Origin: Paenalicyclobacillus mengziensis
Lineage (GTDB): Bacteria > Bacillota > Bacilli > Alicyclobacillales > Alicyclobacillaceae
NCBI RefSeq assembly: GCF_017298635.1
Contig: NZ_CP071182.1
Coordinates: 3,262,001-3,326,000 of the forward strand
Length of the DNA stretch: 64,000 bases
Direction of reading: 5' to 3'
Shown piece by piece: positions 1 to 64,000 of this stretch (the stretch's first letter is position 1; every line of letters begins with the position of its first letter). A model generated the notes under the pieces. It did not search any database. It was not told the origin of the DNA and saw only the letters and a program-made list of their open reading frames with translations. The position numbers were made by a program, and so were the translations under genes.

Positions 1-430
1 GGTAGCAGCCTTCAAATTTGACGATATAACGTCGGCCAGTGTAAGCCCGAGCGAGTCGTAAAGCACTCATGGTGGCCTCGGTGCCGCTGTTGACCATCCG
101 CACCATCTCGACCGACGGGACTAAGGCGATGACCGCCTCTGCCATCTCAGTCTCAAGCGTCGTCGGAACCCCAAAACTGGTTCCCTTCGCCGCCGCCTCC
201 TGCACTGCTCTGACGATTTCCGGATGAGCATGCCCCCAGATGAGCGGTCCCCAAGAAAGTAAGTAATCAATATACCGGTTCCCGTCGATGTCATATAAAA
301 AGGGACCTTCTCCTTTATCCGCAAAGAAAGGGGTTCCTCCAACAGCCCGAAACGCTCGTACCGGGCTGTTCACTCCACCTGGCATCACCTGTTGTGCTGC
401 TTGGAAAGCTCTCTCCGAGGCTTCTCGCAT
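1..430 (-). CDS. hemL: Glutamate-1-semialdehyde 2,1-aminomutase, N-terminal part (cut by window edge)
   Basis: PLP enzyme that converts glutamate-1-semialdehyde to 5-aminolevulinate, the last step of the C5 route to haem precursors. The reading frame starts at the ATG at 430, with AGGTGA six bases upstream, and runs off the window edge. The visible protein shows the family signatures [12 protein letters not shown] near residue 17, [18 protein letters not shown], and the NSGTEATM phosphate-binding stretch near residue 120. It is the last gene of the hemAXCDBL operon and follows hemB by 28 bases on the same strand. About 143 of the usual 430 residues are present; the catalytic lysine lies outside. 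Confidence 0.95.
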
Positions 431-458
431 GAACACTCACCTGCCCCATCCCATAGAT

Positions 459-1463
459 TTATCGCTTAGCTTGCTCCTTTTGCCATCTAGCAAAGTCCAT
501 TGCGTGGTATGTCAGAATGATATCAGCCCCGGCGCGCTTGAAGGAGGTCAGCACCTCTTCGACAATCGCCCGCTCGTCAATCCACCCTTTCAGGGCAGCT
601 GCCTTGACCATGCTGTATTCGGCACTCACGTTGTACGTGGCCAAAGGCAGGTCAAATCTTTCCCGTATGCGCCGGGTAATATCCAAATAGGAAAGTGCTG
701 GCTTGACCATCAGCATGTCTGCACCTTCCTCCACATCGGAAGACGCCTCCCTCAGCGCTTCGCGTGCATTTGCCGGATCCATCTGGTAGGTTCTGCGGTC
801 TCCAAAGGCTGGTGCTGAGTGCGCGGCCTCACGAAAAGGTCCATAGAATGCACTCGCGTACTTCACAGCGTAAGACAAAATCGAAACATTTTCGAATCCA
901 TGCCCATCCAGTCGCTGCCGAATGGCCGCGACACGCCCATCCATCATGTCTGAGGGTGCCACAATGTCTGCCCCAGCTGCCGCATGTGACAAAGCTGTTT
1001 CCGCAATCAAGGCCAAGCTGTCGTCATTGACAATTTGCCCATTTCGAACAATACCGCAGTGGCCAGCAGGATTGTACTGACACAAGCAGACATCTGTCAT
1101 AATCAGCAGTTCAGGGTGGTCTCGTCTGAGCGCCCGGATGGCCTGTTGGACGATGCCTTGCTCTGCGTATGCACTGCTGCTCTGGTCATCCTTTTCTGCA
1201 GGGATTCCAAACAAGATGACGCCTGGGATTCCCAATTCGACCAAGTCGTCTACTTCTCGTCGCAGAGCGTCCAGGCCAAAGTGATAGACACCCGGCATCG
1301 ATGCAATCTCCTCTTTGCCATCTAACCCTTCTTGCGCAAACATCGGAAGAATCAAGTCATTGATGTTGACTTCGGTTTCACGAACTAGGTCTCGGAGTGT
1401 TCCAGAGGCCCGTAATCTCCGGTGACGACGAAATGAAGGTAAATCGTTTTTCTGTGAACTCAT
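459..1463 (-). CDS. hemB: Porphobilinogen synthase (delta-aminolevulinic acid dehydratase)
   Basis: Condenses two 5-aminolevulinate molecules to porphobilinogen in the cytosol. The 334-residue protein has normal family length. The zinc-site cysteines are visible as DVCLCQYNPAGHCG (C126, C128, C136). The two Schiff-base lysines are K201 in SYAVKYASAFYGPFR and K254 in MVKPALSYLD. The ATG at 1463 has a GGAG about nine bases upstream and overlaps the 3' end of hemD by four bases, which suggests translational coupling. It sits between hemD and hemL in the haem operon. The cysteine-rich metal site points to the zinc-dependent class of the enzyme. Confidence 0.97.
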   Translation of the reverse strand: MSSQKNDLPSFRRHRRLRASGTLRDLVRETEVNINDLILPMFAQEGLDGKEEIASMPGVYHFGLDALRREVDDLVELGIPGVILFGIPAEKDDQSSSAYAEQGIVQQAIRALRRDHPELLIMTDVCLCQYNPAGHCGIVRNGQIVNDDSLALIAETALSHAAAGADIVAPSDMMDGRVAAIRQRLDGHGFENVSILSYAVKYASAFYGPFREAAHSAPAFGDRRTYQMDPANAREALREASSDVEEGADMLMVKPALSYLDITRRIRERFDLPLATYNVSAEYSMVKAAALKGWIDERAIVEEVLTSFKRAGADIILTYHAMDFARWQKEQAKR

Positions 1464-2299
1464 GCAAATGAACTCCTCTCATTGACTTGAACAATAGCAT
1501 CAAGGACGCCCTCAATGGTCGGACTTAACGCAGCTACATTCGGTCCTAGACCATTTTTGAGCAAAGCGACTTTTGTCGTCTCACCAACTGCGATAAACAT
1601 CGGAACCTCTGTCAAAGGGTCCTCATGAACGACCGAACTCTTGACAAAGGCCTGAACCGCTGATGGACTATAAAAAACAACTGCAACTCTCGGTGCACGA
1701 GAGACCTGCGCCCAGGCTGACTGACTTACTTCCCGCAAAATCGTTTCGTAACATACAATATCGTCGACGATCCAGCCGTGCCGCTCAAGTTCCGACCGAA
1801 ACGCTTCATCCGCCATTTGTCCGCGAAGCCACAAGAGCCAGTTGTTTCGCGGCTGTTCGGTGTATGCTGTGCTGCTTGTCCGGGCATAAGTACCTAGCAT
1901 CACAGCTTTTGTACAGAGGTACGCAGCCAGGCCAAGAGCATTCTTTACGCCTTCCGGATGGATAGCCTTCAGTCCCATCTGCGCGGCCGCTCGAGCTGTC
2001 CGTTCACCAACGACAAAACACGGTGAAAAGAAGCCTTCCTCTTCGCTGCCAAGCAAGTGCTCTGCGGCAGCCAGCGCATTCGCGGACGTCACGGCGATTC
2101 CTCGAAGTGTCAAGCTACCCTCTAAGCGCTCCTTGCGAAGCCTGAACCAGGCCTCTTCAATCAGGTTGTCAGACACATGCTGAATTGAAATCAAAGGACT
2201 CTCGACAACTTGACCACCGAGTTCTATAATTCTCGCTTTGAGCGGGCCATTGTCTCGCACTTCTCGCGTAAGGAGAACCGTCAATCCCGTCAGCGTCAC
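1460..2299 (-). CDS. hemD: Uroporphyrinogen-III synthase
   Basis: Cyclises hydroxymethylbilane with inversion of ring D to give uroporphyrinogen III. The sequence is poorly conserved, as usual for HemD. The opening TLTGLTVLLTREVRDNGPL, the two alternating alpha/beta halves and the operon position between hemC and hemB support the call. The open frame extends to a GTG at 2356 that overlaps the hemC stop, but that codon has no ribosome site. The GTG at 2299 has AAAGGGGG about five bases upstream and begins where HemD homology begins, so I chose it (279 residues). An AGGAGG just after the hemC stop has no start codon at suitable distance. Start uncertain; function likely. Confidence 0.88.
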   Translation of the reverse strand: MTLTGLTVLLTREVRDNGPLKARIIELGGQVVESPLISIQHVSDNLIEEAWFRLRKERLEGSLTLRGIAVTSANALAAAEHLLGSEEEGFFSPCFVVGERTARAAAQMGLKAIHPEGVKNALGLAAYLCTKAVMLGTYARTSSTAYTEQPRNNWLLWLRGQMADEAFRSELERHGWIVDDIVCYETILREVSQSAWAQVSRAPRVAVVFYSPSAVQAFVKSSVVHEDPLTEVPMFIAVGETTKVALLKNGLGPNVAALSPTIEGVLDAIVQVNERSSFA

Positions 2300-2352
2300 T
2301 GATGCCCCCTTTGCAGAACGCGTTCGACAAACTTTCCAGCGAGGAGCCCTCC

Positions 2353-3273
2353 TCACTGAGAAACTTGAGTAAGTAATTCATCAGCACCGAGGTCACGCAA
2401 GCGGGCCGCAACACGAAGCCCGACGGTTTCTGCGTCCGACCCCTTGTCTTCAGCCTGAAGAACCCTTGTTCCGTCTGGGTCCGCTACCATACCACGCAAC
2501 CATATGTTGCGATTGTCCTCAAATACCAATGCGTAACCGGCAATGGGCACCTGACAACTCCCATTCAGGGAGAACAGCAGGGTTCGTTCCGCGATGGCAG
2601 CGAGTTCAGTGTTTGGGTCATTGAACCTCGACAGCAACTCTATGAGCGCTGCGTCGTCCTGTCGACTCTCGATTCCCAAGATGCCTTGACCGACTGCGGG
2701 AAGACATGTCACCGGTTCAAGGTACTCAGTAATGCGGTCTTGCCAGCCCATGCGTTCTAGCCCTGCCGCTGCGAGAACGATGGCGTCAAACTGACCTTCT
2801 TGTAGCTTGCGCAGTCTAGTGTCAATGTTGCCTCGAATCGACTGTATGTCAAGGTCGGGTCGAGCCCTCCGAAGTTGTGCGACACGGCGCAAACTTGATG
2901 TCCCTACCTTGGCCCCAGGTGCCAGCGATTGCAGGCCTTCACCGTCTTTTGTGATGAGCGCATCCCTAGCATCAGCCCTGGATGGAAACGCGGTTAGCGT
3001 GAGGCCATCAGCAAGTTCTGCGGGAACGTCTTTCAAACTATGCACCGCAAAGTCGGCTTGCCCGCGGACTAAGGTCGCTTCGATTTCACTCACAAACAGA
3101 CCTTTGCCTCCAACCTTCGACAGTGTGACGTCAAGAATCTGGTCCCCCTTGGTCAATACAGGCACCACTTCAAAGTCGGTTTGCGGCGAGAGTTCCCTTA
3201 GTTTCCCAATGACAAAGTTCGTCTGGGTCATTGCAAGGGCACTTGTTCTGGAAGCAACTCGGATCGTTGACAA
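2353..3273 (-). CDS. hemC: Porphobilinogen deaminase (hydroxymethylbilane synthase)
   Basis: Polymerises four porphobilinogen units into hydroxymethylbilane on a covalently bound dipyrromethane cofactor. The 306-residue protein shows RVASRTSALAMTQ at the N-terminus, the catalytic region HSLKDVP (D82), the arginine-rich GTSSLRRVAQLRRARPD stretch, and LNGSCQVPIAGYA with C240 as the cofactor-binding cysteine. The start is a TTG at 3273: the next codons upstream in frame run into a TGA, and GAAGGGATG lies about ten bases ahead. It follows hemX by roughly 90 bases and its stop overlaps the long hemD frame. Confidence 0.96.
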   Translation of the reverse strand: MSTIRVASRTSALAMTQTNFVIGKLRELSPQTDFEVVPVLTKGDQILDVTLSKVGGKGLFVSEIEATLVRGQADFAVHSLKDVPAELADGLTLTAFPSRADARDALITKDGEGLQSLAPGAKVGTSSLRRVAQLRRARPDLDIQSIRGNIDTRLRKLQEGQFDAIVLAAAGLERMGWQDRITEYLEPVTCLPAVGQGILGIESRQDDAALIELLSRFNDPNTELAAIAERTLLFSLNGSCQVPIAGYALVFEDNRNIWLRGMVADPDGTRVLQAEDKGSDAETVGLRVAARLRDLGADELLTQVSQ

Positions 3274-3366
3274 GATGTATCATCCCTTCTCTCACCGCTG
3301 ACTCCGTGGGCACAACCGCGAGACAGAAATTTGTAGCTCGGTGACATTCATAGAGTTCGGTGACGT

Positions 3367-4182
3367 TCATAGACCTCGGTGGTAGATGGAAAAGTTACTG
3401 ATAACAACAAAGTTGATGAGAAGTCCTATAAAACATACAATACTGTACCACACCAACCGCGATTGGCCCCAGCCAAGGCGCAAGCGGAGAGTTAGCAGCA
3501 CAGCATACATGAGCGCCACGACTCCTGTACCCCACACTTTGGGGTCCGTAAAAAATCTCCATCCAGTAGTCAGTTTTCCCCAAACAACACCGAGAATCAT
3601 CGCCACCATCAGAAGTCCAAAGCCCAGTATCAAAGACCTTGTCGCATTTAAATCAAGCTTGTGTAAAGCGGGCAGGCGGAAGAACCACTGTCCCCAACGC
3701 TTGGAACGAAGAATCCGCTCCTGTAAGAGGTACATAACAGAGAACAAAAAAGCGAACGAAAACGCCCCATAACTCGCCACAGCCAAAACGATGTGTAGTG
3801 CGAGCAGGTCACCCCGCGGAGCTGTGTACGTCCTTGACGCACTGTTTGAGAAGGCCGCGAACGCGACAATCAGGAAGCCTAGTAAGTTTGCCAGAAACAA
3901 GAGCACGTGGGCCCGAAAAAAAGCATTCACGACCAGGGCCACGAGCAGGATGCACCAAACCAAGAGCAGTACGACGTCAAACGGCGTGTAAAGCGGTTCA
4001 GTCCCCTTCAACCACAATTGTCGCAGAAAGAACGTCGTTTCCAGACAAAACGACGCAAACAGCAAAACAAGGGCCGTGCGATTCACGGCCCTGCGGGGTT
4101 GCACAGAGTCAACAAACAACAGCACCAGGCTGACGGCATACATGGAGACAAAACCGTCAAACAAAGCGCGAGCGGGAAGCAT
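3367..4182 (-). CDS. hemX: HemX, CcsA-like integral membrane protein of the haem operon
   Basis: A 271-residue protein with about eight hydrophobic segments, homologous in pattern to the CcsA/CcmC cytochrome c assembly family (PDB-independent call from WGKLTTGWRFFTDPKVWGT in the C-terminal half). In Bacillus subtilis, HemX affects the level of HemA; here too the gene lies directly between hemA and hemC. The ATG at 4182 has AGGAGG six bases upstream, starting 12 bases after the hemA stop. Its precise biochemical role is not settled in the family, so I keep to the operon-based name. Confidence 0.88.
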   Translation of the reverse strand: MLPARALFDGFVSMYAVSLVLLFVDSVQPRRAVNRTALVLLFASFCLETTFFLRQLWLKGTEPLYTPFDVVLLLVWCILLVALVVNAFFRAHVLLFLANLLGFLIVAFAAFSNSASRTYTAPRGDLLALHIVLAVASYGAFSFAFLFSVMYLLQERILRSKRWGQWFFRLPALHKLDLNATRSLILGFGLLMVAMILGVVWGKLTTGWRFFTDPKVWGTGVVALMYAVLLTLRLRLGWGQSRLVWYSIVCFIGLLINFVVISNFSIYHRGL

Positions 4183-4194
4183 GGCGTGCCTCCT

Positions 4195-5640
4195 CTAGCG
4201 CAAGACAGGATGCACAGCCGGCGCCTGCGAGTCAGAAATCTGCAGGTCGCGCAACAGGCTCTCACTCCACTGTCGGACCAACTCAGCAAACCCTGGCGCA
4301 GCGCTCGATGGTCCAAGGTTTTCGCCATCGGACCGAAGCATCACGCTCTGCCCTTGTTTCTCAAGCTCCGACGCCGAAACGCCGAACAGCTCAGCAAAGA
4401 TACGGACGTGCTCGCTCCCACCAGACGCAATCGCAAGTTCCTTCATGTTCTGAACGGGATCGCGCAAAATTTGGTTGACGATGCTCATCGTGTGCTTCTG
4501 GAGCACCTTTTTGTCATGGTCGCTCAGATTCGGCAACTTCCGTTCCAGACTCGCCATGACATCTGCTTGAATTCGAATCCCCTTTTCGCGAACCGCGGCG
4601 ATGAGTGGGACAACTGCCTGTTCTGCCATCCAGTTGGCATAGTCCTGGCAAGCATTCGCCACCATTTCAAAGACGACTTCCGCTTGTCTTTGGCGCTCTT
4701 GTAGATTCGCTTGAATGACCCCTTCAAGGTCATCAATATCATATAGATAGACATTTTTCAGCCCCACTATGGCCGGATCTAGGTCGCGCGGGACAGCAAT
4801 GTCAATTAGGGTCAACGGGACAGACTTGCGACGTCTTGTCCGCATCGCCTCGTGAACAACCTCCGCGGAGAGAATGGGTACAGGGGACCCCGTCGACGAA
4901 ATCACCAAATCTGTATTCGCGAGTGCGTGCCCGAGACTGCTCCACGGCATCGCGGTGGCACCAACAGACTGTGCCAACTCCTCGGCTCGCTCAAGCGTTC
5001 GGTTCACAACCACAAGTTCCCTTACTCCCGCAGCTACCAGGTATTGAACAGATAGCTTGCTCATGGAACCAGCGCCGAGTACGAGTGCCTTGGTGTCTCG
5101 GAGGTCACCGTAGATTTTTTTGGCAAGCTGCACGGCAGCGTAACTGACGGACACAGCCCGTTGGCCAATCTCCGTCTCCGACTGCGCCTGCTTACCTAGC
5201 TGAATGGCCCGGCGAAACAACTGATTCAAGAGCATGCCAGTCGAGTCAACACTCTGTGCCACCAAGTAGGCATTTCGAACCTGCCCGAGAATTTGCGTCT
5301 CGCCAAGAACCATGGAATCGAGCCCGCAGGTCACCTTCATCAAGTGCTCCACAGCAACTCCGGCTGTGTGCACGTATATGTGTTTCGCCAGTTCCTCTCG
5401 TTCCAGGCCTGCCCGTTTCGCGAGGAGAGTGGTTAAATAATCCTTGCCTGCATGGTCTGATGTGACAACCGCGTAAATCTCTGTACGGTTACAGGTGGAA
5501 ACAACCACAGATTCGAGAACTGTATGCGTACTCCGGAGCCCCGACAAGACATCCTCGATCTCCAGGTCGGAAACGCTCACCCGCTCGCGAATTTCGACAG
5601 GGGCTGTTTGATAGTTCAAACCGACTACGATGAGTTCCAC
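4195..5640 (-). CDS. hemA: Glutamyl-tRNA reductase
   Basis: Reduces glutamyl-tRNA(Glu) with NADPH to glutamate-1-semialdehyde, the committed step of the C5 pathway. The N-terminal catalytic domain shows VVSTCNRTEIYA with the nucleophile C50. GLDSMVLGETQILGQVR follows near residue 105, then an NADPH-binding Rossmann domain (VLGAGSMSKL near 190) and a C-terminal dimerisation helix. At 481 residues it is slightly longer than typical, by a C-terminal tail. The start is GTG at 5640 with AAGGA about 11 bases ahead. First gene of the operon, with a promoter-like TATAAT and an inverted repeat upstream. Confidence 0.97.
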   Translation of the reverse strand: MELIVVGLNYQTAPVEIRERVSVSDLEIEDVLSGLRSTHTVLESVVVSTCNRTEIYAVVTSDHAGKDYLTTLLAKRAGLEREELAKHIYVHTAGVAVEHLMKVTCGLDSMVLGETQILGQVRNAYLVAQSVDSTGMLLNQLFRRAIQLGKQAQSETEIGQRAVSVSYAAVQLAKKIYGDLRDTKALVLGAGSMSKLSVQYLVAAGVRELVVVNRTLERAEELAQSVGATAMPWSSLGHALANTDLVISSTGSPVPILSAEVVHEAMRTRRRKSVPLTLIDIAVPRDLDPAIVGLKNVYLYDIDDLEGVIQANLQERQRQAEVVFEMVANACQDYANWMAEQAVVPLIAAVREKGIRIQADVMASLERKLPNLSDHDKKVLQKHTMSIVNQILRDPVQNMKELAIASGGSEHVRIFAELFGVSASELEKQGQSVMLRSDGENLGPSSAAPGFAELVRQWSESLLRDLQISDSQAPAVHPVLR

Positions 5641-5659
5641 GAATGATCACTTCCTTAGT

Positions 5660-5702
5660 AACTATGATTCCCATAGTTATATCGGATACGAGTGATATTA
5701 TA
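5660..5702 (-). promoter_or_regulatory. hemA leader: TATAAT box and an inverted repeat
   Basis: On the minus strand a TATAAT stands at 5702-5697; I could not find a convincing -35 box 16-18 bases upstream. Between it and the hemA ribosome site is an inverted repeat at 5660-5678 with arms AACTATG and CATAGTT around a 5-base spacer. It could be an operator or a short leader hairpin. It does not match the PerR box known for B. subtilis hemA. Confidence 0.45.
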
Positions 5703-5864
5703 ACACGAGAATTGTGTCGAAACTCCAACAAACAATAGACTCCGTTCAATTAGGCTCGGAGTGTCATAAATACTACAAAAATGTCTTAGCTCTTTTCACC
5801 AGGTTGTAACCAAGTCGCCGTTCCCCATTGACCGAATTCCTCGTCCGTGTGTAAACTTTCCATC

Positions 5865-6797
5865 ATGAACAGACGAGAGACAAAACGCAACCGATGGACG
5901 GCAAATATAACCCTCTTATTTGTGACACTCGTATGGGGAGCGACGTTCAGCCTCACGAAGGGCGCGCTCGCACACATCAGCGTGTTTTTTTTCCTTACTG
6001 CACGCTTTCTCATTGCAACCGTCGCCTTAGTGATTGGAGCCCTGACTGTCCCGCATGTCAGGCATGCATTTACGAAGGAAACTTTCTTTGCTGGAAGTTT
6101 TTTAGGCTCGTTGCTGTTTGGAGGATACGCTTTTCAAACCCTCGGTCTGGCAACAACGACACCTGCTATGGCTGGTTTTCTTACCGGCCTGAACGTGGTC
6201 ATGGTTCCCCTACTCGCGTATCCCGTCCTGCAGAGGGCGCCGAAAGGTCGCAACTGGACTGGAGCGCTCATTGCAGTTGTGGGACTGGCTCTGTTAACAG
6301 GAGTGGATATCCGAGCCATCGACCGCGGTGACGTCCTTGTCCTTCTTTGCAGCGTGTTTTTGGCGCTGCAAATCGTGTTCACGGAGCGATATGCGGAGAA
6401 AATGAATGCCCTCGCTTTGACCACCGTCGAGATTGCGGTGCTCACGGTTTGGTGCACACTCACCCTGTGGCTCCAGAGCTTCTCGACAACGACAGGCCAC
6501 ACCGTCATATCATCAACCGGATCATTTACATCGACGAGTGTCTGGGTAGCCATCCTCGTTTGCGCACTTCCTGCTACGGCCTTTGCCTACTTTGCGCAGA
6601 CCTTTTTTCAGCAATCGACTTCATCGACAGAGACCGCCATCATCTTCTCCATGGAACCTGTATTTGCCGCCGGTATCGGCTGGTTGTCGTTTCATAACGT
6701 ACTCTCAACCAGCGGCGTGGTTGGTTGTGTACTCATCTTCCTCAGTATGTGGATTGCAGACCCAAGTATCAAAATCCGGCGCCCGAAAATGTCCTGA
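5865..6797 (+). CDS. DMT-superfamily permease (EamA domains)
   Basis: Ten hydrophobic segments in two EamA repeats (NITLLFVTLVWGATFSLTKG near the start; a second repeat from about residue 155 with FFQQSTSSTETAIIFSMEPVFAAGIGW). This is the drug/metabolite transporter layout and the substrate cannot be read from sequence. I take the ATG at 5865 (310 residues); an in-frame GTG at 5847 would add six residues, and neither has a good ribosome site. It is transcribed divergently from the haem operon and convergently towards ysxC, with a 16-base gap, so it is probably a single-gene unit. Confidence 0.9.
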   Translation: MNRRETKRNRWTANITLLFVTLVWGATFSLTKGALAHISVFFFLTARFLIATVALVIGALTVPHVRHAFTKETFFAGSFLGSLLFGGYAFQTLGLATTTPAMAGFLTGLNVVMVPLLAYPVLQRAPKGRNWTGALIAVVGLALLTGVDIRAIDRGDVLVLLCSVFLALQIVFTERYAEKMNALALTTVEIAVLTVWCTLTLWLQSFSTTTGHTVISSTGSFTSTSVWVAILVCALPATAFAYFAQTFFQQSTSSTETAIIFSMEPVFAAGIGWLSFHNVLSTSGVVGCVLIFLSMWIADPSIKIRRPKMS

Positions 6798-6813
6798 CGA
6801 CCTCAACAGATAG

Positions 6814-7422
6814 TCAGGACAACTCTTCTCCCGCAGATTCAGACGCTCCCATCAAGTCCTCGATATGTGACCATAACTCAAGGATGCCCTCTCCCTTTTC
6901 TGAAGAAACCGGAATGATGAACTCAGGACCGTCCATCGCGATTCGAATCTCACGGACGGCTTTCGCTATCTGAGACCGTCCCACTTTGTCAGACTTCGTG
7001 GCAATAACCGAGACTTCTAGGCCAATTGATTTCATCCAGCGGTATGTTTCTACGTCCATCGGCATCGGCGAATGCCGAATATCGACCAATTGAAACACGC
7101 GCAACAGAGGTTCTCTCGTCGTCAAATATGTCTCCAACATCTTTGCGAATTTAGCACGTTCAGATTTGCTTACCGCGGCATAACCGTAACCCGGCAGGTC
7201 AGCAAACCGAAACCTGTCATTGATTCGAAAAAAATTAATCTGCTGTGTCTTGCCTGGCTTCTGAGACACCCGAGCCAGGGACTTCCGACCGAGTAACTTG
7301 TTGAGGAGCGAAGACTTACCGACGTTACTTCGCCCCACGAAAGCAAATTCCACAAGACCGTCACTCGGCCACTGCACCGGTCGAACTGCACTGATTTCAA
7401 ATTCTGCACTTTTAATCTTCAC
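6814..7422 (-). CDS. ysxC: Ribosome biogenesis GTPase YsxC/EngB
   Basis: Essential GTPase that assists maturation of the 50S ribosomal subunit. All G motifs are visible in the 202 residues: G1 GRSNVGKSS (residues about 30-38), G3 [11 protein letters not shown] (about 75), G4 TKSDK (about 142) and the G5-like SSEKGEG. The start is GTG at 7422 and overlaps the lonA stop as GTGA, so translation is coupled to lonA; this lonA-ysxC pairing is standard in Bacilli. Confidence 0.96.
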
Positions 7423-9842
7423 TGATGCGGCCCATCCTCATGAAACGATTCATCCCCCATCACTTCGCTGTAGTTTGCCAACAAGCCGCCAACGCGAGGT
7501 TCGTTGCCAAGTGGATCTTTAAGCGCCGCACTCAAGACTTCGTCCATATGCTTTACCGGCACAAACTCGATATCTTGTAAGACCGACTCCGGAATATCTC
7601 GAAGGTCCTTCTGGTTTCCGTCCGGAATGACGACTTTGCGAATCCCCGCCCGGTGCGCAGCAAGCGCCTTTTCCTTCAAGCCACCAATCGGCAGCACCCT
7701 GCCTCGCAGCGTGATTTCACCTGTCATTGCTACAAATCGATTCACAGGCCGAAGCGTAAACGCTGATGAGATGGCTGTCGCGAGCGAGATGCCTGCTGAA
7801 GGACCATCTTTGGGAATGGCCCCTTCCGGTACGTGAACATGGATATCAACCGTGTCAAAACCGCCCTTTTCAAGTCCCAGTTCGGGCGACTTCGAACGAA
7901 CATAAGACAAGGCAGTTTGAGCGCTCTCTTTCATGACATCACCGAGCGATCCGGTGAGAACGACTTTGCCATTCCCTGGCACGATGGAAACCTCAATCGT
8001 TAGCGTATCACCTCCGACAGGCGTCCATGCCAGCCCTGTGACCACTCCGACCTGGTCTTCTTCCTCGACAACACCATACTGGAAGATGGGCGGTCCGAGA
8101 AAGTTTTCCAAGGCCTTGTGTGTGACCGTAATCCGTTTGCTTTCACCCTTTGCGACGCGGCGTGCCACCTTTCGCGTGATAGAGGCGAGGACCCGGTCCA
8201 GTTGACGTACCCCTGCTTCTCTCGTGTAATCGCGAATGATATCGAGTAAAACCGCGTCCGATACACGTAACTTGTCGCCACTGAGCGCGTGGAGTTCCTT
8301 TTGCCGCGGCAAGAGGTGACGCTTGGCAATCTCCAGTTTTTCAAGCTCAGTATATCCAGACAACTGAATGACCTCCATGCGATCCTTGAGTGGTCCAGGA
8401 ATCATGGAGACATCGTTCGCCGTCGTGATGAACATGACCGAAGACAGGTCAAATGGGATCTCGATGTAATGGTCCGAGAACGTCGCGTTTTGCTCCGGAT
8501 CGAGGACCTCCAACATCGCGGACGTCGGGTCACCACGAAAGTCACTGGCCATCTTATCGATTTCGTCGAGTAGGAAGACCGGATTTTTTACGCCGACCTG
8601 CTTCATGCCCTGCAAAATCCTGCCTGGCATAGCGCCAATATACGTGCGCCGGTGTCCTCTGATTTCAGCCTCGTCCCGAACTCCGCCAAGGGACGCGCGC
8701 AGAAATGGACGGTCGAGAGAAGTTGCAATGGACCGTGCCAAGGAGGTTTTGCCGACCCCGGGAGGTCCTGCCAAGCAAATGATGGGACCCACTAATTTAT
8801 TGGCCAACTGCGAGACAGCCAAGAATTCGAGAATGCGGTCTTTTACCTTATTGAGACCAAAGTGCTCTCGCTCAAGCACTTCTTCCGCGCGAGCTACGTC
8901 TACTCTAGACTCCACCGCCTCAGTCCACGGCAGTGCCAAAATCCAGTCGACATAATTTCGAATGACCGTGCCCTCTGCCGAACTGACCGGGATTCGTTCG
9001 AGCCGCTCAAGCTCCTTTTGAACACGCTCTAAAACCGTGTCCGGAAGCTGCTTTTGCTCAAGTTTCTCTCTCAACTCTTCCACTTCACCGCTGCGTCCTT
9101 CGCGGTCTCCAAGCTCTTTTTGAATGGCTTTCATCTGTTCACGCAGGTAGTATTCCTTCTGAGTCTTCTCCATCTGTGACCGTACGCGCTGGTGGATCTT
9201 ACGCTCGAGTTCAAGGACCTCGCGCTCATCAGACAGGATTTGCAGAATTTTCTCCAATCGCTCCGGGACGGAAAATGCCTCCAGGATTGCCTGCTTGTCC
9301 TTCACCTTTAAGGGCAGATGCGAAGCAATTGCATCAGCCAAGTGGCCGGCATTATCAATATCTGTTACCGAATGATATGTCTCTTGATCAACCTTTTTCG
9401 ACAGCTTTACATATTGTTCGAATTGCTGTAACACGGATCGGATCAAGGCCTGAATCTCAGCAGGATTTTCCTGTGCTTCCTTGCCTGCACGATGCCGTTT
9501 CACTTTTACTTCAAAAAAATCATCTTCCTTGAGCCACTTTGTGATGGAGACGCGATCCAATCCTTCTACCAGAACCCGAATGGTACCATTCGGGAGTTTC
9601 ATCATCTGTTTCACGCGGACAAGAGTGCCCACGGCGTACAAGTCATCAGATGTTGGGTTATCGAGTTGACCATCTTCTTGTGACGTAAGTACGAGTAAGT
9701 GGTCACGTACCATTGCTTCATCGAGTGCTTTCACAGACTTTTCCCGACCCACGTCAAAATGCAGGACCATCGATGGGAACACGAGTAGACCCCTGAGAGG
9801 CAACAATGGAATGGTAAGGTTCGTTTTGGTTTCCGCCGGCAT
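7419..9842 (-). CDS. lonA: ATP-dependent Lon protease
   Basis: Cytosolic AAA+ serine protease for damaged and regulatory proteins. Order of domains: LON substrate-recognition domain ([20 protein letters not shown] at the start), coiled-coil middle, AAA+ module with Walker A GPPGVGKT near residue 355 and Walker [11 protein letters not shown], then the protease domain with the catalytic serine in [11 protein letters not shown] (about 680) and lysine in [14 protein letters not shown] (about 720). I use the ATG at 9842 (807 residues), which has GGGGGT about seven bases upstream. A GTG three codons earlier lies inside that ribosome site. Confidence 0.97.
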
Positions 9843-10058
9843 CAAGTCCACCCCCGATTCAGTCTCGCTATCTTCAAACCCCGGGAAACGCCTATATAAA
9901 ACTGCAACTGATTCCTGTTTGGCCTAAATTGTACAGAATCCACATGAGGAAGTCTAATCGCCCTTGTCGCCGAACGCAAGCCATCACCACTTTGTACGGT
10001 ACTTGGGAAACATTCAAAAGTCCTTGGCACCGAAAAGGATTCCCTGTTCAAACGCATA

Positions 10059-10096
10059 AGAAACCCCCAGTCCATGAAATGGAACTGAGGGCTTCA
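10059..10096 (-). terminator. Probable terminator after lonB
   Basis: Minus-strand hairpin starting 14 bases after the lonB stop: arms CCCTCAGTTCCA and TGGACTGGGGG (one bulged base, one G-T pair), followed by TTTCTT. It separates lonB from lonA. The rest of 9843-10058 contains no gene that I can support. Confidence 0.65.
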
Positions 10097-10109
10097 AGCA
10101 ACCTGGCCG

Positions 10110-11813
10110 TTAATGACTGGCCGGAAATGTAGTAGAGTTCGTCATCGACGAACTTTGAACAGATGACGGTTCAAAGACTGGCGTAACCTCGTCCAAACCG
10201 CCTTCAAGAGCCAACCGAAGAACGTCTTCAAACCGTTCTACCGGGACCACGCGACATCCATCCTGTAAGTGCAAGTATGTCTCTTGCCAATTTTCTTTGG
10301 GGATGAGGATGGTATTCGCACCCGCCTCAACTGCGGCCTCCACTTTGGCAGTGACGCCTCCCACTGGGCGAACCAAACCACGCAGTGAGATTTCGCCGGT
10401 CATTGCAACCATATTCGAAACCGGCACTTCTTTGATGGCAGAATAAATCGCGGTTGCCATCGCAATGCCCGCGCTCGGTCCGTCTACAGGCATTCCACCA
10501 GGAAAATTCACGTGCAGGTCGTAATTGCGGGCATCGATCCCCATCACCTTGTGTAAGGCAGTGATGACATTGTCAAAAGATGCCTTTGCCATCGATTTTC
10601 GACGAATACTCCTGCTGCCAGAACGCATCGTCTCCTCTTCCACCAGACCACTCATCGTCACAGACCCTCTACCAGGTTCATCTGCACACCTGGCCGTGAC
10701 CTCAATTTCCAATAGAAGGCCAGTGCTTGGTCCGGCAACTGCCAGTCCATTGACAACGCCAATCTGCGGCTTCGGATTGATTTTCTTTTCCGGCCTGGGA
10801 TTGATCTGACTGAACTGAATTACCCACTGTACATCCTCAAGCGTGATCTCCTTGCGTTCGTCTGTCAGAGCTAAGCCTCCTGCGATTTGCACCATGTTGA
10901 CCGCTTCGCGGCCGTTTGTAGCGTACTTTGTGATTTCTTCGACCGCTGTCGTAAACATCGGCATGTTTAGCTTTTTCGCTGCCTTTTCTACGATCCGCTG
11001 AATCTCACTTTTCCCCAGTTGTCGGAAGTAGACTTCGAGACACCGAGACCGAATCGCCGGAGGAATTTCTTCCGGAGACCGCGTCGTGGCCCCAACCAGC
11101 CGAAAGTCTGCAGGAAGACCGTTTTGAAAGATATCGTGGACGTGCGCAGGAATGCCAGAGTCTTCACTACTGTAATAGGCACTCTCGAGAAATACTTTCC
11201 GGTCCTCGAGCACTTTTAGAAGCTTGTTCATTTGGATGGGGTGCAACTCACCGATTTCATCGATAAAAAGAATACCACCATGGGCTTTGGTGACAGCACC
11301 CGCTTTCGGTTGAGGGATGCCAGCCATCCCCATGGCTCCGGCCCCCTGGTAAATGGGGTCGTGAACACTCCCTATCAACGGATCGGCGATGCCTCGTTCA
11401 TCGAACCGAGCCGTTGTGGCGTCAATCTCTACAAACTTTGCGTCCGGTCGAAAAGGCGATTGTGGACTCTTTTTCGCATCTTCGAGGACAACACGTGCAG
11501 CTGCTGTCTTTCCAACACCAGGTGGCCCGTAAATGAGCACATGCTGAGGGTTAGGTCCACACAGTGCAGCACGTAGTGCTTTGAGGCCGTCTTTTTGGCC
11601 GACAATGTCATCCATCGATACGGGGCGAGTCTTCTCAGAGAGTGGTTCACTCAGAGAGATTGTGCGCATTTTGCGCAGATTGTCCAATTCTTTCCTTGAT
11701 TCGCGCTCAATTGCATGTCGATTACTGTGTTGCGTCTTGAGCAAGTTCCAGAAGTACAGTCCAATCACGACTGCGAAAAATACCTGAATCACCGCCAAAA
11801 CGGTTGCACTCAC
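10110..11813 (-). CDS. lonB: Membrane-anchored Lon-type protease LonB
   Basis: Sporulation-associated Lon paralogue of Bacilli, a AAA+ protease fused to an N-terminal membrane anchor (hydrophobic residues 4-24) instead of the LON domain. Walker [10 protein letters not shown] lies near residue 98 and the sensor/Walker B region is GGILFIDEIGELHP. The protease dyad is the serine in VDGPSAGIAMAT and the lysine in GGVTAKVEAAVEAG. In B. subtilis lonB is expressed in the forespore under SigF. The GTG at 11813 has GGGAGGGG upstream. It lies between clpX and lonA as in B. subtilis. 567 residues, normal length. Confidence 0.95.
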   Translation of the reverse strand: MSATVLAVIQVFFAVVIGLYFWNLLKTQHSNRHAIERESRKELDNLRKMRTISLSEPLSEKTRPVSMDDIVGQKDGLKALRAALCGPNPQHVLIYGPPGVGKTAAARVVLEDAKKSPQSPFRPDAKFVEIDATTARFDERGIADPLIGSVHDPIYQGAGAMGMAGIPQPKAGAVTKAHGGILFIDEIGELHPIQMNKLLKVLEDRKVFLESAYYSSEDSGIPAHVHDIFQNGLPADFRLVGATTRSPEEIPPAIRSRCLEVYFRQLGKSEIQRIVEKAAKKLNMPMFTTAVEEITKYATNGREAVNMVQIAGGLALTDERKEITLEDVQWVIQFSQINPRPEKKINPKPQIGVVNGLAVAGPSTGLLLEIEVTARCADEPGRGSVTMSGLVEEETMRSGSRSIRRKSMAKASFDNVITALHKVMGIDARNYDLHVNFPGGMPVDGPSAGIAMATAIYSAIKEVPVSNMVAMTGEISLRGLVRPVGGVTAKVEAAVEAGANTILIPKENWQETYLHLQDGCRVVPVERFEDVLRLALEGGLDEVTPVFEPSSVQSSSMTNSTTFPASH

Positions 11814-11884
11814 GTGACGACCCCTCCCTTATACGAGGCAAATCATAGGTTTAGTATTACCAGGGTTCGCCACGGATAAACAAA

Positions 11885-11920
11885 GATGCCGCGAGGAAAA
11901 CCCTCACGGCATCTTTTATG
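11885..11920 (-). terminator. Terminator after clpX
   Basis: Inverted repeat with arms GATGCCGTGAGGG and CCTCGCGGCATC around a short loop. It is followed on the minus strand by TTTGTTTA, about 50 bases after the clpX stop, and flanked by TTTTAT on the plus strand. Confidence 0.75.
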
Positions 11921-11972
11921 TTCCACGCCTATTGTCAACGCGCTTTGTCTACCAATTGTACAGGGCGGATTC

Positions 11973-13247
11973 TCAGGCCGTTTCTTCCGACTTACGGACA
12001 ACCTTCATCGTTTTGCCATCTTTTCCGAGCAACGTCGGTCCAGATTCTCCAGCTGCTGCTTCTCGGGTGATAATACACTTCTTCACATCATCTCGTGAAG
12101 GCAGTTCATACATCACGTCGAGCATAATCGACTCGATGATGGCTCTCAACCCACGAGCACCCGTTCCACGCTTGATGGCTTCCTTGGCGATGTAATCCAA
12201 CGCTTCTTCGTGGAATTCAAGCACGACATCGTCAATCTCAAGAAGCTTCTGGAACTGCTTGACGAGTGCATTTTTCGGCTGTGTCAAGATTTGCTTCAGC
12301 GCTGATTCGTCAAGCATTTCAAGCGTCGTCAAGACCGGCAGACGACCAATGAACTCCGGAATCAATCCAAACTTCAGCAGGTCTTCCGGCAGTACCTTGG
12401 CGAGAACATGATTGCTCGCAGTATCTACCGACGCGTTCGCCGATCCGAAACCAATCACCTTTCTGCCCAAGCGCCGTTTGATGATGGTTTCAATGCCGTC
12501 AAAGGCACCACCCACAATGAACAGAATATTGGTGGTGTCAATCTGAATGAACTCCTGATGCGGGTGTTTGCGCCCACCCTGCGGCGGCACACTCGCGACG
12601 GTCCCCTCAAGAATCTTCAGCAGAGCCTGCTGCACGCCTTCACCGGAAACGTCTCTGGTGATAGACGGGTTTTCAGATTTCCGGGCAATCTTGTCAATCT
12701 CATCGATGTAGATGATGCCGCGCTCAGCCTTCTCCACATCGTAATCTGCAGCCTGAATGAGTTTCAACAAGATATTCTCAACATCTTCACCGACATACCC
12801 CGCTTCGGTCAAAGACGTGGCATCAGCAATTGCAAACGGAACGTTGAGAATGCGGGCCAGAGTCTGGGCTAACAGTGTTTTACCGCTGCCCGTCGGTCCA
12901 ATCAGCATAATGTTGCTCTTCGACAGTTCGACGTCGTCGTTCTTGTTCGAACCGCTGTTGACTCTCTTGTAGTGGTTGTACACAGCCACAGACAGCGACT
13001 TCTTGGCGGCCTCCTGACCAATGACATATTGGTCAAGTATGGCCTTTATCTCAGTGGGCTTCGGAACTTCCTTTAAATCAAACTCCTCTTCCTCACCCAG
13101 CTGTTCTTCGACGATCTCGTTACACAGCTCAATACATTCATCACAGATATAAACGCCGGGTCCAGCCACCAACTTGCGTACCTGCTCCTGTGTCTTGCCA
13201 CAGAACGAGCATTTGAGTTGGCCCTTTTCCTCGTTAAATTTAAACAT
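11973..13247 (-). CDS. clpX: ClpX, ATPase subunit of the ClpXP protease
   Basis: AAA+ unfoldase that feeds substrates to ClpP. The N-terminal zinc-binding domain has C13, C16, C35 and C38 (CSFCGKTQ ... [10 protein letters not shown]). Walker A is GPTGSGKT at residues 117-124, Walker B is [11 protein letters not shown] near 180, and the pore loop region is GYVGEDVEN. The hinge tripeptide for ClpP docking is expected in [14 protein letters not shown], where an LGF loop variant IGF is seen. 424 residues, normal. The ATG has GGGAGGGGA upstream. Order tig-clpP-clpX on the minus strand, each with its own spacing of 100-160 bases. Confidence 0.97.
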
Positions 13248-13407
13248 TCAATATCCCCTCCCTAAAGAAGATGCCATTGTCGGGGTCTCAGGTACGCGCG
13301 TCGAAATCTAGAGTCATCCCAAGCCGTAGCTGTCGTTCTCTTAGCGTTTCCTTCACATCTTTATTGTAACCTATGCGATTCATTTTGTATCGCATCACAC
13401 GGTCGCC

Positions 13408-13995
13408 TTACTTGTGGAGCGGAGAAATCACATCGTCAATCAACCCGTATTCCTTCGCTGCCGCAGCAGACATAAAGTTATCGCGATCGGTATCCCGTTC
13501 AACTCGCTCCAAAGGTTGTCCGGTCCGCTCGGCCAATATGCGGTTTAACTTATCTTTGGTCTTCAACATCCAATCGGCATGAATCTTAATATCGGATGCC
13601 TGACCCTGGACACCCCCGAGCGGTTGGTGGATCATGATCTCACTGTTCGGAAGAGCATAGCGCTTGCCCTTCGCGCCCGCCGCGAGTAAAAATGCCCCCA
13701 TGCTAGCAGCCATACCGATACACATTGTCGAGACATCAGCTTTGATGTGCTGCATGGTGTCGTATATCGCCATTCCAGCGGTCACAGATCCACCGGGGCT
13801 GTTGATATACAACTGAATATCCCGCTCTGGATCGTCAGCCGCTAAGAACAGCAACTGAGCGACGATTGAATTTGATACAAAATCATCAATCGGTGTTCCA
13901 AGAATGATGATGCGGTCTCTCAGCAAACGCGAATAAATATCGTACGACCGTTCTCCGCGGCTGGTTTGTTCAATGACTATCGGGGTCAGACTCAT
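13408..13995 (-). CDS. clpP: ClpP, proteolytic subunit of Clp proteases
   Basis: Tetradecameric serine peptidase. The catalytic triad is at the canonical numbers when the ATG at 13995 is used: S98 in [10 protein letters not shown]123 in IMIHQPLGG and D172 in RDTDRDNF. That ATG has GGGAGGG about seven bases upstream. A TTG five codons earlier overlaps this ribosome site and is unlikely to be the start. 195 residues. In Bacillus clpP is under CtsR control; I looked for the CtsR heptad repeat upstream and did not find it. Confidence 0.97.
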
Positions 13996-14045
13996 GACTT
14001 TCCCTCCCAATCACAAAGGTGCAACGCATTTGTGGTCTTTGAGAA

Positions 14046-14076
14046 AACAAGGCACGTTGAACGTGCCTTGTTCATC
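14046..14076 (-). terminator. Terminator after tig
   Basis: Inverted repeat AAGGCACGT-tga-ACGTGCCTT, followed on the minus strand by TGTTTTCT. It lies between the tig stop and the clpP start. Confidence 0.8.
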
Positions 14077-14108
14077 ACTTCGCCGATATAATCGTATTGT
14101 ACATTATT

Positions 14109-15401
14109 TTACACTACTTTGCTATGTTCGACCAGTAATTCAACTGTCTTACGAGACCGCAAGTCAGCCTTCATAGACTCAAATCCAGGGTCTCTCATTG
14201 CCAGCATTTGCTGCACGCGGTCAACCGGGAGTTGCGCTGTGTCCGCAATCTTTTGGAACTCTGCCTCGAGGTCTTCTTCAGAAGGCTCCAGTCCTTCCGC
14301 CTTCGCAATCGCCTCAAGAACCAAACCTGTACGAACACTTTCTGCTGCTGACTCTGTGAATTGACCCCGCAACTCGTCGTGCGTCATACCGGTAAATTCA
14401 AGGTATGCATCGAGTGGTATCTGCTGCATTTGCAACTGGCTCGCAAAGTTCTCCACCAAATGGTCTGCTTCATGGTCGATCATGGCTTGTGGAATGTCAA
14501 TTTGTGATGCAGCCACAGCAGCCTTGACAGCTTCATCTTCCAAATAACGTTTGTGTTCCTCAGTCTTGCGAGTTTCCAGTTGTTGCTTGAGGTCCTCCAT
14601 GAACGCGTCAACCGTTTCGAATTCACTGATTTCCTGGACAAACTCATCGTCAAGTTCACGGAGCGTCTTACGTTTGATATCGTGAAGTTTGACGGCAAAT
14701 TTTGCCTCGCGTCCCGCAAGTGACTTGACGTGATAATCCTCCGGGAAGGTCACCGTGATTTCGCGGTCTTCTCCAGGCTTCATACCAACGAGTTGGTCCT
14801 CAAATCCCGCGATGAACATGCCGGAGCCAATTTCCAACTGGTAGTTCTCTGCCTCTCCGCCTTCAAACTCTTCCCCGTCAACGGTTCCGCGAAAATCAAT
14901 ATCCACCGTATCTCCTTGCTTGACTTCCCCGTCTTCGACGACGTCTATCTGTGCGTGACTGCTGAGAATTCGCTCAACCTCTTCGGACACAGCTTCGTCG
15001 TCTACAGTGAACGACTTGTCCGTGATTTCAAGACCTTTGTAGTCCCCAAGGACAACTTCCGGTTTGACCGTGACTGTGGCTTTAAAAATGAGCGGCTGTC
15101 CAGCTTCTACCTGTACGATGTCTACAGACGGACGGTCAACAGGCTCGATACCTGCTTCATGCACAGCGTCTTCGTAGGCTCTCGGCAAGACATAGTCAAC
15201 AGCATCCTGGTATAGAGATTCTACTCCGAAACGTGCCTCAAATAGTTTTCGGGGCACTTTACCTTTTCTGAAACCAGGTAAGTTTACCTGTTTAACGACC
15301 TTTTTAAAGGCCCAGTCCAGTGCCTCCGAGAACCGCTCGGAATCGACCTCAACCTCGAGGACACCGACGTTCGCCTCAGTTTTTTCCCACTTGGCTGTCA
15401 T
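14109..15401 (-). CDS. tig: Trigger factor, ribosome-associated chaperone and peptidyl-prolyl isomerase
   Basis: Binds at the ribosome exit tunnel and folds nascent chains. N-terminal ribosome-binding domain with the signature LPGFRKGKVPRKLFEARFG (about residues 40-60), PPIase/FKBP domain from about 150 (VKQGDTVDIDFRGTVDGEEFEGG), and helical C-terminal arms. 430 residues, normal length. ATG at 15401 with GGGGAGGAAG about seven bases upstream. Start of the tig-clpP-clpX-lonB-lonA block. Confidence 0.97.
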   Translation of the reverse strand: MTAKWEKTEANVGVLEVEVDSERFSEALDWAFKKVVKQVNLPGFRKGKVPRKLFEARFGVESLYQDAVDYVLPRAYEDAVHEAGIEPVDRPSVDIVQVEAGQPLIFKATVTVKPEVVLGDYKGLEITDKSFTVDDEAVSEEVERILSSHAQIDVVEDGEVKQGDTVDIDFRGTVDGEEFEGGEAENYQLEIGSGMFIAGFEDQLVGMKPGEDREITVTFPEDYHVKSLAGREAKFAVKLHDIKRKTLRELDDEFVQEISEFETVDAFMEDLKQQLETRKTEEHKRYLEDEAVKAAVAASQIDIPQAMIDHEADHLVENFASQLQMQQIPLDAYLEFTGMTHDELRGQFTESAAESVRTGLVLEAIAKAEGLEPSEEDLEAEFQKIADTAQLPVDRVQQMLAMRDPGFESMKADLRSRKTVELLVEHSKVV

Positions 15402-15560
15402 CTAAACTTCCTCCCCAAAACGCGGCTTCGCCATGAACCGAAGTCTCTTCTTTCGCGTCCGACCCTACAGCCGCACGTGTACGCGTTGCGACGCGCAGGT
15501 TTACAGAACTTTTTACAGCGCCGATATCCTTCAAGCGCTCCAACAAAGGTGTCATGGACC

Positions 15561-15637
15561 TGGCGTCTCAGGAGGGATTCGAACCCCCGACCCACAGCTT
15601 AGAAGGCTGTTGCTCTATCCTGCTGAGCTACTGAGAC
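15561..15637 (-). tRNA. tRNA-Arg (anticodon TCT)
   Basis: Cloverleaf on the minus strand: acceptor GTCTCAG paired with CTGAGAC, anticodon stem ACAGC/GCTGT with loop CTTCTAA (TCT, reads AGA/AGG), T-arm GGTTCGAATC, discriminator G and encoded CCA. Confidence 0.96.
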
Positions 15638-15640
15638 ACA

Positions 15641-15714
15641 TGGAGCGGGTGATGGGAATCGAACCCACGCTACCAGCTTGGAAGGCTGGAGTTCTACCAT
15701 TGAACTACACCCGC
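15641..15714 (-). tRNA. tRNA-Gly (anticodon TCC)
   Basis: Cloverleaf on the minus strand: acceptor GCGGGTG with CACCCGC, anticodon stem CCAGC/GCTGG with loop CTTCCAA (TCC, reads GGA/GGG), GGTTCGATTC T-arm, encoded CCA. Three bases upstream of the tRNA-Arg, so probably one transcript. Confidence 0.96.
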
Positions 15715-15743
15715 ATATACCTGAATGACATATACCTGAATGA
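15714..15743. repeat. Tandem 15-bp direct repeat at the tRNA-Gly 5' end
   Basis: Two exact copies of CATATACCTGAATGA at 15714-15728 and 15729-15743, the first sharing its first base with the tRNA 5' end. Possibly a slippage duplication in the tRNA leader. Confidence 0.85.
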
Positions 15744-15829
15744 ACACCATACGTGTAAGCTGCCTCATTCTAAACGTCGGCCGAGACGCTCATGCACTCA
15801 AACAGTGTAGACGATGACGACGTCTAAGA

Positions 15830-16369
15830 TCAAGTCCGATTCCATACACCGTGGCGCAGTAGCTGAAGAATATCACCCTGAACCGTGAGATGGGAAGCGC
15901 AGACCTGTACCAAGCCTGTCTTGCCATCTTCTTCAATCTCAAGCAGAGCACACGTCCGCTCCCGTCTGCCCCGCGGCGAAGCTAGACTTCCGGGATTGAG
16001 ATACATTCTACCGTTTTCTACCGTTACATAAGCCTTGTGTGTGTGCCCAAACACAATGACTTTTGAGTCCAATTCCTGTGCCCGTTGTTGCAGCACGCCA
16101 AGGCCGTCTTTCACCCTTTGCTTGTGACCATGGGTCAAGAGGATACGGATATCGAAATCCAGCACGCGTTCAAGTGGGAACTCCGGTGTGACCGTATCCC
16201 AGTTCCCTGCAACTGCATAAACAGGCCAATCCACTCGTTCCATCAACCAAAGTGCATCTGTGGTTTCGTCCCCTGCATGCAAAATTGCGTCGAGCGGTTG
16301 GAGGTTCTTGACAGCGCGAAGCAGTTCGTGGCGATGACGATGACTGTCACTCACCACACAGAGGCGCAT
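15830..16369 (-). CDS. ysnB: YfcE/MJ0936-type metallophosphoesterase (YsnB-like)
   Basis: Small calcineurin-like phosphodiesterase of 179 residues. Metal ligands are visible as D-x-H in VVSDSHRH, GDE in LHAGDET, GNWD, LLTHGHK and GHTH. Physiological substrate unknown in the family. The ATG has GGAGGAG upstream and overlaps the end of rdgB by 23 bases. It occupies the same place as B. subtilis ysnB at the end of the gerE-ysmB-racE-...-rdgB-ysnB neighbourhood, in which gerM and rph are missing here. Confidence 0.9.
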   Translation of the reverse strand: MRLCVVSDSHRHRHELLRAVKNLQPLDAILHAGDETTDALWLMERVDWPVYAVAGNWDTVTPEFPLERVLDFDIRILLTHGHKQRVKDGLGVLQQRAQELDSKVIVFGHTHKAYVTVENGRMYLNPGSLASPRGRRERTCALLEIEEDGKTGLVQVCASHLTVQGDILQLLRHGVWNRT

Positions 16370-16961
16370 CCTGTTCTCCTCCTTTCCATCGTTCCATCAG
16401 CATCAGCACAGCTTTCGCCCGATGGGACCACTGATTTTTGTCTTCTGGTGAAAGTTCTGCAAACGTCTTCCTTACTGGTGGAACGTAGAACAGCGGATCA
16501 TACCCGAATCCTCCAGTACCTCGTTCGCTGTCTGTAATGTACCCGGGGACGTCTGCACGAACCACGAGTCCATAGGCGAGACGCTTGTGGTAAACGGCAA
16601 TCGCACAGGCAAACGAGCCCGTTCTTTGCTCCCCTGGATAACCAGCCAGTTCACGCAACACCTTTTCCCGATTTGCAGCATCATCCCCATGGACTCCAGA
16701 GTAACGGGCAGAGTGCACTCCCGGTCGTCCCTCGAGTGCGTCGACACAGAGTCCAGAATCGTCCGCAAGAACCCAGTCATCCACATAGGTAGCGTAAAAG
16801 ACTGCCTTTTCCATTGCATTGGCTTCAAACGTCGATCCGTTCTCAGGACTGTCCGGCACGCCTTGCGGCAGTCCTTTGACCTCGATATCCCACGGAGACA
16901 GCAGTTGTCTGAATTCGTTGATTTTATGTGTGTTCTTGCTTGCAATCACGATGGTCTGCAT
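16347..16961 (-). CDS. rdgB: XTP/dITP diphosphatase (RdgB/HAM1 family)
   Basis: House-cleaning enzyme that hydrolyses non-canonical purine triphosphates (dITP, XTP) to monophosphates. Signatures: IASKNTHKINEFRQLL at the N-terminus, ADDSGLCVDALEGRPGVHSARY in the middle and GFGYDPLFYVP near residue 150. I take the ATG at 16961, with GGAG seven bases upstream (204 residues); a TTG seven codons earlier is possible. Follows racE by about 90 bases. Confidence 0.94.
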   Translation of the reverse strand: MQTIVIASKNTHKINEFRQLLSPWDIEVKGLPQGVPDSPENGSTFEANAMEKAVFYATYVDDWVLADDSGLCVDALEGRPGVHSARYSGVHGDDAANREKVLRELAGYPGEQRTGSFACAIAVYHKRLAYGLVVRADVPGYITDSERGTGGFGYDPLFYVPPVRKTFAELSPEDKNQWSHRAKAVLMLMERWKGGEQDAPLCGE

Positions 16962-17048
16962 CAACGCACTCCAATCCGACAACAGACTGCGGCATGGAGA
17001 CCAGCCGCAGTCGTACGTAAAAAGATGTATGCCTACTATGCTATCACA

Positions 17049-17918
17049 TCAGAGACCAAAATGGGATCCTACCGCTTCCATCGATAGCGGGCTGACCCTG
17101 CGAATGTCCGCACGGCTTTCGGGAATTCCAAGCCATTCGGAAAGGAATGCTTGCATCCGCCGCCCATCGCCGGTCGTGTAGAAAGTCTGTTCGCCGACGT
17201 CCTCCGTCTGCGCAGCCATACCTTTCGCGTGTAACTCCTCAGCGACCTCCATCGCGGTTCTCTCGGCAGAAGAAATCAAGGTTACTCGTGGGCCCATTAC
17301 CTTCTGAATGGTGTCCTGGAGCAACGGATAGTGAGTACATCCCAGAATCAACGAATCAACATTTTGCTCCTCGAGCGGCCTGAGGCTCTCTCGTACCAAC
17401 GCTTCCACCATGGGTCCCCTTGTTTCACCACGCTCCACAAGCGGCACGAACCGTGGGCATGCCAGACTGACCACTTCGGCTCCCGGCCGGAGCGTCTTAA
17501 CGGCACGTTCGTAGGCCCCGCTAGCTATGGTCACAGCAGTACCAATCACTCCAATTCTTCCAACCTGGGCCAAATTCGCAGCCGCAGAAGCTCCTGGTTC
17601 AATCACGCCAATCACCGGCACGGAATACCGTTCCGTTAAAAACGGCAATGCAACGGCAGTGGCGGTATTACACGCAACAACGAGCATCTTGATACCCTGT
17701 TCGACAAGAAAGTCACAGATCTGAATCGAGAATGTGAGAACCTGTTCAGGTGACTTGTCCCCATACGGACAGCGAGCGGTATCTCCAAAATAGAGCATCG
17801 ATTCACGCGGGAGCCGTGCATGAATGGCCGCCGCTACTGTGAGTCCACCAACACCAGAGTCGAAAATTCCTATCGGCAGGCCGGATTGCACAGGCTTCAT
17901 CCTTCCATCAAACATCAT
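17049..17918 (-). CDS. racE: Glutamate racemase
   Basis: Makes D-glutamate for peptidoglycan. Cofactor-independent two-cysteine racemase: GIFDSGVGGLTV at the N-terminus, ACNTATA with the first catalytic cysteine (about residue 84) and GCTHYPLL with the second (about 195). 289 residues. The ATG at 17918 has GGGTGA five bases upstream. Lies directly downstream of the MarR gene, as in B. subtilis (racE next to ysmB and gerE). Confidence 0.95.
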   Translation of the reverse strand: MMFDGRMKPVQSGLPIGIFDSGVGGLTVAAAIHARLPRESMLYFGDTARCPYGDKSPEQVLTFSIQICDFLVEQGIKMLVVACNTATAVALPFLTERYSVPVIGVIEPGASAAANLAQVGRIGVIGTAVTIASGAYERAVKTLRPGAEVVSLACPRFVPLVERGETRGPMVEALVRESLRPLEEQNVDSLILGCTHYPLLQDTIQKVMGPRVTLISSAERTAMEVAEELHAKGMAAQTEDVGEQTFYTTGDGRRMQAFLSEWLGIPESRADIRRVSPLSMEAVGSHFGL

Positions 17919-18027
17919 GTTTTCACCCTATGCTTTAGGCAGGGGTTTCGTCCCGAGTATGGTTAAAAGTGCCACGCCCCGTGTGGACTCCTGCAATAAG
18001 TTTGGGTATATCATTACGTTGTAAAAT

Positions 18028-18062
18028 AAATTGACGCTGTGCGACGGTGCACAGCGTCAATC
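18028..18062 (-). terminator. Terminator between marR and racE
   Basis: Strong inverted repeat TTGACGCTGTGC / GCACAGCGTCAA around a short loop, followed by TTTATTTT on the minus strand. It overlaps the marR stop codon, so racE probably has its own promoter or depends on read-through. Confidence 0.85.
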
Positions 18063-18500
18063 GGATCCATGCATACGTTCATGCAGCAAATTCAGCACCC
18101 TGAGTATTTGCAACCGTTCTGATTCGTCCAGCGATTCAAGAACGCCCCCAAGGTAGGCTCGACGAGCGTCCATCACTTTCTCAATGACGAGATGCCCTGT
18201 TTCTTGAAGCTTGACCAGCACAACACGCCTATCGGCAGTATCCCTAGAACGCACGACGAATCCAGCGCGCTCTAGCCGGTCTACAAGGTCTGTTGTCGTG
18301 CTGTATGCCAGGTATAGGCGACTACTGAGTTCCCCGATGGTCAAGTCACCAGACCTGTCAAGAATGATGAGGGCATCAAATTGTGGTGGAGTGATCCCAA
18401 ACTGCTCCAACAGTAACCGTCCGCGTCGCCGGACAACGCCAGCAATCTGGCGCAGTTGCTGTTCAATCTCAACCACGTGTTCTGGCAAGGAAGCCTCCAC
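18057..18500 (-). CDS. MarR-family transcriptional regulator (YsmB position)
   Basis: 147 residues with a central winged helix: GITPPQFDALIIL, DLTIGELSSRLYLAYSTTTDLVDRLERAGFVVRSRDTADRRVVLVKL. The DxRxxxV wing is typical. Ligand and target are not readable. GTG start with GAGGTG upstream. Position between gerE and racE matches B. subtilis ysmB. Confidence 0.9.
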   Translation of the reverse strand: MEASLPEHVVEIEQQLRQIAGVVRRRGRLLLEQFGITPPQFDALIILDRSGDLTIGELSSRLYLAYSTTTDLVDRLERAGFVVRSRDTADRRVVLVKLQETGHLVIEKVMDARRAYLGGVLESLDESERLQILRVLNLLHERMHGSD

Positions 18501-18567
18501 GGCGACACCTCACATTGAAATTAGTCGCAAAGATTGTACCATCGTTTTGCAAAAGGCGTCAATCAAA

Positions 18568-18603
18568 GGAAAAACCCCTACGCCGCTTGGTAGGGGCTTT
18601 CCG
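18568..18603 (-). terminator. Terminator directly after the gerE 3' part
   Basis: Inverted repeat AAGCCCCTAC / GTAGGGG with a short loop, followed by TTTTTCC on the minus strand, starting three bases after the gerE stop. It supports the view that the 3' part is the true end of a transcribed gene. Confidence 0.85.
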
Positions 18604-18605
18604 TG

Positions 18606-18686
18606 TCATATGCTCAATTCTCCAAGGCGGACCAGCTCCACGACTGCCTGTGAACGCCCTTTCACATTGAGCTTCTTCATGACATT
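18606..18686 (-). CDS. gerE: gerE, 3' part of a split gene (codons about 49-75 of GerE)
   Basis: GerE is the last mother-cell transcription factor of sporulation, a small LuxR-type helix-turn-helix protein that works with SigK on coat genes. This segment reads NVMKKLNVKGRSQAVVEL, then VRLGELSI and a stop, which is the C-terminal half of the GerE HTH and closely matches the known Bacillus ending. It has no start of its own and continues upstream into recombinase sequence. The matching N-terminal half lies at 20657-20811, in the same orientation, 1,978 bp away. Both halves are undamaged, which argues against simple decay. Excision at the shared AATGTCAT would join them in frame. Confidence 0.93.
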   Translation of the reverse strand, partial: NVMKKLNVKGRSQAVVELVRLGELSI

Positions 18687-20308
18687 TGTGATATGTCTGT
18701 TGGTGGCGCTTGCCAAGTAAAGACTACCTTAACATCCCCTGCTCCATTGAACGAAATGTGGTCGATGACCTGCTGCAAAGCAAGTTTCTGCACAAAGCTG
18801 TCGTGAGCGTTCCAGTTCTCAAAGACGTTGAGCGCGTCTGTGACTTCACGTACTCTCATACGGGCGTTCGCTTTCACAAAGTCGTGTGCTTTCAGCCGCT
18901 GCAGTTCACGATTCAGTGCATTCGCTTCTTCGGTCAGTTGTTCCTGACCCGCTTCGATGATGGTTGTGCTAAACAAGCCACTTCGATAAGCCTCAAGATT
19001 TCTCATCTGCTCATGCTGGTTTCGCTCGAGCTCCTTCTGCAACTGGGCTATCCTCTGGTCATCATCGTCATCTATCGCGGTTACGTATCGCATCATGCTA
19101 TCCTGGATGGCCTCGAGTTGTTCATCCGACCTCGCAAAGATACTCAACGTTTGTAAAATGTCTGCCAAGAGCTCATCATATTTGGTGCTTGTATGATTTG
19201 TACAGGCTGATTTGCCAATACGGCGCGTCGCAGCGCAGACCACATATTTGTAAGTACGGCCTTTTTGCGATTGGTGCCCGCTGACAATCATCGCACCTCT
19301 GCATTCCTCGCAAATCATCATTCCTGCCAGCAAATTACTTGTTCGACGCAGTCCTTTGTTTGTTGATTTTTGTTCCAGAACCAGTTGCACTCTCTGAAAC
19401 GTCTCTCTGTCGATGATGGGGTCATGCGCATTTTCGATGATGACCCAGTCCTTTTTCTCACGCTGCGCCTGCTTCTTTACAGGCTTGTTGGCAAGTCTCG
19501 ACTGGCGAAAGTCGGAGACCATCTCCCACCGGCTTGAAATCAGGTTGCCAATGTAAACTTCATTGTGAAGAATGGCGTTAACCGTGGACGCCTGCCACAT
19601 TTTAAGCTGGTTCTTCCGTGCTCGACTCGCGGTCGGTACAGACCGTCGATTCAATTCTTCAGCAATCGATCGAGACCCTTTTCCAGACAGGTACATCTCG
19701 AAGATGTCTTTAATGACCCGTGCCTCCACCGGGTTTGGAACGAGTTTCTTGGAAGCGGTCTTGGTGTATCCGTAGGGTGCGACGTTGCCCACGTGACGCC
19801 CTCGTTTAGCAGACTGACGCAAGCCTCGCTTTAGCGCCTTACTCATTTCCTGACTCTTATTGGCTGCCAACATTGCATGAACCGTAAAAACCATCTCACT
19901 GTTTCGACCCTCAACGGCAGTGTCGTATCCCTCTTCAATAGAAATAATCCTGACGCCATATACTTTTTCGAGGGTTTTCCTCATCGTCAAAGCATCAACC
20001 AGGTCACGGGCAAACCTTGAAATGGCCGTAAAAATAACGACATCAAACTTACCCTGTCTTGCGTCCTTAAGCAGCCGTTGAACTTCTGTGCGATGTTCCA
20101 TTTCCGTGGCGCTTGAGCCAGCATCGTTGTAGACACAGTCGTCTAGGATGTGCAAATCATAATCCTCGGCGTATTCGCGACAAGCTGCTAGTTGATGGTC
20201 CGGGCTGTACTTCTGAGCATCATAATCCGTGGAGACTCGAATATACGAAGCGGTTCGGTTACGCTTGGGATTGTTATCAACCGTGGGAGACGCACTCGTC
20301 CGATTCAT
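18677..20308 (-). CDS. Large serine recombinase inside split gerE
   Basis: 543-residue site-specific recombinase. The resolvase catalytic domain begins YIRVSTDYDAQKYSPDHQ with nucleophile S26, followed by the ARFARDLVDALTMRK-type region. A recombinase domain follows (GKGSRSIAEELNRRSVPTASR), then a zinc ribbon (CEECRGAMIVSG ... CAATRR ... SACTN) and a coiled coil of about residues 420-470. Length and order resemble SpoIVCA and phage integrases of this class. ATG with GGAGGT six bases upstream. The stop codon uses bases of the attachment core plus two bases of gerE. Same strand as gerE, so read-through from the gerE promoter could express it. Role inferred: excision of the element during sporulation. 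Confidence 0.95.
   Translation of the reverse strand: MNRTSASPTVDNNPKRNRTASYIRVSTDYDAQKYSPDHQLAACREYAEDYDLHILDDCVYNDAGSSATEMEHRTEVQRLLKDARQGKFDVVIFTAISRFARDLVDALTMRKTLEKVYGVRIISIEEGYDTAVEGRNSEMVFTVHAMLAANKSQEMSKALKRGLRQSAKRGRHVGNVAPYGYTKTASKKLVPNPVEARVIKDIFEMYLSGKGSRSIAEELNRRSVPTASRARKNQLKMWQASTVNAILHNEVYIGNLISSRWEMVSDFRQSRLANKPVKKQAQREKKDWVIIENAHDPIIDRETFQRVQLVLEQKSTNKGLRRTSNLLAGMMICEECRGAMIVSGHQSQKGRTYKYVVCAATRRIGKSACTNHTSTKYDELLADILQTLSIFARSDEQLEAIQDSMMRYVTAIDDDDDQRIAQLQKELERNQHEQMRNLEAYRSGLFSTTIIEAGQEQLTEEANALNRELQRLKAHDFVKANARMRVREVTDALNVFENWNAHDSFVQKLALQQVIDHISFNGAGDVKVVFTWQAPPTDISQMS
18679..18686 (-). other. Attachment core at gerE 3' side
   Basis: AATGTCAT in the context ACA-AATGTCAT-GAAG on the minus strand; identical octamer at 20657-20664. 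Serine recombinases cross over at two bases inside such a core; GT, TC or CA are candidates and all give the same joined product. Confidence 0.8.
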
Positions 20309-20360
20309 AATCCCACCTCCAAGGTCAAGGATACCGATTCGGACTCATCGGATAAATATG

Positions 20361-20525
20361 TTAATTGAGTAATTTGTTCACTAGTGCGTCTGAGGCAATC
20401 TGGTACACCTTAGCCATAACTTCGTCAACGGTCTTCCCTTCCTTCGGACACACATAAGTGATCTTGATTCCGCTTTGCGTGGTGCTACTGTGAATCGGGG
20501 TGTACTGTTCCTCCTTGCTGTTCAT
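20361..20525 (-). CDS. Small protein encoded in the gerE element
   Basis: 54 residues from the ATG at 20525, which has GGGGGG seven bases upstream. The open frame reaches a GTG at 20609 (82 residues), but that start has no ribosome site. Sequence includes QSGIKITYVCPKEGKTVDE and ends ASDALVNKLLN. I do not recognise a family. It is the only gene in the element besides the recombinase, lies 50 bases upstream of it on the same strand, and could be a recombination directionality factor or other accessory protein; that is inference from position only. Confidence 0.6.
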   Translation of the reverse strand: MNSKEEQYTPIHSSTTQSGIKITYVCPKEGKTVDEVMAKVYQIASDALVNKLLN

Positions 20526-20656
20526 TGGCTGGCCCCCCTCAACATCCCCTCCATGATCCATTGTATTTTCAATGCTTGGGTAGGTTTCGGAGAGAACATC
20601 GATAAACACTTCGGCCTAAATTTCATATCAAATCACGTACAAGCACGAGTATATGT

Positions 20657-20664
20657 ATGACATT
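20657..20664 (-). other. Attachment core at gerE 5' side
   Basis: AATGTCAT in the context CTCT-AATGTCAT-ACAT on the minus strand. Flanking bases differ from the other site, as expected for different arms of attL and attR. Confidence 0.8.
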
Positions 20665-20811
20665 AGAGATGTGATTGCGTACCGTCTTTTCACTCACAAA
20701 CAACTGCTTTGCGATTTCCTTCGTCGTTTTGTCCTGCACCAGCAGTTCAAAGACCTCGCGCTCGCGGTTTGTGAGCAATGACTTTCCCCGCAGGTCACCA
20801 CCGGATGCCAT
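20657..20811 (-). CDS. gerE: gerE, 5' part of a split gene (codons 1-51 of GerE)
   Basis: Reads MASGGDLRGKSLLTNREREV then FELLVQDKTTKEIAKQLFVS and EKTVRNHISNV, the start of GerE and the first part of its LuxR-type HTH. Beyond the core the frame goes on for about a dozen unrelated codons (through IHILVLVRDLI) to a TGA at 20623. ATG at 20811 has AAGGAGGG nine bases upstream. Joined at AATGTCAT to the 3' part it gives 75 residues, the family length, with the HTH complete. In the unexcised state the truncated product lacks the recognition helix end and should be inactive. Preceded by a SigK-like promoter. Confidence 0.93.
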
Positions 20812-20862
20812 GCCTAGATCCCTCCTTGTCGGTCGGTCTACAAGAATGGGATACAGTCAGGG

Positions 20863-20891
20863 TATAGTATGTAACGCATGAACCCTGCGTG
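20863..20891 (-). promoter_or_regulatory. SigK-type promoter of gerE
   Basis: On the minus strand CACG at 20891-20888 and CATACTATA at 20871-20863, 16 bases apart. This fits the B. subtilis SigK pattern (mACm, 16-base gap, CATAnnnTA). It lies about 50 bases before the gerE start, as expected for a SigK-dependent gene. Confidence 0.72.
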
Positions 20892-20985
20892 CCACGAATG
20901 GCCAACATGGGCGAAAATTGTCTAATCGCACCAAGAGAACGTCTGTCTGCACGATACCGTGTCTAGTGATGGCAAGACAGACGAA

Positions 20986-21039
20986 GGCTGGTGACGAGTC
21001 TGCGGAATACCCGTGTACTCCACAGACTCGTCACCAGCC
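20986..21039. terminator. Long hairpin between mtnN and gerE
   Basis: Perfect 17-bp stem GGCTGGTGACGAGTCTG / CAGACTCGTCACCAGCC with a 20-base loop, 20 bases beyond the mtnN stop. No T-run on the minus side, so termination is likely but not certain. A second inverted repeat, GTCTGTCTGC / GGCAAGACAGAC, lies next to it at 20941-20982. Confidence 0.6.
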
Positions 21040-21059
21040 TCTTTCGTAAAAGTCCCCAC

Positions 21060-21791
21060 TTACAACAATTTGTCGTACTCATTGAGCGTAGCAACAACCA
21101 ACTGTGCGGATTTATCTGCTGCCACACGAAGGAACTCCTCATGGGTCATCTTCGCATCCTCCCCTGCAAGGTCGGACACAGCCCGAACAATCAAACACGG
21201 AACTTGTAGGTGTGCCGCCACTTGTGCAATAGCTGCCCCCTCCATCTCCGCTGCAAAGACGCCGGGAAAGCGCGTACGAACCAGGTCGCGTGCTTGCTCG
21301 TCACCAAGAAACATATCTCCCGACGCAATCAAACCCCTATGTACTCGGACGCTATCGAGCGACTGCCCTGCTCTTGCCGCAGCCGTGAGAAGAACTTCAT
21401 CTGCTGCATAGCGAGCCGGCTCTTGAGGAACCTGACCGTACGCATAGCCAAATACCGTAGCGTCTGCGTCGTGATAACAGACATTCTGGCCAAGTACAAT
21501 GTCCCCAACCTCAAAATCGTCTCGCAGTCCACCCGCCGTTCCGGTGTTAAGAATAGCCTTTGGTTTAAACAGCATGTGCATGAGCGTTGTCGCCATAGCA
21601 GCGTTGACCTTACCGATACCGCACTGCCCAAGAACCACCGCATGCCCCTCGATTTCACCAGTCAGAAATCGAACGCCGCCGTGTTGCGATTCGCTGGCGC
21701 GAAGTAGTTGGCTAACCAATATCACAAGTTCTTCGTCCATTGCCGCGAGGATGCCGACGGGCTGTGTCATCATCTGTTTGGCGTCACTCAT
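21060..21791 (-). CDS. mtnN: 5'-methylthioadenosine/S-adenosylhomocysteine nucleosidase
   Basis: Cleaves MTA and SAH to adenine and the thioribosyl product. Nucleoside phosphorylase fold with GILAAMDEELVIL at the start, GIGKVNAAM, NTGTAGGL, the purine-binding AAEMEGAAIAQVA and catalytic aspartate in VRAVSDLAGED. The open frame begins at 21899, but the first 36 residues have no homology pattern. I take the ATG at 21791 (MSDAKQMM, 243 residues); the ATG at 21773 is an alternative. No strong ribosome site at either. Upstream of gerE and on the same strand, separated by a long hairpin. Confidence 0.93.
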   Translation of the reverse strand: MSDAKQMMTQPVGILAAMDEELVILVSQLLRASESQHGGVRFLTGEIEGHAVVLGQCGIGKVNAAMATTLMHMLFKPKAILNTGTAGGLRDDFEVGDIVLGQNVCYHDADATVFGYAYGQVPQEPARYAADEVLLTAAARAGQSLDSVRVHRGLIASGDMFLGDEQARDLVRTRFPGVFAAEMEGAAIAQVAAHLQVPCLIVRAVSDLAGEDAKMTHEEFLRVAADKSAQLVVATLNEYDKLL

Positions 21792-21988
21792 AAAACACCG
21801 TTGTCCCCAACTTGAATCATTACCTCTGCCACTTGACAAAACCCCTTTCTCCCTGAACATGACCCTGCTCCGTAAACGAGAGCTAGCATCATGACCCAAA
21901 CTATGATCTCACGGGTTCATCAAGAGAGCAAGCGGGGGAAAGAGACACGAACAAGCAACACAACGTGGGCCCGAGGAAGCAAGCCCGC

Positions 21989-22747
21989 TTAGTTCGCCGA
22001 CGCTTGACCTGAGGTCAGGAGTTGGCCTACTTGCTGTTGGACGAGTTGCTGCTCCCCTGGCGTTAAATTATCCTTCAATTCTGCAAATGCCTGCTGCAAC
22101 AGTTGGATATCTTCTTTTGAAAAGGCCATGTTCCCCTGAAAATGCGATAACAACCAAGCCCTGTCGGAACTGGTCAGATGGCTATTCAAAACGCGAAGCA
22201 CCTGCTGCTGCGCTTGTGACGTGGAACTGGAGGCAAATGCCTGTTCAAGCGTCGTCCAGTCTGAAGGAGACATGGACGAGGCCAATTGCGTTAAAATATT
22301 CGTCAAGGTCGCGACATCAGCCGCCGTAAAGCCCCGCGCCTGCAATTGTGAGCTAACCTGTGCTGGTGCTTGCGGCGCTCCCTTGTGGGTCGCGGGAAGA
22401 GTAGACATCGGTTCCGGGTACGGAGCGTGTGTTCCTGCACCCACAGGATTTGTGTACGAGGTCGGCTTCGCACTTCCTGACGTCGGCCTACTAGAAGGCG
22501 AACTACTAGAAGACGAACCAGTAGAATTCGAGGTTCCATCCGCCCCACTGGCCCCTGACACATTTCCTGTCACGGCCGGTACCGCCCGTGTCGTCACCCA
22601 TGTTTCAACACGCTTCATACCTGAGTCGACCCAACGTGAAACGACGTCACTGTTTCCTGCATTCTCGTCATGTATTACCGTCGCAGTCGTTAGCACCGTT
22701 AAAGCGCCAATCGCCACGACCAGTCCGGTTTCAAGCCGCTTTATCAA
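21989..22747 (-). CDS. Membrane-anchored protein with Ser-rich linker, unknown function
   Basis: 252 residues from a TTG at 22747 with GGGGG seven bases upstream; the longer open frame to 22870 has no ribosome site. Layout: short basic N-terminus, one membrane segment (LVVAIGALTVLTTATVI, about residues 9-25), a region of about 50 residues, a linker rich in Ser, Gly, Thr and Pro (about 75-135), then an alpha-helical C-terminal domain rich in Gln, Leu and Ser with the pattern LTPGEQQLVQQQVGQLLTSG. No catalytic motif visible. Probably an extracytoplasmic protein, perhaps sporulation-related given neighbours, but that is a guess. Confidence 0.75.
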   Translation of the reverse strand: MIKRLETGLVVAIGALTVLTTATVIHDENAGNSDVVSRWVDSGMKRVETWVTTRAVPAVTGNVSGASGADGTSNSTGSSSSSSPSSRPTSGSAKPTSYTNPVGAGTHAPYPEPMSTLPATHKGAPQAPAQVSSQLQARGFTAADVATLTNILTQLASSMSPSDWTTLEQAFASSSTSQAQQQVLRVLNSHLTSSDRAWLLSHFQGNMAFSKEDIQLLQQAFAELKDNLTPGEQQLVQQQVGQLLTSGQASAN

Positions 22748-22884
22748 CTGGCAACCCCCACTTTCCGTACCAGTATGAGCCAATCCAAACCTCCTTAAAC
22801 AGCAGATGTAAACAGAAAAACAGCAAGGTGACGTTGCGCTGTCAGCTTGTCGAGTAGGGTCTGTGCACACGTTGTGGTTGTATA

Positions 22885-23339
22885 CGCGTTATTGGCGGTC
22901 AACCCAGTGAACTGAGTGGGACAATAAGGAATAACGCGCTGCCGAAGCGTTAATGGGCCTCAACCCAGGCTGACCCGCACGGGATAACGAGTTGTAAACG
23001 CGTAAAGCCTTTAAAGTGGATAAATAACGCTTTGTGAAAGCGTTATTCCGATCCGTTTCAAACAATAACGCGCCAAGAGCGCGTTATTTTCCACTGAACC
23101 CGCTTGAAGCATGTTCAATAACGCGTTCACAGCTCGTTATGCACGGAGCCCCGGGGAAAGGACAAAGAAGGACAAAGAAGACCAGGGAAAGCACAAGGAA
23201 TACTCAGGAAAACTCAACGGCGATCCGGAGAAAGCCATCGGGGGCACACGGCAATCACGAGATGAACAGGGCAACCTTTCTTCTCTTAAACTGCTGGGGG
23301 TTTCTCGACAGTCTGACAGCCCGGCGATGCCGGGCTGTC
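22885..23339 (-). repeat. Palindrome array A (non-coding, about 450 bases)
   Basis: Series of AATAACGC...GCGTTATT palindromes at 22930-22953, 23023-23047, 23064-23088 and 23117-23140, plus half sites at 22885-22893 and 22984-22989. They are spaced 40-90 bases apart. Read on the minus strand the region begins with a GC hairpin (23339-23315) and TCGAGAAACCCCC (23308-23296) and ends with CAGCGCGTTATTC. The same motifs in the same order occur on the plus strand at 43539-43840. Also contains a tandem GGACAAAGAA (about 23160-23180). No credible gene in 22748-23393. Confidence 0.85.
23315..23339 (-). terminator. GC-rich hairpin after sdhB
   Basis: GACAGCCCGGC / GCCGGGCTGTC with a 3-base loop, 55 bases beyond the sdhB stop. 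No T-run on the minus strand, so it may instead be the first hairpin of palindrome array A. Confidence 0.55.
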
Positions 23340-23393
23340 ACGTCTGTGAAAACTATGGAGATACTGGAACGCAGAGGATGGTCCACAGCTGGT

Positions 23394-24164
23394 TTATTTC
23401 TTGAGCCACGCACCCATTGCATGGTAGGTGACCTGTCTATTCATCGCAGCGATGGAAGTCGTCAAAGGAATCCCCTTCGGACAGACTTCCACGCAGTTTT
23501 GCGCGTTGCCGCACTCATGGATGCCGCCCTCACCCATCAGGGCTTCCAGGCGCTCTTCCCGATGCATCTTCCCAGTCGGGTGTTCATTGAACAACCTTGC
23601 CTGCGAGATTGCAAAAGCACCGACAAACGATGTCCGCTCATTGACATTTGGGCAGGCTTCCACGCACGCACCACAGGTGAAGCAACGGGACAACTCATAG
23701 GCCCACTGCCTATCCACCTCAGGCATGCGTGGTCCAGGACCAAGGTCATACGTTCCATCAATCGGCACCCATGCCTTGACCTTCTTGAGGGCGTCAAACA
23801 TGCGGCTGCGGTCAACAACGAGATCACGAATCACCGGGAACGTACGAGCCGGCCGTAAACGGATGGGCTGTTCGAGCTGGTCGACAAGGGATGTACACGC
23901 CTGGCGGGGCTTGCCGTTGATGACCATCATACAGGCACCACAAATCTCTTCCAGACAATTCATTTCCCATGTCACAGGCGCAACGTGGTTGCCATGTTTG
24001 TCGACAGGATTACGTTGAATCTCCATCAGACAAGCAATGACGTTCATGCCATTCACGTACGGAACCTCGAACTCCTGAGTATACCGTTGGCTGTTTGGAT
24101 TGTCCTGGCGTTCGATAATCAACTGAACCGTCTTCTTTGCCGTTTGCGTCGCTGTAGCACTCAC
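23394..24164 (-). CDS. sdhB: Succinate dehydrogenase iron-sulfur subunit
   Basis: Carries the three Fe-S clusters between SdhA and the quinone. 256 residues. 2Fe-2S ligands in EICGACMMVINGKPRQAC, then CFTCGACVEACPNV and CVEVCPKG for the 4Fe-4S and 3Fe-4S clusters. The GTG start overlaps the sdhA stop as GTGA, so the two are translationally coupled. Third gene of sdhCAB, as in B. subtilis. Confidence 0.97.
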   Translation of the reverse strand: MSATATQTAKKTVQLIIERQDNPNSQRYTQEFEVPYVNGMNVIACLMEIQRNPVDKHGNHVAPVTWEMNCLEEICGACMMVINGKPRQACTSLVDQLEQPIRLRPARTFPVIRDLVVDRSRMFDALKKVKAWVPIDGTYDLGPGPRMPEVDRQWAYELSRCFTCGACVEACPNVNERTSFVGAFAISQARLFNEHPTGKMHREERLEALMGEGGIHECGNAQNCVEVCPKGIPLTTSIAAMNRQVTYHAMGAWLKK

Positions 24165-25918
24165 GATACGCTCGCCTCCTTGGCAACGGCATAGTTGCGC
24201 TTGCGTGGTGGAATCAGGGAAACGTCAACCTCTTCATACTCAATCTTCGGACCTTCAGGCGTCCAGGTGGCAATTGTGCTCTTGAGGAACCGTTCATCAT
24301 TGCGTTCTGGGAAATCCGGCTTGTAGTGAGCGCCGCGGCTTTCATCTCGAAGCAGTGCGCCAACCGTGATGGCTTCGGCCATCTGCAGCATGTTCCAAAG
24401 ATGACGAGTAAATTGCGCCATTTGATTTTCCCAGCGCGACTTGTCTGCCATACCAATGTGCTTGTAGCGCTCCATCAACTCGCGAATCTTGACCTGGGTC
24501 TCCTGCAAGCGGTCATTGTAGCGAACCACGGTGACATTGTCCGTCATCAGTTTACCCAGTTCGCGGTGCAACTGGTACGGGTTTTCGTTGCCTTCCATAC
24601 GCAGGATGGCTTCAAACTTTTCCTCCTCTTCCTTAACACGGTTTTCGTACATTGCCGCAGGAAGGTCATCGCAGGACTTTTTCATGCCCTTGATGTAGTT
24701 GACTGCATTCGGTCCGGCAATCATGCCGCCGTAAATACACGACAGGAGTGAGTTTGCGCCAAGGCGATTCGCGCCGTGATACTGGAACTCTGCCTCACCT
24801 GCTGCAAACAAGCCGGGTATATTCGTCATCTGGTTGATATCTACCCAAAGACCACCCATGCTGTAGTGCATGCCTGGGAAGATGCGCATCGGCACCTTAC
24901 GCGGGTCGTCACCAACAAACTTCTCGTAGATATCGAGGATGTTCCCGAGCTTGACGTTCAAGACGTCTGCAGGCATATGAGACAAGTCAAGGTAAACCTG
25001 ATTCTGGCCATCGATACCAAGCCCCATCTCCACGCAGACCTTGAAAATCGCCCGCGTTGCGACGTCGCGTGGTACTAAGTTACCGTACTCAGGATACATC
25101 TCTTCAAGGAAGTACCAAGGTTTGCCGTCCTTGTACGTCCAGACTCGTCCACCTTCTCCACGAGCGGATTCAGACATCAGGCGCAGTTTGTCGTCTCCAG
25201 GAATCGCGGTCGGGTGAACCTGAATCATCTCCGGATTCCCGTAAAATACGCCTTGCTGATAGAGGATGGATGCCGCCGATCCGGTATTGATCATGGAGTT
25301 GGTGCTCTTGCCGAAGATCATGCCGAGACCGCCCGTGCACATTACCACTGCGTCAGCACGGAACGATTTAATTTCCATCGAACGCAAATCCTGCGCGACA
25401 ACGCCGCGACAAGCACCTTCGTCGTCCAGAATAGCACCCAGGAAATCCCAGCCCTCGTATTTCTGTACCAGGCCAGCAACCTCATGCCGACGAACCTGCT
25501 CATCGAGTGCGTACAACAACTGTTGCCCTGTTGAAGCGCCAGCAAACGCGGTTCGGTGATGTTTGGTACCGCCAAAACGTCGGAAGTCGAGCAACCCCTC
25601 AGGGGTTCTGTTGAACATAACGCCCATACGGTCAAGCAAGTGAATGATACCCGGAGCTGCTTCACACATTCCGAGTACCTGTTTTTGATTCGCGAGAAAA
25701 TCGCCACCATAGATGGTGTCATCGAAGTGTTCCCAAGGAGAGTCACCTTCACCCTTGGTATTAACAGCGCCATTAATACCGCCTTGTGCGCAGACCGAAT
25801 GAGAACGCTTCACAGGTACGAGAGAAAACAGGTCGACCGGGATGCCGGCTTCAGCTATCTTGATGGTTGTCATAAGGCCGGCTAAACCGCCTCCGACCAC
25901 GATGATGCGTTGGCTCAT
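24161..25918 (-). CDS. sdhA: Succinate dehydrogenase flavoprotein subunit
   Basis: Oxidises succinate to fumarate with covalently bound FAD. FAD-binding GGGLAGLMTTIKIAEAG at the N-terminus, SHSVCAQGGINGAV with the flavin-linking histidine region, HPTAIPGDDKLRLMSESARGEGG active-site region and GANRLGANSLLSCIYGG near residue 390. I take the ATG at 25918 (585 residues), which has AAGGAGGGGA about seven bases upstream; the longer frame to 25981 precedes that site. Confidence 0.98.
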   Translation of the reverse strand: MSQRIIVVGGGLAGLMTTIKIAEAGIPVDLFSLVPVKRSHSVCAQGGINGAVNTKGEGDSPWEHFDDTIYGGDFLANQKQVLGMCEAAPGIIHLLDRMGVMFNRTPEGLLDFRRFGGTKHHRTAFAGASTGQQLLYALDEQVRRHEVAGLVQKYEGWDFLGAILDDEGACRGVVAQDLRSMEIKSFRADAVVMCTGGLGMIFGKSTNSMINTGSAASILYQQGVFYGNPEMIQVHPTAIPGDDKLRLMSESARGEGGRVWTYKDGKPWYFLEEMYPEYGNLVPRDVATRAIFKVCVEMGLGIDGQNQVYLDLSHMPADVLNVKLGNILDIYEKFVGDDPRKVPMRIFPGMHYSMGGLWVDINQMTNIPGLFAAGEAEFQYHGANRLGANSLLSCIYGGMIAGPNAVNYIKGMKKSCDDLPAAMYENRVKEEEEKFEAILRMEGNENPYQLHRELGKLMTDNVTVVRYNDRLQETQVKIRELMERYKHIGMADKSRWENQMAQFTRHLWNMLQMAEAITVGALLRDESRGAHYKPDFPERNDERFLKSTIATWTPEGPKIEYEEVDVSLIPPRKRNYAVAKEASVS

Positions 25919-25931
25919 TTGCGTCCCCTCC

Positions 25932-26555
25932 TTATGCAGCGTGTGTGAATGCGATGAGTGCGTCAATGCCGATGCCCGCAAGCGCGATAAACACGATCAT
26001 CGTCACGTATGCGGTAATTCGTTGTGCCCTAGCGCCCACCGTAATACCCCAGTGGACGAAAAATGACCAGAGGCCGTTGGAGAAGTGGAAGGTTGCTGCC
26101 ACGACACCAATCACCATAAACCAGAAGTACGCTGGGTTACTGACCAACTCGTGCACCATTTCAAATGTAGGTGCTTTGCCAGAGAAACGAGTCGTCCACA
26201 GATGAAAAATGATGAACACGAACGTGATAATGCCTGTGATCCGTTGAATCACGAACAACACGTTCCGAGTCCAGGAGTACTGCCCCGCGTTGTATCCGGA
26301 TGTAAACGCTACGTACAGTCCATACACGCCGTGATAAACCAGAGGCAAGAAAATGAAAAAGAACTCAATAAAGTGTAGGAGCGGAATGTGCTGGATGGTA
26401 TCGACAGCGTTGTTGTACGAAACCGCCCCGTTCGGTGTTGTCGCCATGGCGTTGGTAAATAGATGTTCCAACAGGAATAACCCGACTGGAATGACGCCCG
26501 CCAAGGTGTGTAAACGGCGTAGCAAGAAATCTGAACTCTGCTGTGCTTGCGCCAC
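25932..26555 (-). CDS. sdhC: Succinate dehydrogenase cytochrome b558 subunit
   Basis: Di-haem membrane anchor of Bacillus-type SQR. 207 residues with five hydrophobic helices; haem-ligand histidines are expected among RRLHTLAGV, LLEHLF, YHGVYGLY, FHLWTTRF and FHFSNGLW, all visible in or near helices. GTG at 26555 has GGGAGG about eight bases upstream; the open frame to 26687 lacks a ribosome site and homology. First gene of sdhCAB. Confidence 0.95.
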   Translation of the reverse strand: MAQAQQSSDFLLRRLHTLAGVIPVGLFLLEHLFTNAMATTPNGAVSYNNAVDTIQHIPLLHFIEFFFIFLPLVYHGVYGLYVAFTSGYNAGQYSWTRNVLFVIQRITGIITFVFIIFHLWTTRFSGKAPTFEMVHELVSNPAYFWFMVIGVVAATFHFSNGLWSFFVHWGITVGARAQRITAYVTMIVFIALAGIGIDALIAFTHAA

Positions 26556-26658
26556 GCGTGTGCCTCCCTTCAATGTGCCACCTGCTCTGAACTGATTACA
26601 TATGTAACGGCAGTCGCAACCGACTGCCATCCGAGTAGGGACTCGTTTTCCATAACAA

Positions 26659-26687
26659 ATTGTAATAGTTGCATTTGCAAGCGTCAA
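26659..26687 (-). promoter_or_regulatory. SigA-type promoter of sdhCAB
   Basis: TTGACG at 26687-26682 and TACAAT at 26664-26659 on the minus strand with 17 bases between, about 100 bases before the sdhC start. Confidence 0.75.
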
Positions 26688-26702
26688 GGAATGAAACGCA
26701 TA

Positions 26703-26729
26703 ATAAAAAGACTCGCAAGAGCGAGTCTA
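26703..26729 (-). terminator. Hairpin with T-run between uvrC and sdhC
   Basis: GACTCGC-tctt-GCGAGTC then TTTTTATT on the minus strand. It sits about 105 bases after the uvrC stop by position and just upstream of sdhC, so on the minus strand it lies before uvrC: it would stop transcripts arriving from sdh-distal DNA. Since sdh is transcribed away from it, the natural reading is that it ends nothing from sdhC and isolates sdhC from the uvrC-side transcript reading the same strand. Confidence 0.7.
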
Positions 26730-26833
26730 GCATAAATTCTGGTTGAATTGGGTGAATTGTGATATAGCTAAAACCGACTAGCATGCTTCAACAAAGGTAC
26801 CATACGTATGCGTCATGCAGACCCCCGTCTATC

Positions 26834-28618
26834 TTACCCGTTCGTAGACACGCCTGCCAAATGGTCTATGATGGTTTTTGCCAGGTTTTCTCCAAGACCG
26901 AGCTCTCGGAACACTGCCACATCCGCCTCTCGAATTGCCCGAACAGACCCGAAATGACTGAGCAGGAGTTTCCGACGTGCCGGACCGATGCCTGGAATTT
27001 CGTCCAATACTGATGCGAGGCCTGTCTTCTTTCGCGTCTGTCGATGAAAAGTAATGGCGTACCTGTGTACTTCATCCTGAACCCGTTCTAGCAAATAAAA
27101 GGCTTGTGAGTGTCTGTCAATCGCAACCGGAGTGCCCTCATGCATGAAGAACAATTGATTCGTTTTGTGTCGGTTGTCCTTGGCGAGACCGCAGACCGGG
27201 ACATCAAGGTCGAGCTCATTCTCGAGAATGTCCAAGACCGCCTCGAGGTGTGTCTTACCGCCATCGACCACAACCAGGTCCGGGAGCGGCAACTTGTCCT
27301 TCAGCACCCGAGTATACCGGCGTCGAACGACTTCTCGCATCGACTCGTAGTCATCCGGACCTTTTACACTCCGTATCTTGTATTTCCGGTATTCGGATCG
27401 TGCCGGCTGGCCGTCAATAAAAGTAACCATGGCTGCAACCGGATCGGTCCCCTGAATATTTGAGTTATCAAACGCCTCAATGCGTGAAGGTGTCGGGACT
27501 CCGAGGATTTCTCCAAGTTGAATCACAGCCCCGAGGGTGCGGTCCATGTCTCGTTCCATCAAGCGTAAACGCTCTTCAAGAACCAACTTGGCGTTTTCGT
27601 TTGCAAGGTCGACGAGCTGTCGTTTCATGCCTCGAACGGGCTGCAGACATTTCGCATGCAACCAGTCTTGCAGCGGTCCACTCTCCACTCCTGACGGCAA
27701 TAATACCTCTCTCGGCACATCAGCCGTCTGGTAATAGAACTGCTCCACGTAGGACATGAAATCCTCGGCAGGGTCGCCGTAGTGGCGCATGACGTTGACG
27801 GATCGCTCAATCAGTTTCCCACTGCGCACGTAAAAGACCTGAATACAGAGCAGCCCCTTATCGGCGGCGAAACCGAACACATCACGGTCCACATCGTCTG
27901 TTACGCTGACCTTCTGCTGTTCCATGACCCGTTCGATGTGGGCTATCAAGTCACGCAGTTCCTTCGCGCGCTCGAAATTCAGACGCTCTGCTTCCGTTTC
28001 CATCTGGGTGCGCAGATTTTTTACAATCTCACGGTGACCGCCGCTGAGAAAATGGGCAATCTCGGACACAATTTCATCATACTTCTGTTCTGGTACGACA
28101 AATTCGCAGGGGGCCAAACACTGGCCGATGTGATAATACAAACACACCTTTTTCTTCAGTTTTTTGCACTTTCTTAGCGGATAAAGACGTTCCAGAAGCT
28201 TTTTGGTCTCAGTCGCTGAGCTCGCGTTCGGGTACGGGCCGAAATACTTGGCCTTATCTTTTTTGACCTTGCGAACAATCTCGAGCCGCGGGTGTACTTC
28301 ATGGGTAATCTTGATGTACGGATAAGCCTTGTCGTCCCGCAGCATGATGTTGTATTGCGGGGTGTGCTGCTTAATCAGGTTACATTCCAGCAGCAACGCC
28401 TCAACCACTGTATCCGTAACGATGTATTCAAAATCAACGATGTTCGAGACCAGTAATTGCGTCTTCCTGTCGTGCGATCCGGTAAAGTAGGACCGCACAC
28501 GGTTCTTCAACACCTTCGCCTTGCCGACGTAAATGATGCGCCCGCTCGCATCCTTCATCATGTAGACTCCAGGGTTGGCGGGCAGCAAGGCTAGTTTGTT
28601 TTTCAACATTTCGTTCAT
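26834..28618 (-). CDS. uvrC: Excinuclease ABC subunit C
   Basis: Makes both incisions in nucleotide excision repair. 594 residues: GIY-YIG nuclease domain at the N-terminus ([20 protein letters not shown]), cysteine-rich CLAPCEF segment, UVR motif, RNase H-like 5' nuclease domain ([27 protein letters not shown]) and C-terminal helix-hairpin-helix ([20 protein letters not shown]). ATG at 28618 with GGGGGAAG upstream. It lies between the sigma-like gene upstream and sdhCAB downstream by minus-strand coordinates, ending before 26833. Confidence 0.97.
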
Positions 28619-28648
28619 TCAGCTCACTTCCCCCAGTCCTTCACTGCC

Positions 28649-30610
28649 CTACTTTACTGCACCGACCACCAATTGCAACTGTCCTTGCGTGTCCTGGACC
28701 CACGCGACTCGGTTGTTATAGGCACCGAACCACACGACCGGTCCGCTCAGGTTGAGCGCCGCGGGTTGCCCAACAGAATCCCCAGTGAGAGGGGACATCA
28801 GCACCTGCCAGCGCGCATTCGTGTTTTTCGCTGGGTTCGGGGTCGTCTCTGCCCACCATAAGTCGCTGTTGTTGCCGATGACCGCAAAGTGATGCTGTCC
28901 GTCCGCCGGTGGCCCAACAAAAATACTCAGATCGCCGTTCCAAGACATCAGATACCAAGCTTCATTCGCATCACTCGTGTTTAGTGACTGGCCGACGACG
29001 CCCCTGAACACGATACCCTCGGAAAAAACTGCAGGGTTTTTCATCAGACCAAAGGGAGCAGGAATCTGATTCGGCTTCGTGAGAGCCTTGAGTGGAATAG
29101 TCCCTGTCAGGTGATAAACCTCTAAAGGCAAACTCACAAGACTTGTGGTCCCCGTATTTTTGCTGCCGGTAGTCGCGTGTGCAGCTGATGTCGTCGTATT
29201 TTTCGTTCCAGTATTTTGTGTTCCAGTATTTTTCGTTCCAGTATTGTTGGGACGATTGGTACCGGTCCCCGGTTTGCCCGCTGTCACGAGCGCTGTATTC
29301 TGAACTGCACCCTGGATGATAACACGGTTATCCCCGGCGGTTACAGCAGCCATCTGCTCGGGACCGGAACCACTCGCGTTGCCTATTGTTTGAACGAGGT
29401 TCGATTCCCCACTTGGCAGATACAAGAGATAAATCTGGGTCACTGTCGACAACGAGGTCCCCGACACCCACCCCACGCTTGCAACCGCCCATTTGCCTGT
29501 CACAGCAAATTGCCACGTATCAATTTTCCAGTCGGACGAACCTGCTTGTTGAGCTTGTTTCTGCGCATCGATGGGTGGCACCATGTCAATCGCAGCTAAC
29601 TGCTGGGCAGCAGATTTAAAATCCTGCCCTTTGTCCGCATATGGCACGTACTGAACCTGGATTGAGGGCCAAGAATTTGCAGACTGGTCGAGCGTTGGCA
29701 AATAAACACCCGTATTCGTAAGCACAATGTGGTTTAGTGAAGTACTGTCAGGTAAACTACTCAGCTTAAACTGAGCATCGATGAATACAGGCAAACCCGA
29801 CAGTGCGCTCGGAAGACCTGCAGTGTCCAGTAACGACGATACAGCGGTCGTCGGGGCCGGGGCATGGCCTGACGTTGCCGTGTGCATCCCCAAATCCACA
29901 GCAGCGATAGAAAAAAGTCCAGTGACCACAGTTGCGTACTTAAGCCACCGAGGCCCCCGGTGCCGACGCTCTGCTCTTACCTCCTGAACTGTTGCTGCAA
30001 CGACCTTCCGAATACGTGTGATAAGAGCGTCCGCTGCTCGAATTTCCTCGACGGCGTTACAGAGTGCATCCATCACGTCCGTAGTCTTGAGCGTGTCATC
30101 GGTACTCTCGCTAAGCGCAGTTTTCGCCAACTCTATCCGTGACGACACGACTCGGCGTGGCAATAGCAAGATTCGGCTAATGTCAGACAGTCCAAGTTCC
30201 GCAATTGCGGATAGCAAGAGGACAACCCGCATCTCTAACGGGAGATGACTGACCGCCTGTGATAAGGCGCTCCGACCCGGGGCAAAGGTCGTCGAAGGGC
30301 TCTCAACCGGTGGATGTGTTACGTCTTGTGCACCACCCTTCTCGTTTTCAAGGGGCAAAGGCTGCTTGGTATTTAAACCACGACAAGCAGTGACAACACC
30401 TCCGAACAAGGCGTTCTTATCTGTTAGATAGACGTGTGCCAGGTCCAACCGTCGATATGCCTCCGCGAAAGAACGCACAGTCAGGTCCTGCGCCACCTCT
30501 GAAGAGTCGGTGTACAAGGTCGCGAATTGAAGGACTGCTGTAGCATACGATTCAATCCATTGTTCCATCGTGCGGACTTTCTTATCATCCGTCCGTTGTT
30601 TGCGATTCAC
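28649..30610 (-). CDS. Sigma-factor-like domain fused to a membrane segment and large outer domain
   Basis: 653 residues. About 15-70 resemble sigma region 2 of ECF factors (YATAVLQFATLYTDSSEVAQ, then AEAYRRLD). About 118-170 resemble region 4 (LPLEMRVVLLLSAIAELGLS, then PRRVVSSRIELAKTAL). One membrane helix follows near 225-245, then roughly 400 residues outside, with a low-complexity insert of repeated NTGTKNTGT units (about 450-490) and a beta-rich tail. This matches the layout of ECF factors with C-terminal extensions or of a membrane sensor that has borrowed a sigma fold. GTG with GGAGGG six bases upstream. Flanked by uvrC and a tRNA cluster on the same strand. No anti-sigma gene adjacent. 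Confidence 0.75.
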   Translation of the reverse strand: MNRKQRTDDKKVRTMEQWIESYATAVLQFATLYTDSSEVAQDLTVRSFAEAYRRLDLAHVYLTDKNALFGGVVTACRGLNTKQPLPLENEKGGAQDVTHPPVESPSTTFAPGRSALSQAVSHLPLEMRVVLLLSAIAELGLSDISRILLLPRRVVSSRIELAKTALSESTDDTLKTTDVMDALCNAVEEIRAADALITRIRKVVAATVQEVRAERRHRGPRWLKYATVVTGLFSIAAVDLGMHTATSGHAPAPTTAVSSLLDTAGLPSALSGLPVFIDAQFKLSSLPDSTSLNHIVLTNTGVYLPTLDQSANSWPSIQVQYVPYADKGQDFKSAAQQLAAIDMVPPIDAQKQAQQAGSSDWKIDTWQFAVTGKWAVASVGWVSGTSLSTVTQIYLLYLPSGESNLVQTIGNASGSGPEQMAAVTAGDNRVIIQGAVQNTALVTAGKPGTGTNRPNNTGTKNTGTQNTGTKNTTTSAAHATTGSKNTGTTSLVSLPLEVYHLTGTIPLKALTKPNQIPAPFGLMKNPAVFSEGIVFRGVVGQSLNTSDANEAWYLMSWNGDLSIFVGPPADGQHHFAVIGNNSDLWWAETTPNPAKNTNARWQVLMSPLTGDSVGQPAALNLSGPVVWFGAYNNRVAWVQDTQGQLQLVVGAVK

Positions 30611-30681
30611 GACTGTCCCTCCGAACTATTCGAAACCTTGTCGCTGCTTGATTCTATATTAGAAGACATTAGAAACGTTGA

Positions 30682-30709
30682 AAAGGCGGCTTCAACGGAA
30701 GCCGCCTTT
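30682..30709 (-). terminator. Terminator of the tRNA cluster
   Basis: Perfect 12-bp stem AAAGGCGGCTTC / GAAGCCGCCTTT followed by TTC, 10 bases after tRNA-Lys on the minus strand. Confidence 0.9.
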
Positions 30710-30718
30710 CCATCTGTG

Positions 30719-30794
30719 TGGTGGGTCATGAAGGAATCGAACCTTCAACCTGCCGATTAAGAGTCGGATGCTCTGCCAATTGAGCTAATGACCC
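30719..30794 (-). tRNA. tRNA-Lys (anticodon CTT)
   Basis: Acceptor GGGTCAT/ATGACCC, anticodon stem CCGA/TCGG with loop CTCTTAA giving CTT (codon AAG), GGTTCGATTC T-arm, discriminator A and encoded CCA; 76 bases. Confidence 0.96.
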
Positions 30795-30800
30795 TAATTC

Positions 30801-30875
30801 TGGTGACCCTACGGGGATTCGAACCCCGATTACCGCCGTGAGAGGGCGGCGTCCTAACCATTAGACGATAGGGCC
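30801..30875 (-). tRNA. tRNA-Glu (anticodon CTC)
   Basis: Acceptor GGCCCTA/TAGGGTC, anticodon stem CCGCC/GGCGG with loop CTCTCAC giving CTC (codon GAG), GGTTCGAATC T-arm, discriminator A and encoded CCA; 75 bases. Confidence 0.96.
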
Positions 30876-30877
30876 AT

Positions 30878-30951
30878 TGGCTGCCGAACTAGGATTCGAA
30901 CCTAGACTAACTGATTCAGAGTCAGTCGTGCTACCATTACACCATTCGGCA
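30878..30951 (-). tRNA. tRNA-Gln (anticodon CTG)
   Basis: Acceptor TGCCGAA/TTCGGCA, anticodon stem ACTGA/TCAGT with loop CTCTGAA giving CTG (codon CAG), GGTTCGAATC T-arm, discriminator G and encoded CCA; 74 bases. First of the cluster Gln-Glu-Lys. Confidence 0.96.
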
Positions 30952-30970
30952 TCTCCACTGACAATACGTG

Positions 30971-30999
30971 ATTATACAGACCGACGAAAGGATTGTCAA
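30971..30999 (-). promoter_or_regulatory. Consensus SigA promoter of the tRNA cluster
   Basis: TTGACA at 30999-30994 and TATAAT at 30976-30971 with exactly 17 bases between: a perfect consensus, 20 bases before tRNA-Gln. Confidence 0.92.
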
Positions 31000-31038
31000 C
31001 GCCCGTCAGACACCGGTTGCCGAGTGGATGAAACACTC

Positions 31039-32550
31039 CTATGACCTAGCTTCGCCCTTTGACAATACACCGTTCTCGATTTTGTCCGCCGCAGCCCGGA
31101 GCCTGGCTTGACAAACCTCCCGACCGAGCATAGCCATTACCTCAAACAAACTTGGCCCGCCGGTAACCCCAGTTAGCGCCAACCTCGTCGGGTGTATTAA
31201 TTCTCCGGCCTTCACTCCGAGCTGTGCAATCAATTCTCGGTAGCGCTGCTCTACATTGACAACGGTAAAAGGGAGAACAGTCTCTAACGCATCTGCTGCC
31301 AAGCGTAAACGTGCAGCTGCCTCAGGCTTTTCGAAATACTTCCGGATACCTTTTGCGTCAAAGTCAGTCACGTCTTCAAAATAACACCGTAGACTTTCCA
31401 CCAACTCAGGTAACGTGCGTGCGCGCTCTTGCATTGCACTGACCAAGGTTCTCACCCAGGCTAGCTGTTCGCGCGACATCCCCGATTCAACCCAGCCCCG
31501 CTGTTCCAGGTCGCTCCAGACCGCCTGGAGCACGGTATCCAGGGGCCGCTTTCGCAAATAGTGGGCATTGAGCCATTCCAGTTTCTTAACGTCATAGACG
31601 GCAGCGTGCTTGGCGACACGCTCCAAGTTAAAAACCGACACGGCTTCATCCTGCGACAGCACTTCCCGGTCCTCGCCCGGAGAGAATCCGAGAAGCAGCA
31701 GGTAGTTGACGAGTGCCTCCGGCAGAATTCCCTGCTCCCTGTACTCCTCCACACTTGTGGCACCATGTCGTTTACTCAGCTTGCTCCGATCCGGTGCCAG
31801 AATCATTGGTACATGGGCGAACTTTGGTACCGTAAAACCAAGCGCCTCAAACAGCACGACGTGACGCGGTGTATTCGAGAGATGCTCTTCAGCGCGAATG
31901 ACATGCGTAATGTGCATCAATGCGTCGTCGACGCAGCTCGCGAAGTGATACGTCGGGGTGTTGTCTGTTTTCCACACGATGAAGTCGTCCAGTTCCGTGT
32001 TTTGAAACTCTACGTCACCGCGAATGATATCGTGCACAATCGTGGTGCCCGTATCTGGGCAGCGTAAGCGATAGGCGGCTGGTTCTCCATTCTCCAAGCG
32101 CCGAGCCTGTTGCGCCTTTGACAGATGCCTGCAGCGACCTGAATAGCGTGGCGTTTCGCCTCGCTTTTGGGCGTTTTCGCGGTCTTCGGCCAACTGTTCA
32201 GGCGTACAGAAGCAGGGATAGACCTTGCCCTCGTCGAACAGTCGGTTCAATTGTTCATTGTAGATGTGGTGGCGCAAAGATTGACGATATGGACCGTACT
32301 CACCGCCGACATCTGGCCCCTCATCCCAATCGATTTCCAGCCACCGAAAACTTTCGAGTATCTGTTGATACGACGCCTCAGTGGACCGCTTCTGATCGGT
32401 GTCATCGATGCGCAAAACGAAGACGCCTTGATGCTGCCTGGCAAAAAGCCAATTGAAATAGGCGGTTCGAGCGCCTCCGATGTGCAACGATCCGGTAGGG
32501 CTCGGCGCAAACCTCACCCGCACTGTGTTTTCTGCCGTTGTGTCTGTCAT
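31039..32550 (-). CDS. gltX: Glutamyl-tRNA synthetase
   Basis: Class I synthetase that charges tRNA-Glu and, in Bacilli that use the Gln amidation route, also tRNA-Gln. HIGH motif as SPTGSLHIGGARTA near residue 15 and KMSKS motif as DRSKLSKRHGATS near 245. ATG at 32550 has AAAGGAGA about eight bases upstream (503 residues); the longer frame to 32598 runs through that site. The three tRNA genes directly downstream include two of its presumed substrates. Confidence 0.97.
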   Translation of the reverse strand: MTDTTAENTVRVRFAPSPTGSLHIGGARTAYFNWLFARQHQGVFVLRIDDTDQKRSTEASYQQILESFRWLEIDWDEGPDVGGEYGPYRQSLRHHIYNEQLNRLFDEGKVYPCFCTPEQLAEDRENAQKRGETPRYSGRCRHLSKAQQARRLENGEPAAYRLRCPDTGTTIVHDIIRGDVEFQNTELDDFIVWKTDNTPTYHFASCVDDALMHITHVIRAEEHLSNTPRHVVLFEALGFTVPKFAHVPMILAPDRSKLSKRHGATSVEEYREQGILPEALVNYLLLLGFSPGEDREVLSQDEAVSVFNLERVAKHAAVYDVKKLEWLNAHYLRKRPLDTVLQAVWSDLEQRGWVESGMSREQLAWVRTLVSAMQERARTLPELVESLRCYFEDVTDFDAKGIRKYFEKPEAAARLRLAADALETVLPFTVVNVEQRYRELIAQLGVKAGELIHPTRLALTGVTGGPSLFEVMAMLGREVCQARLRAAADKIENGVLSKGEARS

Positions 32551-32580
32551 GCTCTGATCTCCTTTCCCAAAACGCTTAAG

Positions 32581-32640
32581 CATACCAGCCTGCATCACCA
32601 GTCTGCATCGCTCCTCTAACCATACCAGCCTGCATCGTTA
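32581..32640. repeat. Short direct repeats ahead of gltX
   Basis: CATACCAGCCTGCATC occurs at about 32580-32596 and 32619-32635, and a third shorter copy CCAGTCTGCATCGC lies between them. No tRNA-like T-box core is visible. Confidence 0.8.
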
Positions 32641-32718
32641 TCTGAGTGGATAGTAACAGAGTCTCCGTTGAACACTAAATGCGGTTCTAGACTGTCGCAT
32701 CCATGGAGGTGAGTGTTA

Positions 32719-33072
32719 ATGTCATCTGTCGATAATCGCAACAAAGACCTGTCAGACACTGGTGGAGCCCACGGCGTTGAAAGTGTCAACTCCGGCTCGT
32801 ATCATCCCGGTCCTGTGACCGATGACCACCAGAGTGCAGAATTATCCTATGTACAAGCGCAACAGAACGATTTAATGCTTGAAGAGTTTCCCGACGGACC
32901 TTACGGGGCTGCTAGAAGCGAAGCGCTTGGCAAGTCTACTCCGTGGAAAGAAGGACAGCGCTCGATTTCATCATTTCGCGACCAGAACCCAGCCTTCTCG
33001 GACCGTAAGGTACCCCTACATGAACCTGATACCGACGGAGCACCCAGAGGAACGATTGAAGGTCAAAATTAA
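32719..33072 (+). CDS. Hypothetical hydrophilic protein
   Basis: 117 residues from ATG 32719, which has GGAGGT eight bases upstream; an earlier in-frame GTG (32713) is too close to that site. Sequence is polar and likely disordered, with SSVDNRNKDLSDTGG at the start and a more conserved-looking middle LEEFPDGPYGAARSEAL ... TPWKEGQRSISSF. No membrane segment, signal peptide or known domain. It resembles the small soluble proteins often found in spore formers, but I cannot name a family. Transcribed divergently from gltX. Confidence 0.72.
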   Translation: MSSVDNRNKDLSDTGGAHGVESVNSGSYHPGPVTDDHQSAELSYVQAQQNDLMLEEFPDGPYGAARSEALGKSTPWKEGQRSISSFRDQNPAFSDRKVPLHEPDTDGAPRGTIEGQN

Positions 33073-33396
33073 CCGTCGACGTTCCTACTCATATCTTGTG
33101 TGCGATTTTGTAAACGTGAACGGCACCCATGGCAAGAGCCCGGTTGTTTCACCAAAGACCGGGCCTGTCCCCCATTGCAGGCTGACTTCATGACCGAATC
33201 CGCCCTATTGTACCACGGATCTGCAAATCCCGTGACATCCTGCCATAGCCCCTGATATGCAGTACTCAGTGGAGCGGAGACGACATGGTAAACAAAAAGG
33301 TCAACTTGAGTATCACAAACAAGAGGCCGTTGCACACTCCTCTTGGAGATGTGGCATATCAACGGCCTCTTACTGTGAGAACAAGACTCGAGTCAA
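33073..33396. other. Intergenic region with two hairpins
   Basis: Holds a hairpin GCCCGGT/ACCGGGC at 33138-33164, probably ending the 32719 gene, and a second with arms AAGAGGCCGTTG/CAACGGCCTCTT at about 33323-33373, probably the hisC terminator on the minus strand. A 43-codon open frame at 33285-33416 overlaps the second hairpin and is not credible. Confidence 0.6.
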
Positions 33397-34575
33397 CTAT
33401 TCACCGCCTACGCTAACACTTCGAGGCGGGAGCTTGTAACTGATGACGGAAGTGGCATTGTGCGACTGCACCTCTGCAACTTGCCCCAAAACGCCTTCGA
33501 GCTGCGCCAGGCAGAAATCATTTTCCTCTCGGGTTCCAAAGGTTATCCGTACATATTCGTCCAACCCAGCGAAACCTGCTCGTACCATCACACCACGTTC
33601 CATCAGACGCTCTGTTGTCCATTTCGCATCCCCGGTCTTCATAAGTATGAAGTTTCCTTCCGGAGGAATTGCTTCAACACCGTGCCTCTTCGCCCACGAC
33701 AGAAACTGTTCCCGACTCTCATAGACAAGTTGTTGTGACGCTGCCACATGCTGTACGTCTTCGAGGGCAGCGGCTGCGGCACGCTGGGCGACTCGGTTGA
33801 CATTAAATGGTTCGCGAACGCGGTGTACATAACTCCATACGTCCGGATGAGCCAAGCCGTATCCCACGCGCAAACCAGCAAGTCCGTACAGTTTGGAGAA
33901 CGTGTGTAACGCGACAACTCTTGGGTCAGACAACAATTCTGGCGTCTCAATCAGCCTGTCAGGTTTATTGCTGAAGTCATTGTACGCCAGGTCGACGACA
34001 ACAATCACCTGAGCTGGCAAACGTTCTAGGAGCCATAAGGCGTCAGCGTGCCTGAGATACGTGCCTGTGGGGTTGTTCGGTGAGCACAAATATAAAAGCT
34101 TCGTACGGTCGGTTACTGCGTCAGCCAGTCCAGATACGTCGTATTCAAACCCGGGTCCGAGTGGAACTTGAATCACTTTGGCCTGCATGACAGCTGCGCC
34201 GAAGTTGTATTGCGAAAAAGAAGGAGCAGGAACAACAATCTCATCACCTGGATTCAAAAAGGTCTCGGACAACAGTTTGATGATGTCATCCGAACCATTT
34301 CCAACCAATACCTGCTCGACCGTCACTTGATGGAACTCAGCTATCTCGTCTCGCAAAAGCCGACTCCCACCATCCGGATAATGATGCAGCACAGCCAGTT
34401 CTCGCTGGATGGCCTTCAGCGCCAACGGTGACGGTCCAAGCGCGTTTTCATTTGCGTTCAACTTGATAACACGTTTAAGACCGTACTTCCTGCTCAACTC
34501 GTCATCCGTGAGTCCAGGAACGTACGGTTGAATCCGGTCGATGCCCGGCCGGATTTGCTCTTGTAATCCTGTCAT
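33397..34575 (-). CDS. hisC: Histidinol-phosphate aminotransferase family protein
   Basis: PLP fold-type I aminotransferase, 392 residues. N-terminal PYVPGLTDDELSRKYG and LNANENALGPSP are typical of HisC2-type proteins. PLP contacts are GNGSDDII, SPNNPTGTYLR, DLAYNDF and the lysine in TFSKLYGLAGLRVGYG (about 235). It may act on histidinol phosphate and/or aromatic amino acids; no other his gene is nearby. The last about 12 codons (KLPPRSVSVGGE) lie in a hairpin that resembles the right end of the IS605-type element at 41818-41855, so the C-terminus may have been rewritten by an IS remnant. ATG at 34575 with GGGAGGG upstream. Confidence 0.92.
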   Translation of the reverse strand: MTGLQEQIRPGIDRIQPYVPGLTDDELSRKYGLKRVIKLNANENALGPSPLALKAIQRELAVLHHYPDGGSRLLRDEIAEFHQVTVEQVLVGNGSDDIIKLLSETFLNPGDEIVVPAPSFSQYNFGAAVMQAKVIQVPLGPGFEYDVSGLADAVTDRTKLLYLCSPNNPTGTYLRHADALWLLERLPAQVIVVVDLAYNDFSNKPDRLIETPELLSDPRVVALHTFSKLYGLAGLRVGYGLAHPDVWSYVHRVREPFNVNRVAQRAAAAALEDVQHVAASQQLVYESREQFLSWAKRHGVEAIPPEGNFILMKTGDAKWTTERLMERGVMVRAGFAGLDEYVRITFGTREENDFCLAQLEGVLGQVAEVQSHNATSVISYKLPPRSVSVGGE

Positions 34576-34718
34576 AACCTTCCCTCCCAGGCTTCACGGT
34601 GCTACTCTTCCCACCAACATCTGACTGCAGGACGGTACAACTATACCGTGGATTCTATCACAGGCAAGAAGCACGTCACAATGGGTATTTACCTTAATGG
34701 AACGTATCCACCTCGGAT

Positions 34719-35420
34719 TCAGCGAGACGAGAACGGGGACGCATGAACGCCCGTCCCATCACCTCCGGTGACATTAGGCTCTGCCGATTCGTTGTTGTCG
34801 ACGGGCTCTGTCGATGTGGATGGTTTCGATTTTGTGACCACGCGACCATTGCCGAGACCCGCCGACAAGGAAAATTTTAGTGCTTCTTCCACCGTCAAGT
34901 TACATGGCCGGACCTGATCTTTCGGCACAATCGCTGTAATACCTGCAAACTGGAAGGCATTGGGGATATAGACTGCAACCCGGTCCCCATCGGGATCAAT
35001 GTCCGAGGAGAGATTTTCAGACGTCACAAATCCAAGCATCAAGGCGCGCTCGTCAGGCCACGCAATCAGGACCGTTCTACGAAACCCGCGACGATGCCCA
35101 ATAAGATTATTGACGATTTCCTTAAACATCGAATACAGAGACTTGATGATAGGCAGGCGGCTAAACAATGCATCCATCATTACAAAAATCTGATGACTGA
35201 TGTAGAGGCGCGTTAGTGCCCCAACAAGCGTGATCGCGATCACAACAATCAAAAAACCGGCTCCAGGAAGCTGTGCCCCGACAAGACGGTCGAACTCCGG
35301 TCCAAACCAACTGTCGACAATTTCAAACACAGAAACGACGACCCAGATAACAAGTGCAAATGGAAGGACCGTAACCAGACCGATACCAAAGTATTTTGCA
35401 ATTTGGCGAAGAATGCCCAT
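34719..35420 (-). CDS. DUF502 family membrane protein
   Basis: 233 residues with two membrane helices (FGIGLVTVLPFALVIWVVVS and AGFLIVVIAITLVGALTRLY), then a conserved soluble part with RLPIIKSLYSMFKEIVNNL, FRRTVLIAWPDERALMLGFVTSE and VAVYIPNAFQFAGITAIVP, which is the DUF502 pattern. C-terminal 40 residues are low complexity. Function unknown. ATG at 35420 with AGGTGG about seven bases upstream. Starts 14 bases after the cax stop on the same strand. Confidence 0.88.
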   Translation of the reverse strand: MGILRQIAKYFGIGLVTVLPFALVIWVVVSVFEIVDSWFGPEFDRLVGAQLPGAGFLIVVIAITLVGALTRLYISHQIFVMMDALFSRLPIIKSLYSMFKEIVNNLIGHRRGFRRTVLIAWPDERALMLGFVTSENLSSDIDPDGDRVAVYIPNAFQFAGITAIVPKDQVRPCNLTVEEALKFSLSAGLGNGRVVTKSKPSTSTEPVDNNESAEPNVTGGDGTGVHASPFSSR

Positions 35421-35433
35421 CACAATCCCACCT

Positions 35434-36495
35434 TCAACTGAGCCCCTTCAGCATAAAGAACCCAACAGCCATAACAAGATAGGCCCCCAGTGCAAGAGCC
35501 CCTTCTAGCCAGTTGGACTCGCCGTCAAGCATCAAAACAACCACCAGCAGGACTGCCGCGCCCATACTGACGAGTTCCGTCCACGAAAACACCAAAAACA
35601 TGGGCTGTCCAATCGCATAACTGACAAGCAAAAGCACCGGTGCCACAAACATGGCTACTTGCAGTGTACTGCCGACGGCAATTTCTGTTGACAATTCCAT
35701 TTTGTTTTTCCACGCCATCCACACCGCTGAGGCATGCTCGGCCGCGTTGCCAACAATGGCTACAACAATCACGCCCATGAACACTTCGCTCCAGCCAAGT
35801 CTTGCTCCCACTACCTTGACTGCACCCACGAGCCACTCACTTTCCAGTGCAACAAAGACCGTTGTAATCACCAGCGAAACAATGGCTACCCACAGTTGCA
35901 ATGGTGCGGTCTCATCTCCGTCTTTTGGGTCATGCACCGACTCAAACAAATACCTGTGTGTGTACAGCGAAAAAAACAAACCTAACAAATACAAAACCAA
36001 AGCGACGACGGCTGCGACTGTAGAGAGAACGCCAGCGACAGCAGCATCGGTGGCGGAAAAAGCTGCCGGAAGGATGAAAGTTATGCCGATACTCAGCCAG
36101 AGCATGGCCGACTGACTGCGGGCCGCCTTGACGTTAAAGTGCTGAATCGGATGTCGGATTCCCCCAATTAGAAAGCTAATGCCAAGCACAAACAGGAGGT
36201 TTCCGATAATAGACCCTGTGATAGACGCCTTAACCAGCGTCTGCAAGCCTTCTCGCAGCGCGATAATGCCAATAATCAACTCGACCGCATTGCCAAACGT
36301 CGCAGACAACAACCCGCCAATGCGAGGTCCCGCGTAGATAGCGAGGGATTCCGTGGCCTGCCCCATCCAGCCTGCAACCGGGATGATGGCCGCACCGGTA
36401 AGAAAAAAGAAAACAACAGGCGGCAAGTGAATGGCTTCTCCGACGAAACTTACGATGAACAGGACGACGCTGAGCGGGATAAACCATTTTAGCAA
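35434..36495 (-). CDS. cax: Calcium/proton exchanger (CaCA/CAX family)
   Basis: 353 residues, about eleven membrane segments in two repeats. Each repeat has the acidic ion-binding signature: GNAVELIIGIIALREG near residue 70 and GNAAEHASAVWMAWKNKMEL near 255. Expected to extrude Ca2+ in exchange for protons. The start I choose is TTG 36495, with AGGAGG seven bases upstream; the open frame begins at another TTG (36519) that is inside the upstream region. Followed by the DUF502 gene. Confidence 0.93.
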   Translation of the reverse strand: MLKWFIPLSVVLFIVSFVGEAIHLPPVVFFFLTGAAIIPVAGWMGQATESLAIYAGPRIGGLLSATFGNAVELIIGIIALREGLQTLVKASITGSIIGNLLFVLGISFLIGGIRHPIQHFNVKAARSQSAMLWLSIGITFILPAAFSATDAAVAGVLSTVAAVVALVLYLLGLFFSLYTHRYLFESVHDPKDGDETAPLQLWVAIVSLVITTVFVALESEWLVGAVKVVGARLGWSEVFMGVIVVAIVGNAAEHASAVWMAWKNKMELSTEIAVGSTLQVAMFVAPVLLLVSYAIGQPMFLVFSWTELVSMGAAVLLVVVLMLDGESNWLEGALALGAYLVMAVGFFMLKGLS

Positions 36496-36585
36496 AGGCC
36501 AACCCTCCTGAAACAACAAGGAGCCACTCTAGTCATGGCCATACGTCAACCAAAGTATGTGCAAAAACATCCTGTTTCACCGCTA

Positions 36586-36849
36586 CTAACGTGTGAAAAG
36601 CGAATAACCCCGTTTACGCAGACTTCGAACTGCGTACCCGGACAAGAAGGCACCAGCAAGCCCAATCAAAAACAAAACCCATTCAGGAGTTGTCATGTGT
36701 CCACGTGTCTGAACCATCAAGTAAATCCCGAATACGACATATAAGCCAGGAGAGACATACCCCCTGCGAAAGACCATGTTCAGAGCCACCCCGAAGCCAA
36801 ACGTGGCGACAATGGCAAGGACGTCCAGCAGCAGCCAATACGTAAACAA
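36586..36849 (-). CDS. Small membrane protein, unknown
   Basis: 87 residues, two to three hydrophobic segments (LLLDVLAIVATFGFGVALNM; VVFGIYLMVQ; WVLFLIGLAGAFLSGYAV), short basic tail. TTG start with AGGGGGC about seven bases upstream. Between two other small membrane-protein genes on the same strand; no family recognised. Confidence 0.65.
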   Translation of the reverse strand: MFTYWLLLDVLAIVATFGFGVALNMVFRRGYVSPGLYVVFGIYLMVQTRGHMTTPEWVLFLIGLAGAFLSGYAVRSLRKRGYSLFTR

Positions 36850-36896
36850 GCTTCAAGCCCCCTAATTCCCACTAAATCAGTCCATTTGGTGCATTG

Positions 36897-37121
36897 CTAG
36901 TAGTTCTTCCATTCATCGGGGTCCTCGACCCCCGGTGACTTCATGCGTCGAATCAAACGCAGCAAGTAACGGACGCCAAGTGTAATGACACATATAAGGA
37001 CGACCGCGCCGGCAACCCATCTTGCCTGAGGCAGGTGCCAGTGTGTGTTAACCCAGCCCCCAACGGTCCATGCCCCGATGGCAAACGCAGCAAACATCCA
37101 GTCCGGAAGCGAGTGGTTCAT
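36897..37121 (-). CDS. Small membrane protein, unknown
   Basis: 74 residues with two membrane helices (WMFAAFAIGAWTVGGWVNTH and VAGAVVLICVITLGVRYLL) and an acidic C-terminus PGVEDPDEWKNY. ATG with GGAGGG five bases upstream. Precedes the gene at 36849 by 47 bases and probably shares its transcript. Confidence 0.7.
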   Translation of the reverse strand: MNHSLPDWMFAAFAIGAWTVGGWVNTHWHLPQARWVAGAVVLICVITLGVRYLLRLIRRMKSPGVEDPDEWKNY

Positions 37122-37409
37122 CTTATCCCTCCAGTTCCCTATCCGTACTGAAACTTATCTGTTCTTAAAGTGACGGAGACATATTCGCTTCATTATATCA
37201 CCGACGTCTGCGTTATATCATCCTGCACCCTGTTTCAGTTTCGCTCGCTAGACTACCCTACTCCTTAGCAGGCTTTCGATAGTCCGCTCATTTGTGTACA
37301 GTATACATGGAACGACAATTTTTTACATATTATAGCTGCTTTTCGCCAATTGGCATAACGCGGGGGCAGGACGGAACACTAAGGGGACAGCTACGGGAGT
37401 TGAAGATGA

Positions 37410-38492
37410 TTGGCAGGTCGACACGCACGGAAGCCGTCGTTTGAAAAACCGAAAAGTACCCGGCGCCGAGCCTTGTGGATTTCGTTGTTGAGCATCCTGG
37501 GAGCTCTCGTCCTCCTTGGCGGAGGGTCGTATTACTGGTTAACACGGCCACTGACGCATAATGTCAAGTACCCCGCTGTGAGTCTCCCGCGGACCAGCGC
37601 AGTGACGCACGCAAAACCTGAGGATAAGAGGCGTGAAACCGTTTTACTGATTGGCACCGACAGTCGCCCTGGCGAACCAGGCGGTAACACCGACGTACTC
37701 ATCCTTACCAGCATCGACCCACAAAACGAGCGCATCGAGATGCTTTCCATCCCTCGTGACACCAAAGTGATGTATCCGGACGGTACGTATGCCAAGGTCA
37801 ACCAGGCACTCATGCTCGGTGGACCAAATTTGACGAAATCGCTCACGACGCAACTGACAGGCCAACCGATTGACAATTATGCACTGACGCACTTCGGCGG
37901 CCTTGTGGACATCATCAACACTATCGGTGGGATTACTGTCAACGTTCCAGAGAGGATGTACTACAACACCGGTGACAAACAGTATAACATCATCAACCTT
38001 CAGAAAGGTGTCCAAACACTGAATGGTGCGCAAGCACTTGGATTTGTCCGCTTTCGGCACGATGCACTGGGTGACATCGGCCGCACCGAACGCCAACAAC
38101 AGTTTTTAAAAGCACTGTCTGGGAAGCTCTTGCAACCAGATAACATCACGAAACTACCGACCCTGATTCGAGAGTTCTGGGGAACCATGGACACGGACAT
38201 GTCCCTTCTCGACGTGTTAAAGCTTGGGGCAAATGCCGAGACATATCGGGGGTACCAGATTATCCATGAGACACTGCCGGGGTCCTTTCACAACCCAGAC
38301 CCATCCGTCAAAAATGACGAAAGCTACTGGATAGTCAATCCGCGCGAAGCGAAGTACGCCGCAACTCAGCTTTTTGAACACGGACTTGTTCAAAGGAACC
38401 CCATTCAAGACCCGACTGTCACAGAAAATTGGACGCCGCCCACGAGCACACCCCAGGGGACGAACTCGCGCCAGAGAATGACCCGGTTATAA
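37410..38492 (+). CDS. LytR-CpsA-Psr (LCP) family glycopolymer transferase
   Basis: Attaches anionic glycopolymers such as teichoic acids to peptidoglycan on the outer face of the membrane. 360 residues: basic cytoplasmic N-terminus, one membrane helix (ISLLSILGALVLLGGGSYYW, about 24-44), then the LCP domain with LLIGTDSRPGEPGGNTDVL, SIPRDTKV, NVPERM and LGFVRFRHDALGDIGRTERQQ, which contain the conserved Arg and Asp residues for phosphate and metal. Start TTG 37410 with GGGAG about ten bases upstream. Confidence 0.93.
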   Translation: MAGRHARKPSFEKPKSTRRRALWISLLSILGALVLLGGGSYYWLTRPLTHNVKYPAVSLPRTSAVTHAKPEDKRRETVLLIGTDSRPGEPGGNTDVLILTSIDPQNERIEMLSIPRDTKVMYPDGTYAKVNQALMLGGPNLTKSLTTQLTGQPIDNYALTHFGGLVDIINTIGGITVNVPERMYYNTGDKQYNIINLQKGVQTLNGAQALGFVRFRHDALGDIGRTERQQQFLKALSGKLLQPDNITKLPTLIREFWGTMDTDMSLLDVLKLGANAETYRGYQIIHETLPGSFHNPDPSVKNDESYWIVNPREAKYAATQLFEHGLVQRNPIQDPTVTENWTPPTSTPQGTNSRQRMTRL

Positions 38493-38523
38493 TCTCACGT
38501 GAACTCGTATCAACGTTCCTCTT

Positions 38524-38778
38524 TCACCACCAAAACCCATGAAAGTCTTGCATGGACCAGGCGTCCACCCATTCAGGTGACGCGGTCGGTATGGGATAGA
38601 AAGGAGCCAGTGCCGGATAGGCGGCCCAATACCAGCCGGGTTCAGTGGGTTTTCTTTCGAACCAACCGAACTCTCCATTTATACGAGGTAACATAGTGGA
38701 GGGCGGTTCCCAGGTCGTGCCGGGACGTGATTGAACCAACCAATCCCATAAGACGTCGAGGTCACCGTCGATTCCCAT
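38524..38778 (-). CDS. Hypothetical Trp-rich small protein
   Basis: 84 residues from the ATG at 38778, preceded by AAAGGAGG at nine bases. Rich in Trp and Pro (LDVLWDWLVQSRPG, FGWFERKPTEPGWYWAAYPAL, DFHGFWW). No known domain. Convergent with the LCP gene, 31 bases from its stop. Confidence 0.62.
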   Translation of the reverse strand: MGIDGDLDVLWDWLVQSRPGTTWEPPSTMLPRINGEFGWFERKPTEPGWYWAAYPALAPFYPIPTASPEWVDAWSMQDFHGFWW

Positions 38779-38850
38779 TTTACCCATCCTCCTTTGGTAA
38801 GGTGATACCGACTCTGATCCACGTTGGTCATATTGTATGTAGTCTGGCTA

Positions 38851-39366
38851 TCATGGTGTCTGTTCACCGAGAATCCAGTCAACTACACCAGTCAAACTTG
38901 TTGTCTGAAAATCAGCCTTCGTGTCCCCTTTCCCGATAAAGGCGGTTTTCAATCCAGCTTCGATTCCAGCCTCAACATCAGTTTCTCGGTCACCAACCAT
39001 AAAACTGTCCCTGAGCGAAAACAAAAGGTGTGCCTGTAGGTCAAGAATCATCCCCGGTTTCGGTTTTCGGCAGGGGCAGCCTTCATGAGGAGCGTGCGTA
39101 CAAGCAGCGATCCGGTCGATGGTCGCTCCATGCTCTGCCAGACGTCGGACCATCCGGTCATGAATCTCATCGAGTCCTTCTGAAGAAAGATAGCCCAACC
39201 CAACGCCGCCCTGATTTGTCGCGACACATACCAAAAAACCCGCTTGGTTCAAGCGGGCAATGGACTCAGCCGCGTCCGGGAACAAGATGAGCTCATCAGG
39301 ACGATTTACAGGTCTGGAGTTGTCGTTGATGACCCCATCTCTATCCAGGATAACGGCTCTTTTCAT
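38851..39366 (-). CDS. HAD-IIIA phosphatase (GmhB/HisB-N type)
   Basis: 171 residues with ILDRDGVIND (nucleophile D8, acid/base D10), VATNQGGVGLGYLS, the Zn-loop CTHAPHEGCPCRKPKPGM (Cys-x-His ... Cys-x-Cys) and MVGDRETDVEAGIEAG for Mg2+. This is the D-glycero-D-manno-heptose-1,7-bisphosphate phosphatase / histidinol-phosphate phosphatase subfamily; the true substrate is unclear. A role with hisC (33397) as missing histidinol-phosphatase is conceivable. ATG overlaps the previous stop as ATGA. Confidence 0.87.
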   Translation of the reverse strand: MKRAVILDRDGVINDNSRPVNRPDELILFPDAAESIARLNQAGFLVCVATNQGGVGLGYLSSEGLDEIHDRMVRRLAEHGATIDRIAACTHAPHEGCPCRKPKPGMILDLQAHLLFSLRDSFMVGDRETDVEAGIEAGLKTAFIGKGDTKADFQTTSLTGVVDWILGEQTP

Positions 39367-40244
39367 TGTGGAGTGCCCGCTAAACGTGCTGTCTCACGGA
39401 ATACGCCAGACATGTCAAACTCCGCCAAGTCGTTGGCAAGGGCTGCCAGATAAACCTGAGAAGCGCTACCAAGCACCGGCGTACTAGCGGATATTGTTCG
39501 TGAAAACTGGTTCATCAAGCCAAGGTCTTTGGCCATATGCTTGAGAGCAAAAGCCTGCGGATAGTCATCGCGTTCCCACATTGGAGTTTTGGCTGCCAGA
39601 ATAGGGGCCCATGTTGCCGTCTGCTGCAAGACCTCGAGCAATTTTGTGCGTCCAAGACCAGCCTTATCTGCTACCGCCATGCACTCCGACGCCGCTTCGA
39701 CAATGGCACCGAGATATGCATTCACAAGCAGTTTCATGCTCGCACCACTTCCAACGGGTCCGAGGTGAAACGCAGTTTTACCCATTGACAAAAAGAAAGG
39801 CTCCAACCGCCGATAAGTTGCTTCTGCACCGCCCACCAAGAACACCAATGTCCCGTTGGAAGCAGGGCCCACGGACCCAGAGACTGGAGCGTCCATCCAT
39901 TCGAAACCAAGATTCGCCAAGCGAAGGGCAAACTCTTTTGCTTCGTCGACCCCGATTGTACTAATGTTGACCACCACGGAACCGGGTTTCATATATTTCA
40001 CGGCAGCAGAACTGCCAAACAATACATTTTCAACTGCGGCGCCGTCCGACACCATCAGGCAAACGACGTCGGCACCTGTCACAGCATCCTCTACTGTCGT
40101 GGCTGTTTTACTTATTCCGACATCAACTGACTTTTTCGTACGATTGTATGCTGTTATGGAGAATCCCTTGTTACTAGCATTCCGAACCATCGGAGCACCC
40201 ATAGTGCCAAGCCCAATCCAAGCAAACTGTTCCACGGTCGTCAC
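39363..40244 (-). CDS. NAD(P)-dependent beta-hydroxyacid dehydrogenase
   Basis: 3-hydroxyisobutyrate/tartronate semialdehyde reductase family, 293 residues. Rossmann GLGTMGAPMVRN near residue 12, substrate loop DAPVSGSVGPASNGTL near 118 and catalytic lysine in GSGASMKLLVNAYLG (about 170). The exact substrate cannot be told. ATG overlaps the MarR stop (ATGA), and its own stop overlaps the HAD gene, so three genes form one coupled operon. Confidence 0.92.
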   Translation of the reverse strand: MTTVEQFAWIGLGTMGAPMVRNASNKGFSITAYNRTKKSVDVGISKTATTVEDAVTGADVVCLMVSDGAAVENVLFGSSAAVKYMKPGSVVVNISTIGVDEAKEFALRLANLGFEWMDAPVSGSVGPASNGTLVFLVGGAEATYRRLEPFFLSMGKTAFHLGPVGSGASMKLLVNAYLGAIVEAASECMAVADKAGLGRTKLLEVLQQTATWAPILAAKTPMWERDDYPQAFALKHMAKDLGLMNQFSRTISASTPVLGSASQVYLAALANDLAEFDMSGVFRETARLAGTPQ

Positions 40245-40690
40245 CTCTGTCCCTCAAAGTCCTTTTCTACGATGTCCACAACACGACCGATGATGCGTAC
40301 AAACTCAGTAGCATCTTTCTCGCCAAGCCGCGTGAGAATGAACTTCATTTTTTCACTTCGGTTTTTTCGAAAGCGATCGACAAGTTCTCGCCCTTGGTTG
40401 GTTATTTGGATGTGTACAACTCGACGATCGTCCTGTGACCGGGTTCGCTCCACAAGCCCGTCTTTCACGAGTTCATCACACACTTGAGTGACAGCCCCAG
40501 GGCTTAGACCGGATGCACGGGCAATATCCGATGCTTTCGCTTGTGATGAGTGAATTAGAAACCGAAGAATAAACATCTGGCTTGCCGTGAGCCCGAAATC
40601 CTTATCAACGTGCCTTGCCTTCATAATTTGCTGTAATCGAGACATGAGTTCTTCAAATGCTTCATATTGTTGGTGCATCGATGATTCCAC
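40241..40690 (-). CDS. MarR-family regulator
   Basis: 149 residues from the GTG at 40690, with AAGGAGG eight bases upstream; the open frame reaches 40732 without a better site. Winged helix with FGLTASQMFILRFL, AKASDIARASGLSPGAVTQVCDELVKDGLVERTRSQDDRRVVHIQI. First gene of the operon with the dehydrogenase, which it probably controls; no operator identified with confidence. Confidence 0.9.
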   Translation of the reverse strand: MESSMHQQYEAFEELMSRLQQIMKARHVDKDFGLTASQMFILRFLIHSSQAKASDIARASGLSPGAVTQVCDELVKDGLVERTRSQDDRRVVHIQITNQGRELVDRFRKNRSEKMKFILTRLGEKDATEFVRIIGRVVDIVEKDFEGQR

Positions 40691-40952
40691 GTGACTCACC
40701 TCCTTGTCTGCAACAAACATCCTAGGTGCCATTTTAGCAATTTAAGCATTTCTATTCCACACAGGCAGTCGAAAATCCGTCGTAACATGAAAGACTCATA
40801 TTTGTTATTACCCGAAAAATAAGATTAATCTCCCCTGTTAGACAGGGCTTCACTATTTTCGACAGTTTTGCCTCGCATATGACGCTGCAAGACCCACAAA
40901 CCGTCGAACTCTGTATTCAGAAAATGCCAATGAAAGACCTTGCGGGCAGTCT

Positions 40953-41684
40953 TCAACGACTTCGGAGCAAACTTAATTCCTCGATGGTCAATTCACGATA
41001 CGTACCAGGTGGCAGGTCCTCGTCTAGTTCCAAATTCCCCATGCGAAAGCGACGTAGATATAGCACGGTCTTTCCAACCGCCTCAAACATCCTCTTCACC
41101 TGATGAAACTTTCCTTCGTAAATCGTAATCTCCACTTCTGAAGAAACCTCTTCAACATTTAGGATGACCAATTCAGCTGGCATGCATATGTATCCGTCGT
41201 CCAGTTGAATTCTACCCGCAAACGCCCGTACATCCGCTTCAGACACACGCCCAGCCACCCGCGCATAATAACCTTTCGGAACATGCTTTCTCGGTGACAA
41301 CAATTCATGCGCTAACTGGCCGTCGTTTGTCAACAGAAGCAGACCCTCAGTGTCCTTATCAAGGCGTCCAACAGGAAACGGGTGAAACGCCTCGTCCTCT
41401 GGTTCGAGCAGCGAAACAACTGTCTGCTCGCGGCTATCCTCTGTGGCAGAAATAAGACCTGCCGGTTTGTTCATCAATAAGTAGATATACTGTCGATACA
41501 CAACTCGTTCACCATCAACCTCAAGGACATCCACATAGGGATTGACGTGACTTGCCGAGTCAAACGCGGCATTCCCATTCACAGTGATGCGTCCACGCCT
41601 GGCCATCTCCTTGATTTCTTTCCGGCTCCCAATGCCAAGATTGCCAAGTACCTTGTCCAATCTCATAGTCTTGTCGTTCCCCAT
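40953..41684 (-). CDS. Pseudouridine synthase, RsuA/RluB family
   Basis: Isomerises a uridine in rRNA to pseudouridine. 243 residues: S4 RNA-binding domain at the N-terminus (MRLDKVLGNLGIGSRKE), then FPVGRLDKDTEGLLLLTNDG with the catalytic aspartate and GKFHQVKRMFEAVG near the end. ATG at 41684 with GGGAGG eight bases upstream; the open frame to 41720 runs past it. 16S versus 23S target is not decided. Confidence 0.93.
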   Translation of the reverse strand: MGNDKTMRLDKVLGNLGIGSRKEIKEMARRGRITVNGNAAFDSASHVNPYVDVLEVDGERVVYRQYIYLLMNKPAGLISATEDSREQTVVSLLEPEDEAFHPFPVGRLDKDTEGLLLLTNDGQLAHELLSPRKHVPKGYYARVAGRVSEADVRAFAGRIQLDDGYICMPAELVILNVEEVSSEVEITIYEGKFHQVKRMFEAVGKTVLYLRRFRMGNLELDEDLPPGTYRELTIEELSLLRSR

Positions 41685-41817
41685 TGAGACATCCTCCCAA
41701 ACGCCGTCCGATTTCACCATGCTGTATTGTCACCGCAACAAACAACCTGTTCCAACAAACAACGTAGCATGATAGAGAGACATTGTACAAATGCGACATA
41801 TTGTTCTCCGTGACTTA

Positions 41818-41855
41818 CTCCCACCACCGACGCTAACGCTTAGAGATGGGGGCTT
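41818..41855 (-). repeat. IS605-type right-end hairpin
   Basis: Stem of CCACC/GGTGG type around AGCGTTAGCG, about 75 bases past the tnpB stop. In active elements this end also forms the 3' part of the guide RNA. A related hairpin forms the 3' end of hisC at 33402-33433. Confidence 0.7.
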
Positions 41856-41928
41856 CTTGGGACATACCAGCGAACGCCAGCATGATTACCAAGCTATCCC
41901 CGTTTGCCCAACGGTTCTTGATGACGGA

Positions 41929-42960
41929 TTAGGCGATACCAAGTATCCGGCAACCTTCATTTTTGATGTTGATTGCGGCGTTTTCGTCCCTGTCTAATTC
42001 GGCACCGCAATGAGAGCATGTCCAAGTCCGATCTGCCAATGTGAGTTTTTTATTCTCCTTTTGGCAGAATCGACACCGCTTGCTGGATGGGAACCATTGA
42101 TCAATCACAATAAGCTGCTTTCCTTCCTCGGCAAGCTTATATGCCAAAAAGGTTTTTAGCATCCCAAACCCATTGTCATTTGTGGACTTTGCCAAACGGA
42201 GTCCTTGTGCCATTCCTCGCATATTTAAGTCTTCTATCGCAACAGCTGTGTGGGCATTGGCTATCTGCCTTGAGAGTTTATGCAAGAAGTCTTTGCGTTG
42301 GTTGGCTACTTTTTCGTGCAGTTTGGCTACTTTAAGGCGTTGCTTTTCACGGTTCTGACTGCCTTTTTTACGTTTGGATAATTTACGTTGTGCCCTTTTC
42401 AGTTTCGCCTCTGCTTGACGATAGAATTTTGGATAATCAGCATGGTTTCCTTGGCTATCAACAAACAACGACTTGGACGAATAATCCAAACCGAACACAG
42501 TTTCTGTTGTTGGTGCTACTGGCTTAATGTGCGCTTCGTACTCAACCAATACGGAAACATAATATTTACCCGTTGGTGTTTTGCTGTCCATTAACCGAAT
42601 CGTGCCACCTTGATTGTTCGTCGTATAGGACTTCTTATCGTGATGCTTGCTTTTGAACTTCGGAAAGCCTACGGACTGATCTCGGAAGAAATTCCGATAA
42701 GCCGTCTGCAAATGGAGCTGTGCATTTGCCAGCGCCAAACTATCCACTTCTTTCAGCCATTCAAACTCTTTTTTGAAATCGGCCGGAAGTAAATATTTCT
42801 GTTGCTTCAGTGCTTCTTTGTCATCCTTGAATTGCTCATAGGTTTCCTTGCGATTCGCAAGCATTCGGTTATAGACAAAACGTACACAGCCAAACGTTTT
42901 ATTGATGAGAATTTCTTGTTCAGCACTCGGATATATTCGATATTTGAATGCTTTCTTCAT
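41929..42960 (-). CDS. tnpB: TnpB RNA-guided nuclease of the IS605 element, internally shortened
   Basis: 343 residues. N-terminal MKKAFKYRIYPSAEQEILIN, RuvC residues D in GLDYSSKSLF (about 177), E in AIEDLNMRGM (about 252) and D in DRDENAAINI (about 328), and a zinc ribbon CRFC/CSHC. All catalytic residues are present. Between TTNNQGGTIRLMD and SKTPTGKYYVSV I miss about 30 residues that TnpB proteins of this group normally have (the GRVKLPKLGWVK-like strand region), so this copy may be impaired; that comparison is from memory of the family. Confidence 0.88.
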   Translation of the reverse strand: MKKAFKYRIYPSAEQEILINKTFGCVRFVYNRMLANRKETYEQFKDDKEALKQQKYLLPADFKKEFEWLKEVDSLALANAQLHLQTAYRNFFRDQSVGFPKFKSKHHDKKSYTTNNQGGTIRLMDSKTPTGKYYVSVLVEYEAHIKPVAPTTETVFGLDYSSKSLFVDSQGNHADYPKFYRQAEAKLKRAQRKLSKRKKGSQNREKQRLKVAKLHEKVANQRKDFLHKLSRQIANAHTAVAIEDLNMRGMAQGLRLAKSTNDNGFGMLKTFLAYKLAEEGKQLIVIDQWFPSSKRCRFCQKENKKLTLADRTWTCSHCGAELDRDENAAINIKNEGCRILGIA

Positions 42961-43331
42961 ATTTTCTCACCTTGACTTTCAATATAACGTCTGACGACTT
43001 CAATCGGCGCACCGCCTGTTGTGAGCAAGCAGAAACTTCTTGACCAGAAATATTCTTTCCATAGCGATTTTCTTATGATGGGATATTCTTTTTTGATGAG
43101 ACGTGATGATGCGCTCTTATAGGCATTGATGAACTTCGACAATTCACTGTTCGGCTGTGCTTTGAACAAAATATGAACGTGATCTTTGTCGTGATTCCAT
43201 TCCTGCAATGCAACATTGTAACTCGGTGCAATATACTCGAATATTTCTTTCAGACGATTCGATATTTTATCGTCAACGACTTTTCGACGGTACTTTATCA
43301 CTAAGACGAGGTGATAGTACATCAAGAACAC
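42957..43331 (-). CDS. tnpA: TnpA Y1 transposase of the IS605 element
   Basis: 124 residues. HUH motif in KDHVHILF (about residue 50) and catalytic tyrosine in RRYIESQG (about 117). The frame opens with a GTG at 43331 reading VFLMYYHLV. Family members normally start some eight residues earlier with DNNxHS; those codons are present here (GAC AAT AAT AAT CAT TCA) but are preceded by GTG GAA TGA, so the third codon seems to have become a stop. The overlap with tnpB is four bases. Activity is uncertain. Confidence 0.9.
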   Translation of the reverse strand: MFLMYYHLVLVIKYRRKVVDDKISNRLKEIFEYIAPSYNVALQEWNHDKDHVHILFKAQPNSELSKFINAYKSASSRLIKKEYPIIRKSLWKEYFWSRSFCLLTTGGAPIEVVRRYIESQGEKI

Positions 43332-43538
43332 TGAATGATTATTATTGTCTCATTCCACATCATCACCGCCAAATACAAATATACTACTGATTATATCATG
43401 ACGATGTCTATGTTCTAAGCAATGCTTCGAAGGCAACAATTCATCTCCCACCTATAGAGGTTCGGAGACTTCCTGTCGCACCAGGTTAAATCTCCTCACC
43501 AAGTTTCAACCATACCACGTTTTAAACATGGGAACGGG

Positions 43539-43840
43539 CCGTCTCAAATGAGACGGCTGACACTTTCGAGAAACCCCCGGGAGTCTGTTGTGAACGACAG
43601 GTAGCCCGTTTCCGTTACCCTCGGCGTTACCCTACCCTCGCACGTTTGCGCCTGATGGCTTTCATGGTTAACGAGCTAAGAAAGCGTTACTCAAATTACT
43701 TGAAACTAGGTTCCGTGGAAATAACGCTTTCACAAAGCGTGATTTGTCCACGTTGGGAACTTATAGCGCGTCTAGAACTCGTTTCAGTGCTGGACCGGCT
43801 GGACTGAGGTCAATAACAATTCGACAGCGCGTTATTCTGT
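43539..43840 (+). repeat. Palindrome array B (non-coding), related to array A
   Basis: Plus-strand order: hairpin CCGTCT/AGACGG (43539-43556), TCGAGAAACCCCC (43566-43578), palindrome TTAACG/CGTTAC (43668-43690), AATAACGCTTT-cac-AAAGCGTGATT (43720-43744), ACTCGTTTC (about 43777) and CAGCGCGTTATTC (43825-43837). Array A at 22885-23339 has the same motifs in the same order on the minus strand; one 21-base stretch is identical. Confidence 0.83.
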
Positions 43841-44215
43841 CGTCAGACCGGGTTCATCGGGTTAAACCCCAACAGCGGCGACCTTCTCAGCAGCCACTTC
43901 TTAACACGAATAATCCAGTCATACCTCTTGATGGGTTACAATTTTTATGAAAACACCTAGAGGTGATAGCATGTTTCGCTCATCTGAAAGTAGCCAATCG
44001 GAGTATGAAAAGAGGCAATTTTCTTCATTTATATGGCGTAAATGTGGCGCAAAGTAACACTTATAAACGCATGAGGAACGTTGACAAAACCCCAAAATTT
44101 GGGGCTTTGTCAACAACCTGACCGTCTTACAAATGAGGCGGGTCTTCTCACTGTGGCCCGTACGTGCGGACTGTTGATAATGAATTGCAGGATTTGCGTG
44201 ATGACGGTTAGAAAA
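43841..44215. other. Intergenic region with a 35-base palindrome
   Basis: No gene I can support. At 44080-44114 is an almost perfect palindrome with arms GTTGACAAA...CCCC and GGGG...TTTGTCAAC, then a weaker GC hairpin near 44120-44144 that may be the wrbA terminator. Confidence 0.7.
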
Positions 44216-44827
44216 TCAGGAACGCCCTTTTTTCAGCCACTGGGCAACCGTCACGACTCGGTTTGCCTGGTGAGAAATAGCTGCCCGCGCGGCATCATCC
44301 ACGGTTCCGCCTTCGACAGCCGTGACGCTTGTTCCGTACGGGTTTCCACCCGCCCCAAACAACGATTGGTCTGTGTAGCCAGGAGCCACAACAATACAGC
44401 CCCAGTGATACATGGTTGTATATAACGACAGGATGGTTGCCTCCTGCCCACCATGCGGATTTTGCGCACTGGTCATGGCGCTAACCACCTTGTTTACAGT
44501 CTTGCCCTGTGCCCAAAGCCCGCCTAGTGTGTCAATAAATTGCTTCATCTGAGAAGGGACGTTGCCAAACCGGGTTGGAACACTAAATATTAACGCATCT
44601 GCCCACTCTATATCTCCCGGAGTCGCTGCAGGTACATGTCTCGTTTCTTCATAATGCGTTTTCCAACCTGCGTTTGACGCAATGGCTTCTTCCGGCGCCA
44701 ATTCAGGAACCTTCAACACCTTTGCTTCTGCCCCAGCACTGTTCGCCGCTTCGGCTGCAATTTGCGCCATGTTGTAGTTCGTCCCGGTGGAACTATAGTA
44801 AATCACCGCAAGATTCACACTTCCCAC
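44216..44827 (-). CDS. wrbA: NAD(P)H:quinone oxidoreductase, WrbA family
   Basis: Flavodoxin-like tetrameric FMN enzyme that reduces quinones by two electrons. 203 residues from the GTG at 44827 with GGAG eight bases upstream; the open frame to 44923 has no homology ahead. FMN-binding YYSSTGTNYNMAQIAAE, SVPTRFGNVPSQMKQFIDTLGGLW, SAQNPHGGQEATILSLYTTMYHWG and GGNPYGTSVTA are WrbA signatures. Confidence 0.93.
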   Translation of the reverse strand: MGSVNLAVIYYSSTGTNYNMAQIAAEAANSAGAEAKVLKVPELAPEEAIASNAGWKTHYEETRHVPAATPGDIEWADALIFSVPTRFGNVPSQMKQFIDTLGGLWAQGKTVNKVVSAMTSAQNPHGGQEATILSLYTTMYHWGCIVVAPGYTDQSLFGAGGNPYGTSVTAVEGGTVDDAARAAISHQANRVVTVAQWLKKGRS

Positions 44828-45221
44828 ACCATTCACTCCATCCTTTGTTTGACCGATTCGTGATAAAGAGTCTCCCATTGGCAATCGTTTATGTATCAAC
44901 TGGGGGATGCAAAAAATCGCCATAACAAGTATGATGACAAGGAATCCTCCGTTTTAATCAGTTGCGTTTTCATCATGAATGTACCGAATTCTGCAAGAAT
45001 ACTGTTTCTCAAGGTAATACTATTGCATGGTTCACATCGTGACTAATGCCCTTGCCACAGAGTCCTGTAAGGGAATTCAAGCCTTAAATAATCTTTTAAA
45101 TTCTGCAGTCTACGAGTTTCGATAATCTTCGCACAGGATAATCTGTATACTGTAGCCACGCAAAGGATGCTGTGCATAAATCAGCAATACCCACTGATAA
45201 AAAAGTAAGGAGCCAAATCTT
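44828..45221. other. Intergenic region, nothing identified
   Basis: 394 bases between divergent genes. I see no conserved gene, tRNA or strong hairpin. It must carry promoters for wrbA and the 45222 gene, but none is convincing. Confidence 0.5.
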
Positions 45222-46139
45222 ATGACCTGGACGCAAGGCCAACCTATTCGCGGTAATCAATCGCCATTTATCGACCCAGAAAGCGAAGACAACAAAACAG
45301 TTACCCCTCCTCCGTCTAGAACCTACACGAAACCGTATAATCGTCGAAACGACGCTCCTGCACAACGTCAGCAGCAGCCACCACGTCACGCGATGAAGCA
45401 GGCTGATGTGGCTGCAACGTTTACTCAGGAAGGGCTTCAGACGTTTTCCATGATTTTTTCGTCTGCCGTAGAAGCAGCCATCGCCAAGTCGCTCCCTGAT
45501 ATTGTTGAGCGATCGGTGGAACGTAAGTTTCATGATGTGGTCATTCAAGTCAGGGATGACATCGCAGCCCTGACCAATGACCTGTATGCAAAACTTTCGG
45601 ATGAAATTGACGGTGCCGTACAAGCACAGTTCGGGAAGATTCTCGAGCGTATTCAGGCCTTTGAAGCAGTGCAACATCCACCACATCATGTGGAGTCGGC
45701 AGATGGAGCCACACATGATGACTTACCGGATGCTGTCACAATCGAAGAGAGCGTAGACGAGATTCAGACAGGCGAGGAAGCGCAGATTCTCAATGAGCAG
45801 TCTCAGACTCTACCCGCTGAGGAAGCAGCGGACACGTCTCAGGTGATGCATGGTTATCATCCCAACGGTTCGTCTCCTGATAGCCTTCAGCACGACGCTA
45901 AGGGTGACAGAAGGTCACGGGCCGCGTATGAAGTGGGGCTCGTCATTGAAACCATGAAACGGGTGGGACGGCCGATACGCACGTCAGAATTACAGTCACT
46001 GATTGAAGAAGTGCGTTGGGGTAGCAATCCCTCGGTCAAGATGACGACACTTATGAACCAGTCTGCTGGTCGTATTCGACGCGCGGGAAGAGGATTGTAC
46101 ACCTATACACCAGTCGATTCAGATTCCATCGATGGCTGA
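45222..46139 (+). CDS. Unknown protein with C-terminal winged-helix-like domain
   Basis: 305 residues, ATG with AAGGAG nine bases upstream. Polar N-terminus rich in Pro, Gln and Arg (1-60), helical region (about 63-145, FSSAVEAAIAKSLPDIVERS ... DDIAALTNDLYAKLSDEIDG), acidic linker, and a C-terminal domain of about 65 residues (EVGLVIETMKRVGRPIRTSE ... MNQSAGRIRRAGRGLYTYTP) that has the shape of a small winged helix. I infer DNA binding from this last part only. Ends in a terminator at 46234. Sits in the accessory segment between two palindrome or intron regions. Confidence 0.75.
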   Translation: MTWTQGQPIRGNQSPFIDPESEDNKTVTPPPSRTYTKPYNRRNDAPAQRQQQPPRHAMKQADVAATFTQEGLQTFSMIFSSAVEAAIAKSLPDIVERSVERKFHDVVIQVRDDIAALTNDLYAKLSDEIDGAVQAQFGKILERIQAFEAVQHPPHHVESADGATHDDLPDAVTIEESVDEIQTGEEAQILNEQSQTLPAEEAADTSQVMHGYHPNGSSPDSLQHDAKGDRRSRAAYEVGLVIETMKRVGRPIRTSELQSLIEEVRWGSNPSVKMTTLMNQSAGRIRRAGRGLYTYTPVDSDSIDG

Positions 46140-46233
46140 TGACCGATTGCTTTTCATTTTAAAGATGTATATACAGGATGTATTTAAAGCTGGTGCTTGT
46201 TCGATCTACAGTGGTAGACTAAAGTTCATCATC

Positions 46234-46258
46234 AAGGACGCGAACAGCGTCCTTTTCC
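46234..46258 (+). terminator. Terminator after the 45222 gene
   Basis: AAGGACGC-gaaca-GCGTCCTT followed by TTCC, 95 bases after the stop codon. Confidence 0.8.
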
Positions 46259-46367
46259 ATGTCAATGACGAAAGTGCTCAATCTCTTCATCAGATGGCTT
46301 CGTAAACGACTAGTCATCGCAACTCCTGAGTCTTGACACAGTTTCCTGATATGAGCTGCCATCTGCA

Positions 46368-48259
46368 ATCGGGTAAGAGGGGGTGGCTAACCCCCGTCTT
46401 CCCACACCACCGTACGTACCGTTCGGTATACGGCGGTTCATGTTGTGGAACGAATTGCGTCGTATCGTTCGACTAGGCTCACAAGTCCTTGGTCGCGCCA
46501 GTAGGCGAGACCAAGGGCTTTGTTCGTTTGTGGTGTGTTTGCGAGGCGCCAGTAGCCTTTGCGGGAAGCACTAATGTGCACCGCCCATTCCTCGGGGATG
46601 CCGAGTCTGACGAGATTCCGCCGTTTCGTTTTCGGTTTCTTCCATTGCTTAAGCAGACACATCCTCAGTCGACGACGGATCCACTCATCTAGGTGTTCAA
46701 ACACACTACGTGTTTGAGCGTGTCTGTAGTAGCCAGCCCATCCCCGCAGGTACGCATTTAGCCATTCGAGCCTTTGCATCATCGACTGCCCTCGGCTACG
46801 TGAGGTCAGGGTGCGCACCTTGTCCTTGAAGCGTTTCAGAGACTTTGGTGCGACTCGAATTCGGGGCTGTTTGTGATGCGTGAATGAGAATCCGAGAAAC
46901 TTTCGCCTCCACGGGCGGTCTACCGCGCTCTTTTCCGCGTTAACCTTGAGCTTCAGTCTTTCTTCTACAAATAACCGTAGACTTTCCATAACCCTCTCTC
47001 CGGCGTGACGGCTTTTTACGTACACGTTGCAATCGTCAGCATATCTGACGAAGCGGTGGCCACGTCGCGTCAGTTCTCGGTCCAAGTCATCCAACATAAT
47101 GTTGGCGAGTAATGGACTGAGTGGACCGCCTTGTGGAACGCCCTCTTCGGTAGAGACACATACGCCGTGTTCCATGACACCCGCGTTCAGGTATCCACGA
47201 ATCAGCTTTAGGACGCGCTTGTCCTTTACCTTGCGAGCCACTCTTGCCATGAGCATGTCGTGGTTCACTCGGTCAAAGAACTGAGCTAAGTCCATATCGA
47301 CTACCCAGCGGTATCCTTGCGAGATAAATATCTGTGCTTGGTTTACAGCTTGGTGGGCACTGCGTCCCTGACGGAAGCCATAACTGTACCATGAGAATTC
47401 CGGGTCAAAGATAGGTGTCAGTACTTGCAGAAGTGCCTGTTGGATCAGGCGGTCTAGCACCCCTGGTATCCCTAACATCCTTTTGCTGCCACCGTCTGGT
47501 TTCGGGATTTCGACCCGACGTACCGGCATTGGTTGGTAGGTTCCATGAAGGAGGTCACTTCGGATACGTTGCCAGTTTTCCATCAGGAATGGACGAAGGG
47601 ATTTTATCTCCATTCCGTCGACACCGGCAGCCCCTTTGTTCTTCTCCACACGGCGCAGCGCCGAGAGCAGGTTATCCCGCTCTACTACCTGTTCCATCAG
47701 GTCGATACAACCTTCTTCGCGGGTTGGTTCATTGGGTCGTGCCGAAGAGAAACTCGGCGCTTCCTCAGTCCCCCGTGGATTCACCACTTCCTTCTGAGGA
47801 TAGCTCCCTTGTGGGATATTCGGCTGTCTTTGCTTCTCTCTCGAACTTGCCATGAACAACCCTCACAATCATGTTCAGTCCTTCCCTGCTTGGGCGTCCC
47901 TTTGCAGGTACTACGACCTCTGCTGACTTCTGCCCGTTCAACGTACCCTCTCAGGAACGCTTACCAGCATCGCTGGCGTACCGGGCAGACCTCCCCGGGT
48001 AAGAACGCTGTCTTTCCCTCCATGCACCCGCTCCATTTACTTTCAGCAGTCTTCGGTAGCAAGGGCTTTGTCATGTTTGGCTGACTCACCCAACTGCTGC
48101 TAGCCTCTATTGGAGTTCGTGACCCTCGGGCCGGAGGTTTGCCGCCGCCTTCCTTCAGATTCCACCTCGCGGTGGACACCCTTGGCTTAAGCTAATGGTT
48201 ACTGCTACCTTCACCATTCCGGACTTTCACCGTATAGACAGTGCCCATGCCGGGCGCAC
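46368..48259 (-). mobile_element. Group II intron, class C type
   Basis: 5' end GTGCGCCCGGCATGGG on the minus strand at 48259, 3' end about 46368 (ACCCGAT). Domain V-like hairpin at about 46376-46440 (GGGGGTTAGCCACCCCC and GAACGGTACGTACGGT region). Encodes a reverse transcriptase without endonuclease domain. The 5' end lies directly behind a terminator hairpin (48261-48298), the usual class C target. About 1,892 bases. Confidence 0.85.
46438..47859 (-). CDS. ltrA: Group II intron reverse transcriptase/maturase
   Basis: 473 residues. RT blocks: GAAGVDGMEIKSLRPFL, RRVEIPKPDGGSKRMLGIPG, DPEFSWYSYGFRQGRSAHQA, VVDMDLAQFFDRVNHDMLM, GVPQGGPLSPLLANIMLDDLDREL, and FVRYADDCNVYV with the catalytic YADD at about 283. 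The maturase domain X follows (LNAYLRGWAGYYRHAQTRSVF). No HNH endonuclease at the C-terminus, as in class C introns. Helps the intron splice and retrohome. Intact frame. Confidence 0.95.
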   Translation of the reverse strand: MFMASSREKQRQPNIPQGSYPQKEVVNPRGTEEAPSFSSARPNEPTREEGCIDLMEQVVERDNLLSALRRVEKNKGAAGVDGMEIKSLRPFLMENWQRIRSDLLHGTYQPMPVRRVEIPKPDGGSKRMLGIPGVLDRLIQQALLQVLTPIFDPEFSWYSYGFRQGRSAHQAVNQAQIFISQGYRWVVDMDLAQFFDRVNHDMLMARVARKVKDKRVLKLIRGYLNAGVMEHGVCVSTEEGVPQGGPLSPLLANIMLDDLDRELTRRGHRFVRYADDCNVYVKSRHAGERVMESLRLFVEERLKLKVNAEKSAVDRPWRRKFLGFSFTHHKQPRIRVAPKSLKRFKDKVRTLTSRSRGQSMMQRLEWLNAYLRGWAGYYRHAQTRSVFEHLDEWIRRRLRMCLLKQWKKPKTKRRNLVRLGIPEEWAVHISASRKGYWRLANTPQTNKALGLAYWRDQGLVSLVERYDAIRSTT

Positions 48260-48260
48260 C

Positions 48261-48298
48261 AAAAAAATGAGAGCCGTCAAAATCGACCGCTCTCATTA
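48261..48298 (-). terminator. Terminator used as intron target, downstream of nrdJ
   Basis: ATGAGAGC/GCTCTCAT stem followed on the minus strand by TTTTTTTG and then immediately by the intron 5' end. It lies about 220 bases past the nrdJ stop; no gene in between. Confidence 0.85.
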
Positions 48299-48516
48299 AA
48301 CACGAATCATCTTCGCAACCTCACGTACCTCGCCAATGAGCAATATGACTCATCACACTGCTCCACATAGGGTGAGTAGGATTCATTGCACAGTCCGTCT
48401 CAGCCTATTTGGCAAAGGCGCCAAAACGAATTGTGCGAAATCACTACCTGCAGGCGGTTGTCGTTCATTTAACTATATATAGGTCCGAAGTATCCATCCA
48501 GACGCTATACGCCCCA

Positions 48517-51500
48517 TTAACACTTACTGTAACCGCACGCTTCACATTCGTAACAGCCACCTGTATGGACCAACGACAACTGGTGACAGTTTGGGCAGAG
48601 GTCTTTCGCGAGAGTGAAACTCCGAAGCTGCGGAACCTCACGTACAGGTTGCTCCTCCTCATGGAGACTCACAGTTTCCTGACCAGATGCCCATTCTTGG
48701 AAGGCAGCCTTGCGCATTGGGAAGGTTTCCGAATGCTCGATGAGCGCTTTGGCAATTGCATCTGGTACTGAAGTAATGCGCTGTGCTCCAAACCCGACTG
48801 AACTTGAACCACCAATACCGGAAAAGTGCCGTACAAGTTCAGCTTCCTTATTCGGATTGTGCGAGTCTCTCAGGTACAGTGTAATCGCGCGCCCCAAAGC
48901 TTCATTCGATGCATATACGTCACTGCCTGCCTTGCCAATGTTGACAAACATCTCGAGTGCAACGTGCTCATCCGGGTCGTCGTTGATGGTGATGTAGGCT
49001 TTTCCAAGCGGTGTGTTCTTCCGATAGGTCGCACCGTAGAGAACATCCGGCCGATCCCTCTTCACGTAGACTGATGCCTTCGTCTGACCTGGAGCAATTG
49101 TCGTTGGCACGTTACCTGTTTGAACGTTTCCAGTGGTGACAGCATGGTCGCCACTTTGCGCCGTCGATGCAGTTTCCGTGTCTTCCTGTTTCAACGACAG
49201 AATCTGCTCTGACCTTGACCCGTCACGATAGATGGTAACTCCTTTACAACCCAGGTCATACGCGAGGTCGTACAGATGCTTCGTATCTTCAACCGTGTAG
49301 GAATTGGGTGCATTGCAGGTTTTCGAAATGGAACTGTCGATCCAGGTTTGCAGCGCTCCCTGCACCCGGACATGCTCTTCCGGAGAAAGTTCCATGGCAG
49401 TAACAAAGTAATCGGGCAACGGTCTACCCTCATGTAAATCGAGGTATTCCTGAACGATACCAGCGTTCTCTTCAAACATCCCGAGCCGCGAGTTACGGAA
49501 ATAAGACCATGCGTAATAAGGCTCACAGCCCGTCGAACATCCCACCATGGTACCGGTGGTTCCTGTCGGGGCAATCGTCATCGTTGTTACGTTCCGAATG
49601 CCATGTTCCAGGACTGCTTCTGCCACATGAGGACGGACAGCTGCCATTTGTTGCATAAAACCAGATTCCAAAAACGCCTTGGCCTCGAATTTCGGGAATG
49701 GCCCATTTTCTTTCGCGAGTTCTACCGACTCCAAGTAACTCCACTCGGCCATCATGCCAAGGAGCACGTCAATCAACTTGACACTTTCTTCAGACCCATA
49801 ACGGATTCCGCAATAGAGGAGCAGGTCATGCAGCCCCATGATACCGAGCCCAACACGACGTTCGCTCATCTGGTTGATGCGGTTCTCCTCAAACGGGTAG
49901 TACGTGGCATCGATAACGGCGTCCTGAAAGCGGATGCCGCTGCGCGTGGTTTGTTCAAGTTCTTCCCACTTGATGTGGTGCAACAAAAAGTCCGCTTCTG
50001 CTTTGGAAAACTTTTCCTGTAAAAGGCGACCGATATACGTTTCTTTCTCCTTGTCCTGGAACGAAACAGTTCCACCACTGTCCTTAAACCCTGCTGCGAA
50101 ACGACTTAACACCACAGCACCGAGGTTACAGATACCGTTTGCGGGAAGCGGCTGCTCACCGCATGGATTCGTTGCTACCAGCGGATTATAATAATACGAG
50201 TTGGACATTCGGTTTGCACGGCCAAGGAAGACAACACCGGGTTCAGCCGATTTCCACGCGGATAATACCAGTTCGTCCCATAACACAGTGGCAGGTAGTT
50301 CCTCTGTAACGTCAAACGGTTGGTCCAAAGCAGTCCACGCATCAAAATCGCCGTTAAATTTTTCGATCTGATTTTCCGGTACGTAACCAATGCTCCAGTT
50401 CTCGCCATTCTTCTTCGCTTCCATAAACCGTTCGGATACGCCGACAGAGATATTCGCACCCGTAATGACACCATCCACCTGCTTGCAGCGAATGAACTTC
50501 AAGATGTCCGCGTGGCGGTCATTAAGGATGAGCATGAGCGCTCCGCGCCTAGAGCCACCCTGAAGGGTGAGTTGACATCCAACACTCATAATTTCGCCGA
50601 CGCCTACGGGTCCAAATCCGTCGCCAAATACCTGGTTCCCTTTGTCATACAAAAGTCCCCAGGAATATGCCCCAGAACTTCTGCCATTCACGCCGCGGAC
50701 GTAGCTGTACCGCGGGCGCAAAGACGATAGCATCATCGATACCCGCTTACCTTCCTGCATCCGTTCCCACATATCGCCTAGCGTAGATGAAATGGTACTG
50801 CGTTGGTCCCCAGGGTACATAACCGATCCGACGATATCCGTCAGAACGACGGCACCACTTTGGATAATTTTGTCGTACAACATCTGTGCAGATACTGGTT
50901 CTGACCACGTCACGGGCAACCCGGCTTCTATCCAGGATTCAATTTTCCCTTGCCATAGCTCATCATAGTGTTCAGTTGCCGTATCCGGAAAAACAAAACG
51001 CCACTGTGCGTCCTCTTCGACAGCTCTCAAAAACGATTGTGATACACGAACGACTTTTGTACTGTGCGGGTAGTCTGTGGCTAGGAAGTCCAAAAGATCT
51101 GCGTGCCATACGTCCAGAACCAAGTGTAACGACCCACGTCGATTTGCTTCCGATACAGGAATATAGCTACCCTGTGGCGGGATGCGCGACAAATTCATGC
51201 CGACCCCACCGCTTCTCGCTTGAATCTCAAGGGTTTGTCCAAACGACTCAGCGTAATCTCTCAGTTTCGGTCCGACGCTCGGAATGACAAAGCAGTTGTA
51301 ACTGGTGGTCTTCATTCCCGTCCCCATCGAAGCGTTGATTCGACCGCCCGGAACGTATCGCCAATGGTTTTGGAGTTGATAGAATTGCTCTTCCCAATAC
51401 TTCGGGTCTCGTGTAACTTCAGCCGCTCCACGAGCAACCCGGCGCCACATTTCACTCGGGGTCGTCTCTAAAAGCACGTCTATCTGCGTCAAGGGTAAAG

Positions 51501-51747
51501 TCTCTCTTGTCCCATCTTTGAGTTCAACCATAGCGGACTTTGTTTCGTCCTGAAGTTCCACGACACGTGCCAGTTCGTGATACGCACGTTTTTTATCAAG
51601 AACCGCCACGACAAGAGAGCCCACCTTCAGTGACTCCTTCTTGACGTCCTTGAGTAGGTAGCGATCCGCTACGATTCGCTCGCCGGTGGACCCAAGGAAG
51701 TCATTTTCCGCGAACGGGAGCATACTTTGGTTTAACGTCTCTTCCAT
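48517..51747 (-). CDS. nrdJ: Adenosylcobalamin-dependent ribonucleotide reductase (class II)
   Basis: Reduces ribonucleotides for DNA synthesis with a B12 radical instead of a di-iron or glycyl radical. 1,076 residues from ATG 51747, which has GAGG about eight bases upstream. N-terminal region, then the ten-stranded barrel with SYNCFVIPS, RSGGVGMNLSRI, the active-site NPCGEQPLPANGICNLGAV (C, N, E) and APTGTTGTMVGCSTGCEPYYAW. The C-terminus is cysteine-rich (CPNCHQLSLVHTGGCYECEACGYSKC region), the expected thioredoxin-interacting or Zn-ribbon tail. Same strand as nrdR, 70 bases downstream. Confidence 0.96.
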   Translation of the reverse strand: MEETLNQSMLPFAENDFLGSTGERIVADRYLLKDVKKESLKVGSLVVAVLDKKRAYHELARVVELQDETKSAMVELKDGTRETLPLTQIDVLLETTPSEMWRRVARGAAEVTRDPKYWEEQFYQLQNHWRYVPGGRINASMGTGMKTTSYNCFVIPSVGPKLRDYAESFGQTLEIQARSGGVGMNLSRIPPQGSYIPVSEANRRGSLHLVLDVWHADLLDFLATDYPHSTKVVRVSQSFLRAVEEDAQWRFVFPDTATEHYDELWQGKIESWIEAGLPVTWSEPVSAQMLYDKIIQSGAVVLTDIVGSVMYPGDQRSTISSTLGDMWERMQEGKRVSMMLSSLRPRYSYVRGVNGRSSGAYSWGLLYDKGNQVFGDGFGPVGVGEIMSVGCQLTLQGGSRRGALMLILNDRHADILKFIRCKQVDGVITGANISVGVSERFMEAKKNGENWSIGYVPENQIEKFNGDFDAWTALDQPFDVTEELPATVLWDELVLSAWKSAEPGVVFLGRANRMSNSYYYNPLVATNPCGEQPLPANGICNLGAVVLSRFAAGFKDSGGTVSFQDKEKETYIGRLLQEKFSKAEADFLLHHIKWEELEQTTRSGIRFQDAVIDATYYPFEENRINQMSERRVGLGIMGLHDLLLYCGIRYGSEESVKLIDVLLGMMAEWSYLESVELAKENGPFPKFEAKAFLESGFMQQMAAVRPHVAEAVLEHGIRNVTTMTIAPTGTTGTMVGCSTGCEPYYAWSYFRNSRLGMFEENAGIVQEYLDLHEGRPLPDYFVTAMELSPEEHVRVQGALQTWIDSSISKTCNAPNSYTVEDTKHLYDLAYDLGCKGVTIYRDGSRSEQILSLKQEDTETASTAQSGDHAVTTGNVQTGNVPTTIAPGQTKASVYVKRDRPDVLYGATYRKNTPLGKAYITINDDPDEHVALEMFVNIGKAGSDVYASNEALGRAITLYLRDSHNPNKEAELVRHFSGIGGSSSVGFGAQRITSVPDAIAKALIEHSETFPMRKAAFQEWASGQETVSLHEEEQPVREVPQLRSFTLAKDLCPNCHQLSLVHTGGCYECEACGYSKC

Positions 51748-51818
51748 GCACAACGCCTCACTTATGTAGGGTACTTTTCATGCGCATCTGCGCTTCATGC
51801 GTACGCCGCTGCCACTCG

Positions 51819-52298
51819 TCATCCAGAAATTTTATCAGATGTTTCAGTCAGCAACGACAGCACCTCTTTGGCCAGCGTCTCGACATCTCGGAACTCCCGA
51901 TAGACACTGGCAAATCGGACGTATGCAACGCCATCGAGTGTCTTAAGGGCATTCATCACGCGCTCTCCAATCACTGACGAGGGGACCTCTTGTTCAAAGT
52001 CAATACGCAAACTCTGTGCAATACCTTCTACTACACGCTCCACTTGTTCTGTAGAAATCGGCCTCTTCTCACACGCCTTTGTGACGCCACGGTATAATTT
52101 ATCGTACAAGAACTCTTCCCGTTTGGCGTCTTTTTTAATGACCATGAGAGGACGCTGTTCGACCCGTTCGTAAGTCGTGAAGCGCCGCCCGCAGGCCTCA
52201 TTGACACACTCACGACGCCTTCGAATGGTTGCACCGTCTTCATTGGTTCTCGATTCGATGACGCGAGAATTCTCAGTGTGGCAATACGGGCAATTCAA
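51819..52298 (-). CDS. nrdR: Transcriptional repressor NrdR
   Basis: Nucleotide-sensing repressor of ribonucleotide reductase genes. 159 residues: zinc ribbon MNCPYCHTENSRVIESR ... CVNEACGRRFTTYER, then ATP-cone with PLMVIKKDAKREEFLYDKL and GVAYVRFASVYREF. Directly precedes nrdJ, so it probably represses its own operon. A promoter with a palindrome in its spacer lies upstream. Confidence 0.96.
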   Translation of the reverse strand: MNCPYCHTENSRVIESRTNEDGATIRRRRECVNEACGRRFTTYERVEQRPLMVIKKDAKREEFLYDKLYRGVTKACEKRPISTEQVERVVEGIAQSLRIDFEQEVPSSVIGERVMNALKTLDGVAYVRFASVYREFRDVETLAKEVLSLLTETSDKISG

Positions 52299-52327
52299 CA
52301 GGGGTCACTCCTCACTATGACGACAAA

Positions 52328-52390
52328 ACCAGATGTAGCGTATAAGATGGTTGCATCGACGATTATACACACTACATATGTGGCTAGCAA
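52328..52390 (-). promoter_or_regulatory. Promoter of nrdR-nrdJ with candidate NrdR sites
   Basis: TTGCTA at 52390-52385 and TATAAT at 52367-52362, 17 bases apart. The spacer holds CCACATATGTAGTG, and a related CCAGATGTAGCG lies downstream at about 52328-52341. Two such sites near the promoter fit the paired NrdR-box arrangement, but the match to the box consensus is only partial. Confidence 0.5.
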
Positions 52391-52542
52391 CTCTATCAGC
52401 AGCTATGAGATTTCACACTTCTGACCAGAAAAATCCATATAGGACAACGGATCTCCAACTCTTCACAGCCAATTTTCGACACTAAGAAATATTTTTCGAC
52501 AACAATCGTGGAAGATACTCCAGAGAGACAAATGACCCCTCT

Positions 52543-53355
52543 TTAGAATAAATCCCCTACAGAACCGACTACCTCATCAGGCTCGTCATCCAATTCACCA
52601 TTTGCGGCGCGTCTGGCGGCTTCGGCAACGCCCGTTTCGACAAGGATGCTGTACAGGCCAAACAACCGCCCACAGCGAATATCGGTTTCGGGGTTATCAC
52701 CGACCACAAAGGCATCTTCCCTGCAGATGCCAAAGCGCGAAAGCGCATAACCTGCAAAGTCAGGATTCGGTTTCCCAGCCACATACGGCCGTACACGGGA
52801 CGCCGTCTCGACAAACGCACCAATTGCTCCGTTGCCAGGAAGGAAACCTTCTTCAGCAGGCAATTGAACGTCTGCATTCGTCAGGATAAAGGCACCGAGT
52901 TCGGCCGTCTTCTGACAAAACAATGCCAGTTCCGCATAATTCACCTGCGAATCAAGTCCCAGTACTGCAGCTTTCACTCTGTTCAGTCGCTCTCGCACCT
53001 TTGGGTGACGAACGGACAGAGGCTGATGTCCCTCTTCACGAAGTGCCTCGTGAATGCCTGCCTCACCGATGTATAGAACATAACCGTCAGCGGCCGATGG
53101 TCCAATTCGACTCGCGGAAGCTTGTGCGGAGGTGACAACTTCATGCGGAAAAGCTTCAACGCCCATACGTTCAAGATGTTGGACAACGGCTATCGGAGTT
53201 CGGGTTGCATTATTCGTAAAGAATACTGGCTGTATTCCCCGCTCTCGCAGTCGCACGACGAACTCTGCGGAACCCGGAATCGGCCTGCCGCCGCGGTAGA
53301 GGGTTCCGTCTAAGTCTATGAGCCCCAGTTTCCAGTCAACGTCCTTGTGCGTCAT
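52543..53355 (-). CDS. HAD-IIA phosphatase (NagD-like)
   Basis: 270 residues. Motif I LIDLDGTLYRGGRPIPGS, motif II FFTNNATRTP, lysine motif AGKPNPDFAG and motif IV VVGDNPETDIRCG. Substrate unknown; the family includes nucleotide and p-nitrophenyl phosphatases. ATG overlaps the stop of the adenosyltransferase gene, so translation is coupled. Confidence 0.9.
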   Translation of the reverse strand: MTHKDVDWKLGLIDLDGTLYRGGRPIPGSAEFVVRLRERGIQPVFFTNNATRTPIAVVQHLERMGVEAFPHEVVTSAQASASRIGPSAADGYVLYIGEAGIHEALREEGHQPLSVRHPKVRERLNRVKAAVLGLDSQVNYAELALFCQKTAELGAFILTNADVQLPAEEGFLPGNGAIGAFVETASRVRPYVAGKPNPDFAGYALSRFGICREDAFVVGDNPETDIRCGRLFGLYSILVETGVAEAARRAANGELDDEPDEVVGSVGDLF

Positions 53356-53942
53356 TGCTCGTCACCGCTTTGCATGGGGTCGAGCTTTGCACCCTTAAAA
53401 TTTACAGTATCTTCGAGAATCCCCATACGGTGATTCACAACCCGAGCTGCAACAAACAAAAAGTCAGAAAGACGATTGAGATACTTGACCACCGCGGGCT
53501 GTGCCGGGTTTCTACCCTGCAGGCGTACTAAAGCCCGTTCTGCGCGCCGGGTCACAGTACGCGCAAAATGCAGTGCTGCCCCAGCTGGGTGTCCGCCAGG
53601 GAGAATGAACTGCGTGAGCGGGGCATTCTCCGCATCGAGCGTGTCTATCATCTTCTCAAGAAGCTTGACGTCATCCTCGGAAATATACATTTCATCTCGC
53701 TTGTCCGGCGGAGTTGCCAAGTCTCTTCCGACATCAAACAAGTCCCGCTGAACACGTCTACACATCCGTCGTAAATCATCGTACTTGTCTTCAGCAGGCA
53801 GAATAGACAAAGCCCAACCGATGCACGAATTGGCTTCATCTACATTCCCATATGCCTCGACTTGTGGATCATCCTTTCGGATACGCCGCCCGTAAATGAG
53901 ACTCGTTTGTCCAGCATCGCCACCACGGGTATAAATTTTCAA
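53352..53942 (-). CDS. ATP:cob(I)alamin adenosyltransferase, PduO type
   Basis: Makes adenosylcobalamin. 196 residues from a TTG at 53942 with AAGGAG about nine bases upstream. The PduO signature is complete: KIYTRGGDAGQTSLIYG (ATP P-loop-like), VEAYGNVDEANSCIGWA, RVQRDLFDVGRDLATP, ILPGGHPAGAALHFARTVTRRAER and NRLSDFLFVAAR. Close to the B12-dependent nrdJ on the same strand, though separated by nrdR and a promoter, so it may supply that cofactor. Confidence 0.94.
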   Translation of the reverse strand: MKIYTRGGDAGQTSLIYGRRIRKDDPQVEAYGNVDEANSCIGWALSILPAEDKYDDLRRMCRRVQRDLFDVGRDLATPPDKRDEMYISEDDVKLLEKMIDTLDAENAPLTQFILPGGHPAGAALHFARTVTRRAERALVRLQGRNPAQPAVVKYLNRLSDFLFVAARVVNHRMGILEDTVNFKGAKLDPMQSGDEQ

Positions 53943-54073
53943 GGAAAGCACTCCTTTTTTGCCCAACGCGTAGGTTCATCCGACACTCCGTGCATGGTAC
54001 CATAGATTAGGCGGACTCATTCGGCTGAACTACTGCTTACTTTGCTGCTTCATCAACTACTGGGGGGATTGTC

Positions 54074-54934
54074 GTGACACAAGCATCGATTCGTGTGTAT
54101 GACTTAAGCGACCATGTTATGCAAGTTCGCATTCCAACGCCTACTTTACCTCCGAGCTTTGAGACCAACAGTTATATCATCCATGACAGCGCACAGGCCA
54201 TTTGGATTGACGCTGGGACCACCGACACTGCACTCTTGAACCAAGCTCTTGATATCCTGCATCGTCTCGGTCAACCTCGGCTAATTGCACTCGTCGCCAC
54301 CCATTACCATCGAGATCATACGCATGGAATGCCTTACATGCAAGAACGTACGCAGGCGCCCATCTTCATCCACCCAGATGATGAGCCAGCAATGCGCGCC
54401 GAAATGACGGCCATCTCGACAGCAGCACTTGAGATTGCACCCACCCCACCAACACTCACCGTCGGCAGGTTGACTGTTCACGTGGACCACTCCCCTGGAC
54501 ACACAAGAGGACACGTCCATCTCCGGATTCCCGCAGATAGTGTCATTCTGGTTGGCGACCATCTTGCAGGTGACGGGTCTGTGTGGATTGGTCCGCCTGA
54601 CGGTGACATGGAACTCTACTACAGAGCCCTCGACAACATTGTTACGAGCGGCTGTAAAGTTGCGGGTCCAGGCCACGGGCCTCATCTAAAGGATGCGCCT
54701 GAAGCTGCGGTTGCACTTAAACAGCGTCGTCTGGCGCGGGAGCAGCAGATTTTCGAATTGGTGAGAAACGGAATACGTACGGTCGACGACATTGTAAGCA
54801 CTCTGTATCTTGGCAACATCCCCGAATCGGCAGAATGGGTTGCCCGCCGCACAGTTCTCGCACACCTTGAGCGATTGATGCATCTTGGACGCGTAAAGTC
54901 TGATGCTGCGTCCACCGAATGGCAGTGGGTGTAA
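54074..54934 (+). CDS. Metallo-beta-lactamase-fold hydrolase
   Basis: 286 residues, GTG start with GGGGGG at six bases. Metal ligands: THYHRDHTHG (HxHxDH variant), HSPGHTRGHVHL, VGDHLAGDG and GPGHGP. C-terminal about 70 residues form a helical domain (REQQIFELVRNGIRTVDDIV) found in LACTB2/RNase-like members, so an RNA or thioester substrate is possible but undecided. Single gene. Confidence 0.9.
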   Translation: MTQASIRVYDLSDHVMQVRIPTPTLPPSFETNSYIIHDSAQAIWIDAGTTDTALLNQALDILHRLGQPRLIALVATHYHRDHTHGMPYMQERTQAPIFIHPDDEPAMRAEMTAISTAALEIAPTPPTLTVGRLTVHVDHSPGHTRGHVHLRIPADSVILVGDHLAGDGSVWIGPPDGDMELYYRALDNIVTSGCKVAGPGHGPHLKDAPEAAVALKQRRLAREQQIFELVRNGIRTVDDIVSTLYLGNIPESAEWVARRTVLAHLERLMHLGRVKSDAASTEWQWV

Positions 54935-54996
54935 CAAACACCGCTACGGACCGTTGACGACCGTCATTTCTCAGGTTCACGGTTCTGTCATGCTCC

Positions 54997-55716
54997 TTAT
55001 CGTGTCGGCGTCGGTCCAGGCACGTACAAAGAGTCGAAGCATTCCTTCACAGTCGGGAATTTTTCCAGCCCCTTTAGCATCGCCATTGTTGGGGGAGCAG
55101 CCGCGCACTCTCCTGACTCAGTCTTTCTCAGCGTCTCACTTACGTCGAGCCAGCGCGCCCAATCATTCTCATCAAGATGCACAGATGGTTCGAGGTCAGT
55201 CTCCATCATGCGATAGAGAAAGAAGCGCGTATCAAACCTTGCCGGCATGCTCGGCGGAGTGACCCACCGGCCAACAAAACGCAGTCTTTTAAAATCAATC
55301 TCGTACCCCACCTCCTGCAACCACGCGTGATACGTTATTTCCGAATGCAACAACTGTACCTGCGTCGGATGTGGCACGTATTGCTCTCGCAGAGGTTCGC
55401 CATGTTGCGAAAGGGAGCATGCCCAGCCTATCTCCTCTCCGCACTCACGCAGTGCAGCCGCCGCATAGACAGCGTCGTCGGAGTTCATGCCAGCCGTTAC
55501 ATGGACATCCCCAAGCGTATCGATGTAGAGCCTGTCCTCGTCGTCAACGGCTCCCCCAGGAAAAGCAATGTGCCCAGGTAGAAAGCGCATTTTCTTTGAC
55601 CTTTTTAGCGTCAACACTTCTATCCCGTTGCGCCCGTCTCTGACGAGCAACAGCGTCGCAGCCGGACGGATGCGTACACCTGTCTCGAACCCATTGCTTT
55701 GATTCTCGGACCTCAC
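54997..55716 (-). CDS. Nudix hydrolase
   Basis: 239 residues. Nudix box GGAVDDEDRLY ... AAALRECGEEIGW with the REcGEE core; the box is interrupted by an insertion of about 20 residues between the G-rich start and RECGEE, as in CoA-pyrophosphatase/NUDT19-like members. Preceded by FLPGHIAFPGG. Substrate unknown. Convergent with the MBL gene. Confidence 0.88.
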   Translation of the reverse strand: MRSENQSNGFETGVRIRPAATLLLVRDGRNGIEVLTLKRSKKMRFLPGHIAFPGGAVDDEDRLYIDTLGDVHVTAGMNSDDAVYAAAALRECGEEIGWACSLSQHGEPLREQYVPHPTQVQLLHSEITYHAWLQEVGYEIDFKRLRFVGRWVTPPSMPARFDTRFFLYRMMETDLEPSVHLDENDWARWLDVSETLRKTESGECAAAPPTMAMLKGLEKFPTVKECFDSLYVPGPTPTR

Positions 55717-55799
55717 TCCTCTGCCCCCTCTTCGCTATTTGAGTATTGCTGCCAGGGTCGTATAATGAATCGGACACAAGATGGAGGAATGACTTCCCG

Positions 55800-56480
55800 A
55801 TGCACGATAACTCTGCCTATTACGGCCCGCTTACCTATTGGCACAACTTACTCGGCTTGTGTACCGGCGAACGCGTCGTGCAAGAAAACCTTGACATTCC
55901 ACTCGACAAAGCAGTCGTCCGATCGCGATATGCAGCCTTTTGGAGCAGCACGCTCATTCTATACGCTATCGGCGTTTATCTTCTAGAGCTTCACGGTTGG
56001 CCACATTGGCTCACTTCTATCCCGATGGCCTTCAAACTGGTGATGTTCATCCTCGGTGTCCTCGTCATCATATTCGCGGCAGGTTTCATAGCCTATGGAC
56101 TCTTGCGACTGTACACCCTAGTCGGGCACAACCTGACAACCAACTTGATGAAAGTTCGTGGACAACGGTTACGACTTCTCTCAGCAGAGACAACTCTTTT
56201 GAGCCTATCGGCACCTCTTGTCGCAGGTTTTGTCGTTCACACCATTTTCCCTACCCTCGGGTGGGGCATCATGATGGCAACCGTGCTCTACGGCATCGTC
56301 TTAACGGCCCGTATCTACAACACCATTTTCCACATCCAAGGTTTGTCGGGCTTATGGGTCTTCCTCGGAGGCACGCTCGTGACCTGGTTTGTTCTCGCCA
56401 TTGGAGCACTGGCGGTTGCCGTTGCTGGCGGTGTAATTGGATTTGTACTGCTACTCATTCTGCGGGGCTTTCGTCACTGA
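55800..56480 (+). CDS. Integral membrane protein, unknown
   Basis: 226 residues from ATG 55800; the open frame reaches 55746. GGAGG lies 12 bases upstream, slightly far. Five membrane helices after a soluble start with YYGPLTYWHNLLGLCTGERV; pattern resembles Yip1-type proteins but I cannot assign it. Convergent with dapF, overlapping its 3' end by seven bases. Confidence 0.78.
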   Translation: MHDNSAYYGPLTYWHNLLGLCTGERVVQENLDIPLDKAVVRSRYAAFWSSTLILYAIGVYLLELHGWPHWLTSIPMAFKLVMFILGVLVIIFAAGFIAYGLLRLYTLVGHNLTTNLMKVRGQRLRLLSAETTLLSLSAPLVAGFVVHTIFPTLGWGIMMATVLYGIVLTARIYNTIFHIQGLSGLWVFLGGTLVTWFVLAIGALAVAVAGGVIGFVLLLILRGFRH

Positions 56481-57352
56481 CGTGAGCCTTGCTCCCTCTT
56501 GCCTTCATCGTCCCAGGCGTAGACCCCTGAAAAAACATGAACGGCCTCGCCCGTCATAAAAATCTGACCGTCCTTCACTGCAACATCGAGATCGCCACCG
56601 AGTAGGTGCACACGCACCTGATTGTCCAGCAACCCTTTGCTGACCCCTGCTGCGACACTGGCGCAGGCACCTGTGCCGCATGCGAATGTGATCCCACTCC
56701 CTCGTTCCCAAACCCGAAAGTCCAATTCTTGTCTGCTGCGCGGTGTGACGAATTCGACGTTAATGCGTTCTGGAAACCATGGATGGCGTTCAATGATGGG
56801 GCCGATTGCAGCCACATTCGAAGTCACCGCGTCTTCAACAAAGGCGACAAAATGCGGGTTGCCCACGGAGACAAGGGTCCCGCTCAGGTTGTCTTCTCCG
56901 ACCTGCACAGCTACCTCATTGTCGACTACTGCTGGTCCACTGTACGGAACTTGTTGCGGGCCCAAGCGCATTGGCCCCATGTTCACGGTCACTTTTGGCA
57001 CTGTCCCACGTTCATCCGGCCATATCTTGGCGTGGAAAACGCCGCCTTTTGTTTCCACATGAAACTCTTGCTTAGACACCAGGCCTTGCTCATAGGCATA
57101 TTTGGCGACACAGCGAAGTCCATTACCGCAGTTCTCTGCTTCCGACCCGTCCGCATTGAAGATTTGCATCCGTACATCAGCCACGGTTGATGAACCAATG
57201 ACGATGAGTCCATCCGATCCGATGCCTTTGCGAACATCGCTCACCGTCCTCGCAAGTTCTGGCAGACGATGGCGAATCGCTGCAATCTCGTGTTCTTCGA
57301 CATAGATATAACTGTTTCCAAGCGCGTGCATTTTTGCGACACGCAACTGCAT
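56474..57352 (-). CDS. dapF: Diaminopimelate epimerase
   Basis: Converts LL- to meso-diaminopimelate for lysine and peptidoglycan. 292 residues. The two catalytic cysteines are in AENCGNGLRC (about 75) and FACGTGACAS (about 225); FNADGSEAEN and GNPHFVAFV are also conserved. The first two genes of the lysine branch are not in the window. Upstream there is only tRNA-Leu in the other direction. Confidence 0.97.
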   Translation of the reverse strand: MQLRVAKMHALGNSYIYVEEHEIAAIRHRLPELARTVSDVRKGIGSDGLIVIGSSTVADVRMQIFNADGSEAENCGNGLRCVAKYAYEQGLVSKQEFHVETKGGVFHAKIWPDERGTVPKVTVNMGPMRLGPQQVPYSGPAVVDNEVAVQVGEDNLSGTLVSVGNPHFVAFVEDAVTSNVAAIGPIIERHPWFPERINVEFVTPRSRQELDFRVWERGSGITFACGTGACASVAAGVSKGLLDNQVRVHLLGGDLDVAVKDGQIFMTGEAVHVFSGVYAWDDEGKREQGSRQ

Positions 57353-57463
57353 GAAGCGTCATCCTCCTACGGGCGGTTATAATCGGAGTCTACCACAACC
57401 GCTACGCTCAACCCAGCGGTTGAGACGGTAAACACGGCCCACTGACGAAAGTAAAAAATATCG

Positions 57464-57493
57464 GTTGCACAACTTCCTTGCCGCTGTTATAAT
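57464..57493 (+). promoter_or_regulatory. Promoter of tRNA-Leu
   Basis: TTGCAC at 57464-57469 and TATAAT at 57488-57493 with 18 bases between, 40 bases before the tRNA. Confidence 0.85.
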
Positions 57494-57532
57494 GGCTCTT
57501 GTCGCTGCGACAGCGGTAGCACAAAACAATAT

Positions 57533-57619
57533 GCGGTCATGGCGGAATTGGCAGACGCGCAAGATTCAGGTTCTTGTGGGCGCAAGCCCGTGGAGGTTCA
57601 AGTCCTCTTGACCGCACCA
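57533..57619 (+). tRNA. tRNA-Leu (anticodon CAG)
   Basis: Class II tRNA of 87 bases: acceptor GCGGTCA/TGACCGC, anticodon stem CAAGA/TCTTG with loop TTCAGGT giving CAG, long variable arm, GGTTCAAGTC T-arm and encoded CCA. Confidence 0.96.
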
Positions 57620-57754
57620 AATCTTATGTAGCAAGAAATTTCGGGATTTGGAAACAAGTCCCACTGTGTACGAAACGACAAAGTTTCTTGTCGGCCAACC
57701 TTTCCAAAATCTTGTGAGGCACTACAACACGAGATAAGGAGGGGTTATTTTTTT

Positions 57755-58076
57755 ATGGCACGCAGAGCACGCAACCTCACGATGGTCGAATCGACCACAC
57801 TGTCCCTCACATTCTCTGATGCGGTAGAAACGTTCGTCCGTGACCTCAAGGTGCGGCACTTGTCACCTGTGATAATTTGGTGGCACCAGGATACCCCACA
57901 CCCTTGATAGGCTGCTCAAAGAGCAGAGGTCGCCCATTGTACCACATCACATATCTGAACAAATCAGTGCCCTGCTTCATGCACCAAATCACAATACCTT
58001 TGCTGGACTCCGAGACTACACCATTATGATGCTCTTGCTTGAAACCGGGATGCGTGTGTCCGAACTTGTGAACTAA
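57755..58076 (+). pseudogene. Remnant of a tyrosine recombinase (phage/integrative element integrase)
   Basis: ATG 57755 has AAGGAGG upstream and reads SDAVETFVRDLKVRHLSP, the arm of the core-binding domain, then stops at 57907. A second frame continues (LDRLLKEQRSPIV ... TFAGLRDYTIMMLLLETGMR, then VSELVN) and stops at 58076: this is the first catalytic-domain helix with the arginine. The rest of the catalytic domain is missing. Lies 136 bases downstream of tRNA-Leu, a usual integration site, so a lost element is likely. Confidence 0.85.
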
Positions 58077-58088
58077 AATTCCACCGTG

Positions 58089-58733
58089 CTAGTGACAGCA
58101 ACCGCAGGCATCTTCCTTGCCACGAGCTTCCTGTACCGCTTCCCGGCCTTCTTTGACCACGAAATAGACTAGTGCCAAGGCTGCGATAGAGTCAATCCAC
58201 CACCAGCCAAACAGGGCGGTTAAAGCAACCCCCACGAGAACCGTCCATGCCATATACGCACACACGATACTGCATGAGCCGTCCGCGCTCAGTGCTTTAC
58301 TGCCAATCTCAGAACCAATCCGCTTCTTCGCACGTGATAGATAGGGCATGATAATCCCTGACGCGAGTGCCAAACCAGTTCCCATATAAGTCGACTGGGC
58401 ACCTTGATGCGTAACAAGCTTGTCGATGGCTGCAACTACGATATATACCGCAAGAAGAAGCAACGCAATCCCGACGACCCACGACGATGTTTTCTCCGCC
58501 TTTTTCACTCGACTAAGACTTGCGCCTCGTGCTTCAATCGTCAATCTCCAAAGTAAGACACCGCCCGCAACCAGTTCGATAATACTGTCCGCACCAAAGG
58601 CGACCAATGAAAGCGAATGAGCCACGATACCAGAACCGAGGGCAACCGCTGCTTCAATCACCATCCATGTCATTGATGCGATTTCAATGTTGATGCCTCG
58701 TTTCACAGATATCTCATGTAACATTATCGACAT
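58089..58733 (-). CDS. Cation efflux-like membrane protein, CDF-type
   Basis: 214 residues from ATG 58733 (GGGAG eight bases upstream). About six membrane segments. The segment HSLSLVAFGADSIIELVAGG matches the CDF-type metal site (H and D), and WWIDSIAALALVYFVVKEG the second (D). C-terminal CGCCH is a metal-binding tail. Downstream of the ArsR gene, one base from its stop, so the two are one operon, presumably metal-induced. Zn, Cd or Co not decided. Confidence 0.85.
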   Translation of the reverse strand: MSIMLHEISVKRGINIEIASMTWMVIEAAVALGSGIVAHSLSLVAFGADSIIELVAGGVLLWRLTIEARGASLSRVKKAEKTSSWVVGIALLLLAVYIVVAAIDKLVTHQGAQSTYMGTGLALASGIIMPYLSRAKKRIGSEIGSKALSADGSCSIVCAYMAWTVLVGVALTALFGWWWIDSIAALALVYFVVKEGREAVQEARGKEDACGCCH

Positions 58734-58734
58734 C

Positions 58735-59109
58735 TCATTCACTCCCTTCATGTGTCGCAGTAAGTGTTACGTGGTCCAGTGCCATCTGCAACAGTCCGAT
58801 GATATGGGCATCGTCGCAAGTGTAATAAATCGTGTTTCCATCCCGTCTAGACTTGACAATACGCAGTGCTTTCAAAAATCGTAATTGGTGTGATACTGCC
58901 GACTGGGTCATTCCAAGAACTTCCGCCAAGTCACATACACACAATTCTCGACGAGATAAATTGAACAGTATTCGTATCCGAGTTGAGTCAGCGAGTGCTT
59001 TGAACGACTCAGAAAGTTGTTCCACCACAGATACTTCCAGCTGACCGACACGGTCAATTGCGTCTTGATGAACGACGTTACAACATGTCTCATGCTTGAC
59101 ATCTAACAC
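58735..59109 (-). CDS. ArsR/SmtB-family metal-sensing repressor
   Basis: 124 residues from GTG 59109 with AGGGG seven bases upstream. The ATG at 59139 lies inside the operator and is less likely. Winged helix with LADSTRIRILFNLSRRELCVCDLAEVLGMTQSAVSHQLRFLKAL. The alpha3 ELCVCDL cysteine pair and an N-terminal ETCC are typical of CadC/CmtR-like sensors. Represses the efflux gene next to it, inferred from position. Confidence 0.9.
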   Translation of the reverse strand: MLDVKHETCCNVVHQDAIDRVGQLEVSVVEQLSESFKALADSTRIRILFNLSRRELCVCDLAEVLGMTQSAVSHQLRFLKALRIVKSRRDGNTIYYTCDDAHIIGLLQMALDHVTLTATHEGSE

Positions 59110-59120
59110 CACGTCACCCC

Positions 59121-59142
59121 TATATGAACATTTGCTCATATA
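59121..59142. promoter_or_regulatory. ArsR/SmtB-type operator
   Basis: Imperfect palindrome TATATGAACATTTGCTCATA with arms ATATGA/TCATAT, the 12-2-12 layout of SmtB/CzrA-type operators. Just upstream of the ArsR start. Confidence 0.8.
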
Positions 59143-59180
59143 GTGATTCTATGCAGAAACGGATACATTGTACAGTGAAA

Positions 59181-59438
59181 ATGTCATTCACTTTTTCCTC
59201 CAAAACTAAACGAGGTCGTCCATCAAGAAACGAGGCTGTTGAAGAACTGCACTGGTTAAAGCAGACAAGAACCGCATGGTTGTATCTTGACTGTGTGTTC
59301 TTCATGCCTGAGCGCCGTATTCGTGATTCTCACAATATGCTCAAGTTGCTTCTCGATGTGATGGAAGGCAACGTGTTTGAGAATGATTACTTTGTCATGA
59401 CACGTGTGCTCATTAACAGTTGGAAGAGTTTGACGTGA
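59181..59438 (+). CDS. RusA-like Holliday junction resolvase, possibly a remnant
   Basis: 85 residues from ATG 59181 (the frame reaches 59124). LYLDCVFFMPERRIRDSHN and LLLDVMEGNVFENDYFVMTR follow the RusA pattern of spaced acidic residues (D..N..K..LD..E.D). Family proteins are about 120 residues, and the usual N-terminal strand is missing here, and no ribosome site precedes the start, so it may be a shortened phage-derived gene. Divergent from the ArsR gene. Together with the integrase remnant it suggests old element DNA. Confidence 0.5.
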   Translation: MSFTFSSKTKRGRPSRNEAVEELHWLKQTRTAWLYLDCVFFMPERRIRDSHNMLKLLLDVMEGNVFENDYFVMTRVLINSWKSLT

Positions 59439-59617
59439 GGATGAGTCCCAAGCTGCATCGCAGTTGGTGAGGAAAATCTATTTTATACACCTAAGGTCGA
59501 TTTCCGAGGATACTCGGTACCTCGGAGCAATCGGTTCTGAGAAGAGAAAACCACTTGTCCTGTTTCCATATCGGTCAACCAAAGCCAACTTACCTCGTCA
59601 CCCGTGCGACGCTTAGA

Positions 59618-59878
59618 CTACTTGACCATTCGAATCTTTGCATGACGAAGCGTATGCTGTGCATTCTGATTGCTCCGGTACATCGTGGCACTGAGCATCG
59701 CCCAACGCGCGACGTCCTGTTCCAAGTGACGAATTCTCTTGTTCAAGTGCTTAATCAATGCTTTTTGTTCCTCTATGGTCTGTTCACACATGTTGATTCT
59801 ACGAAATGACAAGAACAATGCTCCAGTCATCAATCCCATTCCCATAAAAAGCACTGTCATCAGCACAGTCAGTAACAT
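59618..59878 (-). CDS. Small membrane protein with coiled coil
   Basis: 86 residues. N-terminal membrane helix (LLTVLMTVLFMGMGLMTGAL), then a coiled coil (IEEQKALIKHLNKRIRHLEQ, about 35-55) and a basic tail. ATG with GGGG about ten bases upstream. Unknown function; topology like small division or stress scaffold proteins. Confidence 0.65.
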   Translation of the reverse strand: MLLTVLMTVLFMGMGLMTGALFLSFRRINMCEQTIEEQKALIKHLNKRIRHLEQDVARWAMLSATMYRSNQNAQHTLRHAKIRMVK

Positions 59879-60172
59879 CTACACACATCCCCTTGGCCCA
59901 TTGTGTCTAGGTGCCGTCGGTTTACCCCGACATGACTTGATGTGACAATAGAATAACTCCGATTCTATGCTGCAACAACGGGTTAAATTTCAGAAGTTTT
60001 GACGAAAATCGCTGTCAAAACCTGTCCACCAGGAGTGGGATCCAAACATACCGTTGCAAAATAGACGATGAAAGTGCACGATGAATTAGTCACTATACAA
60101 AACAAAGTGAATGGTTTATCATCTTCGTTGCAATCGGAACGAATATACACAAGAAACGGAGCTGGTGATGTC

Positions 60173-60715
60173 ATGAACGTCGTAGCACTCGTCGGAAGTC
60201 TTCGAGAAGAATCGTTTAACCTGCAACTCGTGCAGACAATGGCCGAACGTTATCAGTCTCTGTTCGAACTGACTGTGGCAGACATTGCTTCGTTGCCATA
60301 TTTCACAGAATCCCTTGAGGCAAATCCTCCGGAGTCCGTGGTACGCTTGCAGCAACAAATCAAATCAGCAGATGCTGTCGTTATCGCCACCCCTGAATAT
60401 AACTGGTCAATCCCAGGCGTATTGAAAAATGCCCTCGATTGGCTCTCACGAGGGGAGCGTGTCATGAATGGAAAGCCTGTCCTCCCCGTTGGCGTATCGC
60501 CGTTCATGATGGGGACGATTCGCGCACAGAAACACTTGCGCGACATCTTGGACAGCCCAGGAATTGCAGCGAAGACGCTCGTACCTGGCGGAAATGAAAT
60601 CTTAATCACGTTTGCCAGAGACAAGTTTGACAGCACGAATCGCCTTGTGGACGAAGCCACATTAACATTCATTGACCAGGTCATGACGAGGTTTCTTGCA
60701 CTCGCCAAGTCTTGA
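60173..60715 (+). CDS. NAD(P)H-dependent FMN reductase
   Basis: Flavodoxin-like fold, 180 residues from ATG 60173, with GGTGATG just upstream; the open frame to 60068 has no homology ahead. VVALVGSLREESFNLQL at the N-terminus (FMN phosphate loop), ATPEYNWSIPGVLKNALDWLSRG in the middle. Azoreductase/quinone reductase type, substrate open. Confidence 0.9.
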   Translation: MNVVALVGSLREESFNLQLVQTMAERYQSLFELTVADIASLPYFTESLEANPPESVVRLQQQIKSADAVVIATPEYNWSIPGVLKNALDWLSRGERVMNGKPVLPVGVSPFMMGTIRAQKHLRDILDSPGIAAKTLVPGGNEILITFARDKFDSTNRLVDEATLTFIDQVMTRFLALAKS

Positions 60716-60762
60716 GTTAGCGGCCATTGCGCTGAAACAGCCAAGCGCTGAGTCGCACCGAA

Positions 60763-60803
60763 GGTCGCAAGGTGCATTCCGAAGGAGAATGCACCTTGCG
60801 ACC
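60763..60803. terminator. Perfect 17-bp hairpin between convergent genes
   Basis: GGTCGCAAGGTGCATTC / GAATGCACCTTGCGACC with a 7-base loop. It lies between the ends of the FMN reductase and the 48-residue gene, so probably a bidirectional terminator, without T-run. Confidence 0.7.
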
Positions 60804-60824
60804 ATCTACGTCCAAGTCAACGTG

Positions 60825-60971
60825 TCAACGCCCATACTGACTTGACTGCGAAGGTTGTTGCTGTTTTTGTGCCGCGGCTAAAACCTTCACGGACCACCCT
60901 ACCAAGCCGCACAAGCTGAGTATCGCTGGAAAGCTAATGGCAAGTTTTTCTCCACGTGTCGCCTGATCCAT
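60825..60971 (-). CDS. 48-residue membrane protein
   Basis: ATG 60971 with GGAGGG eight bases upstream, TGA at 60825. Reads MDQATRGEKLAISFPAILSL, with one hydrophobic segment continuing to about residue 32, then QKQQQPSQSSQYGR. Too short for usual ORF limits; the strong ribosome site, clean length and flanking hairpin support it. Unknown function. Confidence 0.6.
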   Translation of the reverse strand: MDQATRGEKLAISFPAILSLCGLVGWSVKVLAAAQKQQQPSQSSQYGR

Positions 60972-61146
60972 CTCGTCATCCCTCCTTCGATTAGGATGTG
61001 CTCAATTAAAAAACCTACACCGTCCTCGTCACCGGAATTACAAGTTGACATCTTCCAGCATCAATCCTAACATTTTATAGAAAACCTGCGAATGTAGTCC
61101 TTGGTACAGATAAAGGCATGGACGTATTGCAGGGAGGTGAAGTAAA

Positions 61147-61557
61147 GTGGATGAACTAGCTCAGCGTCTGCGAACCGAGGGATTTCGTCTTACCAAGGAG
61201 CGTGAAGCGCTTCTTAAACTATTCCATGAACTCCACCGGATTGTAACTCCTGCGGAAATGCACGAAATTGCAGAAGAACAAGGAGTCAGTATCGGACTCA
61301 CCACCGTTTACCGTTTGTTTGAAGCGTTGACAAAAATAGGAGCTGCAGTCCCATTTCTGGTGGAGGGTACCATTTATTATGCGTATTGTGACCCGCAACA
61401 CCATCATCACGTTATCTGCATGAGTTGTCACCGTCTGACTGAAGTCAAAGGATGCCCGACCTATGACGGGCTCCCCGCCAACTGGGATGTTTACGGGCAT
61501 CGAGTGGATTGGTTTGGCATGTGCCCGAACTGCAAGGATGCGTCACAGGCGCATTGA
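61147..61557 (+). CDS. Fur-family metalloregulator
   Basis: 136 residues, GTG start with GGGAGGTGA. Winged-helix GFRLTKEREALLKLFHEL ... ISIGLTTVYRLFEALTKIGA-like region and dimerisation domain with metal ligands: CDPQHHHHVICMSCHRLTEVKGC and MCPNC (structural zinc CxxC pairs). Closer to Zur/Fur than PerR because of the length and HHHH run, but I cannot tell which metal. Likely represses uptake or stress genes; no target adjacent. Confidence 0.88.
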   Translation: MDELAQRLRTEGFRLTKEREALLKLFHELHRIVTPAEMHEIAEEQGVSIGLTTVYRLFEALTKIGAAVPFLVEGTIYYAYCDPQHHHHVICMSCHRLTEVKGCPTYDGLPANWDVYGHRVDWFGMCPNCKDASQAH

Positions 61558-61671
61558 ATCGAGCGAAGTATACGTGGTAGTGCAGTCCTCGATTCATCCG
61601 CATAAAACCTTTGCTCAGCGTTCACTCTAACGTCGAGCGAAATATGATTATAGTTTTGGGGGGACTGCACC

Positions 61672-61866
61672 GTGAAAGACTCACATCGGACTCCTGGATA
61701 CTCCTACCGCCGCAGTGGCATTACTCACTTGAAAGAGACTGTCGACGAAAATATCGCCAAGCACGCAGTCCACGGGGATGCTTTAAACGGTGTTCCTGAC
61801 CGTAAACCCGACCAAGAAGACGCAGATCGAGCCGGGGAGACGCCGAAGAAGACCCCTCTGATGTAG
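61672..61866 (+). CDS. Small polar protein, unknown
   Basis: 64 residues, GTG start with GGGGGG seven bases upstream. Highly charged and Gly-poor: SYRRSGITHLKETVDENIAK, PDRKPDQEDADRAGETPKKT. No domain. Resembles small hydrophilic proteins of spore formers only in composition. Confidence 0.6.
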   Translation: MKDSHRTPGYSYRRSGITHLKETVDENIAKHAVHGDALNGVPDRKPDQEDADRAGETPKKTPLM

Positions 61867-62198
61867 CTGGCTGCGACATGCATCCCCATGATTGCGCGGA
61901 TGTCAATGCGCACGTCGGCAAACCTCTCACGAGGAAGTAACTCATCCGCTCATCACCGCATGACCGCCGTTTACGGCATTTGCTCCGCTGGCTGTTGACA
62001 GGCTGCTGACCGTGCAAGGCAGCCTGCCTCTATGTACTGGTGTTTCCCCACCTGTATCAATCACCCACGACACCAAAAGAATTTGACATAACCTTCACAT
62101 TTTCTCCATTCCAGTGGTCGAACGCCCATGATACAATGATAGTACAGATGGACTACGCGAAATCATCGCGTTGACTCTGGCCTAAAGGAGTGTAGAGC
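61867..62198. other. Intergenic region with hairpin and promoter-like sequence
   Basis: Hairpin CAGGCTG/CAGCCTG at 61999-62026, probably ending the 61672 gene. TGATACAAT at about 62129-62137 looks like an extended -10 for the next small gene. Nothing else. Confidence 0.5.
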
Positions 62199-62345
62199 AT
62201 GAAGGAGAGAACCAGCCAGACACACGCCAATCCAATCGCAACACTCAACAAAGCCTGGCAGATTGCTGAGCGGGTGATGACGGCTGTCGCCTTAATCATG
62301 GTGGCTGGAACGGTTGGTCTGGTCTCACTGCATATTTTGGCATAG
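62199..62345 (+). CDS. 48-residue membrane protein
   Basis: ATG 62199 with AAAGGAG nine bases upstream, TAG at 62343. Polar start (MKERTSQTHANPIATLNK), then one membrane segment (VMTAVALIMVAGTVGLVSLH). Absent from usual ORF limits; supported by the ribosome site and a hydrophobic segment of right length. Confidence 0.6.
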   Translation: MKERTSQTHANPIATLNKAWQIAERVMTAVALIMVAGTVGLVSLHILA

Positions 62346-62455
62346 CACTTGTATCGTACGGATTCTATTGATACCTAATTACCTAATTTCTCGTCTCACA
62401 CACGAAGTTCCAAACCAGAAGGCACCAACCCGGTTTCTATATGATACCTATACGC

Positions 62456-62489
62456 CCAAAGAGGCCATGAATGCATGGCCTCTTTGGGC
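62456..62489. terminator. Bidirectional hairpin
   Basis: CCCAAAGAGGCCAT/ATGGCCTCTTTGGG with a 6-base loop. Plus side is followed by CTGACTTTTGCTGACTTTTG; the minus side ends the cell-wall hydrolase transcript. Confidence 0.75.
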
Positions 62490-62546
62490 TGACTTTTGCT
62501 GACTTTTGTCCTGTCTGTCCGGCGTACCTCAGCGCTTGACGCCGCT

Positions 62547-63386
62547 CTAGAAGTGCCGAGCCCCGATGTAGTGTGCCCCCCAGTACCCTGAGGATAGAGA
62601 GTCAATTCGGACACCACGGTCTTCCGCATTGATGAATTCGCCATTGCCGATGTAAATTCCGACGTGTGAAGCGCCTGGGCCATCAGTATTGAAAAAGACT
62701 AAGTCTCCAATATTCGGATACCGAGCAGGCGCCCATGATCCTTCACTGTACTGTGCATAACTCGACCGACCGACGTGAATGCCAAAGTGCCCATATACAA
62801 ACTGGACTAACCCTGAGCAATCAAAACCATAGGGTGATTCTCCACCCCAGCGGTACGGTACGCCCAGAAACTGTTTGGCGAAGTCGGTAATGTTCAGTCC
62901 AAGAACGGCTGAACCTAGCCCCGCCGGAGCACTTTCACTACGAGAACTGTGTGCACTCACTCCACCAGCATACACCTTCAACTTTTGACCAACGTGAAGA
63001 ACGCTCCTTGCGCTCAACCCATTGAGTCTCAGGGTCGCGGCAGTCGTGGTGCCGTATCGGCTTGCAATTCCGGAGACGGTATCCCCTTTCTGTACGGTAA
63101 CAATGGCGATCCGCTCACTTGTCACCGCAGACTTTGCTACATACGACGAAGGAGCATGTGAATTTGTTCCGCTGGTGCCTGGAATCTGTAACACTTGTCC
63201 AATATGAAGCGTCGTAGAATGTAGTCCGTTGGCTTGCTCCAGTGAACTGACGCTGACATGATGCTGCATGGCGATTTCCCACAGCGTCTGTCCATGGCTC
63301 ACTTTCACTGTTGAAGCGTACGCAGCACTAGGTACTGAGATGCACAGAGCGGCAGTGACAGCAACTCGTCCGACAAAGGATTTCAC
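62547..63386 (-). CDS. Cell-wall hydrolase, two LysM repeats plus NlpC/P60
   Basis: 279 residues. Signal peptide (MKSFVGRVAVTAALCISVPS, cleaved near AYAS), LysM 1 at about 28-72 (VKVSHGQTLWEIAMQHHVSV), LysM 2 at about 96-140 (VQKGDTVSGIASRYGTTTAA), then NlpC/P60 from about 162. The cysteine is in YGFDCSGLVQFVYG, the histidine in GASHVGIYIGNG. Endopeptidase acting on peptidoglycan stem peptides. Downstream of a c-di-AMP riboswitch. GTG start with AAGGGG. Confidence 0.94.
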   Translation of the reverse strand: MKSFVGRVAVTAALCISVPSAAYASTVKVSHGQTLWEIAMQHHVSVSSLEQANGLHSTTLHIGQVLQIPGTSGTNSHAPSSYVAKSAVTSERIAIVTVQKGDTVSGIASRYGTTTAATLRLNGLSARSVLHVGQKLKVYAGGVSAHSSRSESAPAGLGSAVLGLNITDFAKQFLGVPYRWGGESPYGFDCSGLVQFVYGHFGIHVGRSSYAQYSEGSWAPARYPNIGDLVFFNTDGPGASHVGIYIGNGEFINAEDRGVRIDSLSSGYWGAHYIGARHF

Positions 63387-63394
63387 AAGACTGC

Positions 63395-63520
63395 CCCTTT
63401 GACTTCCTACGGAGTTAGTTGACGGGCTAGGAATTGGGCCTTCCCTTCCGCAAAAGCGCAGATTCGCCCCAGAAAAGCGTCCCCCGTCTCTCTTTCGAGA
63501 GTTAGGAATATTTGTCCAAT
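63395..63520 (-). ncRNA. c-di-AMP riboswitch (ydaO-yuaA type)
   Basis: On the minus strand upstream of the LysM-NlpC gene: GAGAGACGGGGGACGC, TGGGGCGAATCTGCGC, then GGGAAGGC and CCGTCAACTAACTCCGTAGG. These are the conserved strings of the ydaO motif, which turns off cell-wall hydrolase and osmolyte genes on binding c-di-AMP. The call rests on motif order; no covariance test was done. Confidence 0.88.
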
Positions 63521-63815
63521 ACCTTGTCTATTATAAAAGACGCCCTTTTTCGACAGCAACCCTATTCTCGTCATTTTGTGTCCTTTTTTCATAGAATATG
63601 TTGATGAAAGCAGTTGTTCTCTATCAAAGCTACAAGAGTGCAAGAAAACGCTTGCACAATGTTCGCATTTTATGCAGTAATGAAACTGTAGATTGTTGAA
63701 TTACAGTCCCGTTCGACGTCACCTCTAGCTGCGACGGTACCGCACTCGCGGATGCACCTGACGAAATCGCGCAGTTGTTGACAAAACCGCAGATGGCACA
63801 GGGAGGGAGTCAAAA

Positions 63816-64000
63816 TTGAACAAGCTTTACGCGTCCGCGTCTGATGCAGTTTGCGACATTCCAGACGGCGCCACACTTTTGGTTGGAGGATTCGGTCTTG
63901 TCGGAATTCCGGAAAACCTGATTGCGGCGTTGCAGGCTCAGGGCACGAAAGACCTTACTTGCGTTAGTAACAATTGTGGTGTGGATGATTGGGGTCTCGG
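63816..64000 (+). CDS. 3-oxoacid CoA-transferase subunit A, N-terminal part (cut by window edge)
   Basis: TTG 63816 with GGGAGGGAG six bases upstream. Reads [40 protein letters not shown], then [15 protein letters not shown]. This is the CoA transferase family I alpha-subunit start (GGFGLxGxPENLI, SNNCGVDxxGLG). Subunit B is expected outside the window. Substrate (acetoacetate or other) open. Confidence 0.93.

Follow-up and report, generated by a model that had tools for sequence, protein, structure and literature searches.

The window, that is, the whole 64,000-nucleotide stretch of DNA analysed, carries two clusters of palindromes, copies A and B, together with an sdh operon, an IS200/IS605 pair, a group II intron and a c-di-AMP riboswitch (Table 1). 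Copy A lies 252 bp past the sdhB stop codon. Copy B lacks P2 and spacer s2, which amounts to the loss of one 40-bp period, and its sites start at 43667, 43720, 43762 (decayed) and 43812. The initial annotation took both clusters to be real, and counts of AATAACGCN9GCGTTATT (up to three mismatches) bear this out: six lie in the window against a shuffle mean of 0.12, and 0 of 100 shuffles reached six.

Table 1 Positions of arrays, sites and neighbouring features in the window (G000, source genome)
Feature	Position	Strand	Remarks
Copy A	22930..23141	-	Complete five-site array, P1 to P5 along the minus strand; match to model R1 at G000:C1:3284930-3285140, E 2.5e-39
Copy A, P5	22930..22954	-	ATTAACGCTTCGGCAGCGCGTTATT
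Copy A, P4	22983..23007	-	CTTTACGCGTTTACAACTCGTTATC; decayed, register kept (53 bp from 22930, 40 bp from 23023)
Copy A, P3	23023..23047	-	AATAACGCTTTCACAAAGCGTTATT
Copy A, P2	23064..23088	-	AATAACGCGCTCTTGGCGCGTTATT; arms perfect
Copy A, P1	23117..23141	-	CATAACGAGCTGTGAACGCGTTATT
GC hairpin and TCGAGAAACCCCC by copy A	23296..23341	-	Counterpart by copy B at 43539-43580
sdh operon	23394..26687	-	Fer2_3 iron-sulphur, FAD flavoprotein and Sdh_cyt subunits (Pfam); 3' end toward copy A
IS200/IS605 pair	41929-43331		tnpA (Y1_Tnp) and tnpB; adjoins copy B
Copy B	43667..43836	+	Degenerate array P1-P3-P4-P5, spacings 53, 42, 50, read against the family consensus
Copy B, P3-like site	43720..43744	+	AATAACGCTTTCACAAAGCGTGATT
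Copy B, P5	43812..43836	+	AATAACAATTCGACAGCGCGTTATT
Hairpin TTGACAAAGCCCC..GGGGCTTTGTCAAC	44081-44115		Probably of the intrinsic terminator type; recurs beside arrays at loci L010 and L020
Group II intron	46438-48176	-	Matches to D1D4 RNA; ORF for a reverse transcriptase/maturase
c-di-AMP riboswitch	63389-63518		

A shared flank had also been described for the two copies. The GC hairpin and CGAGAAACCCCC are indeed present at both, but the flank lies outside the family: within 864 kb of the source genome, the GC hairpin and TCGAGAAACCCCC co-occur at A and B only. We therefore rejected the hairpin and TCGAGAAACCCCC as part of the element and regard them as local flank. GAGAAACCCCC has the same restriction in the 864 kb and is thus not a family component.

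Architecture of the array family

Both arrays exist, but a count of two proved far too low. A sequence-only model gave 157 strand matches in the source genome (G000), and those listed resolve into at least 96 distinct arrays, which is a lower bound because scoring was limited to 150 candidates. Raw totals of 159 and 184 matches were discarded as locus counts because palindromic arrays are counted on both strands. Among the listed model matches, none lay on the small contig. The suggestion of a dispersed element was thus well founded, with copies genome-wide, and the search of relatives that had been proposed found arrays to be abundant in one congener (G002) and present in other families. The exact pattern AATAACGCN9GCGTTATT occurs 105 times in G000 (reversed-pattern control, 0), 113 times in G002, not at all in a second congener (G001) and once in G021, which belongs to another genus of the same family. 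An exact-pattern scan of a genome contig collection returned two unrelated single matches and nothing else.

The canonical element is oriented, 211 bp long and composed of five 25-bp palindromes with start-to-start distances of 53-40-40-53, and this five-site layout is the most frequent arrangement. Tandem versions repeat with a period of 133 bp (53+40+40). Sequence between palindromes had been said to differ, which holds between A and B; however, 41 non-redundant elements can be aligned across the 211 bp in a single orientation, with a recognisable spacer consensus and tightly fixed spacer lengths. With rare exceptions, the distance from one site to the next is 40/41 or 53 bp in 864 kb of G000 and 320 kb of G002, and 226 of 229 neighbour spacings in G000 fall within 39-42 or 50-53 bp. 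Spacings of 40, 50/51 and 61/62 bp, successive steps of about one helical turn, replace one another in the two species, and 53 bp occurs as well. The conserved unit consists of DNA half-sites, TARCG-N11-CGYTA.

Every site can fold as a hairpin and the arrays sit at gene 3' ends, as might be expected of a structured non-coding RNA or an RNA hairpin (an mRNA 3' stabiliser or bidirectional terminator) acting post-transcription, which was one of the two options first raised for these sequences. The arms gave no sign of this. Over the five stems, 89.7% of arm pairs are paired, equal to the shuffled mean of 89.7%, and the covariation score of 0.084 compares with 0.082 for shuffled alignments, 136 of 500 of which scored as high or higher; compensatory change is no more frequent than in shuffles. 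Mispaired positions are G-U in 181 cases and A-C in 165, that is, equally common, and inner stem positions of P1, P3 and P4 are often unpaired. At position 5, A or G varies independently of T or C at the partner position (for P3, AT 21, AC 9, GT 8 and GC 3), which is accounted for if the half-sites TARCG and CGYTA are read independently of each other; an RNA helix would favour G-U and compensated pairs. Rfam gave no match at the arrays, and T-run terminators beside them are neither enriched nor depleted. The arrays are not an RNA family, the RNA alternative is mostly refuted, and we consider it very improbable. The second option, a protein-binding array, is favoured by the independent variation of half-sites, by spacing steps of a helical turn and by the retention of half-sites at orthologous loci described below.

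Position, conservation and spread

Genes were called with a simple hexamer gene caller, and arrays with at least three sites were counted; none of these overlapped a called gene. Arrays are intergenic and lie close against gene 3' ends, with 22 in convergent, 31 in tandem and one in a divergent gap of G000. Divergent gaps account for 1 of 54 arrays versus 41 of 122 other long gaps (p = 6e-7), and among the remaining, non-divergent gaps, convergent ones are enriched (p = 0.02). An array follows the 5S gene of six rRNA operons in G000, of both in G002 and of all five in G021; in G153, 0 of 12 rrn operons had an array downstream. Six identical copies (L060, L063, L064, L068, L078 and L087) were considered as products of recent transposition and rejected, being rrn operon ends that are alike along with their operons. 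Of 62 gene ends that face arrays, 5 have an intrinsic terminator (expectation 7.5), and the idea that arrays replace such terminators was dropped, the apparent depletion having vanished once lengths were matched. Arrays thus do not substitute for intrinsic terminators, and any role in termination would be conjectural.

Of the 96 arrays listed for G000, 44 lie in the chromosome quarter proximal to the inferred origin. Such enrichment would suit a chromosome-scale organiser (a nucleoid-occlusion, condensin-loading or macrodomain site) that gene ends merely tolerate, as would the restriction to the chromosome among matches listed and the roughly 100 arrays and 500 sites per chromosome, which imply an abundant protein. 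However, the enrichment may follow from highly expressed genes near the origin, the origin position, near 0.3 Mb, was itself deduced from sampled GC skew and gene strand, and the link to rrn ends in three species fits a role in transcription at least as well. We regard an organiser of this kind as unlikely.

G002 is largely collinear with G000, in inverted order. Of the 17 G000 arrays with both flanks aligned to G002, 15 have at least three sites in the orthologous gap, among them copy A, for which the G002 gap after sdhB has nine sites. Some G002 stretches had been picked for their own palindromes; synteny was the sole basis for picking those at about C1:4.03-4.25 Mb and 3.4-3.6 Mb. In a control based on gaps, G002 had an array in 13 of 14 orthologous gaps where G000 has one and in 4 of 50 where it has none (Fisher p = 2.4e-9). 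Between orthologous loci, half-sites are 84-96% identical (about 90%) and spacers 32-55% (about 43%); the means for non-orthologous pairs are 89% and 38%, so half-site identity is common to all copies and the spacers keep a weak trace of shared position. When orientation was judged by spacer identity, 9 of 12 pairs matched best the same way round, one tied and two matched best when flipped.

Absence from G001 is countered by four-site arrays (about 51-61-51) in two orthologous gaps, with diverged half-sites; as these are two loci found with loosened matching, they are suggestive only. Other repeats were seen in the same genomes. At G001 C86:129102-129531 and at locus 3 (L184) there are 51-bp tandem repeats with GGAACTGAGTTCC palindromes, one of them at an orthologous gap where G000 and G002 have an array. 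Another dispersed palindrome, CTTACGCACCCACGGTGCGTAAG, forms tandem runs adjoining arrays at G002 C1:4208620-4209030 and in other G002 gaps (L187), and a weaker version lies in L054 near 2355-2470. An unrelated repeat at L054:19445-19701 (G000 C1:149445-149701) has dozens of matches in G002, often in tandem at 320-460 bp.

Shared spacers imply common descent of the elements and hence spread at some time. Together with the common orientation, they point to dispersal from a common source, as would be left by a mobile element, selfish or non-autonomous and akin to REPs, BIMEs or MITEs, whose sites bind a transposase and whose insertion is tolerated in 3' gaps. A G002 subfamily alike over 370-430 bp and one orthologous gap of 76 bp that is cleanly free of an array, and in which no target duplication could be defined, are in keeping with such an element, and promoter avoidance also fits neutral insertion. 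On the other hand, dispersed G000 copies are at most about 78% identical in their longest alignments (rrn and tandem copies aside); these alignments gave no sign of recent movement, and the near-identical dispersed copies expected of MITEs were not found. The conservation at 15 of 17 orthologous positions and the retention of half-sites while spacers decay also argue against it. A RAYT search (NF047646) yielded nothing above cut-off in seven genomes, with a positive E. coli control, and a REPtron/RAYT link was rejected on this ground. Viral contigs contained no site pairs at 50-53 spacing (one contig had pairs at 39-41), and two array queries found no match in plasmids. A mobile element therefore seems to us a rather unlikely explanation. 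Separately, a transposase-like gene lies between the second and third sites of one G002 array (C1:2400405-2402482, L105).

Beyond the genus, four-site 50/51-62-50/51 arrays of TARCG-N11-CGYTA occur in G021 and in members of two families of the same class, f5 and f28. The four-site geometry recurs with other cores in G021, G163, G186 and G384, the cores being lineage-specific (for example, TAACGGAAAANTTTTCCGTTA in G186). In a phylum-wide sample, the phased two-site pattern was found in 4 of 398 genomes, namely G000 and three members of f5, and the reversed control in none; judged by gene content, f5 is probably Paenibacillus-like and the host lineage Alicyclobacillus-like. Given this patchy distribution, the function of the arrays is not essential in Bacilli. 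The 51-52 bp spacers of G021 arrays (L113, L119, L122, L125 and L137) carry ATTATGTAAAC, which is similar in appearance to one arm of dif in Firmicutes, and TTATGTAAAC in G021 spacers is reminiscent of a Xer half-site.

A possible boundary role and comparison with known systems

We consider it probable that the arrays are protein-binding sites, which would be occupied cooperatively. In each 21-25 bp palindrome the TARCG and CGYTA half-sites stand 11 bp apart, and the presumed ligand is a dimer of a single, abundant chromosomal protein. As spacings differ by whole helical turns, dimers on the four or five sites would keep a constant rotation relative to one another, and their binding would be cooperative. 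The Myb/RsfA family, guessed as the binder, is near-universal and does not track the arrays, so its phyletic pattern was uninformative and we set it aside.

Arrays are retained at transcription-unit 3' ends, such as those of rRNA operons, the sdh operon and convergent gene pairs, and there a filled array would most plausibly form an orientation-independent boundary that blocks read-through, organises supercoils where transcription ends, or both, much as gyrase-binding BIMEs or the Reb1/TTF-I roadblocks of eukaryotes do. Taken as a whole, the explanation of cooperative protein-binding arrays acting as boundaries at transcription-unit ends has, in our judgement, about an even chance of being right; the boundary or topological role itself we propose tentatively. 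It is possible, and we suggest it with still more reserve, that they constitute an undescribed class of bacterial boundary element, in which helically phased four- to five-site arrays have long stayed put at particular gene ends of Bacilli resembling Alicyclobacillus and Paenibacillus, their cores turning over between lineages together with a co-evolving abundant binding protein.

As boundary sites, the arrays would represent a system of gene-end insulation or topology in Bacilli, and their diverged cores at fixed positions would offer a natural series for following joint change in a DNA-binding protein and its hundreds of sites. Seen purely as repeats, the arrays still look out of the ordinary, with orthologous positions kept and spacers decaying. 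We found no account of such arrays in open-access full text, although such an absence is weak evidence.

Reb1 sites and the Sal boxes of TTF-I, the eukaryotic roadblock terminators, are likewise protein sites in repeated copies, located past rRNA genes and gene ends. The resemblance of our arrays to these is a functional analogy only.

Among bacterial repeats, the Firmicutes stem-loop families (bcr1, Bhal-1 and others; PMC2267715) are also palindromic repeats dispersed through intergenic DNA of Bacilli, about 70-170 bp in length. Those families, however, were defined through stem-loop folding. Neither that survey nor the GTAG/CGTC survey (PMC3733652) mentions Alicyclobacillus, Paenibacillus or Brevibacillus.

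REP sequences and BIMEs of enterobacteria and pseudomonads (PMC1525189, PMC2817692), in particular the gyrase-binding BIME-2, share with the arrays palindromic units, regular arrangement, high copy number and a place in gaps by gene 3' ends, and in one case an array is interrupted by a transposase gene. In contrast to REPs, the arrays have no GTAG/CGTC tag at site ends (41 aligned elements), no RAYT above cut-off (seven genomes) and no complementary arm mutations, pair counts being those of shuffles. They differ from REPs and BIMEs alike in having a fixed, oriented four- to five-site unit with helical spacing classes, in keeping their position between species and in belonging to another branch of bacteria. 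With regularly spaced, intergenic palindromic units (53-40-40-53), as BIMEs have, the arrays resemble BIMEs and would also be most like them in their working; they are not REPs.
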